Shown in pieces: positions 1-64,000 of a DNA stretch of 64,000 nt. The position numbers and the translations under genes are program-made. Numbering within the stretch: the stretch's first letter is position 1; each line of letters begins with the position of its first letter. The notes under the pieces are model-generated. The model ran no database searches. It was given only the letters and a program-made list of their open reading frames with translations, and had not been told where the DNA came from. This DNA is from Bolinopsis microptera (Eukaryota > Ctenophora > Tentaculata > Lobata > Bolinopsidae), in assembly GCF_026151205.1 (NCBI RefSeq), contig NC_087081.1, forward strand, positions 17,151,058 to 17,215,057, written 5' to 3'.

Positions 1-656
1 TCTTATCCTTGCACATGTTGCATTCTCCACAATCCGGCGTCTTGCATACCTCACATTCATTACACCGTGTCTGCCGTGACTGATGAAATAACGATGTGAG
101 ATTAATACTAAGCGGAGTGTTTCATACCACGCCTTTTTACTGTGTGTTACGCTTTGCTTAAAATGTCAATTTTAACAAGTTGCATGTTTTTTTAGTGGGC
201 AGATTTACAACCAATTAAATTTCCTATCATTTTGCTAGGGCGCATGCCAAAATAGTTGTCGCCCAGGTAAGATGTGGCCTCTTCTATAAACACTTAACCC
301 TTATTGGAGGACATTGGTCAATAAAATAATGATGTTAGGGCTTGGGGGCCACAAATCTTGTACAACGTCTCCAATCTTTAGTCTCTAATCAACTCCCTGG
401 ACCCTAACTCCCTGCCTAATTATTTCAACACCCAATAAAACTTGTTACCCCCCTTCAGGTTCCTTTACTTTCGTTTGGATATATCGCAACGAAATTTGGA
501 AAGTTCACTAGTATAGTGTTACCTTCGGCAGGATATCACTGTCGCAGTTAAAATAGTGCTAAAGTATAAACTCGATCCCTCCAAATCATCAGACTGCAAC
601 GAAATTTTCAAATAAATGGCAATCAAGTGACAGAAGCAATTACCACTTACCAGAGA
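1..656. other. Leading stretch with no recognised gene
   Basis: AT-rich unique-looking sequence before the 24-bp minisatellite. No convincing exon, RNA gene or transposon end was found in either strand. Confidence 0.5.
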
Positions 657-2300
657 ATACACTTAAACCTAATTAACGTAATACACTTAAACTTAACTAA
701 CGTAATACACTTAAACTTAACTAACGTAATACACTTAAACTTAACTAACGTAATACACTTAAACTTAACTAACGTAATAAACTTAAACTTAACTAACGTA
801 ATAAACTTAAACCTAACTAACGTAATACACTTAAACTTAACTAACGTAATAAACTTAAACTTAACTAACGTAATACACTTAAACTTAACTAACGTAATAC
901 ACTTAAACTTAACTAACGTAATACACTTAAACTTAACTAACGTAATACACTTAAACTTAACTAACGTAATACACTTAAACCTAACTAACATAATACACTT
1001 AAACTTAACTAACGTAATACACTTAAACTTAATTAACGTAATACACTTAAACTTAACTAACGTAATACACTTAAACTTAACTAACGTAATAAACTTAAAC
1101 TTAACTAACGTAATACACTTAAACTTAACTAACGTAATAAACTTAAACTTAACTAACGTAATACACTTAAACTTAACTAACGTAATACACTTAAACTTAA
1201 CTAACGTAATACACTTAAACTTAACTAACGTAATACACTTAAACTTAACTAACGTAATACACTTAAACCTAACTAACGTAATACACTTAAACTTAACTAA
1301 CGTAATACACTTAAACTTAATTAACGTAATACACTTAAACTTAACTAACGTAATACACTTAAACTTAATTAACGTAATAAACTTAAACTTAACTAACGTA
1401 ATAAACTTAAACTTAACTAACGTAATACACTTAAACTTAACTAACGTAATAAACTTAAACTTAACTAACGTAATAAACTTAAACTTAACTAACGTAATAC
1501 ACTTAAACTTAACTAACGTAATAAACTTAAACTTAACTAACGTAATAAACTTAAACTTAAATAACGTAATAAACTTAAACTTAACTAACGTAATACACTT
1601 AAACTTAACTAACGTAATACACTTAAACTTAATTAACGTAATAAACTTAAACTTAACTAACGTAATAAACTTAAACTTAACTAACGTAATACACTTAAAC
1701 TTAACTAACGTAATACACTTAAACTTAACTAACGTAATACACTTAAACTTAAATAACGTAATGCACTTAAACTTAATTAACGTAATACACTTAAACTTAA
1801 CTAACGTAATACACTTAAACTTAACTAACGTAATACACTTAAACTTAACTAACGTAATACAATTAAACTTAACTAACGTAATACACTTAAACTTAACTAA
1901 CGTAATACACTTAAACTTAACTAACGTAATAAACTTAAACTTAACTAACGTAATACACTTAAACTTAATTAACGTAATACACTTAAACTTAACTAACGTA
2001 ATACACTTAAACTTAACTAACGTAATACACTTAAACTTAACTAACGTAATAAACTTAAACCTAACTAACGTAATACACTTAAACTTAACTAACGTAATAC
2101 ACTTAAACTTAACTAACGTAATACACTTAAACTTAACTAATGTAATAAACTTAAACCTAACTAACGTAATACACTTAAACTTAACTAACGTAATACACTT
2201 AAACTTAACTAACGTAATACACTTAAACTTAACTAATGTAATAAACTTAAACTTAACTAACGTAATAAACTTAAACCTAACTAACGTAATACACTTAAAC
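657..2300 (+). repeat. 24-bp minisatellite, about 68 units
   Basis: Tandem repeat of a 24-bp unit (ACTTAAACTTAACTAACG followed by TAATAC). The first full unit starts at 661 and the last partial unit at 2293, a distance of exactly 68 x 24, so no length change has accumulated. Variation is confined to a few positions (TACACT/TAAACT, CTTAA/CCTAA, CTAACG/TTAACG). The unit length is a multiple of three and lacks stops in one frame on each strand, so about 600-codon and 580-codon open frames appear on opposite strands. These are products of the repeat, not genes. Confidence 0.97.
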
Positions 2301-2393
2301 ATATCGGAACGGAATGTTGTGCTCCAACTTCCTATAAACTTCTTAAAGCACACTCCACAATTAGTAACAAGGATGATGTCAGTATTTAGCAAA

Positions 2394-2431
2394 TACTACT
2401 ACTACTACTACATAGTAGTAGTAGTAGTAGT
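2394..2431. repeat. ACT/AGT trinucleotide palindrome
   Basis: A run of ACT repeats is followed, after a short CATAGT centre, by a run of AGT repeats, forming a near-perfect inverted repeat capable of a hairpin. It lies about 95 bp beyond the 24-bp minisatellite. Confidence 0.85.
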
Positions 2432-3247
2432 TCCCTGACTCAGACCGGGTAGCTGAGTGTTATGATCCAATTAGACCTCCTCTATATTTCAGATCAAACT
2501 GCCGCTATAATAATTTTTTTTCCCTACTCTTGCCGAAGGCAAAAAGATCGTAGGGAATAAGTAATCGGGTTTGGATATATGAGGTGGCCCGACGGCGCTA
2601 CGATGATGACAAAAGTCTGCTCCTTTGCAATATAGACCACTCCCCTATAAAGCTATAATTATGTGTATAAAAGGAACCTATTTTGCGCGCGCGACGCCAG
2701 TTATGTGTTAATTAATTACAGGCATAGCAACCAGTTTTAGGTGCTTGACGACTGTTACACAGGTTTCCATCGGGTTACAATTTACTCTAATTCATTAATA
2801 TAGCATATAAGTCATCTGAGCGGATCAATTATCAATATAAGTGTTATTTTGTTGAAACAAGCTGAATAAATTACCGAGTGATGAAATTCAGCAAGTCAAA
2901 ACAAATTGAATTATTATATCAGCTGATAAACTCGTGGCCGATTATTTAACAGTTGATCGACACTGAATGGTAAAAAGCGATTACATATTTAAGAACAGAT
3001 GTTACTTTACATGTTAGTTGTTACTTTATTTCTGCACGCCTAATATAATGAAAGCGATTATCACTTGCGCCAAACACCACTCTGGGATACAATAAAGTAG
3101 AACAATTACATTGTAGGCAGTAGGTAACTTTGATCGTGCGTGGTGTTACCGCGGTGAAATTCTTGTTAAAAGCAGGCCACCAATTGATCTACTTACTGTA
3201 GGTTCAAAAGACTTTGTTGGTCCGTCAGCGTTTTGCTGATACTATAC
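2432..3247. other. Intergenic stretch, nothing recognised
   Basis: No gene or element was recognised. The final seven bases (ACTATAC, 3241-3247) match a sequence at 3326-3332 and may be the left target duplication of the next element. Confidence 0.4.
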
Positions 3248-3324
3248 GGGGGGGGGGGGTCAGGTACTAAGTGCCGTACGTCACGTACAGTTCTGAGCAT
3301 ATGATCCCCCCCCCCCCCCCCCCC
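3248..3324. mobile_element. Short element ending in G-run and C-run
   Basis: A 12-nt G run (3248-3259) opens and a 19-nt C run (3306-3324) closes a 77-bp segment. It is flanked by ACTATAC on the left (3241-3247) and, after one extra G, ACTATAC on the right (3326-3332). This looks like a tiny insertion with a 7-bp target duplication, resembling the clearer element at 55777-56446. The inserted sequence itself has no other recognisable feature. Confidence 0.45.
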
Positions 3325-3576
3325 GACTATACCGAAACAGCCAGCCCCATAACACAGGTTCAGGGCCAAAACCGCTATCATTCTGATTAGTTATTGTAAT
3401 AATACAGGCCCCCCTGTATGTAAGGTAAGGAGGGCCAGGGGTGACAGATCATGAATTTGGATAATTCAATTTGGATAATTTCATTTTACGTATAAATAAT
3501 CTCCGAACGCTGAATGAATTACCATTTACCAATGTGACCAGTTAGTAGAACAGGATGACTACAAACCATCCCCTGA

Positions 3577-3840
3577 TATAGCAAGTGATATAGCAAGTGA
3601 TATAGCAAGTGATATAGCAAGTGATATAGCAAGTGATATAGCAAGTGATATAGCAAGTGATATAGCAAGTGATATAGCACATGTGATATTAGCACGTGAT
3701 ATTAGCACGTGATATTAGCACGTGATATTAGCACGTGAATTAGCACGTGATATTAGCACGTGATATTAGCACGTGATATTAGCACGTGATATTAGCACGT
3801 GATATTGCCACGTGATATAGCACGTGATATAGCATAATAG
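3577..3840. repeat. 12-bp then 13-bp tandem repeat
   Basis: About eight copies of GATATAGCAAGT are followed directly by about ten copies of a related 13-bp unit, GTGATATTAGCAC. The second unit looks derived from the first by a one-base gain, showing a change of repeat register within one array. Confidence 0.9.
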
Positions 3841-4101
3841 CACGTGACTTATAGTCGCTGACTAGTGATCAGGATATTTAAATATATGATAATTCATTAG
3901 ATTTCATTTAAAATCCTAGTGCCCGTTACACTAATGTAGTTACATATCTTTCTGTTCGTTTTGGTTTATAGCTCTCTCTTTAGTTTAGTTTACTTAGATC
4001 AGTAAACTAATGTTCCTACCCAAATAATCGCTCTATACTATACTGTAGGCACATTTTCTACGAAGTTCCATTCTTTTTCTTGATAATTTAATTTTCCTAC
4101 A

Positions 4102-5201
4102 AAGCAGTCATCACTTGCTTCAGATTCGTAGATTATTTGTAGTAATTTAGGTTACGAACAACAAAAACAAAAGTAATAATGACGTTAAAAAAGGGTAAGA
4201 AACAAAATGATTAACAATCCAATTACTACAAAATACACTTCCTAATTACTCTGACTTATAACGCCCTACATCTACTGTAAAACACACGTCCTTGCTCTAC
4301 CCTTACCTATCACGGTTAATCCTCGTTAACCGTCTCTAACGGAGTCTTACCCTTAAACTACACTTACATAACACTTTCATCCCTCGCTGACCGTCCTTAT
4401 ATCAGGCCCAAATCCACTATAATTCATTCTCGCTCTACCTGAGCCCGATTGTTGTTGACACGAACCCACTCGTGTTGGATTAACCCGTGTTAACCCTGGC
4501 TACAACACAGCCTATTCCTGCTCCCCTGAGTTAACCATTGTTGACTCTCTCTACGCTTAAGCCAGACTGCTCATGTCCTCCGCACAGTTCCACTAACTAC
4601 AGACCACGATAATGCTCTCTCCAGGACCCTAACGTAACAGGTCCTGGCTCCAAAGTAACCTATATCAATGGCCCTCGAATCGGGCAAACTCTATCTCTCT
4701 TCTGACCTTTCCACCGGACCTTATATAATGTCCTGTCCGTGGTTTTTCACCCGACCTCTCTAACCAGACTCACGTGCCCCTGCTCACACCTTTGGCAGCT
4801 GGTCTTATCTCCCACTAAAGCTTCATTGTCCCGAGTCCAGGTGTTACGACTATTCATCTTTTTACCAAAGCTTCCTGTCTGATGACCTCTGAATCCATAG
4901 TTTGTTTAGAACTCACATCTATCTTTGACTCTCTATCTACACAAAGGCTTTACGTCTGAGTTCTCCTAGAACCATTGTCTCTCCTCCAGAGTGACATGTT
5001 TCTCGTCCGTCCAGGTGAGGTCCAACCCACAATCTCCATTGTATTCTCTTTCTCTAACTTTCCCTAACCACAGACCAGAACTGGATGTTCCACTTCCACT
5101 GCCTTATTACACAATACTGCCTTATTACACAATACTTGCCTTATTACACAATACTATCTAAAATCTATCAAATAATATAGATCAAATAATCACGGCTTAC
5201 A
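4102..5201. repeat. 1.1-kb direct duplication, left copy
   Basis: This block and 9524-10623 are nearly identical 1100-bp direct repeats, differing by isolated substitutions and single-base indels (for example near 4380 and 4700). Shared sequence starts AAGCAGTCATCACTTGC and ends CACGGCTTACA. The copies flank 4.3 kb of simple-sequence DNA. They lack TG...CA ends, an evident primer binding site and a target duplication, so they are described as a duplication and not as LTRs. Confidence 0.9.
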
Positions 5202-5416
5202 CAACTTTACAAAATATGATCTTTTTTAGAACTTTACTATAATATGTAGTATAATAATTTAATAGAACATCTCGTACTACAGACTATATTCCATATCAGC
5301 TTCTATTCGCTCAATATTCACGGCTAACACAACTTTACAAAATCTGTGCTTTTTTTAGAACTTTACTATAATAGTGCATATAATAACTTTATAGAAAATC
5401 TCGTACTACAGACTAT
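5190..5416. repeat. Imperfect tandem duplication, about 130 bp period
   Basis: The segment from CACGGCTTACACAAC through TCTCGTACTACAGACTA is repeated about 130 bp later with substitutions (CACGGCTAACACAAC ... TCTCGTACTACAGACTATC). The start overlaps the end of the 1.1-kb duplicated block. Confidence 0.75.
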
Positions 5417-6239
5417 CGTTTCAAGACTATCTTCAACTCACTTTTCAAAATTCTTACTCTACCAAACTCATTACTCTGTCCCAGAACCAAATAAAATTGT
5501 TCCTTTTTGAACACCATGACGGGCCATCTATTCACTGTTCATCTTCATATTATGTTCTATTGTCTATATAAGTATAATGCTTGACTCACTTACTTCACTC
5601 CGTCTTAATTATGTCTGACTCTGTACAACATGGCGAAATCAGTTCTTCTGACGATCCCCCTGCTCCTCCTCCTCGTGTCACTTTGTACTTTATGTCGGGT
5701 ACTTTTCCCCACTCCACCTGTTGCCCCGACAGCTCCGACTCCGACTCCAAGTCTCCTATCCAAAATGATATGGTGAGCAGCTCCTCTCCGGATGATTAGA
5801 TTCGCTCCCTATCTTCATTTCCAGGTATGTATTGATCAGCTTTTCTCCACCGCCCCTGGGGGATGATAATCCCCCATAGTTATTCAATCCAGTCTAAGTT
5901 TACTTTATAAATTCATTACTCTTCCAAATCTATCAAATCCTTTCGTTTTTAGGTTGGAAGAATAGCGTAAAACCTTTTGGATTCAACTGCTCCTACTAGA
6001 ATGTATTTACAACCTGGTAAGTCTCCAAGTCTCCGAGTCTCCTCCCAACATCGTTCTATTGTTTCTTTTACTGTGTATCTCTCTTGTTCCACTGGTGTTC
6101 CTCTTAATTATCAACCTCTCTGCGTCTCTCTCTTCTTCTCACACCATGTCTCCGTCTTCCGCTCGTTTTCCAACATTTTGGACAGTTCCCTGTATTATCG
6201 TACTGTCCGTCCCTCCAGCTTTCCATATCTGTGTCTTCT

Positions 6240-7080
6240 TCTAATGTTTCACGTGTCTCCTTCTAATGTTTCACGTGTCTCTTTCCAATGTCTCCATGTA
6301 TCTTCTTCCAATGTCTCCATGTTTCTTCTTCCAAAGTGCTCTCGATTCTCCTTCACAGGTCTCCACGTGTCTCCTTTCATATGTCTCTTCCCAATGCCAT
6401 GTGTCTTTGTCCAATGTCTCCATGTGTCTTCTTCCAATGTGCTCACGTGTCCCTTCACAATTCTCCACGTGTCTCATCCAAATGTTTCCATATGTCTCTT
6501 TCCAATGTCTCCATGTGTTTTCTTCCAATTTGCTCACGTGTCTCCTTCACAGGTCTCCACGTGTCTCCTTCTTTTGGACTCTTCCCTGTTTGCTCTTTCA
6601 CGTCTTTTTCTTGTCTCTTTCTGCAGGTCCGCATTATTTCTATTGTTGGAAACTCTCATTCTTCATGCCTGGGTCTTCTATCCGTCTTCCCTTTTCATTC
6701 ACTTCTTCTTTAAGTTTCGTTTCCCTTTTAGTTCCCGTTTTCTTCTTTTTCGACCATCCTCTCCAAGCTATCTATCTCCGTTTCTCCTTCTCTATTTTTT
6801 CCGATCCATGCTTCCATGTGACCTCCAATCCATCTGTCATCCAATCTGTCTTCGATCTATACTTCCATGCGATCTCCAATCCATGTGTCCTCCAATCTGT
6901 CTCCGATCCAATCTGTCTTCGATCCATTTTTCTATGTGACCTCCAGTCCATCTGTCAGCCAATCTGTCTCTCCGATCCAATGCCTCCGATCCAATGTCTC
7001 CTTGTGTCTCCTCCAAAAGTTTCTCCTTCTAGATTTACCCTGAAAATAATGGTTAATGCTTTGTCACCACTCGCCATGTT
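6240..7080. repeat. Degenerate pyrimidine-rich repeats
   Basis: The plus strand is C/T-rich with many degraded copies of GTGTCTCCTTC, CCAATGTCTCCATG and GATCCAATCTGTC. Long overlapping open frames exist on both strands (for example 5977-6939), but their proteins are low-complexity Ser/Phe/Leu repeats with no domain. I treat the region as decayed satellite DNA and not as a gene. Confidence 0.7.
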
Positions 7081-7279
7081 CCAATAGTATTTCCAATATT
7101 TGCCACTAGTATTGCCACTGCAATGCCAATATCTCCAAATTGATTTACGTGTCTCCTTCCAAGTTCCAATATCAGTACTCACCACGGTCCAACAGCACCT
7201 TTATAATTACCACTAGTATCGCCACCGCAATATCTCCTAGTGCCTCGATGTGTATATTTCTAATACCACTCTCACCCGT

Positions 7280-7845
7280 CACCAATCACCATGTTCCAAT
7301 AGTATTTCCACTATTTATCAGCTCTTACCATGCTCCAATAGTAATTCCACTATTTATCACCTGTCACCATGCTCCAATAGTAATTCCACTATTGTCACCT
7401 CTCACCATGCTCCAATAGTAATTCCACCATTCATCACCTCTCACCATGCTCCAATAGTAATTCCACTATTGTCACCTCTCGTCATGCTCCAATAGTAATT
7501 CCACTATTGTCACCTCTCACCATACTCCAATAGTAATTCCACTATTCATCACCTCTCACCATGCTCCAATAGTAATTCCACTATTTATCCTCTCTCACCA
7601 TGCTCCAATAGTAATTCCACTATTGTCACCTCTCGTCATGCTCCAATAGTAATTCCACTATTGTCACCTCTCGTCATGCTCCAATAGTAATTCCACTATT
7701 GTCACCTCTCACCATACTCCAATAGTAATTCCACTATTGTCACCTCTCGTCATGCTCCAATAGTAATTCCACTATTGTCACCTCTCACCATGCTCCAATA
7801 GTAATTCCACCATTCATCACCTCTCACCATGCTCCAATAGTAATT
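7280..7845. repeat. About 38-bp minisatellite
   Basis: Tandem copies carry CCATGCTCCAATAGTAATTC and then CACTATTGTCACCTCTC. Unit length varies slightly, with TTATCACC or TTCATCACC variants. The next array shares the CTCCAATAGTAATTCCACT core, so one seems to have grown from the other. Confidence 0.88.
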
Positions 7846-8245
7846 CACTAGTCACTGCTAGTATCACCACCTCCAATAGTAATAACACTAGTCACCACTA
7901 GTACCACCACCTCCAATAGTAATTCCACTAGTCACCACTAGTACCACCACCTCCAATAGTAATTCCACTAGTCACCACTAGTACCACCACCTCCAATAGT
8001 AATTCCACTAGTCAACACTAGTACCACCACCTCCAATAGTAATTCCACTAGTCACCACTAGTACCACCACCTCCAATAGTAATTCCACTAGTCACCACTA
8101 GTACCACCACCTCCAATAGTAATTCCACTAGTCACCACTAGTACCACCGCCTCCAATAGTAATTCCACTAGTCACCACTGTACCACCACCTCCAATAGTA
8201 ATTCCACTAGTCACCACTAGTACCACCACCTCCAATAGTAATTTT
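7846..8245. repeat. 40-bp minisatellite
   Basis: About nine to ten copies of a 40-bp unit with CCACTAGTCACCACTAGTAC followed by CACCACCTCCAATAGTAATT. It is contiguous with, and related to, the preceding array. Confidence 0.92.
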
Positions 8246-9523
8246 ACTAGTATTGCCACCACCATGTCTCCGAGTGGATCCATATGTAAAACGAACAAAA
8301 CAAGCAAACGACCGAACAACCCCTACTTCGTATAATAGAGGAAACTGAATACTTTATAAAACTCGCAAACTATAACTGAACATTTAACGATAGCCACTCT
8401 ATATGAAACTTAGATCATGGCTCAGCCCCAGGTGCTCTTTCATAATAAACACACGGCTCAGACGTAACACGATATTATACTTCAACTAATATAAATGTTT
8501 CAAGTGCACACCAATACAACCATAGCTTTCTATCCTGCACTTCACTCACTCAATACAATACGCACCTGTCCGTTACATTTCTCAGCCCTGTATTTCTCGG
8601 CTTTTACTCTCATTATTAAACCAGTGTCTCACACAGTAACATCTTGACTTTAATTACAAAACTGCTTTCGTATCATCCTATTCGAATATTCGACCTACTA
8701 ATTCATCACATTCTTCACATAAAAAGCAGTAATATAACTATAACTAGTTTCTTTCATCATAGAAAATACCATACCCTGGCACCCCCCAAAACATAAAACG
8801 CACTCAAAACGTACCACGTTTTCAAACCAATTCACTAGTGACGTCACATCTCTCCGAATAACCTCCCTCTCCCTATCCAATGCTAGCATCACCCGGGTCT
8901 CATTTATATAAATTTCATATCTCTTCCCATACCTCTGTCACCCACTCCAAACTCCCCCTCTCCAAACTCCCCCTCTCGCTATCTTCCATAATATAAACAT
9001 TCGTAGCGCTACAAAAAGAAAACAAGTCTGACACACAACAGAACGATTCAGCAGGCAGCCACTCCCACTGAGGCTCTGGTGGCTGAAAGTATGTCAAGTC
9101 TGCCGTCTTAAATCTTAAAATAAGAAACAGTAAACCATAAACTGCTCACGTACCCCCCTCGGTAATAATCATAACACTCTCTCGATACAATCCCTCAACG
9201 GACTGACATTTATTCCTCAAAATATCTCCTCAGCCCCTCCTAACCTGTGCCCCTCCGGTATCTAACCTCCCTTCCCCTCCATGATGAAAGAAACCCAAAA
9301 ATATCATTTAAACTTCACACTTAACCGTGCCTTCATTTACTGCTCTTGCACTGCACTAATCTGACACTAATCTGACTGGCAACACTGTTACAACATAACG
9401 TAACTATACTCCTCACACCTGTCAATTCACTCTTGAATAATAAGTAATCTCCTCCCTACCTTAATTAAACTACAAACAATCTATCCTATAATAAAATAGG
9501 ATCCTACCGTTCGCGCCATTTGT
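8246..9523. other. Gene-free stretch between satellites and duplication
   Basis: AT-rich sequence with short open frames only. No splice-consistent exon and no domain was recognised. Confidence 0.4.
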
Positions 9524-10623
9524 AAGCAGTCATCACTTGCTTCAGATTCGTAGATTATTTGTAGTAATTTAGGTTACGAACAACAAAAACAAAAGTAATA
9601 ATGACGTTAAAAAAGGGTAAGAAACAAAATGATTAACAATCCAATTACTACAAAATACACTTCCTAATTACTCTGACTTATAACGCCCTACATCTACTGT
9701 AAAACACACGTCCTTGCTCTACCCTTACCTATCACGGTTAATCCTCGTTAACCGTCTCTAACGGAGTCTTACCCTTAAACTACACTTACATAACACTTTC
9801 ATCCTCGCTGACCGTCCTTATATCAGGCCCAAATCCACTATAATTCATTCTCGCTCTACCTGAGCCCGATTGTTGTTGACACGAACCCACTCGTGTTGGA
9901 TTAACCCGTGTTAACCCTGGCTACAACACAGCCTATTCCTGCTCCCCTGAGTTAACCATTGTTGACTCTCTCTACGCTTAAGCCAGACTGCTCATGTCCT
10001 CCGCACAGTTCCACTAACTACAGACCACGATAATGCTCTCTCCAGGACCCTAACGTAACAGGTCCTGGCTCCAAAGTAACCTATATCAATGGCCCTCGAA
10101 TCGGGCAAACTCTATCTCTTCTTCTGACCTTTCCACCGGACCTTATATAATGTCCTGTCCGTGGTTTTTCACCCGACCTCTCTAACCAGACTCACGTGCC
10201 CCTGCTCACACCTTTGGCAGCTGGTCTTATCTCCCACTAAAGCTTCATTGTCCCGAGTCCAGGTGTTACGACTATTCATCTTTTTACCAAAGCTTCCTGT
10301 CTGATGACCTCTGAATCCATAGTTTGTTTAGAACTCACATCTATCTTTGACTCTCTATCTACACAAAGGCTTTACGTCTGAATTCTCCTAGAACCATTGT
10401 CTCTCCTCCAGAGTGACATGTTTCTCGTCCGTCCAGGTGAGGTCCAACCCACAATCTCCATTGTATTCTCTTTCTCTAACTTTCCCTAACCACAGACCAG
10501 AACTGGATGTTCCACTTCCACTGCCTTATTACACAATACTGCCTTATTACACAATACTTGCCTTATTACACAATACTATCTAAAATCTATCAAATAATAT
10601 AGATCAAATAATCACGGCTTACA
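9524..10623. repeat. 1.1-kb direct duplication, right copy
   Basis: Direct repeat of 4102-5201 with the same ends and the same net length. The high identity implies a recent duplication or continuing gene conversion. Confidence 0.9.
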
Positions 10624-11711
10624 TCAGGTTTAAGGTTTTTTGAACGACTGATTTCATCACAACTGAACAATGCAAATGGTGAGTGAAAGGAGAATTAATT
10701 GTTGATTTAGCAGCAATAGTATTATACAGACAGATCCATCTGAAAAAAATCGATTTACCGGCACACGAAGCTGATTATCCGGCTTTCTAAGGATTTTTGA
10801 CGTTTTTGAGTTCCATTCGTTGACCAACGGCAACTTTTCCAAACTTTTCCACGTCTTACGGCCACTTTTTCCACTTTTGCCACTTTTTACCACCTTTCTT
10901 GTTTGTCGAATATCTTTAGGTGTGAACATCGTAGAAAGTTACAGATTAATCGAGATTCGAGGGTGTTTATCTTACGTATCAACGAAAAAAACTTTTGTAT
11001 GAAAAAATTTTCCACCTAATCGGGCAATCATATAATTGGATAATTATTAATTAGCTAAATACTTAAAATCATAAAATGATTGGAATCGCTTGAAACACGG
11101 AGAAAAATTTCAACAATTTTTCACTTACATCTTTTTTTGAGACTTGAAAAATTTCTAAAATTCGGAAAAAAAAGTTCGCCAAAAGTGATAAAATTGCATG
11201 AAACGTGCTTTTCAGGAACACTTTGAAAATTTTTCGTGTCGGGAATAATAATGTTTGTTTGTTTGAAAACCAGTTTTTGCTGGTACCCATAAGGGCTTTG
11301 GAACCAATATATAATAAATTGTATGAATAAATCAAATCCCCGTGGGGTACGCGACATTCAAGATCTAGTTGCAAGCACATGTTATAAAACATTGTAAAAT
11401 AGCCTCAAGACCAGAACTGCATATTGCTTGGGCTTCCAGCCCAGTTTGCTCAACAGTTCGTGGCCTACTTACCTAACTTAAAACCTTAGTGCAATGCTTG
11501 CAACAACTAAAATCCTATTCTATAACTAAGTTACCCTATTACGTATAATCTAGAAGAGTGATGCAAAAAGTCAACTGATAACGCAACACAGTCTAATCAT
11601 ACTCTTATCAGTAGTTCCTCTAACCTCTGTTCTCAGTTATACAAAAAGTTTTAACTCCATGAAATTAACGTCACACACATACACAAATGCTTGACTTTCT
11701 CAAATAATTAG
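10624..11711. other. Intergenic stretch, nothing recognised
   Basis: Short open frames on both strands (longest about 107 codons, minus strand 11069-11392) are Lys/Phe-rich and match no family I know. No RNA gene was seen. Confidence 0.4.
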
Positions 11712-12587
11712 TCACTCAGCGACACAAACTTTGTTGTTTTTTATGTAATATTTCTTGCTCGGGTCCTTCTTGATTCCCTCTTTCATTTCCTGTACGAGCT
11801 TTTGGCGAGAGATTCGCTCATCCTGCGACCTGTCTGGAGATAAGTAGAGTTTGTTGTAGTTGAAATTGTAGTCTGCCACATCAACCGATTTCAAGACTTT
11901 TGCTCTGCTCAGAAATTCACGTACAATTTCAGGATCTCGCAAAGTAACTTTTATCGGCCGTGATCGAGGGCTGTCAGACTTCTTTACTCCCACTCTCTCA
12001 ATGTTTGTTATAGTCGGCCTTCCAATGAACTTCATAAAACCCCAAATATCACCCACGAGATCCCGTTCGTTCATTTCTTGCTCTTCACATTCGAGCTGTT
12101 CTGGGGCCCCGAAGATGATAAAGTTTTTCGACCGATCATCTTCTGTAATCGCCGATTTCACAGCCATTTTGATTTTAGCTGGAGAGATATCAGAAGCTAC
12201 GCTGTTATTCTTCACAACATCTGTAAACAGTTTCATTTCTGTTTTCACTGTCTCCTTCACTGAAGCTAGTTTACCAGATTTGCATTGGATGAGCTCGTTC
12301 TGAGTTTTTATCTGTTCTGATTTCTGTTGGTCAAGCGTCTCTGCTGCTGATCTCAAAACATTTCTCGATTTACATATCATAGACCCCATCTTCAAAACTA
12401 TTTCGGTTATTACATCCTTTGTAACGCCTTTTGGCTTGAACAAGTCATGAGTGAGGTCCTCTAGTTTCCTGCAATTAAGATTCGCTAAAACCGAGTCTGA
12501 TAAGTCCTCAATCTGTTTCTCCAGTTCGTGAAGTGTACTGACCGAAAATTCCATATTGTGTATACTTCGTGTATAGCAAAGCTGCAC
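11712..12587 (-). CDS. LINE ORF1-type protein, intact frame
   Basis: This 291-codon minus-strand frame encodes a protein with an N-terminal helical, coiled-coil-prone half (about residues 15-110, rich in Lys, Glu, Gln and Leu). It is followed by a segment typical of RRM-like retrotransposon ORF1 proteins: DDRSKNFIIFGAPE near residue 150, then IERVGVKK, a KVTLRD strand and a basic C-terminus. The same layout and related motifs occur in the damaged copy near 51.4-52.0 kb. Such proteins bind LINE RNA in the cytoplasm as a chaperone. There is no endonuclease/RT frame next to it and no element ends were found, so it is either a 3'-truncated LINE remnant with an undamaged ORF1 or a captured host gene. 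Family assignment is from motif memory only. It starts about 220 bp upstream of, and divergent to, the protease gene. Confidence 0.65.
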   Translation of the reverse strand: MQLCYTRSIHNMEFSVSTLHELEKQIEDLSDSVLANLNCRKLEDLTHDLFKPKGVTKDVITEIVLKMGSMICKSRNVLRSAAETLDQQKSEQIKTQNELIQCKSGKLASVKETVKTEMKLFTDVVKNNSVASDISPAKIKMAVKSAITEDDRSKNFIIFGAPEQLECEEQEMNERDLVGDIWGFMKFIGRPTITNIERVGVKKSDSPRSRPIKVTLRDPEIVREFLSRAKVLKSVDVADYNFNYNKLYLSPDRSQDERISRQKLVQEMKEGIKKDPSKKYYIKNNKVCVAE

Positions 12588-12649
12588 AGTAAAAGGCAGT
12601 GCAATTACCTATTTACTGATAAGAGACAACTGATATCAACTCACAAGCG

Positions 12650-12752
12650 AAAAGATTGATTGCACACTGAAAAGATTGATTGCACACTGGAAAAGATTGA
12701 TTGCACACTGAAAAGATTGATTGCACACTGAAGATTGATTGCACACATAAAA
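12650..12752. repeat. 20-bp tandem repeat upstream of protease
   Basis: About five copies of a GAAAAGATTGATTGCACACT-like unit lie just upstream of the first protease exon recognised. They may be promoter-proximal or in a 5' intron; no function can be read from them. Confidence 0.85.
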
Positions 12753-12804
12753 TCGCAAATATTTATAGTTATTAGTTATTAGTTATTAGTTATGCTAATT
12801 CCAG

Positions 12805-15800
12805 ATTGTTACGCACCTGCTACTGGTTCTGATTGTCATCCAGTCCATCACTACTGAACAACCAGGGAAAGCAACAGATGATTGGGGAGACAGTCCAGCG
12901 CAAACTTTAATTATTAACGGTGAAGATACTGAAAAGGGAGAGTACCCCTTTATGGTTAGTCTGTTTATTATTATCAATTATTTACTAGTTATTATTACAA
13001 ACTGGGCACAAACTAACTATATTGCGTCAGGTACGTGTGACGACACTAGAAGGAGACTAACTATAATGCGTCAGGTACATGTGACGACACTAGAAGGAGA
13101 CTAACTATAATGTGTCAGGTACGTGTGACGACACTAGAAGGAGACTAACTATAATGTGTCAGGTACGTGTGATGACACTAGAAGGAGACTAACTATAATG
13201 CGTCAGGTACATGTGACGACACTAGAAGGAGACTAACTATAATGTGTCAGGTACGTGTGACGACACTAGAAGGAGACTAACTATAATGTGTCAGGTACGT
13301 GTGACGACACTAGAAGGAGACTAACTATAATGTGTCAGGTACGTGTGACGACACTACAAGGAGACTAACTATATTGTGTCAGGTACGTGTGACGACACTA
13401 GAAGGAGACTAACTATAATGTGTCAGGTACGTGTGACGACACTAGAAGGAGACTAACTATATTGTGTCAGGTACGTGTGACGACACTAGAAGGAGACTAA
13501 CTATAATGTGTCAGGTACGTGTGACGACACTAGAAGGAGACTAACTATAATGCGTCAGGTACATGTGACGACACTAGAAGGAGACTAACTATAATGCGTC
13601 AGGTACGTGTGACGACACTAGAAGGAGACTAACTATAATGTGTCAGGTACGTGTGACGACACTAGAAGGAGACTAACTATAATTTGTCAGGTACGTGTGA
13701 TGACACTAGAAGGAGACTAACTATATTGTGTCAGGTACGTGTGACGACACTAGAAGGAGACTAACTATAATGTGTCAGGTACGTGTGACGACACTAGAAG
13801 GAGACTAACTATAATGTGTCAGGAACGTGTGACGACACTAGAAGGAGACTAACTATAATGTGTCAGGTACGTGTGACGACACTAGAAGGAGACTAACTAT
13901 AATGTGTCAGGTACGTGTGACGACACTAGAAGGAGACTAACTATAATGTGTCCGGTACATGTGACGACACTAGAAGGAGACTAACTATATTGTGTCAGGT
14001 ACGTGTGACGACACTAGAAGGAGACTAACTATAATGTGTCAGGTACGTGTGACGACACTAGAAGGAGACTAACTATAATGTGTCAGGTACGTGTGACGAC
14101 ACTAGAAGGAGACTAACTATAATGCGTCAGGTACATGTGACGACACTAGAAGGAGACTAACTATAATGTGTCAGGTACGTGTGACGACACTAGAAGGAGA
14201 CTAACTATAATGTGTCAGGTACGTGTGACGACACTAGAAGGAGACTAACTATAATGTGTCAAGTACGTGTGACGACACTAGAAGGAGACTAACTATATTG
14301 TGTCAGGTACGTGTGACGACACTACAAGGAGACTAACTATATTGTGTCAGGTACGTGTGACGACACTAGAAGGAGACTAACTATAATGTGTCAGGTACGT
14401 GTGACGACACTAGAAGGAGACTAACTATAATGTGTCAGGTACGTGTGACGACACTAGAAGGAGACTAACTATAATGTGTCAGGTACGTGTGACGACACTA
14501 GAAGGAGACTAACTATAATGTGTCAGGTACGTGTGACGACACTAGAAGGAGACTAACTATAATGCGTCAGGTACATGTGACGACACTAGAAGGAGACTAA
14601 CTATAATGTGTCAGGTACGTGTGACGACACTAGAAGGAGACTAACTATAATGTGTCAGGTACGTGTGACGACACTAGAAGGAGACTAACTATAATTTGTC
14701 AGGTACGTGTGATGACACTAGAAGGAGACTAACTATATTGTGTCAGGTACGTGTGACGACACTAGAAGGAGACTAACTATAATGTGTCAGGTACGTGTGA
14801 CGACACTAGAAGGAGACTAACTATAATGTGTCAGGTACGTGTGACGACACTAGAAGGAGACTAACTATAATGTGTCAGGTACATGTGACGACACTAGAAG
14901 GAGACTAACTATAATGTGTCAGGTACGTGTGACGACACTAGAAGGAGACTAACTATAATGTGTCAGGTACGTGTGACGACACTAGAAGGAGACTAACTAT
15001 AATGTGTCAGGTACGTGTGACGACACTAAAAGGAGACTAACTATAATGTGTCAGGTACGTGTGACGACACTAGAAGGAGACTAACTATAATGTGTCAGGT
15101 ATGTGTGACGACACTAGGAGGAGACTAACTATAATGTGTCAGGTACGTGTGATGACAATAGAAGGAGACTAACTATATTGTGTCAGGTACGTGTGACGAC
15201 ACTAGAAGGAGACTAACTATAATGTGTCAGGTACGTGTGACGACACTAGAAGGAGACTAACTATAATGTGTCAGGTACGTGTGACGACACTAGAAGGAGA
15301 CTAACTATAATGTGTCAGGTACGTGTGACGACACTAGAAGGAGACTAACTATATTGTGTCAGGTACGTGTGACGACACTAGAAGGAGACTAACTATAATG
15401 TGTCAGGTACGTGTGACGACACTAGAAGGAGACTAACTATAATGTGTCAGGTACGTGTGACGACACTAGAAGGAGACTAACTATAATGTGTCAGGTACGT
15501 GTGACGACACTAGAAGGAGACTAACTATAATGTGTCAGGTACGTGTGACGACACTAGAAGGAGACTAACTATATTGTGTCAGGTACGTGTGATGACACTA
15601 GAGGGAGACTAACTATATTGTGTCAGGTACGTGTGACGACACTAGAAGGAGACTAACTATAATGTGTCAGGTACGTGTGACGACACTAGAAGGAGACTAA
15701 CTATAATGTGTCAGGTACGTGTGACGACACTAGAAGGAGACTAACTATAATGTGTCAGGTACGTGTGACGACACTAGAAGGAGACTAACTATATTGTGTC

Positions 15801-18800
15801 AGGTACGTGTGACGACACTAGAAGGAGACTAACTATAATGCGTCAGGTACGTGTGACGACACTAGAAGGAGACTAACTATAATGTGTCAGGTACGTGTGA
15901 CGACACTAGAAGGAGACTAACTATAATGTGTCAGGTACGTGTGACGACACTAGAAGGAGACTAACTATAATGTGTCAGGTACGTGTGACGACACTAGAAG
16001 GAGACTAACTATATTGTGTCAGGTACGTGTGACGACACTAGAAGGAGACTAACTATATTGTGTCAGGTACGTGTGACGACACTAGAAGGAGACTAACTAT
16101 AATGTGTCAGGTACGTGTGACGACACTAGAAGGAGACTAACTATAATGTGTCAGGTACGTGTGACGACACTAGAAGGAGACTAACTATATTGTGTCAGGT
16201 ACGTGTGACGACACTAGAAGGAGACTAACTATAATGTGTCAGGTACGTGTGACGACACTAGAAGGAGACTAACTATATTGTGTCAGGTACGTGTGACGAC
16301 ACTAGAAGGAGACTAACTATAATGCGTCAGGTACGTGTGACGACACTAGAAGGAGACTAACTATATTGTGTCAGGTACGTGTGACGACACTAGAAGGAGA
16401 CTAACTATATTGTGTCAGGTACGTGTGACGACACTAGAAGGAGACTAACTATATTGTGTCAGGTACGTGTGACGACACTAGAAGGAGACTAACTATATTG
16501 TGTCAGGTACGTGTGACGACACTAGAAGGAGACTAACTATATTGTGTCAGGTACGTGTGACGACACTAGAAGGAGACTAACTATATTGTGTCAGGTACGT
16601 GTGACGACACTAGAAGGAGACTAACTATATTGTGTCAGGTACGTGTGACGACACTAGAAGGAGACTAACTATATTGTGTCAGGTACGTGTGACGACACTA
16701 GACGGAGACTAACTATATTGTGTCAGGTACGTGTGACGACACTAGAAGGAGACTAACTATATTGTGTCAGGTACGGGTGACGACACTAGAAGGAGACTAA
16801 CTATATTGTGTCAGGTACGTGTGACGACACTAGAAGGAGACTAACTATATTGTGTCAGGTACGTGTGACGACACTAGAAGGAGACTAACTATATTGTGTC
16901 AGGTACGTGTGACGACACTAGAAGGAGACTAACTATATTGTGTCAGGTACGTGTGACGACACTAGAAGGAGACTAACTATATTGTGTCAGGTACGTGTGA
17001 CGACACTAGAAGGAGACTAACTATATTGCGTCAGGTACGTGTGACGACACTAGAAGGAGACTAACTATATTGTGTCAGGTACGTGTGACGACACTAGACG
17101 GAGACTAACTATATTGTGTCAGGTACGTGTGACGACACTAGAAGGAGACTAACTATAATGTGTCAGGTACGTGTGACGACACTAGAAGGAGACTAACTAT
17201 ATTGTGTCAGGTACGTGTGACGACACTAGAAGGAGACTAACTATATTGCGTCAGGTACGTGTGACGACACTAGAAGGAGACTAACTATATTGTGTCAGGT
17301 ACGTGTGACGACACTAGAAGGAGACTAACTATATTGTGTCAGGTACGTGTGACGACACTAGAAGGAGACTAACTATAATGTGTCAGGTACGTGTGACGAC
17401 ACTAGAAGGAGACTAACTATATTGTGTCAGGTACGTGTGACGACACTAGAAGGAGACTAACTATTATGTGTCAGGTACGTGTGACGACACTAGAAGGAGA
17501 CTAACTATAATGTTTCAGGTACGTGTGACGACACTAGAAGGAGACTAACTATATTGTGTCAGGTACGTGTGACGACACTAGAAGGAGACTAACTATATTG
17601 TGTCAGGTACGTGTGACGACACTAGAAGGAGACTAACTATAATGTGTCAGGTACGTGTGACGACACTAGAAGGAGACTAACTATAATGTGTCAGGTACGT
17701 GTGACGACACTAGAAGGAGACTAACTATAATGTGTCAGGTACGTGTGACGACACTAGAAGGAGACTAACTATAATGTGTCAGGTACGTGTGACGACACTA
17801 GAAGGAGACTAACTATAATGTGTCAGGTACGTGTGACGACACTAGAAGGAGACTAACTATAATGCGTCAGGTACGTGTGACGACACTAGAAGGAGACTAA
17901 CTATAATGTGTCAGGTACGTGTGACGACACTAGAAGGAGACTAACTATATTGTGTCAGGTACGTGTGACGACACTAGAAGGAGACTAACTATAATGTGTC
18001 AGGTACGTGTGACGACACTAGAAGGAGACTAACTATAATGTGTCAGGTACGTGTGACGACACTAGAAGGAGACTAACTATAATGTGTCAGGTACGTGTGA
18101 CGACACTAGAAGGAGACTAACTATAATGTGTCAGGTACGTGTGACGACACTAGAAGGAGACTAACTATAATGTGTCAGGTACGTGTGACGACACTAGAAG
18201 GAGACTAACTATATTGTGTCAGGTACGTGTGACGACACTAGAAGGAGACTAACTATAATGTGTCAGGTACGTGTGACGACACTAGAAGGAGACTAACTAT
18301 ATTGTTTCAGGTACGTGTGACGACACTAGAAGGAGACTAACTATATTGTGTCAGGTACGTGTGACGACACTAGAAGGAGACTAACTATATTGTGTCAGGT
18401 ACGTGTGACGACACTAGAGGGAGACCACATGTGTGGAGGGTCTCTAATAAGTCCCCGGATAGTTCTCACTGCTGCCCACTGTGTAGTGTTTGATGGTGTA
18501 AAGATAAGTGTAGAGATGGAACGTGTGGTGGTGGGGGACCACACCAGTGAAACTGAGGAAAGTGAGCAGATTGCGGAGGGTAGTCGTATTATTGTTCATG
18601 ATAACTACCATCTCGACCAACTCGGAGGTGGGGGTTAACCAAGTTAACAACTTTTTAGATTTAGGGACAAATATTTGTATTTTTCGAGTCTATCATTTTA
18701 TTACTATAATTTTACGTATAACTTTGTAATCGTTGGTATCAATTGTGCTCTTTTCAATAGAGACATTATGAAAATACATATATATATGTGATATAAATAT

Positions 18801-20685
18801 CATAATTATTAATTAATTAATTAATTTTCACAATTTTTACAATTATTGAAGACGTGTAGGTCTAATATAATAATGTTACAGTTCCTATGAACGACGTGGC
18901 GCTGATAGTACTGAAGGAAGAAGTAAGAGTAAAAGAGGGCGTGGTCGCCACCATTGCACTAGCAGAGGATAACAGTCATTACACAGAAGGGACCTCTGTT
19001 ACTGTGATAGGATGGGGAGTGATTGGAGACGAGGGAGAGTATGAGGACCTTCCTATTGCAGACACCTTACAGGAACTAGTGTACCAGATAGCCAACAAGG
19101 ACGAGTGTGAGCAGTATTGGGCAGATGATTATGAGAAATATGAAGATATGTACGGAGCTGTTGACTATGAGCTGGAAATTCCCGGTTCGCTATTTCTTTG
19201 ATTTCAAAACACAGTTATTATATCTATAATATATATCTAATAAGTATAAAGTTGCAAAATAATTATCCTAGTAATTTGTGCACGTCTTGTATCGTTTTTT
19301 TAACAGATAATCAGGGTGAACCCCCCCCCCCCCCCTTAACAGATAACAATCGCCCCCACTATCGTACTGATCCATCTCCCGATCTTCTTAATACATATGT
19401 TTCCACAGCTGACCATATTACACTATATATTTCCACAGAGAGCACCATGTAACCATGGTAACCATAGTAACCATATATTTCCACAGAGAGTACCGTGTAA
19501 CCATGGTAACCATGATAGTAACCCTATATTTCCACAGAGAGCACCATGTAACCATGGTAACCATAGTAACCATATATTTCCACAGAGAGCACCATGTAAC
19601 CATGGTAACTATAGTAACCATATATTTCCACAGAGAGCACCATGTAACCATGGTAACCATAGTAACCCTATATTTCCACAGAGAGCACCATGTAACCATA
19701 GTAACCATGATAATAACCCTATATTTCCACAGAGAGCACCATGTGCGTGATTGATCCTGATCGGGAGGCTACTGCCTTTGCTGGGGACTCTGGAGGCCCA
19801 CTTTTCGTGAAATCTGGAGAAAACTTCGCACAAATAGGCTTAGTGAGCTGGGGAGCAGGGGACGCGAAAGAGAAAGCGTACAATATGTTCCTTAACCTCC
19901 ACCATTATACTGACTGGGTTAAAGCTGCCATGAAGCGAGCTGAAGCAGAGTCATGGTTGGAACTGCACACGGGAGCTAACCATGGGGTGGTGGTGATACA
20001 CGATAACACGGGACACAAGACCACTATTTGTAATGACAATGTGGGTAAAGACGAGGTGAATGCTATTTGCAGAGAACAGGGCTACAAAATGGGAGTTCTC
20101 GCTGACGTTAGAGAGTACAGACCAGATAGGAAACGTAGAAACCAGGATGGAGATACCACACCATTCGGGCAGACAAATCTGAAATGTAGTGCTGAGGCTA
20201 AAGATGTGATGTCGGAGTGCACAATGGATAAGTACGGCGAGTCTGAAGTGCCGTGTTTTAGCGGGGAGGAACTAGCAGTGAAGTGCGCTAACCAGGTGTG
20301 GCACTTCAAGGTAACCCGCATTGTGCCCAAAACTAGGACCGTTAAAGGTACCAGCTTTGTAAAGGGTAAAGTAATCTGTGAGGTTACCGCTAGCAAATAT
20401 GGTATGAACCTGGATTTGAAATCTCACGTGAGAGTAGGCCTAGTAATGAGAGGAGTAGATGGTGTAGAGGAAGTAGATGCTGATATGAAGTACAAGAGGA
20501 GGATGAACGCTTATACGTCTAAAGTTAAATCTACAGACGAAATAAAGGAGGAGGAATGTTTTGCTTGCATTGCTTACGTGGGAGGCACCACAATCTACAC
20601 TGTAGCAACACATGGTCCTGATGATTGTCCTGACATTGACCAACATTACCAGCAGTGGGTGAAGGAGCAAGGCGACCAGAATTAG
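12805..20685 (+). CDS. Secreted trypsin-fold protease with SRCR-like C-terminus
   Basis: Four exons join in phase: 12805-12954, 18399-18627, 18882-19184 and 19733-20685 (544 codons plus stop). Counting from the first exon, residues 4-16 form a hydrophobic secretory signal. IING (36-39) is the activation site, and the catalytic triad is His77 (TAAHC), Asp131 (NDVAL) and Ser247 (GDSGGP). The position equivalent to chymotrypsin 189 is Thr and the Cys191 equivalent is Phe, so trypsin-like Arg/Lys preference is not expected. From about residue 300 an SRCR-like segment follows (ICNDNVGKDEVNAICREQGY), then about 140 residues unknown to me. Such proteins act outside the cell. Exon 1 is preceded by an in-frame TAA and an acceptor-like CCAG, so the initiator Met must lie in an undetected upstream exon. 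Introns 1 and 3 contain arrays of their own splice acceptors. Donors are GTTAGT, GTGGGG and GTTCGC. Confidence 0.88.
13012..18398 (+). repeat. 44-bp array of splice acceptor plus exon start
   Basis: This array fills protease intron 1. GTACGT starts at 13031 in the first copy and 18399 in the true exon, a distance of exactly 122 x 44 bp. Each unit holds GTACGTGTGACGACACTAG, then AAGGAGA, then CTAACTATAATGTGTCAG. The first 26-27 bases copy the start of the next exon, CTAAC is a branch-point match, and TGTGTCAG is the 3' splice site. Read from GT to AG, each unit is a complete 44-nt intron candidate. In the exon's reading frame each copy reaches TAA after nine codons (after GAC). A few units have lost a signal: CAG to CCG at 13951, CAG to CAA near 14261, GT to GA near 13821. 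ATAATG and ATATTG variants are unevenly distributed, with a long ATATTG-rich stretch near 16.4-17.1 kb. Confidence 0.97.
19390..19729 (+). repeat. 48-bp array of splice acceptor plus exon start
   Basis: Intron 3 of the protease ends with six decoy copies of its own acceptor, TATTTCCACAG, followed by AGAGCACCATGT, the first 12 bases of the true exon at 19733. Decoy CAGs end at 19438, 19486, 19537, 19585, 19633 and 19681; the true one ends at 19732. Spacing is 48 bp, or 51 bp where a triplet is inserted. In every copy the exon-derived bases are followed by AA, making ATG TAA in the exon frame where the real exon has ATG TGC. A C-run (19321-19334) and another TTTCCACAG (ending 19408) lie just upstream. 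Confidence 0.95.
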
Positions 20686-21105
20686 TCGAGATTTAGTGTA
20701 TTGTATAATTTGGCCTTAAACAATTGTAAAGACTCACTGTTTATTGTTTAATAATGCTTTAACTCTTTTTAGTTGTTTTACAAGTTTACAATCACTCACA
20801 TTACTTATTGATAAATTTAAAATGTTTTGTTTAAATTTCCCATCATTTATCTAATCCCAGGGTCACCAAAAACATTTAGACCCACCTACCCTGATCTCCA
20901 AAATCCCTCCTTTTTACTATTATCCATTCGTAACCATCCTTTACTTTTTTAAGTGGTGGATGGAAAAAATTAAACATAAGTGATAAGGTACTCGAAGAAG
21001 TTTAAATTAGATGATGATCGCTATTTATCAAAATTTTACAAGAATTATTAATTAAGCTTAAATAAATCATTTTGTTTTCTAGCTGAGAACTAGCTTAAAA
21101 CTCAC
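20686..21105. other. Protease 3' flank and end of recognised dnmt1
   Basis: The protease stop is at 20685. A plus-strand AATAAA occurs near 21060 and a minus-strand AATAAA near 20740. No CXXC-, BAH- or methyltransferase-like exon is seen on the minus strand here. Read-through of the last recognised dnmt1 exon would add nine codons and stop at 21079. Confidence 0.5.
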
Positions 21106-24100
21106 AGTTGCTTGCATTTGATCCACGAAAATGGCCTCGAAGGAAGATTGTACGAGGGGCGTGACAGTGGCGTGCGATATGTCCGTACTTTTAGTTTTAC
21201 CAGCAACCTGGGGGTCCACAATTTTAAATAAATTATCAATTTTCAGGAGCGCAATAGAATTACAAATATGCGCTAAAATGTACAGATCCAACAACCCGTT
21301 TTAGAGGTAACTTTTGAAAAGTTGAAGTAACAGTTGAAGGTTAACAAATATTCATTGCAACTTACTGCTGCCTAGCTAAATTTAACAAACCTTAAGTTTA
21401 ACATTAACGAGAGCTCTATGAGAGTTAGCTGGCTGTGTCCCGCCCAGAGTAACTCCAGCCAGCTGGATAAGCCCTCTCACTGCGGGCACTGTGATCAGTA
21501 GGTCCTCATCATCGTCAGCAGCCTGACAGTTATTAGATAATTAGTTAATTAGATAATTAGTTAATCAGATAATTAGTTATTTAGATAATCAGTTAATTAG
21601 ATAATTAGATTTTCTTGCCCCTTGTTCATGTATACATGTTAAGATACAACTTTAATTGGGTCAACTACATTCTTAATAAAACTGAAAATATAACAAAACT
21701 AAATCCTAAATAAAACTAACTCTATCATAGCTCTCGATCTGCTCAATTAGAAACTGAGCGTGCTTCAGAAGAGTTTCCTCGGAGAACTTAGCGCAGTTCT
21801 CGGGGGGCACTACTAGCTGAACACAGTTGATCAGATCCTCCATCGTCATATCTGAGAGGTAGTCACTATTTTAGTAGTAACTTATCTTTTACTACCTCAG
21901 GTACTGGAATATAAGTATTACGACTAAAATCGCTAATTTTTTCTTTTTTCCCCCATTTTTTTAATGAAATCCACTCGGATATAAAATTTGGTTCAAGAGC
22001 TTGGATCTGCAGTGGTCGGGTGGACTTCACCACTGCACTGCTACTATATCAGTATTAGCATATTATTAGCATATTATTAGCATATTATTAGCATATTATT
22101 ATATGTTAATTTATAAACTACAAACCTGAATCCTCCTCCAATATCTCGATTACTGTTTTGCTAAGATAGGTTTTCTCACGTAACATGTCGAATAAAAGGG
22201 CATACTGTTCACTGGGTTGGGATAACAGATAGTCTGCATATGCTGACAAGAGAAGTAGTGTTATGACACACCACGTGTTATGACGTCACACCACGTGTTA
22301 TTACGTCACACCACGTGTTATGACGTCACACCACGCGTTATGACGTCACACCACGTGTTATGACGTCACACCACGTGACCATACTGTTCACTAGGTTGGG
22401 ATAACAGATAGTCTGCATATGCTGACAAGAGAAGTGGTGTTATGACGTCACACCACGTGTTATGACGGCACACCACGTGTTATGACGGCACACCACGTGT
22501 TATGACGTCACAACACGTGACCATACTGTTCACTGGGTTGGGATAACAGATAGTCTGCATATGATGACAAGAGAAGTGGTGTTATGACGTCACACCACGT
22601 GTTATGACGTCCCACCACGTGTTATGACGTCACACCACGTGTTATGACGTCACACCACGTGTTATGACGTCACACCACGTGACCATACTGTTCACTGGGT
22701 TGAAATAACAGATAGTCTGCATATGCTGACAAGAGAAGTGATCTTATCAGTCAACTTGGTTGGGTAATAAATTTACTCAGAATTACATTGAACAAAAGCC
22801 CCGGTATAAAGTGGTAAAGTAGGGGTAGGGTAAATTGGAGTTTTATTGTACCAACCTTATTCCTAAACACACAATAATGAACAGTACACAATAATGAACA
22901 GTACACACATATAACACAGTACCTGTGGTGAAGCCTATTAGTTCTTTCTCCCCTCCATCAAACCCAGCTATGTACCAGGAATCAATGGGACCCAGTCTGG
23001 AACCCCGCACTCCACCTGAATGTGGTGAATGTTATATTATATATTATATATAATATGTTATCAGATAACCTAATCTATTTTAGTACAGGTATAATATTAA
23101 TCTGTGTTCAGTGGCATAACTGTACATGTAGGTTCAGCATAACTGTACATGTAGGTTTATTGTAGGAGAAGATGTTTCACCTTGAAGACTTGGGGAATCG
23201 TCGTAGATAGGTTTAACATAACCACTAAAGTAGAGATGTACATTCTGGTCTATCAATCCTGGGAGTAGATAGGTTTAATGTTTAATGTTTATACAGGCGA
23301 GTAGTATGTATAATAGTACCGCTACACAGGCGATCAACCAGGGTACCGTTGTATCGTAATATCGAATATTGGCTATTGATATAATGCTTAAACATTTATG
23401 AACATGATAAATAAGATGAGTGTAAGTAAACAAGTCCATCTTTAATGGATTTTCATTGACTAAGTCTCAACTTCCTTGACTAAGTCTCGCTTAGTGCCTA
23501 GAATTTGCCCAAACTGTGCAAATATAGCCCCCTGTGCACCCTATCAACATCAGTTAAACAAAAATTCAGTTAAACAAAAATTCAATTTTATGCCATTTAT
23601 TACAGAGTAAACAAGTTTACAATAAATCAATTTGATATTTAAAGGAATCCTAATTCAATGTGTAGTATGGTTGTCACTCTTTAAATAGATTAGATATAGG
23701 TTGACGGGGCAAAGGAGTGTGCGTGCTGTTCGCTATTGCTCACACCAAACGGCAACCTAGTAAATGTTTTGTATGGACACCGGTCTCCATCACGATACAA
23801 AATTAGGATTGTAGAATTTATTGTATAACTTTTAGTGCAGTGGAGGAAGCGGTGTGGTGCATTGATAGAGTGACAGCCTACTGATTTAGAGTTGTTTTTA
23901 AGTGAGCATAATGGGTATATTTTTGGACCTAAAGGCTTCACTATGGCAACTTTAAAATTGGTTCTTTTAATCATTTATTAAATATCACTTAAAAAATATA
24001 TAAATCTGGAATCTGTTCACACTGTGAACCAGTCCTATAAAAAAACCTCTTAAATCAAATATTTAAAACGTCTCAATAATGGAAATAGTCATACAATTAA

Positions 24101-27100
24101 GAAATTTACCAAACTTTAATATCTACCTTAAAAGAAAAATACCTACCTATGTCAATGTCTACCTGTAATACACTAAATATTAGGTTAAATACATAGGTGG
24201 TGGAGTCAGCACACATTTACCAAAATCAAAAATATTTTAATAGGAGGAACCTGTGGGCCGAGAACACTGGATTAAATTTGTTGAAGGGGATTGTTTTCAA
24301 ATGACAGCTGCATTATGTCATAATCGCTTGAAGTCCATGCTGAATCATTATAAGCATGTTGCAGCTTTAGAAGTGCCTTTTTCAGGCGACTTTTAGCAAG
24401 GCTAATCTTGTAGGAGTAGTCAAAAAGCTTAAGTTTAGGTGCAATTGTGCTCCAAATTTTTGTGGATCTTGATATGAAGTCATTAGATGGGAGTTGTGAC
24501 AAGGCTACCCACCCATAGCACTGAAAACAGATTATCTGCTATTTCTAACTCACCAGTGTCAAAGGGGCACAAGTGACCATATTCATCATACACAGTAAAG
24601 TCAGTGATACGATGCTGCGGTTTTTCGTTCCACTCACTGTCACCTGACAAAAATACAAATTTTAGATCGAATTATAAATCAATTTCGTTATGATTCCCCC
24701 AATTCCTAAATCATTTATTTAGAAGAACTGAAAAATTCAGCAGATAGAACTTTTACAAAATTTCCACCAAAAGATGTAAGTTTACCATTACTGTCAGCGT
24801 CAAACAGGGACAAGGACTCTGAAGCCAATGCAATGAACTCCTCTACAGCATCAGCATCATCACCTCCGAACATCTTCAACGATTCAGAATCCAGCAGCTG
24901 ATTTGAATATAACACTTGAATGAGCTAGTACATTAAAATTCATTTAATATATTGCTGACTCAATATTTATTTTTTAAATGTATATTATATACTAACTAGA
25001 GTAGAATTTGAACGCATTTAAGTTTTGTTAACTTACTTGTTTGCAGACATCACATTTCAAAGGCTTAGATGCAAGGCTTTTCTTTTTGAGATTCTTATTT
25101 GAGTCCCCATTGTAGTTTTCTGTTTTTAAACGCTTACTTGCTGGTCCTTCTGTTAGAAATGCATTCAGAGAACCAAGCTTTTCTTTAATTTCATGTAATA
25201 CAAGGTGTTCGAAAAGCATTGTCTCAAAAGTGTTTCTCAATAACAAATTTATTATGTATAAAGGATCGGTGGGTGTAATTCGAGTTGTATGGTCAGAGGA
25301 CCCTTGATAAAATTATTCTTTGACTATTACTAAGCTTAACATTTTGAATTTTTTGTACATACAAAAACAATTTAAAATGTTTTTCAAGAACAAATTGTTC
25401 AATATATTTTGCAATTCAATAACCAATGCATGACTTAGTTAGTATTGCTCTGAAATTCCTAACCTTGTTCTGTCAGAAACATTTGGCACAAGGTTTTGAT
25501 TTGAAAAAATTAAGCCAGTGCCATTTAAAGTCATATTATAGAAAGGTCGATCTGTACAAGAGCATCAAATAGTTTGATAGTTGGGGACGAAGTGAGAGTC
25601 TCCACTCAGTGTTTCAAAACGAATAGTTGTCAACGTTTCAGCACACACCTTTGTCATAGAAAACGTTGACAACTATTTGGGGGGGGGTCCAACTACAAAA
25701 AATACGAATACGAATTTCAAATTTTAGGGGTGCGTTCGTATTTTTTCGTATTTTTTCGTATTTTTTACCAGAATTTTTGTACTTTAGAAAAAACGAAATA
25801 TCCCAGAGAAATGGATCTATAAATCCATTTGCATTGGTATTCTCCGTTGTATCTTTGTATATTACACTGTATGACATCAAAGAAGATAAATAAGACGCAG
25901 CAAAACTGGTGAACAAATGAAAATACAATACTACGATTACCTATTAATTAATAATTGGAGTTTAGCTGCTTGTCAATCTCACGTAAGCGTAAATGTCAAA
26001 ATCACTGGGATATTATCACAATTCAGATATTATGATGTATTAATTGTGATTTATAAAGGTCTTTGAATGCTACATCACAGAATATTATTGCCAAATACGC
26101 ATTACGCATACTTTTAAAGTCTGGTAAGTTGGGTTCCTAAAACGAAATTTAATAAGCTTCGGCTGAACCCATTATATATTATAATATATAGACTATATAT
26201 ATGGCACATTCATATTAATATTCTATCAGATCTATCTTTAGATAAACTTATTACACAAAGTAGTCATGGTTATAGTAACAGCTTAAATTCCTTAGGATTA
26301 AAAATAGAGAAAAACTTCAAATTCTCTTAGTGATCTTCAAAACTTCTTTTGATAGGTAAATCTTACCATCTACATCAGACTTCACCCAAACATGATAGTT
26401 ATGATGGGTAGAACAAAAGGAGTTAGTGGGTACACGGCAGACAGACGACCTGTCACCCTTGCTGAATATATGCGATGTTGACATGAACAGAGCCTGCCCG
26501 CGGAACTTGACAGCTTGCTTGAATTTTTTCTTGTCGAACCAGCCCTTGTCACCAACAGATACACGTTTACAGTCTTTTCCAAGCGATTGACATGGCCGAG
26601 AAAGTGATACCCTGACGATACTGTAGCCTTTGATTCTCCTTTGGCGTGTATGACCTGCCATTGATGACCGACCGTCGTTCATGAACTTCTCAGCAGCAGT
26701 ATCAACATGGCCTGGTACCAACGGCCGTCGGTTGTGAGAACTTCAGTTGACTGGTTATAAATCTACATTTCATCATCATCATCATTGGGAGCCTCAAGCT
26801 CAGCCTCTTCCCTGTCATCATCATCAACTAGAGTGCCAGGGAGCAATATCACAGTCCTTGTACTTAGTTGCACATTGGACTAGATAATGAACCATCCCTT
26901 CAAGGCCAGTTATAACGTCCTGGAGCCGTGATAAAGTGTTTACCTTTAGCCTTCCACTTTTCGCAAACATGATCCCCTGAAGAGGAGGAGGAGGACTGAG
27001 GAGGAGGAGGAAAGGGAAGAGGACGAGGACTGAGGAGGGGAGGAGAACTGGGGGATGACTGAGGAGGAGAAGGACTGAAGAGGACTGAGTAGGAGTCAGG

Positions 27101-30100
27101 AGGAGGAGTAAAATGATGAAGACTAAGGACGAGGAGGACTGAGGACTGAGGACGAGAGCGAGGAGGAGGACGACTGATAAGAAGGAGAAGGAGGAGGAAG
27201 AGAAGGACTGGGGAAGGACTGATGAGGAGGAGGTCTAAAGACGAGGAGGACTGAGAAGGAAGACGAGGACGAGGAGGACGACTATGAGGAGGACTGAGGA
27301 CGAGGACTGAGGAGTGGGAAGAGAACTGGGGAGATGACTGAGGAGGAGAAGGACTGAGGAGGACTGAGGAGGAGGAGGAGGAGTAAAAGGATGATGACTA
27401 AGGACGAGGAGGACTGATGACTGAGGACGAGAGCGAGGATGAGGAGGAGGACGAATGATAAGAAGGAGAAGGAGGAGGAAGAGGAGGACTGGGGAAGGAC
27501 TGATGAGGAGGAGGTCTAAAGACGAGGAGGACTGAGGACGAGGAGGACTGAGAAGGAAGACGAGGACGAGGAGGACGACTATGAGGAGGACTGAGGACGA
27601 GGACTGAGGAGGGGGAGTAGAACTAGGGGATGACTGAAGAGGAGAAGGACTGAGGACGATTGAGGAGGAGGAGGAGGAGTAAAAGGATGAGGACTAAGGA
27701 CGAGGAGGACTGAGGGCGAGAGCGAGGACGAGGAGGAGGCCGACTGATAAGAAGGATAAGGAGGAGGAGGAGGAGGACTGGGGAAGGACTGATGAGGAGG
27801 TCTGGGGGACGACTGAGGAGGAGGAGGATGACCGAGGAGTAGGAGGAGGAAGAGGACTGAGGAGGAGAAGGAGGAGGGGGAGGAGACTGAGGAGGAGGAC
27901 TGGGGGCGGACTGAGGAGGAGGAGGAGGACTGAGGAAGTAGGAGGAGGACTTAGGAAGGAGGAGGAGGAGGAGGAGGAGGACTGGGGGAGGACTGATGAG
28001 GACTGAGGAGGAGGAAGAGGACTGTGGAGGAGGACTCAGGAGGAGGACTGATGAGGAGGACTAAGGAGTAAGGACGAGAACGAGGACGACTATGAAGAGA
28101 ACTGAGGAGGAGGACTGATGAGGAGGAGAAGGAAGAGGAGAAAGAGGAGGAGGATGAGGACTGGGGACGATGAGGAGGAGGGCTCAGGAGGAGGAATACT
28201 TAAGAGGAGGAGAAGGAGGACTGATGAGAAGGAGGAGGAGGACTCAGGAGGAGGACTCAGGAGGAAGAAGACTTAGGAGGAGGAGAAGGAGGAGGAGGAG
28301 GACTGGGGAAGGACTGATGAGGAGGTCTAAAGACGAGGAGGACTGAGGACGAGGAGTACGACTATGAGGAGGACTGAGGACGAGGACTGAGGAGGGGAAG
28401 GAGACCTGGGGGAATGACTGAGGAGGAGAAGGACTGAGGACGACTGAGGAGGAGGAGGAGTAAAAGGATGAGGACTAAGGACGAGGAGGACTGAGGACTG
28501 AGGACGAGAGCGAGGACGAGGAGGAGGCCGACTAATAATAAGGAGAAGGAGGAGGAGGATGAGGAGGACTGGGGAAGGACTGATGAGGAGGAGGTCTGGG
28601 GGAGGAGACTGAGGAGGAGGACTGGGGGGATGACTGATGAGGAGAAGGACTGAAGAGGACTGAGTAGGAATCAGGAGGAGGAGTAAAAGGATGAGGACTA
28701 AGGACGAGGAGGACTGAGGACAAGAGCGAGGACGAGGAGGAGGCCGACTTATAATAAGGAGAAGGAGGAGGAGGAGGACTGGGGAAGGACTGATGAGGAG
28801 GAGGTCTGGGGGAGGACTGAGGAGGAGGAGGATGACTGAGGAGTAGGACTGGGGGAGGACTCAGGAGGAGGAGGAGGAGGACTAAGGACGAGAACGAGGA
28901 CGACTATGAAGAGGACTGAGGAGGAGGACTGATGAGGAGGAGAAGGAAGAGGAGAAGAAGGAGGAGGATGAGGACTGGGGAGGAGGAGGATGAGGAGGAC
29001 TCAGGAGGAGGAGGAGGAATACTTAAGAGGAGGAGAAGGAGGACTGATGAGAAGGAGGAGGAGGACTCAGGAGGAGGACTGGGGACGAGGCCTGAGGAGT
29101 GGGAGGAGAACTGGGGGATGACTGAGGAGGAGAAGGACTGAAGAGGACTGAGGAGGAGTCAGGAGGAGGAGTAAAAGGATGAGGAGGACTGAGGAGGGGG
29201 AGGAGAACTGGGGGGATTACTGAGGAGGAGAAGGACTGAGGACGAGAGCGAGGACGAGGCCGACTGATAAGAAGGAGAAGGATGAGGAGGACTGGGGAAG
29301 GACTGATGAGGAGGAGGTCTGGGGGAGGACTGAGGAGGAGGAGGAGAAGGAGGAAGGAGGACTGAGGAGGAGGAGGAAGACTGAGGAGGAAGAGGAATGG
29401 GGGAGGACTGATGAGAAGGAAGATGATTGTGGAGGAGGATGAGGAGGAGGACTCAGGAGGAGGACTCAGGAGGAGGACTGAGGAGGAGGAGGAGGAGGAG
29501 AACTAAGGACGAGAACGAGAACGACTATGAAGAGGACTGAGGAGGAGGACTGATGAAGAGGAGAAGGAAGAGGAGAAGGAGGAGGAGGATGGGGACTGGG
29601 GAGGAGGAGGATGAGGACTCAGGAGGAGGAGGAGGAATACTTAAGAGGAGGAGAGAGAGGACTGATGAGAAGGAGGAGGAGGACTCAGAGGACTCATGAG
29701 GAAGAAGACTTAGGAGGAGAAGAAGGAGGAGGAGGAAGACTCAGGAGGAAGAAGACTTAGGATGAGGAGGAGGAGGACTGAGGAGGAGGACTCAAGCCAA
29801 TAATAAGCATGTGTAACGATACAAATGTACTTGACTATACATTTAAGGTGCAGTGTACTATAGTGATATTATGGTATGTTTAAAGACCGGACCACAAAAT
29901 ATAACCCGGTACCTAGTGTTGTACTAATACATAATAACAAGTAACAGGGATAAAATCAATGAGCAGAAACAATCGATTTCACAAGAGGCGAAAGCACTCG
30001 GGTCTGGGAGTACATGATAACTCCAACTAGTAGTGAGCACAGTGGAAAAACACATAAAACATACTAATGGAATGTCCAATCGGTTCGTTTTCTCATCACA

Positions 30101-30249
30101 ATATATTAGCATACGTATTATGTAGGGGTTCTGGTTGAATTATATCACTTCTGAGAGGTTTTAGAGATCGATTCTGTAAATTTCTCAATTTTCCGATTTT
30201 TCCGATTCCGACTTTGGCCTCATCAACCCTCATATCGGAAATCGGGTTG

Positions 30250-30283
<34 letters not shown>

Positions 30284-33200
30284 AGTTAAATGGACCAATT
30301 TCCAATAAAACATAAAATGGATCACAATATATCCCGAATTTTAATAAAAAAACGATAAAAAGGGAGCGAATTTCAAAATTTTGTGTGGGTTCATCGTTTT
30401 TGTTGTTGCACCCCCAGGTTTTATGTATGATACATGATGGTTGAAGAAAATGAAGGCTAAACCATCGAAGTGCCTGTCTATGTCTATGAAGTGTACTGGA
30501 GGAAAGTACAATACCTATGATGCAGAGTTTGTACTAAGCGAACAACAGGTGCCGTCCATTATCCAAGCACCAATGAAGTTCCTAGGAATGTACATGTATG
30601 TAGATCTTGAGGTAAAGGAAATTCGGTCCATGATCAAGAAGAAGTTAGAGGACCTTTTGGAAACAACGTCTAATGATGAAATCACCGGTCCAATGAAGGC
30701 GTGGGTGTATAACCACCTCATCATTAGTAAGATGTCATGGGGGTTTACTGTTTATAACCTACCCATCACATTTGTGAGAGAGCTTGAGGCACTGTGTAAC
30801 AGATACCTTAAGAAGTGGCTAGGGATTGCGCATCCTTGTACCACCACCGTCCTCTACAGGAGTAGAGACCAGAAAGGATTGCAGCTGAAAAACATCTGCA
30901 CTGAGTACAAAGTCATCCAACTTATTAAAGGACACCAACTTTGTAACTCAAGTGACCCCTACATCAAAAAAGTGTACTCTAACCATAAGGCTATTGCAGA
31001 CACACAGAAGATGTGGTCTTATCCCAAAGAGCTGAAAGACCGTCAGCGCCAACTTTACTTCCAAGAGTTAGTTGGAAAACCTGCAGTTGGTACAACTGGC
31101 CTCGGGTATGGGACAAGATATGAGGACACATCAGAGAGGAAACTGCTAACCAACATGGTGAGGACCTTTGATGAAGAGACACTTATTTGTTCACTTTTTG
31201 ACAAAAAGCGGCAAAACCTCTTTCTCACATGGGAAAATACAATGACATTTGACACCACGTGGAATAACTTGATCTATCAACTTAGTCCGGAACTGTTAAA
31301 GTTTCATGTCAATGCTATTCATGACACTGCGTCAACACCTAGCAACCTAAAGCTTTGGAATAAAGCCGTTTCAGGAAACTGTAAACTCTGCAGCAAACAA
31401 GGGACACTCAATCATATCCTGACGTTCTGCAAGGTTGCACTAAGACAGGGACGTTTCAACTGGCGCCATGATCAGGTCCTACGTGAAATCATGAAGACCG
31501 TTTCATCACAGATTGAAGAGTTTAATTCCGACATCGCCAAGGAATCGAAGAGGGCACCGTCGGTCTTTCACAAGGCAGGCAATAAGCGCGAGAAGGTTAC
31601 CTTAGCTGACCCAACTCATCATAAGACCCAAAGATATTTCTTTTCAGATGCCAACGACTGGAAGATAATATTTGATGAGGATGAGAGACAGAGGAACTTC
31701 CCGCAGCACATTGCAGCTACACCACTAAGACCTGATGTAGTGATCTATTCAGATAAAGCAAAGAAGGTTTATCTAATGGTGTTCTAACCAATCTTTCCCC
31801 TTTAGCAAGATCACCCTGAACTCTACTGTGGTGAGTAGAGTGTTACACTTTGTAACTGTGCTTAGCTTTTCCTAGTATAGTTTTCAGTTAATCTTTCTAG
31901 TAAGATAGGAACTGTTATTGATATTTCTAATTGCATTTATTCTATAATGTATTGCATTACAAATTATATACGTTTTCAGATAGATTGATAACAACCATCG
32001 TGATTTCATTGCATACATCAGAGCAATAAACAGTGGTAGCAGCAAGCGCAAGCTCAAACTACAACGACGTCAACTAAAACTCAAACTACATCAACTACAA
32101 CTACGTCAACTACTGTGAGGATGTCAAAGGACACACCATCATTTGATGGGACTGGTTATAAACGGTACCGCCAGCTTGCTAAGATATGGGCAACTGTATC
32201 AACGGTGTCAGAGGAACACAAAGCAATGATACTGATCATGTTTCTCAAAGACAAAGCATTAGACATCGCTCTAACCATAGATGAAGAACTTCTTAAGACC
32301 AAGAAGGCTGATGCTGAGCCACCTGAGACTAAAGTCGGTGTTGAGCTACTTATAGCCCAGTTAGATGAGATTTACCTAGAGAGTGATGATACTCTTGGAA
32401 AATATGAAAGATTTGAAAATTTAAAAAGAAACTCAGAACAGAGAATGACTGAGTTTATCCTGATTTTCGAGAGTCTAGAACGAGAACTGAAGACAGAAGG
32501 AGTGACACTTCCTGAACTGGTGCTGGCCTATAAATTACTAAAAGCTGCCAATCTGTCCAATGCAGATGAGAAGTTAGCTAGAGCCACCTGCACAGCTATG
32601 ACAATGGAAGATATGAAGAAATCACTCATGAGATTGGCTGATTCCCAACTCAATAAATCCAAAGTAGAAGAATCTGACAGTCTTCCTATTAAAGTGAAAG
32701 CAGAGCCATGCTATCTAGCTTTAGACAATAGAAAACTTCCAACAGAAGCTGGTAAAAAAGAGACAACAGACTCAAATACTCTCCCAGAAGAGCAAATAAT
32801 GTTCAATAGGAACAGAACTGGAAACAATGTTAGAGGAAAACAGAGACCTTTTGGTCAGAGGAATGACAACAGACAGGTTTGCTACGGGTGCTACTCTCCA
32901 GGACACTGGATCAGAGACTGCCCTCTTAGAGCTCCTTTCAGACAGCCGATGAACTTCCAAAGGCCGCCTTACCAACAACACACCATGCCTAATAACCAAC
33001 ACTCAGGCTACAGACAAGGACCGCCCAACCCAGCCTATTACAACCAGCAGATTCCTTATTATCTGTCAGACATGATTCCCAACAATGAAGAGTTTTACGG
33101 ATACAACCAAGAATACTATGAAGAACCTATGCCTACAGTGAAACCCATATTCTTCCAATGGAACGTCCGTCAAGAAGAAGAAGCTGCTTTTCTAGCCGGA

Positions 33201-36081
33201 GAAACTGTCAATAAAGCTTTGTTAGACTCAGGAGCAAGTAGAACAGTAGCCGGGGAAAACTGGTATTCATGCTTTCTAGATTCTCTAGATGACGAGACAA
33301 GAAGCACCGTTAAAGAATTCCCAGCAGAAATCATCTTTAGATTTGGAGTAGGAACCCTAGAATCTTCTAAGAAAGTGATCATCCCAGTCACAATTTGTAC
33401 CCACAAAATTCGGCTTGAAGTACACATCGTTAACAGTGACATACCTCTTCTATTATCTTTGAAGTCAATGAAGTGCATGGGAGTACAACTTAATTTCGAG
33501 ACAGACACCATTACCATCCGTGGAGAAGATTACAAGCTAGAGTTGACTAAATCAGGTCACTATGCGATCCCAATCCATGAAGAAAACGTGATGGTTCCAA
33601 AACAAGAAGCAGATAAGCAGATGAATAGTAAAGAGAGATCTCAAGCCAGAGCTCAAGAAACAAACTCTGATCATAATTCTACTCTAAGAGACTTCAACAT
33701 TCCAAATCTTGATCCTGAAGAGATAAGTGCTCAAGTAAAACCTGAGATCCAAACCATTACTAGAACGACAGATCAAGAAGAACCACAGGAAACAACAAAC
33801 AACCTACCTGGTGGAACTGCAGAGCCTACAATAGTTGAAGTTAAAGACACTCCAGAAACAACTATTGAGAGAACTACTGAAGAAGTGGAACAAACAAAGA
33901 AACCTCCAAAGGCAAGGAAACCTATGAAGAAAAATGAAGGCTTGATAACTGCAGTAATTGAAGGAGACACAGTGGTATTCCAAGAACCTGATTCGGATAC
34001 ATGGCACAAAGTTCAGCTTAAGTCTAGAGGAAACACTGTCAACAGCATGAACAAGAACTACTGGAATGTCATTTCAGAAGACGGAAGTTTTTCCGGGGTC
34101 AATTTAGACAAAGTAGACTGGCTACTTGAGAAAGACCCTCCTGAACCTCCTCCCATAGCTGAACCCAATGGAAATGAAGAGAGTATCAAGTTTGCCGAGA
34201 TGATGTCTGAAGAAGTTTTTGTCCTGAGAACAGTGCCAAGCACATACTACAACTAGACTGGTATTTCTGAATGTGTTAAGTTCTACCTATCTTGAGTGTT
34301 TCTCTATATTTTTGTCTGGGCAGTCTGTTTAGAGAGAAGTATAGGATTAAGGATGAAAGCATCCTTTGTAAGGACTGAGGATTGAGAAATTAGGCTACAG
34401 ATATTAAAGGTTTGCAGTTTACTACAAACTGACCTGGACCCAACGGAGTAGGCTCTTGAGACTTGAGAACTCACCATACTTCAGAATGCCTTTTAACATT
34501 GTAATGAACAAAATTTTATAACATTTTAATGGACATTGTTAAATTATTAATTTATTCAATATTTAGCTTATTCTTCTAAGTTGTTTTTTTTAACAAGCCT
34601 TTTATACTTTTGAATCGATGTTGTTGTTGTTTTAGACTTTTGAATTGATTTATCTATCACAGTTAGTAGTTCCATACCTCTGGGGTTTTAACTTTTATAT
34701 TTTAGACTTAGATAGGGTGGAGATTGTTCTAACCAATCTTTCCCCTTTAGCAAGATCACCCTGAACTCTACTGTGGTGAGTAGAGTGTTACACTTTGTAA
34801 CTGTGCTTAGCTTTTCCTAGTATAGTTTTCAGTTAATCTTTCTAGTAAGATAGGAACTGTTATTGATATTTCTAATTGCATTTATTCTATAATGTATTGC
34901 ATTACAAATTATATACGTTTTCAGATAGATTGATAACAACCATCGTGATTTCATTGCATACATCAGAGCAATAAACAAATGGAGCTGACTTGTGGAAATG
35001 AGCAGAACTTTGCTGATCAAGAGAAGCGAAAGATGAAGAGATATCAGCAGCTGACAGAAGTGAGAAGAGATAGAAGCCAACGGATGGGCTTGCAAGCTCC
35101 AGACAGTAGAAGTGGGAGCTCGAGGCATTTACAACTATAGCCTCCCAACCTTTATGAACCACCTGAACGTAAACAACAAAGAGAAGAAGAAGGCCTGCAT
35201 GAAGATCGCTGAGATCAGCCTGAGGGCATCGTATACCATCTATTTGTCCAGAAACAATACCATATGGACAGATGATTGGGAGTTAGTCAAGAGACCAGTA
35301 ATAGCATAGTAGGAGCGTAGAATGTTTGGGCCCAGAAAAACATGTTTAATACCGCTATGAACCCGTCATAAGCCGGGGACTAATATGAAAGTGATGATGC
35401 TGTGTTGTTGAAAGACCTTCAACCAATCAAAGATGTACCTCATCACGCCAAGCAGTTATGCTTGTAGGTGAATATACACTTATAGAGTACAACAACTTTA
35501 TAACACTCCTTATTTTAATGTTTCTTCGCTGCTAAGTTGAGCTTAGATCTGATTAATTACGAAGATGTGTGATCTTCTATTTATCAAAATGACGATTTGT
35601 AAAAAATACGAAAAAATACGAATACGAATTTGAAATTTTAGGGGTGCGTTCGTATTTTTTGTAGTTGGACCCCCCCCCCCCCCCCCCCTATTTGTTTTAA
35701 AACACTGAGTGGAGACTCTCACTTCGTCCCCAACTATGAAACTATATTATCGACCTACTCATAAGAGCGAAGAAAGATTACCATTAAAAGCATCAAATAA
35801 TGGTTAAAACTTAGTTATGCAAATGATTGAAAAGAAATCAATCAAGGATCCTCTAACCATGACATTTAGAATTGCACTCTCTCCTACTTAATAAATATTT
35901 TTTACCAGGAATCAAATTTACCTTGAGCCTCTGCTACAATATCTGTTGAAGATGAGGGTATCCCATCAACAACGTTCAGAGATACTTTTATGTCAGTTTC
36001 TACATCTTGGGACTTGTTCAATTTACTAACTTTAGCTGGAAACATCTGCCGAAGATCTTTCTGCTTGACATTTTTAACCAT
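21106..36081 (-). CDS. dnmt1: DNA methyltransferase 1, N-terminal and RFTS exons
   Basis: Ten minus-strand exons join in phase to 370 codons: 35922-36081, 25037-25149, 24786-24897, 24554-24643, 23181-23258, 22923-23015, 22126-22242, 21721-21851, 21409-21522 and 21106-21207. The ATG at 36081 has an in-frame TGA just upstream. The first exon carries a PIP-box-like QKDLRQMF, which in this family would tether the enzyme to PCNA. Exons 2-10 match DNMT1's RFTS region: [77 protein letters not shown] and [14 protein letters not shown] is the autoinhibitory, replication-focus targeting domain of the nuclear maintenance methylase. One expected zinc ligand looks replaced (VYD where vertebrate DNMT1 has VYC). 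CXXC, BAH and catalytic exons are absent from the window; they may lie beyond the left edge, with the protease nested in an intron, or the gene is broken. Recognition is from memory of the family. Confidence 0.92.
21533..21612. repeat. AT-rich short tandem repeat in dnmt1 intron 8
   Basis: Repeats of TTAGATAATTAGTTAAT lie immediately upstream, in dnmt1 sense, of the exon 9 acceptor. They are simple AT-rich DNA with branch-point-like ACTAAT on the minus strand. Confidence 0.8.
22040..22100. repeat. TATTAGCAT tandem repeat in dnmt1 intron 7
   Basis: About five copies of an 11-bp ATTATTAGCAT unit sit just after the exon 7 donor in dnmt1 sense. Confidence 0.85.
22243..22740 (-). repeat. dnmt1 intron 6 array: exon-7 starts plus CRE/E-box units
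   Basis: This compound array directly abuts the exon 7 acceptor. About sixteen 20-bp units (TTATGACGTCACACCACGTG) contain TGACGTCA and, with the joining bases, CACGTG. Interspersed are three copies of the acceptor region and first ~42 bases of exon 7: in dnmt1 sense, CTTCTCTTGTCAG, then CATATGCAGACTATCTG, up to CAGTATG, after which the copy breaks into GTCACGTGG while the true exon continues. Copied boundaries lie at 22421/22422, 22563/22564 and 22724/22725. The middle one has lost its AG (CAT instead of CAG). This is the third exon-boundary array in the window. Confidence 0.9.
24272..24502 (-). pseudogene. LINE-type RT C-terminal fragment in dnmt1 intron 4
   Basis: A 76-codon minus-strand frame reads [20 protein letters not shown] and continues with [10 protein letters not shown], resembling the conserved tail of many invertebrate LINE ORF2 proteins. 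No upstream RT domain is present, so this is a 5'-truncated copy. Identification is from motif memory. Confidence 0.5.
25547..25790. repeat. Inverted repeat, left arm of 10-kb block
   Basis: Contains GACGAAGTGAGAGTCTCCAC, CAGTGTTTCAAAAC, a 9-nt G run at 25679-25687, TCCAACTACAAAAAATACG and the palindromic AAAATACGAA...TTCGTATTTT segment. The right arm is at 35573-35745. A 47-bp insertion with its own inverted ends (TTGTCAACGTTT...AAACGTTGACAA) splits the left arm. Confidence 0.85.
26317..26721 (-). other. 134-codon open frame of unknown origin
   Basis: A basic protein with [31 protein letters not shown] and [20 protein letters not shown] do not recognise a family. It lies within dnmt1 intron 1, on the dnmt1 strand, and may be a transposon remnant. 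Coding status is unproven. Confidence 0.3.
26976..29792. repeat. 2.8-kb purine-rich GAGGA repeat
   Basis: The plus strand is overwhelmingly A/G, built from GAGGAGGAGGACTGAGGA-like units with longer repeating modules (for example GGGGAAGGACTGATGAGGAG). The minus strand, which is dnmt1 sense, reads TCCTCCTCCTCAGTCCTCC over and over, a long pyrimidine tract followed by CAG. Open frames within it are low-complexity. The strand asymmetry favours triplex (H-DNA) or R-loop structures. Confidence 0.95.
30251..30283 (+). repeat. 33-nt C homopolymer
   Basis: An uninterrupted C run following an ATCGGGTTGA whose complement lies nearby (TCAACCC at about 30222). It is close to the left end of the truncated RT copy. 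Run length may not be exact in an assembly. Confidence 0.8.
31780..32032 (+). repeat. 5' LTR
   Basis: 253 bp, starting TGTTCTAACC and ending GAGCAATAAACA. A TATAATG at about 31945 and AATAAA near the end could serve transcription and polyadenylation. No difference from the 3' copy was found by eye. Confidence 0.93.
32034..32042 (+). promoter_or_regulatory. Primer binding site matching initiator tRNA-Met
   Basis: TGGTAGCAG begins two bases after the 5' LTR. It complements the last nine bases of animal initiator tRNA-Met (…CTGCTACCA), a primer used by many LTR retrotransposons. Confidence 0.7.
32121..34256 (+). CDS. Gag-aspartic protease protein of LTR element
   Basis: 711 codons from the ATG at 32121. 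The N-terminal third is gag-like and helical. A CCHC zinc knuckle (C-x2-C-x4-H-x4-C) starts near residue 254. A retropepsin-type protease with [10 protein letters not shown] lies near residue 366, followed by a hydrophobic strand with [11 protein letters not shown]. After a Thr/Glu-rich linker, the last ~120 residues ([19 protein letters not shown] onward) resemble the segment that follows integrase in Copia-like elements from aquatic animals. The integrase itself and all of RT/RNase H are missing, so the frame looks like an internal-deletion fusion kept open. It would form particles that package its own RNA. The Copia assignment is tentative. Confidence 0.85.
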   Translation: MSKDTPSFDGTGYKRYRQLAKIWATVSTVSEEHKAMILIMFLKDKALDIALTIDEELLKTKKADAEPPETKVGVELLIAQLDEIYLESDDTLGKYERFENLKRNSEQRMTEFILIFESLERELKTEGVTLPELVLAYKLLKAANLSNADEKLARATCTAMTMEDMKKSLMRLADSQLNKSKVEESDSLPIKVKAEPCYLALDNRKLPTEAGKKETTDSNTLPEEQIMFNRNRTGNNVRGKQRPFGQRNDNRQVCYGCYSPGHWIRDCPLRAPFRQPMNFQRPPYQQHTMPNNQHSGYRQGPPNPAYYNQQIPYYLSDMIPNNEEFYGYNQEYYEEPMPTVKPIFFQWNVRQEEEAAFLAGETVNKALLDSGASRTVAGENWYSCFLDSLDDETRSTVKEFPAEIIFRFGVGTLESSKKVIIPVTICTHKIRLEVHIVNSDIPLLLSLKSMKCMGVQLNFETDTITIRGEDYKLELTKSGHYAIPIHEENVMVPKQEADKQMNSKERSQARAQETNSDHNSTLRDFNIPNLDPEEISAQVKPEIQTITRTTDQEEPQETTNNLPGGTAEPTIVEVKDTPETTIERTTEEVEQTKKPPKARKPMKKNEGLITAVIEGDTVVFQEPDSDTWHKVQLKSRGNTVNSMNKNYWNVISEDGSFSGVNLDKVDWLLEKDPPEPPPIAEPNGNEESIKFAEMMSEEVFVLRTVPSTYYN
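34725..34977 (+). repeat. 3' LTR
   Basis: Same length and, by eye, same sequence as the 5' LTR. It is preceded by a purine-rich tract at 34713-34723 and followed by the AATGG duplication. Confidence 0.93.
35573..35745. repeat. Inverted repeat, right arm of 10-kb block
   Basis: Complement of the arm at 25547-25790, including the GTAGTTGGAC-C(19) junction (C run 35670-35688) and GTGGAGACTCTCACTTCGTC. The central TACGAATTTCAAATTTTAGG segment lies in the opposite relative orientation to that in the left arm, as if flipped between its flanking AATACGAA/TTCGTATT repeats. Confidence 0.85.
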
Positions 36082-36470
36082 TCTTATTGCTAAGGTTCAA
36101 AACAAGATGTAGACTTATAATCAAATTAACACAACAAATTTCATGGTACAATAAATAATTTAAAGAATCAATCAATCTTAATTTATAACGAATTGTCTGG
36201 TCAAGTACCCTTGACCTCTATTTAGGGTAGCAGACTCTGTGCTTAGAACTATATGAACAGAAAAAAGATATCAGGTGTGATTAACTACGTATATATTTTT
36301 AATTGAAAAATTTCATGTTTCATTGACTGGCCAATGAACTTAACCAAAGCTTGCGTCCCCAGATGTCTGATGTACGGATAGCCAGGAACTTGCTAAAGTG
36401 CCAATAATCGATAATACCACTTGAAAACCTCTAATCCTGCCCTCTTCTAATTCGGCTGATACTAACGGCT
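36082..36470. promoter_or_regulatory. Probable dnmt1 upstream region
   Basis: This segment lies immediately 5' of the dnmt1 start codon on the minus strand. No confident TATA or initiator element was identified; the call rests only on position. Confidence 0.35.
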
Positions 36471-36478
36471 GGATCAGG

Positions 36479-37062
36479 CAGAGGCGGCTATTGAGGGCGT
36501 CCAGGTGTCAGTGGACGCCTTTAAATTATTATCTGGTGGCTGGTGCTTAAAATAGAAATAGTAATTAGTAATAGTGTTAGGAAATAACAAATCGCAATAT
36601 AAAGGTCTTCGTTTACTATCATACGTTTTAATGTAAGCGCACGCATGATCTTCGTGAAATTTTGTGTTGTAGGGAGTCCAATCCTACCTCTGGACTACTC
36701 AGCCGCGCAGTTTTAACACATAGTTAATTGTAAACATTACAAAGCACATCGTGCGCATCCCACTACAGGTAATCTATTATGATTTGCCTCGATTTGGGGG
36801 TCCAGGACCCTTTGAACTATTGACTGTTGTGATACTGCGCGGCTGAGATCGTACACGTGTGGTGTCCTGTTTCACCCATGTTATAAGTTTTTGTTTTGCT
36901 GTCGCCTGTAAAGTGTTACACATTACATTTACAAGGCCCTGTGTGTAATGTAATCGGTAGTTTGGAGGGATCAGCTTGAGCCGGCTCCCAAGCCCCCCTC
37001 CCCCCAGTCCATCGATTGGACCCCCAACAAAACTGCCAGCCAGCTCCCACAAGCCGCCTCTG
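36479..37062. mobile_element. Non-autonomous hAT-like MITE
   Basis: A 584-bp element bounded by CAGAGGCGGCT and its complement AGCCGCCTCTG, with an exact 8-bp target duplication GGATCAGG at 36471-36478 and 37063-37070. CAG-type ends and 8-bp duplications are hallmarks of hAT transposons. An internal pair CTCAGCCGCGCAG/CTGCGCGGCTGAG is also inverted. It has no coding capacity. Confidence 0.9.
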
Positions 37063-37070
37063 GGATCAGG

Positions 37071-37873
37071 GCCTTGTCCAGGTACAGTCTGGTCTTCTCA
37101 TCTCTCCTCATGTCAATATACCCTGATAACAATTTGTAATTCATAATTGCTCCTTACTAAACCCTGGACCAAATTTATCAATTTACCATAGTTTACTAAA
37201 TACCCAAGATCAGAAACACTGCCACTTTTTTAGCCGTGTCTGTTAAACATTAAATGAGACATGGCTGAAAATTCTATTCTCGGTAATGAGCAGTGGCGTA
37301 ATGTTGCCTGTTGCCCCCCCCCCCCCGCTGAAAAAGCGCCCCGGCCCCTCCCCTTTTGGCGCCCCTACCTAAAATTGACCAAATTAGATGATTTTAGAGG
37401 ATACGCCGGTAAAATCTCTAAAAAAGTGTGTTTCTAGAGCAACTACGGTTTTGCTAGCACCATAGTTAAGTTTTTCGAAATTGTCCCACAGTCAAACGAC
37501 GATTTGGTGCCCCCCTAAGATAACCAACGAATTACTGGTATTTTCAACTTCGCACCAAGCTCCTTCTTGTGCCAGAGAAACTAGACCAAATCAGAGTGAC
37601 TCAGTGCCTACACTATATCTTGGTGCTGTTCTAGCTCATTATCTTTAGTTATCATCCTCTCTATATTCGGCATTTCGAATTTTGAAATGGTCATGGTGTA
37701 AATTAGCGCACGGCCAGTGCACCTTAGCGAAACAAAACTTAGCGAGACAAACATTTTCATACTAGACTGATATTTTTAAAGTTACAAAAATAATATTTTC
37801 AAAATGTTTTGTCTAAAAAACAATTGATTTTTCAAATGTTAAGGTATCAACAGTTGTGTTTGGCTTGCTCTTA
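37071..37873. other. Gene-free stretch with C-rich segment
   Basis: Contains a C run at about 37314-37326 and a CAGTGGCGTAATG that resembles a hAT terminus without a visible partner. No exon was recognised. Confidence 0.4.
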
Positions 37874-37916
37874 TTTACTGGGCCGCGCTCAGCCTGTCAT
37901 TCCGCCGAATCTCTAT
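37874..37916 (+). repeat. Dispersed TTACTGGGC repeat, copy 1
   Basis: TTTACTGGGCCGCGCTCAGC followed by CTGTCATTCCGCC and AATCTCTATG. Further copies occur at 48864-48905 (minus), 59264-59306 (plus) and in part at 59047-59072 (minus). Copies 1 and 2 face each other around the 9.4-kb transposon, so that transposon probably landed inside an older repeat unit. Confidence 0.85.
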
Positions 37917-37950
37917 GAGCCCTAACCAGAGCCCTTCCCAGCAAACCCTT

Positions 37951-38688
37951 TAGGGCCTGTCGTGATATCATGGATCGCTTAGGTTCCACCAGGATCTGGT
38001 AGTCCTCATAATTCTGCGGCCTCTATGTGTCGTCATCTCGCACAACTCTTTAAGAATCTTGTGGATTTGGCATGTGAAAATTTGCAGCCTTCCAGACATT
38101 GATTGGGTTAACGAGGTGTCGTACGTCACCTCAAGATCGGGTGACAGGGGGCTGACCAGGCCAGAACCCAATTGATTGGGCCTGAGGTCACGTGATTATG
38201 AGCCTAAGGTCACGTGACTATGACGTCACCAGACCTTCCTCTCCGTTTCCCGCTCATTGGACCAGGTGAGCTTGCATGCATGTGAATGTGGGTGTAAGTA
38301 TAGCTGTACTGTAGTTTATACCTAATTAAACCCCTATAGAAACCGACAATTTATTTTCTGGCAGAAAGCTAGAAATTTACCAAAATATCTTCATTGTTTT
38401 AAATTTATTTTGATGACCATTCCTGACCTAAAATCGCACGAGAAATCGATTAAACTTGGTTTCAGAACTCAACAATGCTTCCTTATGCCTCAAAATCCAT
38501 GTTTTATCGATACAATCAACATATCGATCCTGTAGTTCAACTTATTACTTAAAGGGTTCAAGTATAGTTACGCGGTAGACAAACTAAAACAAAATTGTAG
38601 GTTTATAACCTACCAGGACGTGTGCCGAGTTAAGCTCGAGTCGAAGGTAATATTTGGAACAAATATTTTACGAGTATCACCCGTTAAA
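37951..38688 (+). repeat. Left TIR
   Basis: 738 bp. It includes TCACGTGA-type palindromes and a TGACGTCA site near 38190-38230, CpG-containing E-box and CRE-like sites close to the element end that could act as promoter or transposase sites. A 67-codon frame appears in both TIRs and is probably not a gene. Confidence 0.93.
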
Positions 38689-39451
38689 TAAACTTATATG
38701 TATAAAAACCTTGTGTTATGTGGCAGTTGTATTGCAATTTGTGCAATTTCAGTTGGGCAGCTTTTTTAAAGTGTCTGGTATTTCAATTTTCGTAAACCTA
38801 CTACCTGGGAATGTAATGAAATAAAAAGGTGACCATCTTTGGTTATTACTAGCACTTTGCAAATCCAGCAGATCTACTTTCGTAAAATATTTTGTTAACG
38901 ATTTCTAATATAATTCAAGTTGCGCTGGTGAGGCTAAATGCTAAAAGTGAGTCGGCGATTGGTACAGTATAAATGGAAAAGACAACTACTTTTTATATTT
39001 ATATAATGTTTTATTTTATAAGGTTATTTGTGAATTTATTCGAGAAATAATCTGGAAGTATTATCGGCATCTTTTCACACATATATATTATATGACTACG
39101 AGCACATACACAGTGGCCAATAAGCTGTACACAGCAGGGTTTTAGCGTAATAATCGATCTTTTAGAATGTTCTAGTATGAGTGTAGAATAGCCATAAGAG
39201 CTGAGTGTAAGATTAGGTAGGATTAGTGTATAGCTTTTAGATGGTTTTGCGGAGTAAGACACGCGTTAGTAGGGTGCATTAGTTAACAATGTGTGGCCAA
39301 TTGCAACAGCTTATTCTACTGATAGAATATATCGACCAATGGCAGCAGTTTTAATTAAGATTACGCTAAAAAAGGCTGCTAAATTACGCAAGAAATGCAA
39401 GCATTATTTTAATCGTTACATTTTCAATTCGTTACAATTTTCCATTCAAAA

Positions 39452-41878
39452 ATGAAGTTTTCCTCTCTTATTGGAGAGCCACTTGAGTTACCTCAAACGA
39501 TTCCTTCGACTAGGAGAGTGCTTCAGTTATTACTTCTTAGAAGTGACCAGCAACCGAAGGTACAGATTAACAGAATTCTGACCTTGGTGGCTGAGGAACT
39601 TGTTCAATTTTATGCTCACCCAAGGTTTTTCTAAGTTTATCATACGTGATGACTTTTGATAATTAAACAATGTACAATTAATACTAATTTACGGTTGAAG
39701 ACCTTTGTGTTGATATAAAAGGAGATTGGGGCTCGGCCCGACCTGTCGACTGTTTAATATTAAATTCCATCTCGATTACCAATATTATGATTAACTCTTG
39801 TTAACTTTCAGGAATCGGACAATTCAACGGGTCTATGGGCAAGGCCATCGGGAAACCGGTGTGGGAGCGACCAATAACAACATTTCAGAGAATTCCGTGC
39901 ACCGGTTTCCCGAGGCTCCCTGACACCGTTCTCGCAACAATGAGCGAGGACAGGAAGCATTTATACAAACTCTGTATATCCTGCATGGACGGTACGAATG
40001 TTATGACATAAATGATAAAATCATATTCATAATCACAATTACAATAAACATTTATATTTTTGAGGGACCTGTGATTGAAATTCAGTCTTTCTTTAACTTC
40101 TAAAGAATTTTTTCGTTTCATTAGGATACGCTGATCCAGCATCGGCTGGTAACAAGATTGGGCCGTTGTGTCACGCAAGGTGGCTGACGATGGCATCGAG
40201 AATACTCCGCTATCACATGTCCACCCCCGAACCTAGCCACCAACATAAGATCGAGGTGCTGGCTAGGTACATAATAGAAGTGTACTACAGGGTAATTGAA
40301 TTTAAACTTCAACAATAGATTAAGAACCTTGACTTTAAAGTCTTTATTTGTGAGGAATTATATTGATATGCTAAACTTCTAAAATTCTTCATTTCTTACT
40401 TGAATATGTAATATTAAAAATGCTTTGTTTTTCTGTACTTCTGGTTATCTATATTATTATGGTTAAAGATGCATTAATGATTATGATATCAGGTTCATGC
40501 GGATGTGAAGTTACAGCCTGGTTTGGAGCATGGTGCTGTGCACCTGTTCAAACATCTGCAATACGCCACTGAGATACAACTGACCCGGAAGGAGCGTGAA
40601 GTTGTTTATGCCCGGATCAGCCATAACAGCTATTTCGGACACCCTGAATCAGTCATTCTCGCTAAACTAGGTATTTATTTAACACCATAACACAGCCTTT
40701 AAATGATGTCTCATAATGTGTCCTACGTAGCACTTTATCAGTTTAAGTAATTGGGATATATTATCCATTTCTATAAAATCTTTTAAATTTGATTGAATGA
40801 TGAATTTCAGCCGATGATGAACAAGATGTGCGGAGGGAGGGTGTGGCCGATTGTCTGAAAATCCTTGACTGGGAGGAGATTGTGCCACCCTCCCGACGTG
40901 TGAGGGTTTTTTACAAGCCAGATTTGGACATGACCGCAAGGAAGTTCACTGAGCTCCCCATCTACAAGGAGGATTCTTGTGGATGGTGGTTTAAAACGGG
41001 AGTCGGTAATAATAAGCAGTTACATCACTGCTTATAATGTGATAACATTATTTTCACAACTTACAGGTCGCTGAGATGTTGCTAATTATTTTAAATTGGT
41101 CAAATAAGCTCAGTAAAGCTCACACTCACACAAAACTTGCCACAAATGGTTGACTACTTGTTATTGACATTCTGTAAAATTTTGAAGCAAAAATATTTAT
41201 CAGAACATAAGTTATACCACTTTCTGTTTTTAAAATAATTAGCAACATCTCAGCGACTAAGGATGGACCAGGGAGATAACAATAGTTACATCCCTCCTAT
41301 TTACCTGTTAATCACAGCCTAAATGTAGTACCAGGGAGATAACAATAGTTATCTCCCTCCCAGTTATTGCACCCCTATTTAATGCATTATATTAGCGTAA
41401 ACAAGAGTGAGATAACAACTTTTACATTATGGACAGTTACACACTGATCATGAGAGAATTATTATTATCAAAGATACTTTTTTCCATAATATGTGTCATA
41501 TGTTAACGATCAGCTTAATCAATCATTCATTCGACATATTATTATACTACTACTAGAACTAACGTGTTCGAGTTAGGTTATAGTTTCTTCAGGCTCAGTA
41601 CATGATGTAAATAAAAAATAACACAATTATCCTCAGCAAAGAAGGAGTATGCTCGGGTAACCCTACCCCCCTTGCTACGTGGTCTGACGAGAGCCGCTAT
41701 TATATCATTTATAAGAATGCCTCTCAAAACAGCATTTGTTAACAACAACCAAGCTGTTGAGAGGCAAGTGGCGCTTATATCAACCTGTGGTAAGAAGGTG
41801 GTAGGGGAGGATAGGAAATCTGGGCAACAAATTGCTGTCGCAGAGCACAGACAGCAAACGAAAAAGCAGAAGAAGTGA
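39452..41878 (+). CDS. Orphan transposase-like protein, spliced
   Basis: Exons that join in phase are 39812-39991, 40125-40291, 40493-40670, 40811-41005 and 41637-41878 (stop at 41876-41878). An open segment from ATG 39452 to about 39604 is probably the first coding exon, but its donor does not fit the next phase cleanly, so that junction is unresolved or damaged. The protein has a CHARWLTMASRILRYHMST motif in the third segment, FGHPESVILAKL in the fourth, VRVFYKPDLDMTARKFTEL in the fifth, and NNQAVERQVALIST with a basic tail in the last. I recall this motif order from uncharacterised proteins of Hydra, aphids and Daphnia, without a named function. Position between TIRs makes a transposase role likely; the Arg-Trp motif and the Glu of AVER are candidate functional residues by inference only. 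Confidence 0.78.
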
Positions 41879-42142
41879 AGGTACAATAAATCAGATATAT
41901 TGTATTTCCTAAGTGGCTCACAAGTAGGAGCTCATCCATTATTTCTTGTATTGTCACAAAAAACGTCTGTAGCTTAACTTAATTTCAGATCACATCATTA
42001 TAATGGATTATAAATAATGCTAAACATTAGCCATATTAAGTGAAGAGTATTATGTAGGCTTTTAACAACCATATAATGCTTTATATCCCACACCCAAGTA
42101 ACAGAAATGCAATTGATTTTAACCTGTCGACAATATTTCAGA

Positions 42143-42181
<39 letters not shown>

Positions 42182-42340
42182 GATTATGACATAACATCAT
42201 CACAAGTGTCTACAAAATATCATTGCACTAAATAAAAAAATAATTTAAATAAATATATTTTTCCATCAACATTAATAATTCATCAAATTCAATTTTATTA
42301 ATAAATAAAATCTAATACATTATCTATTATAAATAATTCA

Positions 42341-45300
42341 TTAATACTTCCCAGTGGAATAAAGATTTATAAAACGCTTCTTTGCCACAAAAGGATGAAA
42401 CCACAGATATTCATTATGTGTCTCCTTATTGCTTAAATAACTGGGTCCTTCAATTTTCCCTAAAACTTCATTCGAAACATTCCAAAAATAAAAATCATTT
42501 ACACTGTTTTTAGAAATCATTTCTTTTTTAAATCCTTCCAATCTAACTTTAAAGCTTAAAACTGTCGAGCAGTTCTTGACATCTGAAGGGAGTTTGTTCC
42601 AGTAAGGAATGACTCGCTCCGGAAGAAAAGAAGACTGGAGATTCTTAACTTTAGTTACACTCTTATTACACCTATTGGTTGAAACTAGATTAAGACCAGA
42701 TCTGCTCATTCTGAACAAACCCGATCCATATTCAGTCAAACCACTAGTTACTTTAAAAGCTTCGATAAGGTCCCCACGTATTCGCCGCTCTGCCAGCGTT
42801 GTCAAACTGAGGATATCCAGTCTGCAGCTGTATGGAAGAGTACCCACCTCATCAATAAGACGGGTAAACCGCCTCTGGACGCTCTCCAGCTCCAAAACAG
42901 TCCCCCAACTTCCATGAGCCGCAACTGGATTCCACAATTGGACACAATACTCAAGATGAGGTCTTATCAAAGCTTTATAAATAGCTATCATTACAACCTT
43001 TTCTCTAATAATTAAGTTCCTTACTATCCAGCAGATCATACGATTTGCTTTAGAAATACATGCTTTTATCTGTTCATTCCAAAGCAAGGAGCTATGGGTA
43101 ATAACCCCCAAATCTTTTTCCTGTGCAGATACTTCTAGTTCTACTCCATTTACAATATAATTCGAGTTAGGATTATTATTCAGATTAATATGGACTACTT
43201 TACACTTGGCAGGATTGAAGTTTAAGTGCCAAATACTCTCCCAAATTTCGAGTTCTAAAATATCATCAGATACACTTCTATGGTTAGCTGCATTACAAAC
43301 TAACTTGAGATCATCTGCAAATAATTTAATCTTATTTTTAACATTGTCAGGTAAATCGTTTATATAAAGATTAAATAACAAAGGACCCAATACTGACCCC
43401 TGGGGAACACCAGATAACACGTGTTTCACCTCAGACCATTGTCCTTCTACACAAACCCTCATGGTTCTGTCTGTCAGAAAGTCTTTTATAACATCTAAAA
43501 CTTTTCCCTTGACCCCAAACCCCTCCAATTTAGATAGAAGTCTAAAGTGGGGGACTGTGTCAAAGGCCTTACTAAAATCAAAATACAAAAGATCGACAGG
43601 AGCACCTTCATCTAAAATATCAAGAATATTATCAAATGTCTCTAAGAGATTAGATAGACAAGATTTACCCTTCACAAATCCATGCTGATGCTTTGAAATT
43701 CGTTCTTCTAAAAATGTTAATAAATGTGCCCTCAGGTCAACTTTTCATACACTTTGCACAAAATACAAGTTAATGAGACAGGTCTATAATTTAAGGGATC
43801 AGATTTAACACCCTTTTTGAACAATGCTACAACAGATGCTGTCTTCCAAATGTCAGGCAGGACTCCTGTTTCTGAACACTTAATAAATAATTTAGTTACA
43901 GCTTCAACAAACTTTTCATCGTATGCTAAGGATTTCAACAACTTTGGATGAACGCCATCCGGACCAGAACTCTTAAAAACATTAAGCTTTAAAAGCTGCT
44001 TCTTGATATCAGAACTGCTAATTTCCATATCATCAATAACCTCTTTGTTATAACTCTCATTTTGGGGAAGAGGGCCAGGTGGTTCACGCACAAACACAGA
44101 ACTAAAGGCACTAGCAAGTACCTCAGCTGACTCAGATGAACTATCTGTGCGTGTACCATCTCCTCTATCTAAAGAAACAACACTTGACTTAACTTGACGT
44201 TTATTACGCAAATACGAGTAAAAAGATTTACAATTCTGTTTTAAATTAGAAGTAATCTTCTTTTCATAATTTACTTTAGCTTTAATTTCTGCCACCTCAA
44301 AAATATGCTGCTTGCTATTTGCACAGCTAAAGTTAATATCCGAAGGATTAATATCAAATTCAGCCCATGCTTTATCCTTGTTCTTCCTCATTCTTTTAAG
44401 TGAAGTTGTACTCCATGGCAACTTGACAGGTCTGTTGTCGAGATAAACCGAAGCAGCTGGGACAGCTGCAGCAACAGACTCCAATTTACCATGTAGTTCA
44501 ACCCACATATCTTGAACATTATTTGTACAACTATAATCCCAGTCAATATTATTCATACTAAAGTTAAATAACTCTTCTGAGGAAATCTTACCCCAAATAG
44601 GCTTTAAAATCTTTTGTTTGGGACTTTTGTTAGTATTGGGCGAAACAACCAGTTCGACTAGTATCCCAACATGATCACTTTTGCCAAGCGGAGAAACGAT
44701 CTTACAACCGTTGACAAGAGCATCATTTGTATACAAAACCTGATCAAGAAGACTCTCCTGGAGAGTATCTTTCACAAGCCGTCTTCTGGTTGTTTCGTTA
44801 GTAAAGTACCACGTCAAACCACTGTCGTTAAATAAATCAATATACTTTTGTTGAATCATTAAAACCTGATTCTTACTAGAAATACCACTATTTACACTAC
44901 CAGTTTCCCAAGATACATTAGGTAGGTTAAAATCTCCAATGATAATGGTTTCAAAAACATTCTTTTCACTAGATATGTTCTTGATGCAAGATAATAACAT
45001 ATTATTCTGCTTTAAATTCAAAGAGGTAGACCTATAAATACAACAAATACTAATCAATCCACCAGAGGTATTGACATTAATAGCTAAAGAGTCTGGTGCT
45101 TTTAAAAATGAGCTCACTAATGAAGCATTACAACTGTTTTTGATATAAATAATAGAACCTCCACCTCCACTTATGTTGCTAGTGGAGTTATCGATTTTAA
45201 AATCTCTGTCTTTTCTAAACATACTAAAACCTTCAATAAAAATTTCAGCATCTAAAATATCACTATTAAAATGGGTTTCTGTAATGCAGATTACATGAAT

Positions 45301-45381
45301 GGATTTATAAACTGATAGAATACATTTTAGTTCATCAATTTTATTAAATAGTCCATTAGCATTAGTATAAAAAATATTCAT
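42341..45381 (-). pseudogene. LINE ORF2: APE endonuclease and RT, one frameshift
   Basis: The first frame (45381-43732) starts MNIFYTNANGLFNKIDELK and carries APE-type endonuclease motifs (TETHFNSD, IIGDFNLP, SDHVGIL), then the start of the RT (NYRPVSLTCILCKVYEKL). At about 43732-43738 the frame shifts; the second frame (to 42341) holds FDFSKAFDTVPH, SGVPQGSVLGPLLFNLYIND and the catalytic FADDLKL, then a long C-terminal region. Endonuclease and RT catalytic residues are all present, so the frameshift is the only obvious lesion seen by eye. The product would nick target DNA and copy LINE RNA at the nick. Confidence 0.9.
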
Positions 45382-45410
45382 GGGCTGACTACATTCTTTA
45401 TCACTGCTAT

Positions 45411-46382
45411 TTACTTCTTCTCCACCTTCTTCTCTGTCTTTTCCTTCTCTGCTTCTTCCCGCCTCTTCTTCCTCTCTTCTCTGGCTAAAAAACGGATCTC
45501 TCGGTCTGCTCTGCAGAGATCCAGATTTATCCAGTATGATGACTCTTTCCAGCCCTTGCCATGGTTGGAATAATAGTTAACTGACTCCTCATCAGCTGTC
45601 TGGATGATCAATGGCCGACAGGAGTCTGGCTTACCTGGATCCACTTTACCTGCACGATGGCAACTGATAAAGTCACTTTTTTCGATCTTTAGTGTCTCCT
45701 TGCAGAAATTCGAGTCCTCTTCCTGGCGTAGCTTGGAGTTAGCTTTCTTGCTCTCTGGTACATTCAAAACACACAGATTGAGCTTCCTTAAATTTCGCTC
45801 ATATGCATCAGTGTGCATCTTTGTCTGAACTTTACTGACAACACTTTGTGAAGCTTGCTGTAAGCTCATTTCTTCCATAACTTTCTTCTGACTATTTGCA
45901 GTAACATCAGCGAAGGACTGGAAAGCCTGGTTCACTATCTTTGATATTTCTTTAGGTTTTTCAGACTCAAAGTTAGTTGGAATGTTCTCGTTCACTGCGT
46001 TTTCAACAACCCCTCTGATACAAGGTGTAAGAGCCTCAAGTTCCTGCCTAATAACATTCCGTAGTATTTTTGTTTCTTCATTATCAGGGTTCGAGGTCTG
46101 AGTCCTTTTGCTTTTTATGTAAGGTGATATAAAACAATTCTGACAACGCCAGTTAGACAGATGGTCGCCTTCTTCTTGTGTCAGACCTGTCAGTCCAACA
46201 CAGCAATAATGCCAGTACATATCACAGGTTGCACAAGCTAATGAAAACTCCTCTGCGATATACCTTCTGCATTCACAACTGCGGTCTCCTTCATCTTCAG
46301 TTACATCCGTTTCTGCTGTAGCACCAGTTTTCTCTGGACTTTTCTTGACATTTCGTTTTCGTGCCGTATCTCCTCGTGTCAT
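45411..46382 (-). CDS. LINE ORF1 protein with PHD-type zinc finger
   Basis: 323 codons, ending 29 bp before ORF2. Residues about 32-82 carry a Cys4-His-Cys3 pattern (CECRRYIAEE..., CATCDMYWHYCC, WRCQNC), a PHD-like finger. A predicted coiled-coil middle follows, then an RRM-like region with LRKLNLCVLNVPESK and a very Lys/Glu-rich tail. PHD-bearing ORF1 proteins are known from CR1/L2-type LINEs. The product would bind LINE RNA. Confidence 0.88.
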   Translation of the reverse strand: MTRGDTARKRNVKKSPEKTGATAETDVTEDEGDRSCECRRYIAEEFSLACATCDMYWHYCCVGLTGLTQEEGDHLSNWRCQNCFISPYIKSKRTQTSNPDNEETKILRNVIRQELEALTPCIRGVVENAVNENIPTNFESEKPKEISKIVNQAFQSFADVTANSQKKVMEEMSLQQASQSVVSKVQTKMHTDAYERNLRKLNLCVLNVPESKKANSKLRQEEDSNFCKETLKIEKSDFISCHRAGKVDPGKPDSCRPLIIQTADEESVNYYSNHGKGWKESSYWINLDLCRADREIRFLAREERKKRREEAEKEKTEKKVEKK

Positions 46383-46593
46383 ACCTCAAATTATTTGTTA
46401 TATAGTAGTGTTGAAAGTATTAAAAGATTCCCGCAAGCAAGCATGTTCCTTCGTTCTGCTCTGATCTCTACTCTGTTACTAACTGATGATGGACTTTGAT
46501 ACGATTCGTTGATATGATTTTTTGACGTATTGTATACAGCTAACACTTAACCATATGGTTCAGACAAAAGGACAATTAAACTGGTGTTTTGTT

Positions 46594-47331
46594 TTTAACG
46601 GGTGATACTCGTAAAATATTTGTTCCAAATATTACCTTCGACTCGAGCTTAACTCGGCACACGTCTTGGTAGGTTATAAACCTACAATTTTGTTTTAGTT
46701 TGTCTACCGCGTAACTATACTTGAACCCCATAAGTAATAAGTTGAACTACAGGATCGATATGTTGATTGTATCGATAAAACATGGATTTTGAGGCATAAG
46801 GAAGCATTGTTGAGTTCTGAAACCAAGTTTAATCGATTTCTCGTGCGATTTTAGGTCAGGAATGGTCATCAAAATAAATTTAAAACAATGACGATATTTT
46901 GGTAAATTTCTAGCTTTCTGCCAGAATATAAATTGTCGGTTTCTATAGGGGTTTAATTAGGTATAAACTACAGTACAGCTATACTTACACCCACATTCAC
47001 ATGCATGCAAGCTCACCTGGTCCAATGAGCGGGAAACGGAGAGGAAGGTCTGGTGACGTCATAGTCACGTGACCTTAGGCTCATAATCACGTGACCTCAG
47101 GCCCAATCAATTGGGTTCTGGCCTGGTCAGCCCCCTGTCACCCGATCTTGAGGTGACGTACGACACCTCGTTAACCCAATCAATGTCTGGAGGGCTGCAA
47201 ATTTTCACATGCCAAATCCACAAGATTCTTAAAGAGTTGTGCGAGATGACGACACATAGAGGCCGCAGAATTATGAGGACTACCAGATCCTGGTGGAACC
47301 TAAGCGATCCATGATATCACGACAGGCCCTA
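46594..47331 (-). repeat. Right TIR
   Basis: Inverted copy of 37951-38688 with few substitutions (for example one Arg/Gly difference in the shared shadow frame). Confidence 0.93.
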
Positions 47332-47340
47332 CAAACCCTT

Positions 47341-48863
47341 GTATCACGTGGTGACCCCCACGGTCGCTTCACTAAAACCCCTGTAGAGTTTCGACGATAC
47401 AGGGGAGCCGCGCACTCGTGCGCGGCGGGTCATACAACGTATGACAAGCAAACCCTACCGGCTGGGGTCTATTTCCAAAAGTAAAATAGATAGAACGTTC
47501 CGGTTTCAACAAGATTTCCGTCTCGTAAATATTTAAAGTTAGCTCCCCAGGAGCAAAAATTGGGACAACTTAGATTCTGAATTAAACAGAAAAGTTTGAT
47601 TTTGGGCTAAATAAAAGATCGCAGCTTTTTAACTTTGCAAAGTAATGTGGGGCTAAATGCAGCGTGCGAAAGATTAACTTGATGTGACACGCGAGGACGA
47701 ACGCGCTGTTGAAAATCGATCACATCTAGCGAGCCTTGTAGCGCGATGCGTTACTGTGCCGCGCCGCGCACTCAATGAGGCTTCTCACAGCGACTCTCTC
47801 TCTAGATCGGCGGGATACGCTACTGTGCCGCGCCGAGCTGAGATGAACTGACATCGTCTAGCAATCCCGGCAGGTGGTAAGGTTTTCTGAACGAGAGAGA
47901 CGAGAGTTCATAGTTCAGTTGCAGAATAAGAAAACAGAAGGAATAGAAGAGGGGGAAGCTTAATGGCTTCAGCTCCCGGCCCCCTGTGGGGGATGCTGGG
48001 AGGTTGGGGGATGTTTTAATTATAATATAAGACTTATTTTGACGGAAAATTTAAGTTTTAAAAGTCGATTTTGAGGGTGAAGATCGCGTTTTTACGACCC
48101 CATCCAAATCGCCCCTTTCGTGTTGGAGAAATTCTTTATTTTCTTTTGATATTTAAAAATTGAAATTTGACTTGATTGGTGGCGAGTTATAATTTGTCAA
48201 AGTGAGCGTTTAAAAATGAAAGTGCAAATTCTTTTAAATGTGCATATAATGGGCTATAATTGCGCGTGCAGTACACAGTAGCGCCCGCCGCGCCAGTCCT
48301 GAAACAAGCGCGCCCGCAACGGCGTGAAAGCAAATGGTTAACTGAAGTGTTTCATGTTTGGCCAAGTAAAGCTAAATAAAATTGAAGATTTTGTACAAAC
48401 TCAAGCTCACTAGTTGCTAGTCACTAATGTGTAGTGGAAACCCCAGGCTATTATGTTCATAAACATAACTTGGTGTATTTGAACGTTTTCAAAAGTGCAT
48501 GGTGCAAGCGGGTGCGTTTTTACGATTTTCAATTTTACAATCCAATATAATCAGTACTAGTGCAGTTTTACAATCTAACTCAGCGCGCGGCCTTTCAGAC
48601 AGCCTTTCACCTTTGTAGCGTTGTATCACGTCGTGACCCCCCATTGTCGTTTCACTAATGACTAAGTCATCGCGTCGATTGCAGTCACTTTACGTTTCAT
48701 TAAATCACTATTGTCGTTTCACTACGTATAATTGTTTCACGAAGCCATAAGTATCGTGACCACGATACAGCCGCGCGGCGCAGCCGGCAGGTCTAAACTC
48801 TAAACAGTAAACGTACGCGTATGACAATTCTTGCGTATATCAATATGGTTTACGCCAAACATA
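47341..48863. other. Right flank of transposon: CpG- and GC-rich repeat DNA
   Basis: Contains GTATCACGTGGTGACCCCC at 47341 and a related GTATCACGTCGTGACCCCCC near 48624, and ends in the inverted TTACTGGGC repeat. Probably the remainder of the older element into which the 9.4-kb transposon inserted. No gene was recognised. Confidence 0.5.
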
Positions 48864-48905
48864 ATAGAGATTAGGCGGAATGACAGGCTGAGCGCCGCCC
48901 AGTAA
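48864..48905 (-). repeat. Dispersed TTACTGGGC repeat, copy 2
   Basis: Inverted relative to copy 1 at 37874-37916, with almost the same 42 bases. Confidence 0.85.
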
Positions 48906-49329
48906 CCACCCGCTGAGAGCTGCGCGTAGAAATAAGATTTTTGAGCGATAATTGCGCTGGTGCTACATTTTATACCATTGGATAGCAAAAATGCTCAATC
49001 GAATGTCGCCCTTCTCAAAAAACTCAGCGCAGGTTCTCACAAAAAGTTATGAACATTTATATGGTCAAAATAAATTCTTACGCCGCGCGCCAAACAAAAT
49101 GAATTCATAATAGAATAACTTGCGCGTCACTACACGTATCTATGGATACGCGTCGCTTCACGTATCTATGGACACGATGACTATATATAGGCATGAGCGG
49201 ACGGCTCATTTTTCATATCATTACAGTCGCGCGTGTGCTAAATACAGCAGTCCTGCGAGTTATGTTGTTAAAATCTCGCCTCGTCAAATTGAAAGAACTT
49301 TACTTGCTTTAGGAGCTAAACATGGCCCA

Positions 49330-49795
49330 ACCATGAACCAGCGAATGCAATGTGCCACGATGCAAATGTTGTGAACTTAAAGCTTCCCTTGGAAAGTGGA
49401 AACTTCTACTGCTTATAGAGTTACAACATCATTTATTTGTTATTTCCCAATGTAGTGTCTGTGGAAAGGCTTACGTCGGTCGCACTACTCGCTCTTTACG
49501 GGTTATATTATACGGGCCGGTTATATTATATATTAGGACTGGAGAACATAGGGTCAAATATTATAAACTTTTAAATGGCGATAAATAAGTGATGAATATA
49601 GTTTTTGCTTACATTTATTGGATCGTGGTTATACTTATAGACAAAGGGAACATTTCTGTGTCGATCATTGATAATTCTAGTCCCAAAACTTTGGAAGTCC
49701 GTGAACATGAATATATTTAACTTCTCTAGACTTTAATTTTAAAACCTTTGGGAATTAACATTATAAATCCTTTCGGCCTTCCCTTACTTATATAT
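49330..49795 (+). pseudogene. Penelope-like element fragment, GIY-YIG endonuclease
   Basis: Broken frames read CKCCELKASLGKWKLL, then ISQCSVCGKAYVGRTTRSLRV, then RTGEHRVKYYKLLNGDK, and beyond a stop YSFCLHLLDRGYTYRQREHF. The CxxCGKxYVGxTxRSL pattern is that of the GIY-YIG endonuclease at the C-terminus of Penelope-like retroelements. No RT domain remains and several frame breaks are present. Confidence 0.7.
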
Positions 49796-50211
49796 GTTAT
49801 ACTCTAACATCTCATTTTAACTTTTAATGAACGTTTTAAGAGTGTTCAGATTTTTAAGGGAATTTTGGGTTGTATTAACTTTTTACTATACAATTTATAG
49901 GGCTTGTGTCAATGAAGATGACGCCAGCCTGTAAAATGATAGTTTGATCTTAGTATTCACAACAATTCATGTAGCTTGATTGTAAGGGAAAAATTCCTCT
50001 GAACTTACATTCTAACTAACAGTTTTCGTGCCCACCTAAATTTTCAACAAAATAAAAGTCACAATTCTGATGGACAAGCAGCAAGTTCGTTAAATTTCGT
50101 AATAGTACAGTAATAATAATTTCGTAATAGTACAGTAGAAATGTACACTGAAACATGTAAACAAATTACAATATAGCATGTCATAAAATAAAGTATCTCA
50201 GATTATACTTC

Positions 50212-50914
50212 GGGGTCGTTCACATATTACGTAATCGGCAGAGGGTTCCCAAATGATTACGGGGGGGGGGGGGGGGGGGGGGGAGTTAGCTGATAATTAC
50301 GTAATTAATAGCACTCACTTCGAACGAGTAGAGACATAAGTTCGCCAGATTAATCCCAAAACTTGGGAAAATGAGCACAAGAACAGCGGCATAATTCTTC
50401 CTTACTGGACATTGTAAACAGAACTACCATTTTACGTAATCGGCCGAGGGGGGTTTCCAAATGCTTATGGTTGATTACGGGGTGGGGTGGGGGGGGGGCG
50501 GGGGGTTCGGTCGTTGATTACGTAATCAAAGTTTTTGTTTTTACCCTCTAGAATAATAACAATTTGATATTTTAAATTCCACTCAATTTCACTCTGATAG
50601 TGATAAAATTTAGAAATTGATCGAATATCCGGCTATAATAGTGAGTAGTTTAGAAGGTGCTTGGCCGGATACCATAACAATGATTTCAGCTCATCATGAT
50701 AGCATGATCAGGGTAGCATGAAACGTAGAGAAAAGTGTTCTCTAGGAAAAATCTCAAGGGGGGGGGGGGGGGGGGGGGGGGGCCGGGCCATGATTACGTA
50801 ATATTGCTGTCAGAAGGGGGGGGGGAGGTTGGGTCTTGATTACGGTTGATTACGGAAGGGGGGAGGGGGGTAAAAATTGCTAAAATATTGATTACGTAAT
50901 ATGTTAACGACCCC
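50212..50914. mobile_element. 703-bp MITE with GGGGTCGTT ends and G-runs
   Basis: Inverted ends GGGGTCGTTCACATATTACG / CGTAATATGTTAACGACCCC (each extended by GATTACGTAATC). The interior has several copies of ATTACGTAATC and three to four long G runs (about 50260-50282, 50485-50510, 50758-50782, 50817-50826), all on the plus strand. A clear target duplication is not visible. A single related end, AGGGGTCGTACACATGTTACG, occurs at about 52584. Confidence 0.8.
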
Positions 50915-51357
50915 TAAGTTCAAACCGACAATGGTCCCCAAAAGTTGTCCACACTGTCTCATGGAAGGAGACAATGGATGAACTATTTCATTGGTCACTG
51001 CCCGAAATGGTATTACCAACGAGGAGGATACTCTGACTCCTTCTATCTTAGTAGTATGACAGATGATGATAAATCACTCTACACTGGGGGGGGGGGGGGG
51101 GGTATAAATGCTAAAAAGCGTGGGACAGCGAAACAAGTACAGAGGACAACTTGCAGAACAGGAGTTTTTGGCCGCCCAAAGTCTCAATAACATCACTACC
51201 ACCTAGTAATAAATTGATGAAATGTGAAAAGTGTGAAACAATCAAATAATAATGTATGCATATAATATAATTGTCTCTCAAATACAGATAACGTCCGTAA
51301 ACTCTTAAGATACTCCTACATAATATACTGATCGGTGTCCGATAGACATGAATTACG

Positions 51358-52060
51358 TCATGGTGGCTTCTTTACCCGGCTACAGACCTTCCCGTACCAG
51401 ATGTAGTGGTCGAGATGAGTTTGTTCAGCTCTCTTTTTCTTCAGGTCAGTTACCAGGTTCTTCCTTGCTGCACGCTCTTCACTGGATATACAAATCCATA
51501 CATCTTTGTGTGCCTCAGCCAGCCTCAGTCTCCCTGTTTTCATCAGAATCTGATGAACTGCTGTTGAGCTTGGGACAGTGATCTTGGCTGGTAGGATGGC
51601 CGTACCTGGCCTCTTCCAGCCGACTCTTGTCGCTTCGAAATGAGGTTTCTCCCCGATCTCGTCCAATACTGCGTTTACAAGAGCTGGTAGCTGTTCTTCA
51701 TCCTCTTCTTTCAGTCCAAACACTATCAGATTCTTGCTCCTGTCCTCCTCTGCAGCCACACTCTTCATCACCTTCTTCAGGATTTTACTGTAGCAGACCG
51801 TACCACTTGCACTGTTCTGTTGAACAGCTGCACTGAAGCTCTTAATCCCTGACTCCACCGCTGTTTGTACTGTCTATTCAACTGTAGTTGTTCGTCCTTC
51901 TGCACCAGCAGCTGGTCCTGCAGCCTGATCACCTTTCCTTGTCTGCTAGCGCTTCCTCTCTCAGTGAAGTCAGGCAAGTAGCTGGTAGGACGAAGTCTGT
52001 GAGGTAGGTGCTTCAGAGTGGTTTGCAGATCCGGACTTATCTGCTCGTGATCTTTGGACA
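51358..52060 (-). pseudogene. LINE ORF1 fragment with frameshift
   Basis: The upstream frame has a coiled-coil-like IRLQDQLLVQKDEQLQLN; after a frameshift near 51865 the other frame continues VESGIKSFSAAVQQ, then EEDRSKNLIVFGLKEEDEE and an RRM-like tail. It resembles the intact ORF1 at 11712-12587. No ORF2 is attached. Confidence 0.75.
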
Positions 52061-52414
52061 ATTCTCGTGAGGGACTCTTGGTAGTTCCACGTTGATTTCG
52101 GGTGGGTATGTAGATAGGGCTTCGGTGAAGAGGTTTTGTGTTGCTGAGAGGTGATGGTTGGCAGCTTTCTGCTTTAATTCTGCTCTGAACTCTGCTTTCT
52201 CAGCTAGAATTGTGTACCGACAGTACACAATTCTAGCTGACTTCGTACTTCGCTGACTTCGTACTTCGCACGTTTCCTGAGGTAAATAATGGATAGTCAA
52301 CCAAATATTATTAAACATAGATTGACTTCCCACAATTATAACCTGTATATCTTCCAGTGATGAAATATGTAATCTCCAAAAGTATAAATTACACACCATA
52401 TCTGTAGTCTCTCG

Positions 52415-52565
52415 ATGAGATGAAACCACTTCAGCGGGGTTAACGATATTAGCTATCACTCTTAAGGCGTGACGTGCGGCTTGAAGGAGTTTCTCCCAGG
52501 TCTTTTTCACATTAATGATGCAAACGTCGTTTCTGAATTCTTGGGCACGTAACTCAACATGAAAT
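52415..52565 (-). pseudogene. Ribosomal protein SA-like exon fragment
   Basis: Behind an acceptor-like CTTTTTCAG, the frame reads FHVELRAQEFRNDVCIINVK and then KTWEKLLQAARHALRVIANIV with NPAEVV. IINxKxTWEKLLxAAR and NPAxV are hallmark strings of ribosomal protein SA (RPSA/uS2), but extra residues interrupt the match and it decays after NPAEV. I read it as a diverged or broken RPSA-derived piece, not the functional gene. Confidence 0.55.
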
Positions 52566-52599
52566 CTGAAAAAGGTTGAGTTAGGGGTCGTACACATGT

Positions 52600-53400
52600 T
52601 ACGAAATCACATTTTAGACAATTTGTCTAACGAATTGAATTTGATTCACGGTGCGCGCGCGACGGCGCGCGCTAAAACTGTCTCAAATTGAAAATGCGAT
52701 CTATTTTATACGGAAAAAAAACTTGGCGTCAGCCGTCAATGATCCATAAGTTTGGAACAATTTGGAACATTTTTACGTCCGTTCTGGACATGCAGTGATT
52801 CCCAAACTTGGTTTGAGTGGTCCTAGGGCCAATATAAACTCTTACCGACCAATTCTGAGCACTTCTAAAAGAATATTCATTATTGTTCATTTTCGTTCAT
52901 TCCATGAACCTGGGTAATGTTATGCGAATTGGCTCCTACGCCTATTTTTTTTACTATATCCATCTTAGAAAACCGAATTGAGGCTTCCCAGCACTGAAAT
53001 ATAGCCAATACTACGATGTTTCACAATATAATGATTCCTCTAGGCATTTTCTCAATTTCAGATTTCGCCAAAAACAGCCTACATGATCTATCATGTAAGT
53101 GATCAGTTCTAATATGACAGGAAAGTGTTTTGACCCGGTGAAAAAGGGTGGTGAATAATATGCCAAAAATTTAAATTCTGAAAATATACACTCGGTTCAG
53201 GGCGTCTTCGGGTGCGAACACATGCACTCCTAGGATAATTGACTGTCTTTACCGTTTACTACATTGTTATTACTACTTGTTACTACAGAATTTAAATAGA
53301 ATTTAACCCACATATTTTTACACATGAACTGCTGTAACAAATACCATCAAAAGTAGATAAACAAAATAGAAACAAACCTATGAATTTGTTGTTTATCTGG
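52600..53400. other. Gene-free stretch
   Basis: Includes a CG-alternating segment (GGTGCGCGCGCGACGGCGCG near 52652). No exon was recognised. Confidence 0.4.
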
Positions 53401-53405
53401 TTAGG

Positions 53406-53628
53406 TCATAGGTGGAAGGTTAACCTCGTTCTTGACACAAAATACCCTGTTGGTGTATAATGGTTCCTGGTGTTGGGCTGGAACACGTCCAGTCTCCTCC
53501 TGAAATCTCCGACAGGACAGAGGAAGCTACTGTCGTAGACACACATTGTGCAGCAGTTGTTGTAGAGATCACCGACGTGACGCTTCCGCAATCCGCTCAC
53601 ACGACTCTCACCAGTCCTGTGATATAGT
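53406..53628 (-). other. Possible small Cys-rich peptide exon
   Basis: Minus-strand frame following an acceptor-like TATATCACAG. It reads SGLRKRHVGDLYNNCCTMCV, then YDSSFLCPVGDFRRRL, with a stop at 53406. A dibasic/tribasic site (RKR) directly precedes the cysteine cluster, as in secreted peptide precursors. The spacing CC-x2-C-x7-C is not the insulin A-chain pattern. No partner exon was found. Confidence 0.3.
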
Positions 53629-53639
53629 ACTGTTGTTAA

Positions 53640-55770
53640 GTCTGCGTTGTCAGACTTAATTAGTTAGTTTGAGAGTATGTTCTATAACCTTATGTAGTTT
53701 GTTGAAACACTTGTCACTTAATAAATACTCTTTTATAAACAATTATTAAAGGTTAGTGTTATGAATACATCAAGAATTCCTCAATAAGCGTCTTTAACAT
53801 GAATTCAGCGCTAGAGAAGGGAGCTGGTTCAAGGACACAAAACCGGTCTGTCGGTCACGCAGTAGGTTGATACGAGAGCTCCCAGTCACAGCTAAACCTC
53901 TTGTAAACCTCTAAGTTGCTAAAAGCAGCACGCATATTTATATGCACTGGTCCAACTCCCGTGAGGGACTGTGTTATTACTTGAGTGGCTAGTTACGGCT
54001 AGTTAGAGGTAGTTGGGGCAAGTTGCGGTTAACTCTGGTAAGAAGTGGTAAGATCTGGTAAGTTAGGGCAGGTTAAGACTATCCCCCTTAAAGTTTTTAG
54101 AATAAGCTGCTCACTGCTATTGTTACTACTGACCATGTAGTGCAATATGTTATGATATTGTGTTAGCCCATATCAAGTTCTAGATTATTCTAGAGTTTGA
54201 AGCATTGTTGCGTTTTGGGGCTTTGTAATACTATGACGGCATTGCTTTGAATTTGAATTTCTGATGATATTGATTTTCACTTTCAGTGCTATGTAACCTG
54301 GCAGTAACGTTGTAAAGGACTTTGAGGGGGTCTGTAGTCCCCCCGCATAGTATGTTTGTGTTTCACTGATTTGTAAACTGAAGACGTAAATAGAAGGTTT
54401 CAGGGTAATCTATCAATAGGAAAAGGTCAAAGCTAGCAACTCAATACTGTTAATTGATATGCGTAACGTAATAACTGTGTCATTGTGTAACTGGGTGTTT
54501 GACAGTGCTCACTCCTCAGTCCAAGGGAACTGGGACGGGAGCAACGATTCAACAAATTAGACTTGAATTAGATAGCAGATTAGCACGCTTTAAATAATTT
54601 TGCGATCCAACTGTCGAATCAGAAGCTAAAGAACTTAGACTGTCTCAGTGTTTCAAAAGTAAATGACTAAATCAACTATTTGAATTTTAAAAAACAAGTA
54701 TAGATCACTTATTTATAAATTGAGGCTTGTAGTTTTTCAGAACGTTGCGGACTGCGGTTACATTCTTAAACTCTATAGAACCAAGGTATATTGTCACTAG
54801 TGAGATTCTACAGGGTGTCCCAGAAGTAACTACCCACACAAAACCCCCATTCAGAATTGCTTAGAGAATGCAGATGTAGGTCATACTAATTAACTCAAAA
54901 ATGTTAAGATTTCCTGAAAATCTCGTAAAATTTCATCAATTACAGATGTTTGGCACGACACTCCCTCTTTATCCCAATTGTCACCATAAATTGAGTTAGG
55001 AACTCAAAAATTTCCAGACAGTTTGATAATTCAAGTGCTTTCCTATAGTTTCAAGTTGGTTGTTTACAAATAAGCCGAGTTATGACTATTTTAAGATCTG
55101 GCTGATGCATGATCCTGGCACTTAATCAGTGATTCGAATGATTTCAAATTATTATCCAAGTAACCTTGGGTGATTAATCCAACGATCAAAACCAAATCGC
55201 CCAATCTTGCCTAAAAACGATGTTTGAATGTTGCATTGAAAATATCCATTTGCTTAAGTCATAATGATAAGAATTGGCTGTAAATGAACTGGTAAGTAGA
55301 TTAGCATAATGTACCCACTACCCAGCAACACGGCAGTTAAACCTCGTCACAGTTTAGCTCCACAAATTAGCCCTTTCCTTAATTAAATCTATCACTATTT
55401 TATAATCATTTCGTCAGAGGAATGACAACATGAACCCCAAAACTTTGATCATAACATGTGGACAGAACTCAGTGCCAGGACAACATGACACTCCGAAACT
55501 TTGAAACATAACACGAGGAAATATGGACAGAACTGAACAATAGCAACAACCACACTCAGAGACTGAAGAATCAGGAGGACTCTGTATCCCAGGAACCAAC
55601 TATTTAGCTATCGTCGCTCAATAATCGGTTTGGTATCGACCCTACATATTTTGTTTTTCCGACTTTAAAGCTGACTTAAGAAACAAGGGAATTAAATTTA
55701 ACTTCCTAACATTAAATCGTTGATTTTATATAATTTTCCTTTTTTCCCCAGTACATTGTGCAGAAAGTTG
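53640..55770. other. Gene-free stretch
   Basis: Unique-looking AT-rich DNA with only short frames. A degenerate TAGTTA/GGTAAG-type repeat occurs at about 53990-54070. No RNA gene was seen. Confidence 0.4.
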
Positions 55771-55776
55771 GAGATT

Positions 55777-56446
55777 GGGGGGGGGGGGGGGGGGGGGGGG
55801 CCAACCATATTAAAGTATATTAAAATGTAGGATTTTTTCCAATTTTGACCCGGGGATATACTTTAATATACTTTAATATACTTTAATATACTTTAATGTA
55901 CTTTAATATACTTTAATGTACTTTAATATACTTTAATATTCCTACATTTTCTCTATTAAAATTTTGAATCCATATTACTTACCATATACTTGACCAATTT
56001 ATGAGCCAAAATATATGAATTATGAGTTCAGGGGACTAGCAACTGGCTTATCTTCTAATCTACTAATTGTAGGTATATTAAAGTATATTAAAATGTAGGT
56101 TTTTTTTCCAATTTTGACCCGGGATATACTTTAATATACTTTAATATACTTTAATATACCTACATTATAAAAAATTATGTGAAAAATTTTGTTGTATTTA
56201 ATGTATAGATTAGATTTACCTTTCATGTAAAGTTAGTCTTGTTCAAAGATATTGATACTTGACTAATTTATGAGCCAAAATATATGAAGTATGAGTTCAG
56301 GGGACCAGTAATTTGCTTATCTTCTAATCTACTAATTGTAGGTATATTAAAGTATATTAAAATGTAGGATTTTTTCCGATTTTGACCCGGGGATATACTT
56401 TAATATACTTTAATATGGTTGGCCCCCCCCCCCCCCCCCCCCCCCC
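55777..56446. mobile_element. MITE with 24-nt G and C termini
   Basis: A 670-bp element starts with 24 G (55777-55800) plus CCAACCATATTAAAG and ends with the complement, CTTTAATATGGTTGG plus 24 C (56423-56446). A 6-bp target duplication GAGATT flanks it (55771-55776 and 56447-56452). The interior has repeated ATACTTTAATATACTTTAAT runs and a TGTAGG...TTTTTTCCAATTTTGACC module in three copies (55825, 56092, 56362). It is non-coding. Confidence 0.88.
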
Positions 56447-56452
56447 GAGATT

Positions 56453-58427
56453 ACAAATTTTGGAATCATGTAGTTATTGACCGTATATACTAAAAATACT
56501 CTAGCACAATTGTAACTGCAGTATTACAGAACTCTAAATGTTTAATGAACACATTTGCAGGTACCACCCGTATTCACACTCAAAAATGAGTTTAGTCAGT
56601 TTCCGATACAAACAAACAAACAACAAACAGATTAGCATAATGAATTTAACAGGTATCAACCATCCTTAATGTTAACTGTCAATAAATAAGTGTGTTTAAT
56701 GTTTAAATAAGTGTGTTTAATGTTTAATAAGTGTGTTTAATGTTTATACAACACAGTTTTATGTGTTTATTAGATTTTTATCAGTAATAATTCTTGCACA
56801 AATTAAAGTCACTTGGCAGTACTGTTATATAGTTGTGAAATGATTATGGTGAATAGAGCTGCCATTTCTCTCCACAATCGCTTGGTACGAGGTTTTATTT
56901 TATTAATAAAGGCTGAGCTAAAGCAGTCATATGTATGTAAGATAAAAAAGGTCACATCAAGCTTGAACAAAGTACTTACATGTTTTCGTCTGAAGAATCG
57001 GTCGTTATTATACCAGCATATAATAATGTTTGCCAGGAAAGAATCTCGTCCCAAGGAAAATTCTGGTTCAGCTAGTAATAATGATACTTAAAAGTTAACA
57101 TTCTGGCTAACTGCTTAGAGCTAGAGCTTTACAATAATCAGAATAAACAATATACATAAAGTTAGGTCTGTTTCTGCACCAGGAATATAGAAATGAAAAG
57201 TGTGTCAAACAGTATATATTCATTCAATTAAATCAAGTGATGCAATTGGCAGAGCACAATCAAATTTTAAGTGTTGCAATTGGCAGAGCACAATTCATTG
57301 CTACCAATAATTTTTTCAAAAACATTTTAACAAAACACATGATCTACTCCATTATAGGGGCAGGGATGAGGTTGTAGATAGATTGCAAATACTTTCAAAA
57401 CACCTGCAGTTCAAGGAATAATAATAACAGCTCTTTGAGTTCGATATTACAGCTAAACTAAGATAATCAAAATAAGTGGGACCAACTTAGAATCACATAT
57501 CACCAGTTTTCTAGAAAATGTGATTGAAGGCCATTACTGAAATTTAAGGCAGATCTGGAGCTCTAGCTTGGAATGTGTTTGTTCTTTACCGTGCCATTCA
57601 CACGATTTGATCCATGGAAGTGTCACATAAGTATACTTTTTCTAGCACAGAAACACATTTAAGCAAGGCTTGAATAGTTTACTGTAATTTCGATAAGTTG
57701 CATGAGTGAAATGATCTGATAAAAGAGTAAAACTTTCAAATTCTATCCAGATCTATAAGTGTAAAAAGATATTTACTCTAAGAGACATCCACTGTACTAT
57801 CATTACCCTACTAGAACAAGTTTCTTTAAGTCTCAAACACATCAAAGCCAAAAGGAAGTAGCACTAACTCAGTTACATTAAATAACCACTCAAGATTAAT
57901 TAGTAAGCTCACTTTCATTCTACGAAACAACTACTATCAAACTAAATATAATACGGTGTAGCATTGAAGCTTTGTGCTAGGAGTGGGAACAGAAAAACAT
58001 GCGATCAAAACGCGACAAGGTCAAATTAAATGGGCAATAAAATTATAATAAAAACCAGGCGACAACGATTTTTGTTAAATCTCTTAAAATGCGCGGCGTA
58101 GTGTAGTGCGTCCTTTGAAAACCAAATAAAAATTATTTTTTATCAAAATATTAGAAAAAAAAATTACGGTATGATGCAAATCTTGTGTAAAAAAATGTGA
58201 TAAACAATATGCTGTAAAAAACTTTCGTAAAAAATTTTAAAAAACATGATCCCTACCCTATTTCGTGAATTTATAATTTTTGGGATTTTGACAGGATAAA
58301 ATTTTTGTTAAAAGCCTATCCATTTGTCAAAATTTTTGTCATGGTATTATGTGACTCTATTCAATGAGATCATTATCCTTTGATGTACTGTGTAATATAT
58401 TGGAGTTTATTAAGGGATACAAATATT
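56453..58427. other. Gene-free stretch
   Basis: Contains three GTGTGTTTAATGTTTA repeats near 56690-56745. Open frames at 56809-57091 overlap on both strands and match nothing known. No element ends were identified. Confidence 0.4.
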
Positions 58428-59310
58428 TGTAGGTTTATAACTGATAACCTACAAAGACGCGCGCTGAGCTGGAGTCATTGTATAATAATTTGTAACGTAT
58501 AACTATCGATAATAAATAAGATCAACTAAGTCTAAACCATATGGTACCAAGTTAATTCAATTGTAAAATCTTTCCAAAAACAAACAATGTTTCAGGACAA
58601 AATTAAAAATCCATTTACAAATATTCATAGCTTCAAGCTTAAAGTTTAAGTAAGACATACATTATATAAAAATTATTTAATTACATATGCATAATAATAA
58701 TATGTTGTGTAATAGTCGAGCGTGTCTTTTTAAAGATGAGTCATTTGTAGTATCGATAAGAAAATCCCTGTACAAATAGCTTTCAGTACTAATCCGATTT
58801 ATGTTGTATAACACTGAAGACACTGCACGCGCAGTGAACCACGTGTAACGAGCATTAAGGTCTACCGAAGTTCGTAGGGCGCGAAACTTTTTATATTGAC
58901 GTGTTTGCGCTTCCTGAGTGAAGAGCTCGCGCCGGGCAATGCAATGGCAATGAGCATTGGTCGCACTTTTTTCAGTGCGATGCAAGTCGTATTTCAAATT
59001 TACTCTAGCCGCCCGAATATAGATTCGGCAGTTAATGGCAGGTAAGGAGCTGAGCGCCGCCCCGCCCAGTAAGTAAAAACAATTTTATTGCATTTTCCTC
59101 ACTGTAAATTGCATTATATTAATTGCATTATATTAATGCACACGTGCAATGTATTTACTTGCTTGGCACTTTCCTGGCACGCTAAAGCATTCTACACTCG
59201 ATTTTAAATGTATCTAGTTATTATTACTGCAAGTATATTGCTCGTTTCTCTTATACCTATATCTTACTGGGCCGCGCTCAGCCTGTCATCCCGCCTAATC
59301 TCTATGTTTA
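58428..59310. repeat. Diverged repeat fragments related to the 9.4-kb transposon and TTACTGGGC family
   Basis: TTTGTAGGTTTATAAC...AACCTACAAAGACG at 58428-58468 resembles the inner TIR of the 9.4-kb element (TTGTAGGTTTATAACCTACC near 38596). The TTACTGGGC repeat occurs inverted at 59047-59072 and direct at 59264-59306. This suggests an older, decayed relative. Confidence 0.5.
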
Positions 59311-60113
59311 TGAACGTGATAGCCTGAGGTCCCCAGGTAAACCTATATCCCAATGCAAGAAGCTCGGCGTGCCAAGCTAATCTAGTTACTCCTGTTTTCA
59401 CGTAAATTTAAGCCAATGCATATTTAGTAAGGCCAGCTAATTGTACTTGTATTTTTGATTTTGTACTATAAAATTTACTCCTAACTTGTTTGTTGTTCGA
59501 AATTAAATACGTTTTATACCAGGTGCTGCAGGCAGCCCTATAAAATGAATATCATAAATTGGATAATATACAATATATTAAGTTACCAATACCAATTAAA
59601 TCTAAACTCAATAAATCTTCAATCAACATTCATCTTGATATGTTTGATAATATCAATTCTATGTCAAATCGACACTGACAGCTGAAAATAATATCAGTTA
59701 CATTACTACTCTTAATGATCAATTTCTATTCTGATCAAGGTTCATTTTTACATTTGCAGCAAGATTACAACCTTTAATCTCATCTCAAAACTTAAATTAA
59801 AACTCTTATCTGAACCATTTACAGAGCATGGACTAAAGTTACTGCAAGTCAAGTCATGAAATCAATGTTACAGTGCATACGAAACAAATGAAAATGACAA
59901 TAAATATCACCAATCAACAACTAAATCTACAGCTACAAAAAATTGGGCTCGAAATCCAGCGTCTTTCAGTGGTTTGCAAGGAGGAGGATCATAATCACAT
60001 CACAAAGACCCTCCATAAAATGCCGCCCTGGCTCAGTAACGTCATTACCACGACATCAGACATGGCGGGTGTTCAACTTCATCCCCACAACACTGTGGGT
60101 CCCTCAACCTCCA
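59311..60113. other. 3' flank of the CDKL-type gene
   Basis: Downstream of the minus-strand stop at 60114. AT-rich; no second gene was recognised. Confidence 0.4.
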
Positions 60114-63100
60114 CTACTTGAAGTTATCGTACGGATGGTGGAAGCTGTCCCGTGTGTTATGTCTCGTTTCGAAGCCCCTCTCCGGGAATCCCCCTCTAAA
60201 CCCCGCACCCGGCTCGAAATGTCCAGCCCTGAAATCCACATCAGCGAAATGTTTAGAGTTCTGATAGTGCAGATCGGGGTGGGAGAACTTGTGGTCGAGA
60301 GGTTTAAGTTGTTTGGGAGGTCCGGGTTCCTCGTTAGATCTTGACATGATGGCGGGAAGTTGTCGGTATTTGCTGTCCAGAACTCTAGTGTTTCCTGGGG
60401 ATAAGGGAGTTAGGGAAACAGAAAGTTATTATAAATGTTAATTCTGTGTATATTTTGTGAGTGATTAGAACAAGTTAGTCAGCAAATACAAAAGAAGCAG
60501 CTGAAAGTTTCAGCAGCTGAAACGTTTGAAGGAGTTTTTCCATCATTGTCAGCTCAACTGCGTATGTAAACTCAGCTTTCAGTCCAAATAAGCGAATTCT
60601 AACTAAACCAACAGAGTGAATCTTAGGTAATTTGTTCAGCATTCCTTGTACTGGCCACTGGGATTTTGAACCCTCGCATAATTTTATTCCGAGTTCCTCC
60701 AGTTTTAACTAAAAGCAAATATAATGGCCCAGCATTAGTGAGTTAGCATTAGAGAGTTAGCATTAGAGAGTTAGCATTAGAGAGTTAGCATTTAGCAGAC
60801 TGCGGCAAAACGGAGCAATGAAGCGTTACCCTTGTCCGCCATCTTGAAATGTTTGTTGAGTTCAGGAATGCCAGTACGGAGTTCAGGAATGCCAGTACGA
60901 TTGTGCGGTTTAGGGGAGGGTTGAAGAGACGAGGGGTGGTGAGAGGGGGCTAGAGAGGTGGCTCCCAAGCTACACTGACTGATGTTAGAGCGCAGGAGGG
61001 GACGCTGCACTCTACCCACCACCAGACTCCTGTCCCTTTCTGCCAGGGTACATGTAGGGTTTTATTATGGCCCCTTACAAAGTTTACTTTATATTGGTTT
61101 CCAAATATCAGCTGAACATCTTGTTGAACTTTAGTTTTTAATTGACCATCTTGGCAAATAAGCAATCACAATACTGTGGACTACATATTTGTGCTGCAAA
61201 ATCTGGATAATTTATCATATAGTGAAAAATGTACAACGTAACTTTAACTTGCAAAGAGGTACAGTATAGTACGGCACGTAACTTTAACTTGCAAAGAGGT
61301 ACCGTATAGTACGGCACGTAACTTTAACTTGTAAAGAGGTACCGTATAGTACGGCACGTAACTTTAACTTGTAAAGAGGTACAGTATAGTACGGCACGTA
61401 ACTTTAACTTGTAAAGAGGTACAGTATAGTACGGCACGTAACTTTAACTTGCAAAGAGGTACAGTATAGTACGGCACGTAACTTTAACTTGCAAAGAGGT
61501 ACCGTATAGTACGGCACGTAACTTTAACTTGCAAAGAGGTACAGTATAGTGCGGCACGTAACTTTAACTTGCAAAGAGGTACAGTATAGTGCGGCACGTA
61601 ACTTTAACTTGCAAAGAGGTACCGTATAGTACGGCACGTAACTTTAACTTACAAAGAGGTACAGTATAGTACGGCACGTAACTTTAACTTGCAAAGAGGT
61701 ACAGTATAGTACGGCACGTAACTTTGACTTGCAAAGAGGTACAGTATAGTACGGCACGTAACTTTGACTTGCAAAGAGGTACAGTATAGTACGGCACGTA
61801 ACTTTAACTTGCAAAGAGGTGCCGTATAGTGCGGCACGTAACTTTAACTTGCAAAGAGGTACAGTATAGTGCGGCACGTAACTTTAACTTGCAAAGAGGT
61901 ACCGTATAGTACGGCACGTAACTTTAACTTACAAAGAGGTACAGTATAGTACGGCACGTAACTTTAACTTGCAAAGAGGTACAGTATAGTACGGCACGTA
62001 ACTTTGACTTGCAAAGAGGTACAGTATAGTACGGCACGTAACTTTAACTTGCAAAGAGGTGCCGTATAGTACGGCACGTAACTTTAATTTGCAAAGAAGT
62101 ACAGTATAGTACGGCACGTAACTTTGACTTGCAAAGAGGTACAGTATAGTACGGCACGTAACTTTAACTTGCAAAGAGGTGCCGTATAGTGCGGCACGTA
62201 ACTTTAACTTGCAAAGAGGTACAGTATAGTGCGGCACGTAACTTTAACTTGCAAAGAGGTACCGTATAGTACGGCACGTAACTTTAACTTACAAAGAGGT
62301 ACAGTATAGTACGGCACGTAACTTTAACTTGCAAAGAGGTACAGTATAGTACGGCACGTAACTTTGACTTGCAAAGAGGTACAGTATAGTACGGCACGTA
62401 ACTTTAACTTGCAAAGAGGTGCCGTATAGTACGGCACGTAACTTTAATTTGCAAAGAAGTACAGTATAGTACGGCACGTAACTGATGATGACGTCACACC
62501 AACCTGGAGGCTCGAAGGCGACTGCGTTAGGTTTAAGAGAGATGTGGGGGAGGATGTGCTCAGTTTCGTGAGGAATGTTAGGTATGTTATGAGGTATAGG
62601 GTTGTTAGGTCGCTCTGATTGTAATACTGCTTGGTTACTTGCAGGCTGAAATATTGTCAAGTGTTAATTTTACTTTTGCTGTCACCTTGGAAGCAGTCTC
62701 AAAACATATAACTTCTGTGACAATGTCACGTGGCAGAGTGATGACGTCACGCGACAGAGTGATGACGTCACGTGACAGTGTCACACACCAAGACAACAAG
62801 AGAATAAGAGACAAGTTAAAGGATAATAGACACCATAACATCACATTATACATATTATATATCACATCACATTGCAGTTACAACAGATTAGTATGTGTTA
62901 TATGCAGGTTCTCAAGTTAAAGACAAGGTATACGGTGGTTTAATGTGAAAAGTTATGACGTCACGTGACAAAGTGATGACGTCACGAGACAAAAGGATGA
63001 CATCACGTGACAAAGTGATGACGTCACGTGACAGAGGGATGACGTCACGTGACAGAGGGATGACGTCACGTGAATAACAATATTTGCTTACCCAGCCTTC

Positions 63101-64000
63101 CTTTAAAATACGTCGTGAACTTCTGTGGGACGGGGACTGTCCGGCCGTTAGATTTTTCATAAATTGTTTTCTTACATTTTACTTTTTAAAACTCTTTTAT
63201 AATTAACATTTCACATTTCCCGTCCTACAATTCTTATTTAACACCTTACATTTCATCTCAAATCACACAGACGTTAATCAAACATATCAGGGTGTAGACT
63301 TGTCGGCGCGAGAAAACATTCTCATACCCTAACCCGACGAGGCCCGGACCCATGACATATAATAGTAGTAGTAGTAGTATATATAGTATACAAATTGTAT
63401 ACACTATTATACTACTATTACCACTACTACTATAACAGCAATGTTACGCATGGGTGGGAACATCTTAATTTAGGCTATGTTGCAATCTAACTATTAACTA
63501 CATTGACTGCTACTGACTACGTGACTATTGACGACTACTAGATCTACTCAAGTGCTACCGAAAACAACAATTACGTTGCTTATATTATGAGGCTCAAAAC
63601 AAATATTAATTTTAATAATGATTAAATAATTTCTTACCTTCAGTTTCTTTTCAAAGTTTGATTTCTTCTCCATATTGACAAGTCGCTGTAAAAATGGGAA
63701 ATTAGAGGAAAAACAGAAAAACTTTCGACTGTGTTTAAAATATGATTTGCCGTGTAACTATAAATTACTCATCATCATCAGTTTTAGTAACGGATATAAT
63801 AATATCACGCATTGTTGTGTTGTTGTGACGTGATGTTGTGTTGTCGTGACGACTCACCGCAAGTTCTATTTCGAACCACTCTCTAAATCCGTCGAAGTAA
63901 GAATGGTTGAGGAGGTCCTCGCATGTTGCCCGCTTGTTGGGATCCATCACAAGACAGAGTTGCAGGAAATCCATCGCTTGCTTTGGGACATCTACTCCCA
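60114..64000 (-). CDS. CDKL-family protein kinase, last six exons
   Basis: Exons in coding order: 63858-64000 (continues past the window edge), 63638-63685, 63092-63136, 62504-62645, 60830-61039 and 60114-60394. All five junctions keep phase (0, 0, 0, 1, 1). The first exon holds the end of the kinase C-lobe: MDPNKRATCEDLLNHSYFDG, the subdomain XI region with its conserved Arg, followed by FREWFEIELA. This fits cyclin-dependent kinase-like (CDKL) Ser/Thr kinases, closest from memory to CDKL2-type proteins. The remaining about 240 residues are a basic, Pro/Ser/His-rich tail that ends FRGGFPERGFETRHN and a short hydrophilic end, without a known domain. CDKL kinases often act at cilia. The catalytic lobe lies outside the window. 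Introns hold a 40-bp minisatellite and CRE/E-box repeats. Confidence 0.85.
61233..62482. repeat. 40-bp minisatellite with 360-bp higher order
   Basis: About 31 copies of a 40-bp unit (ACGGCACGTAACTTTAACTT, then GCAAAGAGGTACAGTATAGT) in the CDKL intron between exons at 62504 and 61039. Variant patterns recur nine units (360 bp) apart (61861 onward versus 62221 onward), showing recent block duplication. Unlike the protease arrays, the unit does not copy either neighbouring splice boundary. Open frames across it are repeat products. Confidence 0.95.
62723..62786. repeat. GATGACGTCACGTGACAGAGT repeats, cluster 1
   Basis: About three 20-22-bp units with TGACGTCA (CRE-like) overlapping TCACGTGA (E-box) in the CDKL intron between exons at 63092 and 62645. 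Confidence 0.88.
62954..63074. repeat. GATGACGTCACGTGACAGAG repeats, cluster 2
   Basis: Six further units of the same CRE/E-box composite just downstream of the 63092-63136 exon donor in coding sense. One unit has CATCACG instead of CGTCACG. Confidence 0.9.
63363..63433. repeat. Long TAGTAG/CTACTA palindrome
   Basis: AGTAGTAGTAGTATATATAG and GTATACAAATTGTATAC followed by CTACTATTACCACTACTAC form a long imperfect hairpin in a CDKL intron. Confidence 0.8.

Follow-up and report, generated by a model that had tools for sequence, protein, structure and literature searches.

What kind of event placed 122 copies of an exon's own edge inside the intron that precedes it, and how might such an intron still be spliced into a correct message? 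The locus lies in a 64,000-nucleotide stretch of the Bolinopsis microptera genome (contig NC_087081.1, positions 17,151,058 to 17,215,057, forward strand), which is called the window below. All coordinates refer to the window.

Intron 1 of a protease gene is filled by a 44-bp repeat

The host of the repeat is a five-exon trypsin and SRCR protease gene of B. microptera on the plus strand. Its open frame comprises 547 codons over five exons and contains Trypsin and SRCR domains; exon 2 alone gives a Pfam Trypsin match (E = 2.5e-14). Its total length is 10 kb in the window; a second gene copy (copy B, see below) covers 5.1 kb. Its parts, and those of the intron of interest, are as follows.

10670..10678, plus strand: putative protease exon 0, MQM, start of the signal peptide; ATGCAAATG/GTGAGTG is identical in both gene copies
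12805..12954, plus strand: protease exon 1, IVTHLLL...EYPFM; frame open in both gene copies and in the protein P0002
12955..13030, plus strand: unique leader of intron 1, 76 nt, with donor GTTAGT, CTAAC and acceptor GCGTCAG
13031..18398, plus strand: array I, 122 units, each exactly 44 bp long, upstream of the true exon edge at 18399
18399..18627, plus strand: protease exon 2, starting with VRVTTLEGDHMCGGSLIS; the edge occurs for the 123rd time in its first 27 nt
18882..19184, plus strand: protease exon 3, an open frame, from the coding comparison of both gene copies
19733..20685, plus strand: protease exon 4, with the last part of the protease domain, the SRCR domain and the stop

Two proteins deserve mention. 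The B. microptera protein P0004 (LOC134821825) matches the window's contig at 98% over 332 residues. The second, P0002, is a 545-aa protein 97% identical to the protease, with clean junctions at EYPFM-VRVTT and LEIP-ESTMC. Its source contig, whose tag lgn we take to denote the Logan assemblies, is 2,079 bp long and thus too short for a gene of 5.1–10 kb, so it should be a cDNA or else a retrocopy. P0002 is equidistant from both gene copies (9 of 18 differing sites are like each, and 6 are unique to it); it represents a different allele or a close relative, so that the clean junction is seen in the protein while its own intron lies outside the comparison. The protein is compatible with one-step as well as stepwise removal of that intron. 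Exon 0 is absent from P0002, whose first residue is the second M.

Intron 1 extends over 5,444 nt (12955-18398). A preliminary description of this DNA had reported that the edge of exon 2 recurs upstream 122 times at a 44-bp step, and both its coordinates and its counts are correct: together with the real edge at 18399 there are 123 edge copies, and TRF finds 123.0 copies with 97% matches and 0% indels. Each unit consists of 27 nt of the exon 2 edge and 17 nt of the intron end, and so spans the exon-intron boundary. GTACGT starts 112 of the 122 units, CTAAC is present in all 122, and CAG ends 120. The acceptor copies are directly followed by GT in 122 of 123 cases and keep their AG in 121, resulting in juxtaposed AG/GT. 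The duplication that gave array I thus supplies AG, GT and branch site at once, and 119 of 122 units read GT..CTAAC..AG. All three signals (GTACGT, CTAAC and CAG) occur together in 110 units. The earlier statement that every unit is a complete minimal intron thus holds for 110 to 119 of the 122, and "every" was slightly too strong.

Several other identities of the repeat were considered and rejected or not supported. A coding array is at odds with the unit length of 44 nt and with the presence of just three open reading frames of at least 50 aa that overlap 12955-18398: one of 50 aa (plus strand, exon 1 into the first array units), one of 96 aa (plus strand, last array units and exon 2) and one of 60 aa (minus strand, over exon 1 and the leader). 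For a structured RNA, three folds were no better than shuffles (z = 0.71, 1.08 and -0.26), and no Rfam match at gathering thresholds was found in 10500-23000. A dispersed repeat family was not supported: a search of the genome (264.65 Mb, 232 contigs) with the last unit plus exon 2 gave two candidate stretches, and the matches listed, out of 172, are all in these two array I loci.

A second gene copy carries a shorter array and an intact protease reading frame

A block of ~30 kb (window positions -6980 to 25496, with gaps) is repeated ~104-118 kb away on the same chromosome. It includes copy B of the protease, paralogous or haplotypic, ~105 kb from the window gene. Array I of copy B has 52 units, with lengths of 44 bp (46 units), 43 bp (4 units) and 45 bp (2 units). 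The leader (with small differences) and the first two units are common to both gene copies, and hence array I predates their split, and the lengths diverged afterwards. The difference between 122 and 52 units reveals length instability between the two gene copies.

These data bear on the possibility that the real array is short and that assembly inflated it. The length and exact copy number of array I come from one assembly, and near-identical units are hard to size. However, the 122 units fall into 23 types, and array length and variants at the second locus are distinct. The array there, with 52 units of which the first two are shared with the window gene, speaks against an artefact of assembly, which we consider highly improbable.

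Comparison of the window and copy B proteases over 544 codons gave dN of 0.016 (0.0158) and dS of 0.103 (0.1034), i.e., dN/dS of ~0.15; of the codon differences, 34 are synonymous and 18 nonsynonymous. The protease coding sequences, measured on both copies together, are under purifying selection, and the open reading frame is intact in both. The C-termini differ between the copies because the last exon of copy B contains a small array.

It had also been suggested that the decoys may poison the mRNA: splicing to a decoy would give messages that stop after nine codons, and expression would be lowered. The stop itself was borne out, at codon ten of the exon frame, in 122 of 122 units, and most messages would be wrong in a model with even acceptor choice. 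Against poisoning stand the purifying selection on both copies together, the two intact reading frames, and the exact junction of P0002, a cleanly spliced protein, though with its own intron outside the comparison. For a truncated isoform, a search with the 62-aa product expected from decoy splicing yielded no candidate, a weak result as the database may omit such short proteins. Judged from these sequences, genes of this kind seem to survive their decoys, and the protease appears to work. We find poisoning very hard to reconcile with this picture, although a minor share of poisoned messages may exist.

Array I probably arose by duplication across the 3' splice site

The 76-nt leader at 12955..13030 is likely the original intron. 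The preliminary proposal of growth by duplication of the acceptor together with the exon edge is supported by the leader common to both gene copies and by paralogs that have no array. The breakpoint in the exon is ...GGAGAC/CACATG and that in the leader is ...CAAAC/TAACTATATTGCGTCAG; the repeat fuses GGAGAC to TAACT, and the breakpoints therefore share a 2-bp AC microhomology. Two more distant paralogs at C10:12.18-12.19 Mb have an intron at the same position (TATG/GTGAGT...CTCAG/GTGCGA), and the 44-bp array was not found in either of the two as read there. Since their exon 2 also has AG/GT at its start, the AG/GT acceptor predates array I.

We propose that a 44-bp tandem duplication at the AC microhomology, spanning the acceptor of intron 1, would have occurred before the gene copies split, and that slippage or unequal exchange may then have expanded the array to 122 and 52 units. 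New units come to lie before the last acceptor, so that the intron grows in length and the exon remains intact.

Further acceptor-spanning arrays lie in the same block

The duplicated ~30-kb block contains five acceptor-spanning arrays, two of them in DNMT1. Their copy numbers mostly differ between the two block copies (window/copy B): 123/49 for array I, 7/2, 4/4, 1/29 and 2/5, where the 49 acceptor copies of array I in copy B are counted by a strict motif and become 53 when split by unit. The features inside the window are:

19412..19744, plus strand: array II in protease intron 3, junction AG/AG, with 7 copies of the acceptor in steps of 48 and 51 bp; copy B has 2
21409..21522, minus strand: DNMT1 exon with the array IV acceptor, single in the window and in 29 copies in copy B
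22126..22242, minus strand: DNMT1 exon, with sequence matches to DNMT1
22201..22747, minus strand: array III, 4 repeats of a DNMT1 acceptor with its exon edge, spaced 142-179 bp, 3 of them with AG; copy B has 4

In copy B, array IV includes 28 decoys with the junction AG/GC and no GT. A DNA search places the array IV exon at two genome sites, with its 28 partial copies confined to copy B, and the same 38 residues are read in both block copies. The DNMT1 assignment comes from a 120-aa piece of three joined exons, which matches solved DNMT1 chains (E = 5e-33, 110 residues), with a DNMT1-RFD domain match and an alignment that is gapless at the array IV junction. Array V lies at an acceptor of a gene to the left of the window and has the junction AG/GT, with 2 copies in the window block versus 5 in copy B; its putative exon is defined by an open frame. 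The idea that AG/GT arrays are larger than others was rejected, as array V (AG/GT) has 2 and 5 copies and array IV (AG/GC) 29.

We also surveyed arrays for coding-like flanks in the stretches read, judged from a codon table trained on the protease itself rather than from gene models. Among 67 non-redundant arrays, such flanks lay at the acceptor side in 12 cases and at the donor side in 3 at the 97th percentile (4.0 expected each); the corresponding numbers were 15 and 6 (6.7 expected) at the 95th percentile, and 4 and 1 (1.3 expected) at the 99th. In a smaller previous run on 101 arrays, with copies counted too, the numbers were 15 and 4. The acceptor-side excess is suggestive only. Two protease paralogs have arrays that begin at donors; both intron ends are thus affected, which speaks against a pure acceptor effect.

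A preferred last acceptor or a ladder of recursive steps

With even choice among 123 acceptors and no re-splicing, a simple model makes 0.8% of messages right. Correct splicing would thus require a strong preference for the last acceptor or repair of the message by recursion. In the latter case the intron would be removed in several steps, with CAG/GTACGT acting as zero-length exons and all routes leading to the same mRNA. The 110 units with all three signals are well formed for recursion. The calculated U1 pairing is stronger for the decoy donors (-9.8 kcal/mol) than for the real donor of exon 1 (-5.2 kcal/mol), with the other real protease donors at -10.0, -9.4 and -2.8 kcal/mol. When re-splicing at 0.9-0.99 is added to the even-choice model, the share of correct messages rises from 0.8% to 64-96%. 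There is a precedent in human UBC, which uses tandem dual-specific sites (PMC10809524).

The composition of the units, in contrast, does not speak for a ladder. Distinct variants number 12 at the 14 splice-signal positions and 19 at the 30 others, so that the signals are not conserved above background, in a count over 122 array I units and 46 full-length copy B units that has little power in a homogenised array. In the exon-derived parts of the units, 13 of the 57 possible nonsynonymous variants occur, and 3 of the 24 possible synonymous ones. Neither splice signals nor codons within array I units are visibly kept by selection. Splicing may need more than a single unit of 44 nt, in which case a ladder would have to proceed in steps of at least two units. 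Other arrays of the block point the same way: array IV, with 28 decoys at AG/GC, and array II, with AG/AG, exist without the option of recursion, whereas array V has an AG/GT junction and yet reaches 2 and 5 copies only. Given the 28 GC decoys of array IV in copy B, recursion seems unnecessary for tolerance, provided that this DNMT1 copy works.

We therefore favour the reading in which the acceptor adjoining the true exon is preferred and recursion possibly assists. Stepwise recursive removal of the array I intron is possible, judging by the form of the units, but we hold it to be rather unlikely as the main route. Under the favoured reading, the mature mRNA would still join 12954 to 18399, the acceptor beside the real exon body presumably being preferred through exon definition, and array I would be mainly a tolerated passenger. 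Splicing to a decoy would rebuild a donor, as each unit starts with a good one, and a further splice could correct the message; such rebuilding may aid tolerance, although it is apparently no requirement for such arrays.

We conclude that array I is probably a minisatellite of the "mirage" type described in amphioxus, formed by duplication across the 3' splice site, with the exon left intact, an mRNA joined from 12954 to 18399, and the array tolerated. We put the probability of this reading at roughly 0.7.

Discussion

Mirage minisatellites were originally described in 2002. According to later papers, they are tandem repeats across exon-intron boundaries of amphioxus genes, with splicing intact and variable length; the cases are Adh3, BflGb6, BflGb9 and TnC, with similar repeats in PGBD5 (PMC3087553, PMC3902484). 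Somatic instability is reported there for the Adh3 mirage. Array I has the same anatomy, a boundary-spanning tandem repeat, and "many, but not all" of the amphioxus repeats are said to have AG/GT signals. Unlike the amphioxus mirages in these accounts, array I belongs to a ctenophore, has 122 and 52 units, and is built of GT-CTAAC-AG units with the donor directly at the acceptor. An extreme form of mirage minisatellite, in a phylum new for mirages, accounts well for array I, the copy number of Adh3 being outside this comparison. In the open-licence literature on ctenophores and on boundary-spanning minisatellites, as far as accessible, we found no arrays of this type outside amphioxus; a paper on tandem repeats that alter human gene structure, seen in part, may contain comparable cases (PMC2812944).

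Other systems share single features with array I. The potato RdRp gene is a case of intron gain through tandem duplication over an intron-exon boundary (Rogers model). The same type of segment was duplicated, namely the 3' side of an intron with branch site and CAG plus the 5' side of the exon; there a single duplication produced a new intron that transcripts confirm, whereas the 122 units of array I are only putative introns (PMC4974935). Human UBC and VCX3A have AG/GT sites in tandem, each potentially a donor or an acceptor, as in array I. The UBC units, however, are coding and in frame, and their dual use is proven; those of array I are intronic and out of frame (44 nt), and their dual use is putative (PMC10809524). 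Recursive splice sites of Drosophila likewise juxtapose 3' and 5' motifs around AG/GT, but they occur mostly once per intron, in very long introns, and are proven by RNA, in contrast to the many DNA-read sites of array I (PMC6110457). Trans-spliced leaders are in use in the ctenophore Hormiphora (PMC8527503), and it is conceivable that decoy acceptors could attract such leaders.

If the recursive ladder were true, the intron would have 122 rungs, and the repeat could grow almost without limit because splicing erases it. Whichever route is used, genes of this block offer natural tests, with 1 to 123 near-identical acceptors, of how the spliceosome chooses the right acceptor, and the same genes bear on the recursive removal of AG/GT repeats. 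The small arrays (2, 5 and 7 acceptors) beside the large ones (29, 53 and 123) are material for studying intron lengthening and intron gain by tandem duplication. The comb jelly arrays at five acceptors of one block suggest that the birth of minisatellites across 3' splice sites is a more general process, and one that is still ongoing.

Arrays within and around a duplicated block

The protease and DNMT1 genes both belong to a collinear duplication of about 30 kb on C10, the chromosome carrying the window:

C10:17144078-17176553 (window -6980 to 25496, negative positions lying left of the window start), first copy
C10:17255978-17282266, second copy (copy B)
window 21409-22242, minus strand, ctenophore DNMT1 exons

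The two copies reflect either a true segmental duplication or the retention of a haplotype, and several minisatellites have unequal copy numbers in them. When both copies are counted together, DNMT1 contains two acceptor-spanning arrays, i.e., tandem repeats that cross a 3' splice site.

Other large arrays were also found in the window:

656-2300, regular, 24-bp units (68.5 copies, CTAAC within the unit)
61236-62483, regular, 40-bp units (31.2 copies)
26982-29790, irregular 2.8-kb GAGGAGGACT array

An array similar to the last, in opposite orientation, lies at C10:17249846-17251731. The palindromes CACGTG and TGACGTCA are common to several otherwise unrelated minisatellites:

window 22267-22681, 62725-62778 and 62955-63073
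L011 (another stretch read) 6600-6682
L033 (a protease paralog) 219-496

Further arrays in copy B and paralogs of the protease

In two protease paralogs, 22-bp and 14-bp arrays with repeated GTGAG motifs start at or beside the intron 1 and intron 2 donors:

L033 219-496 and 3626-3862
L034 287-354 and 3800-3968

The last protease exon of copy B (L010) carries an array of its own, flanked by a duplicated coding piece:

L010 214-288, 20-bp ACACCACGTGTTATGACGTC array

This exonic array is possibly a nascent intron or an altered C terminus.
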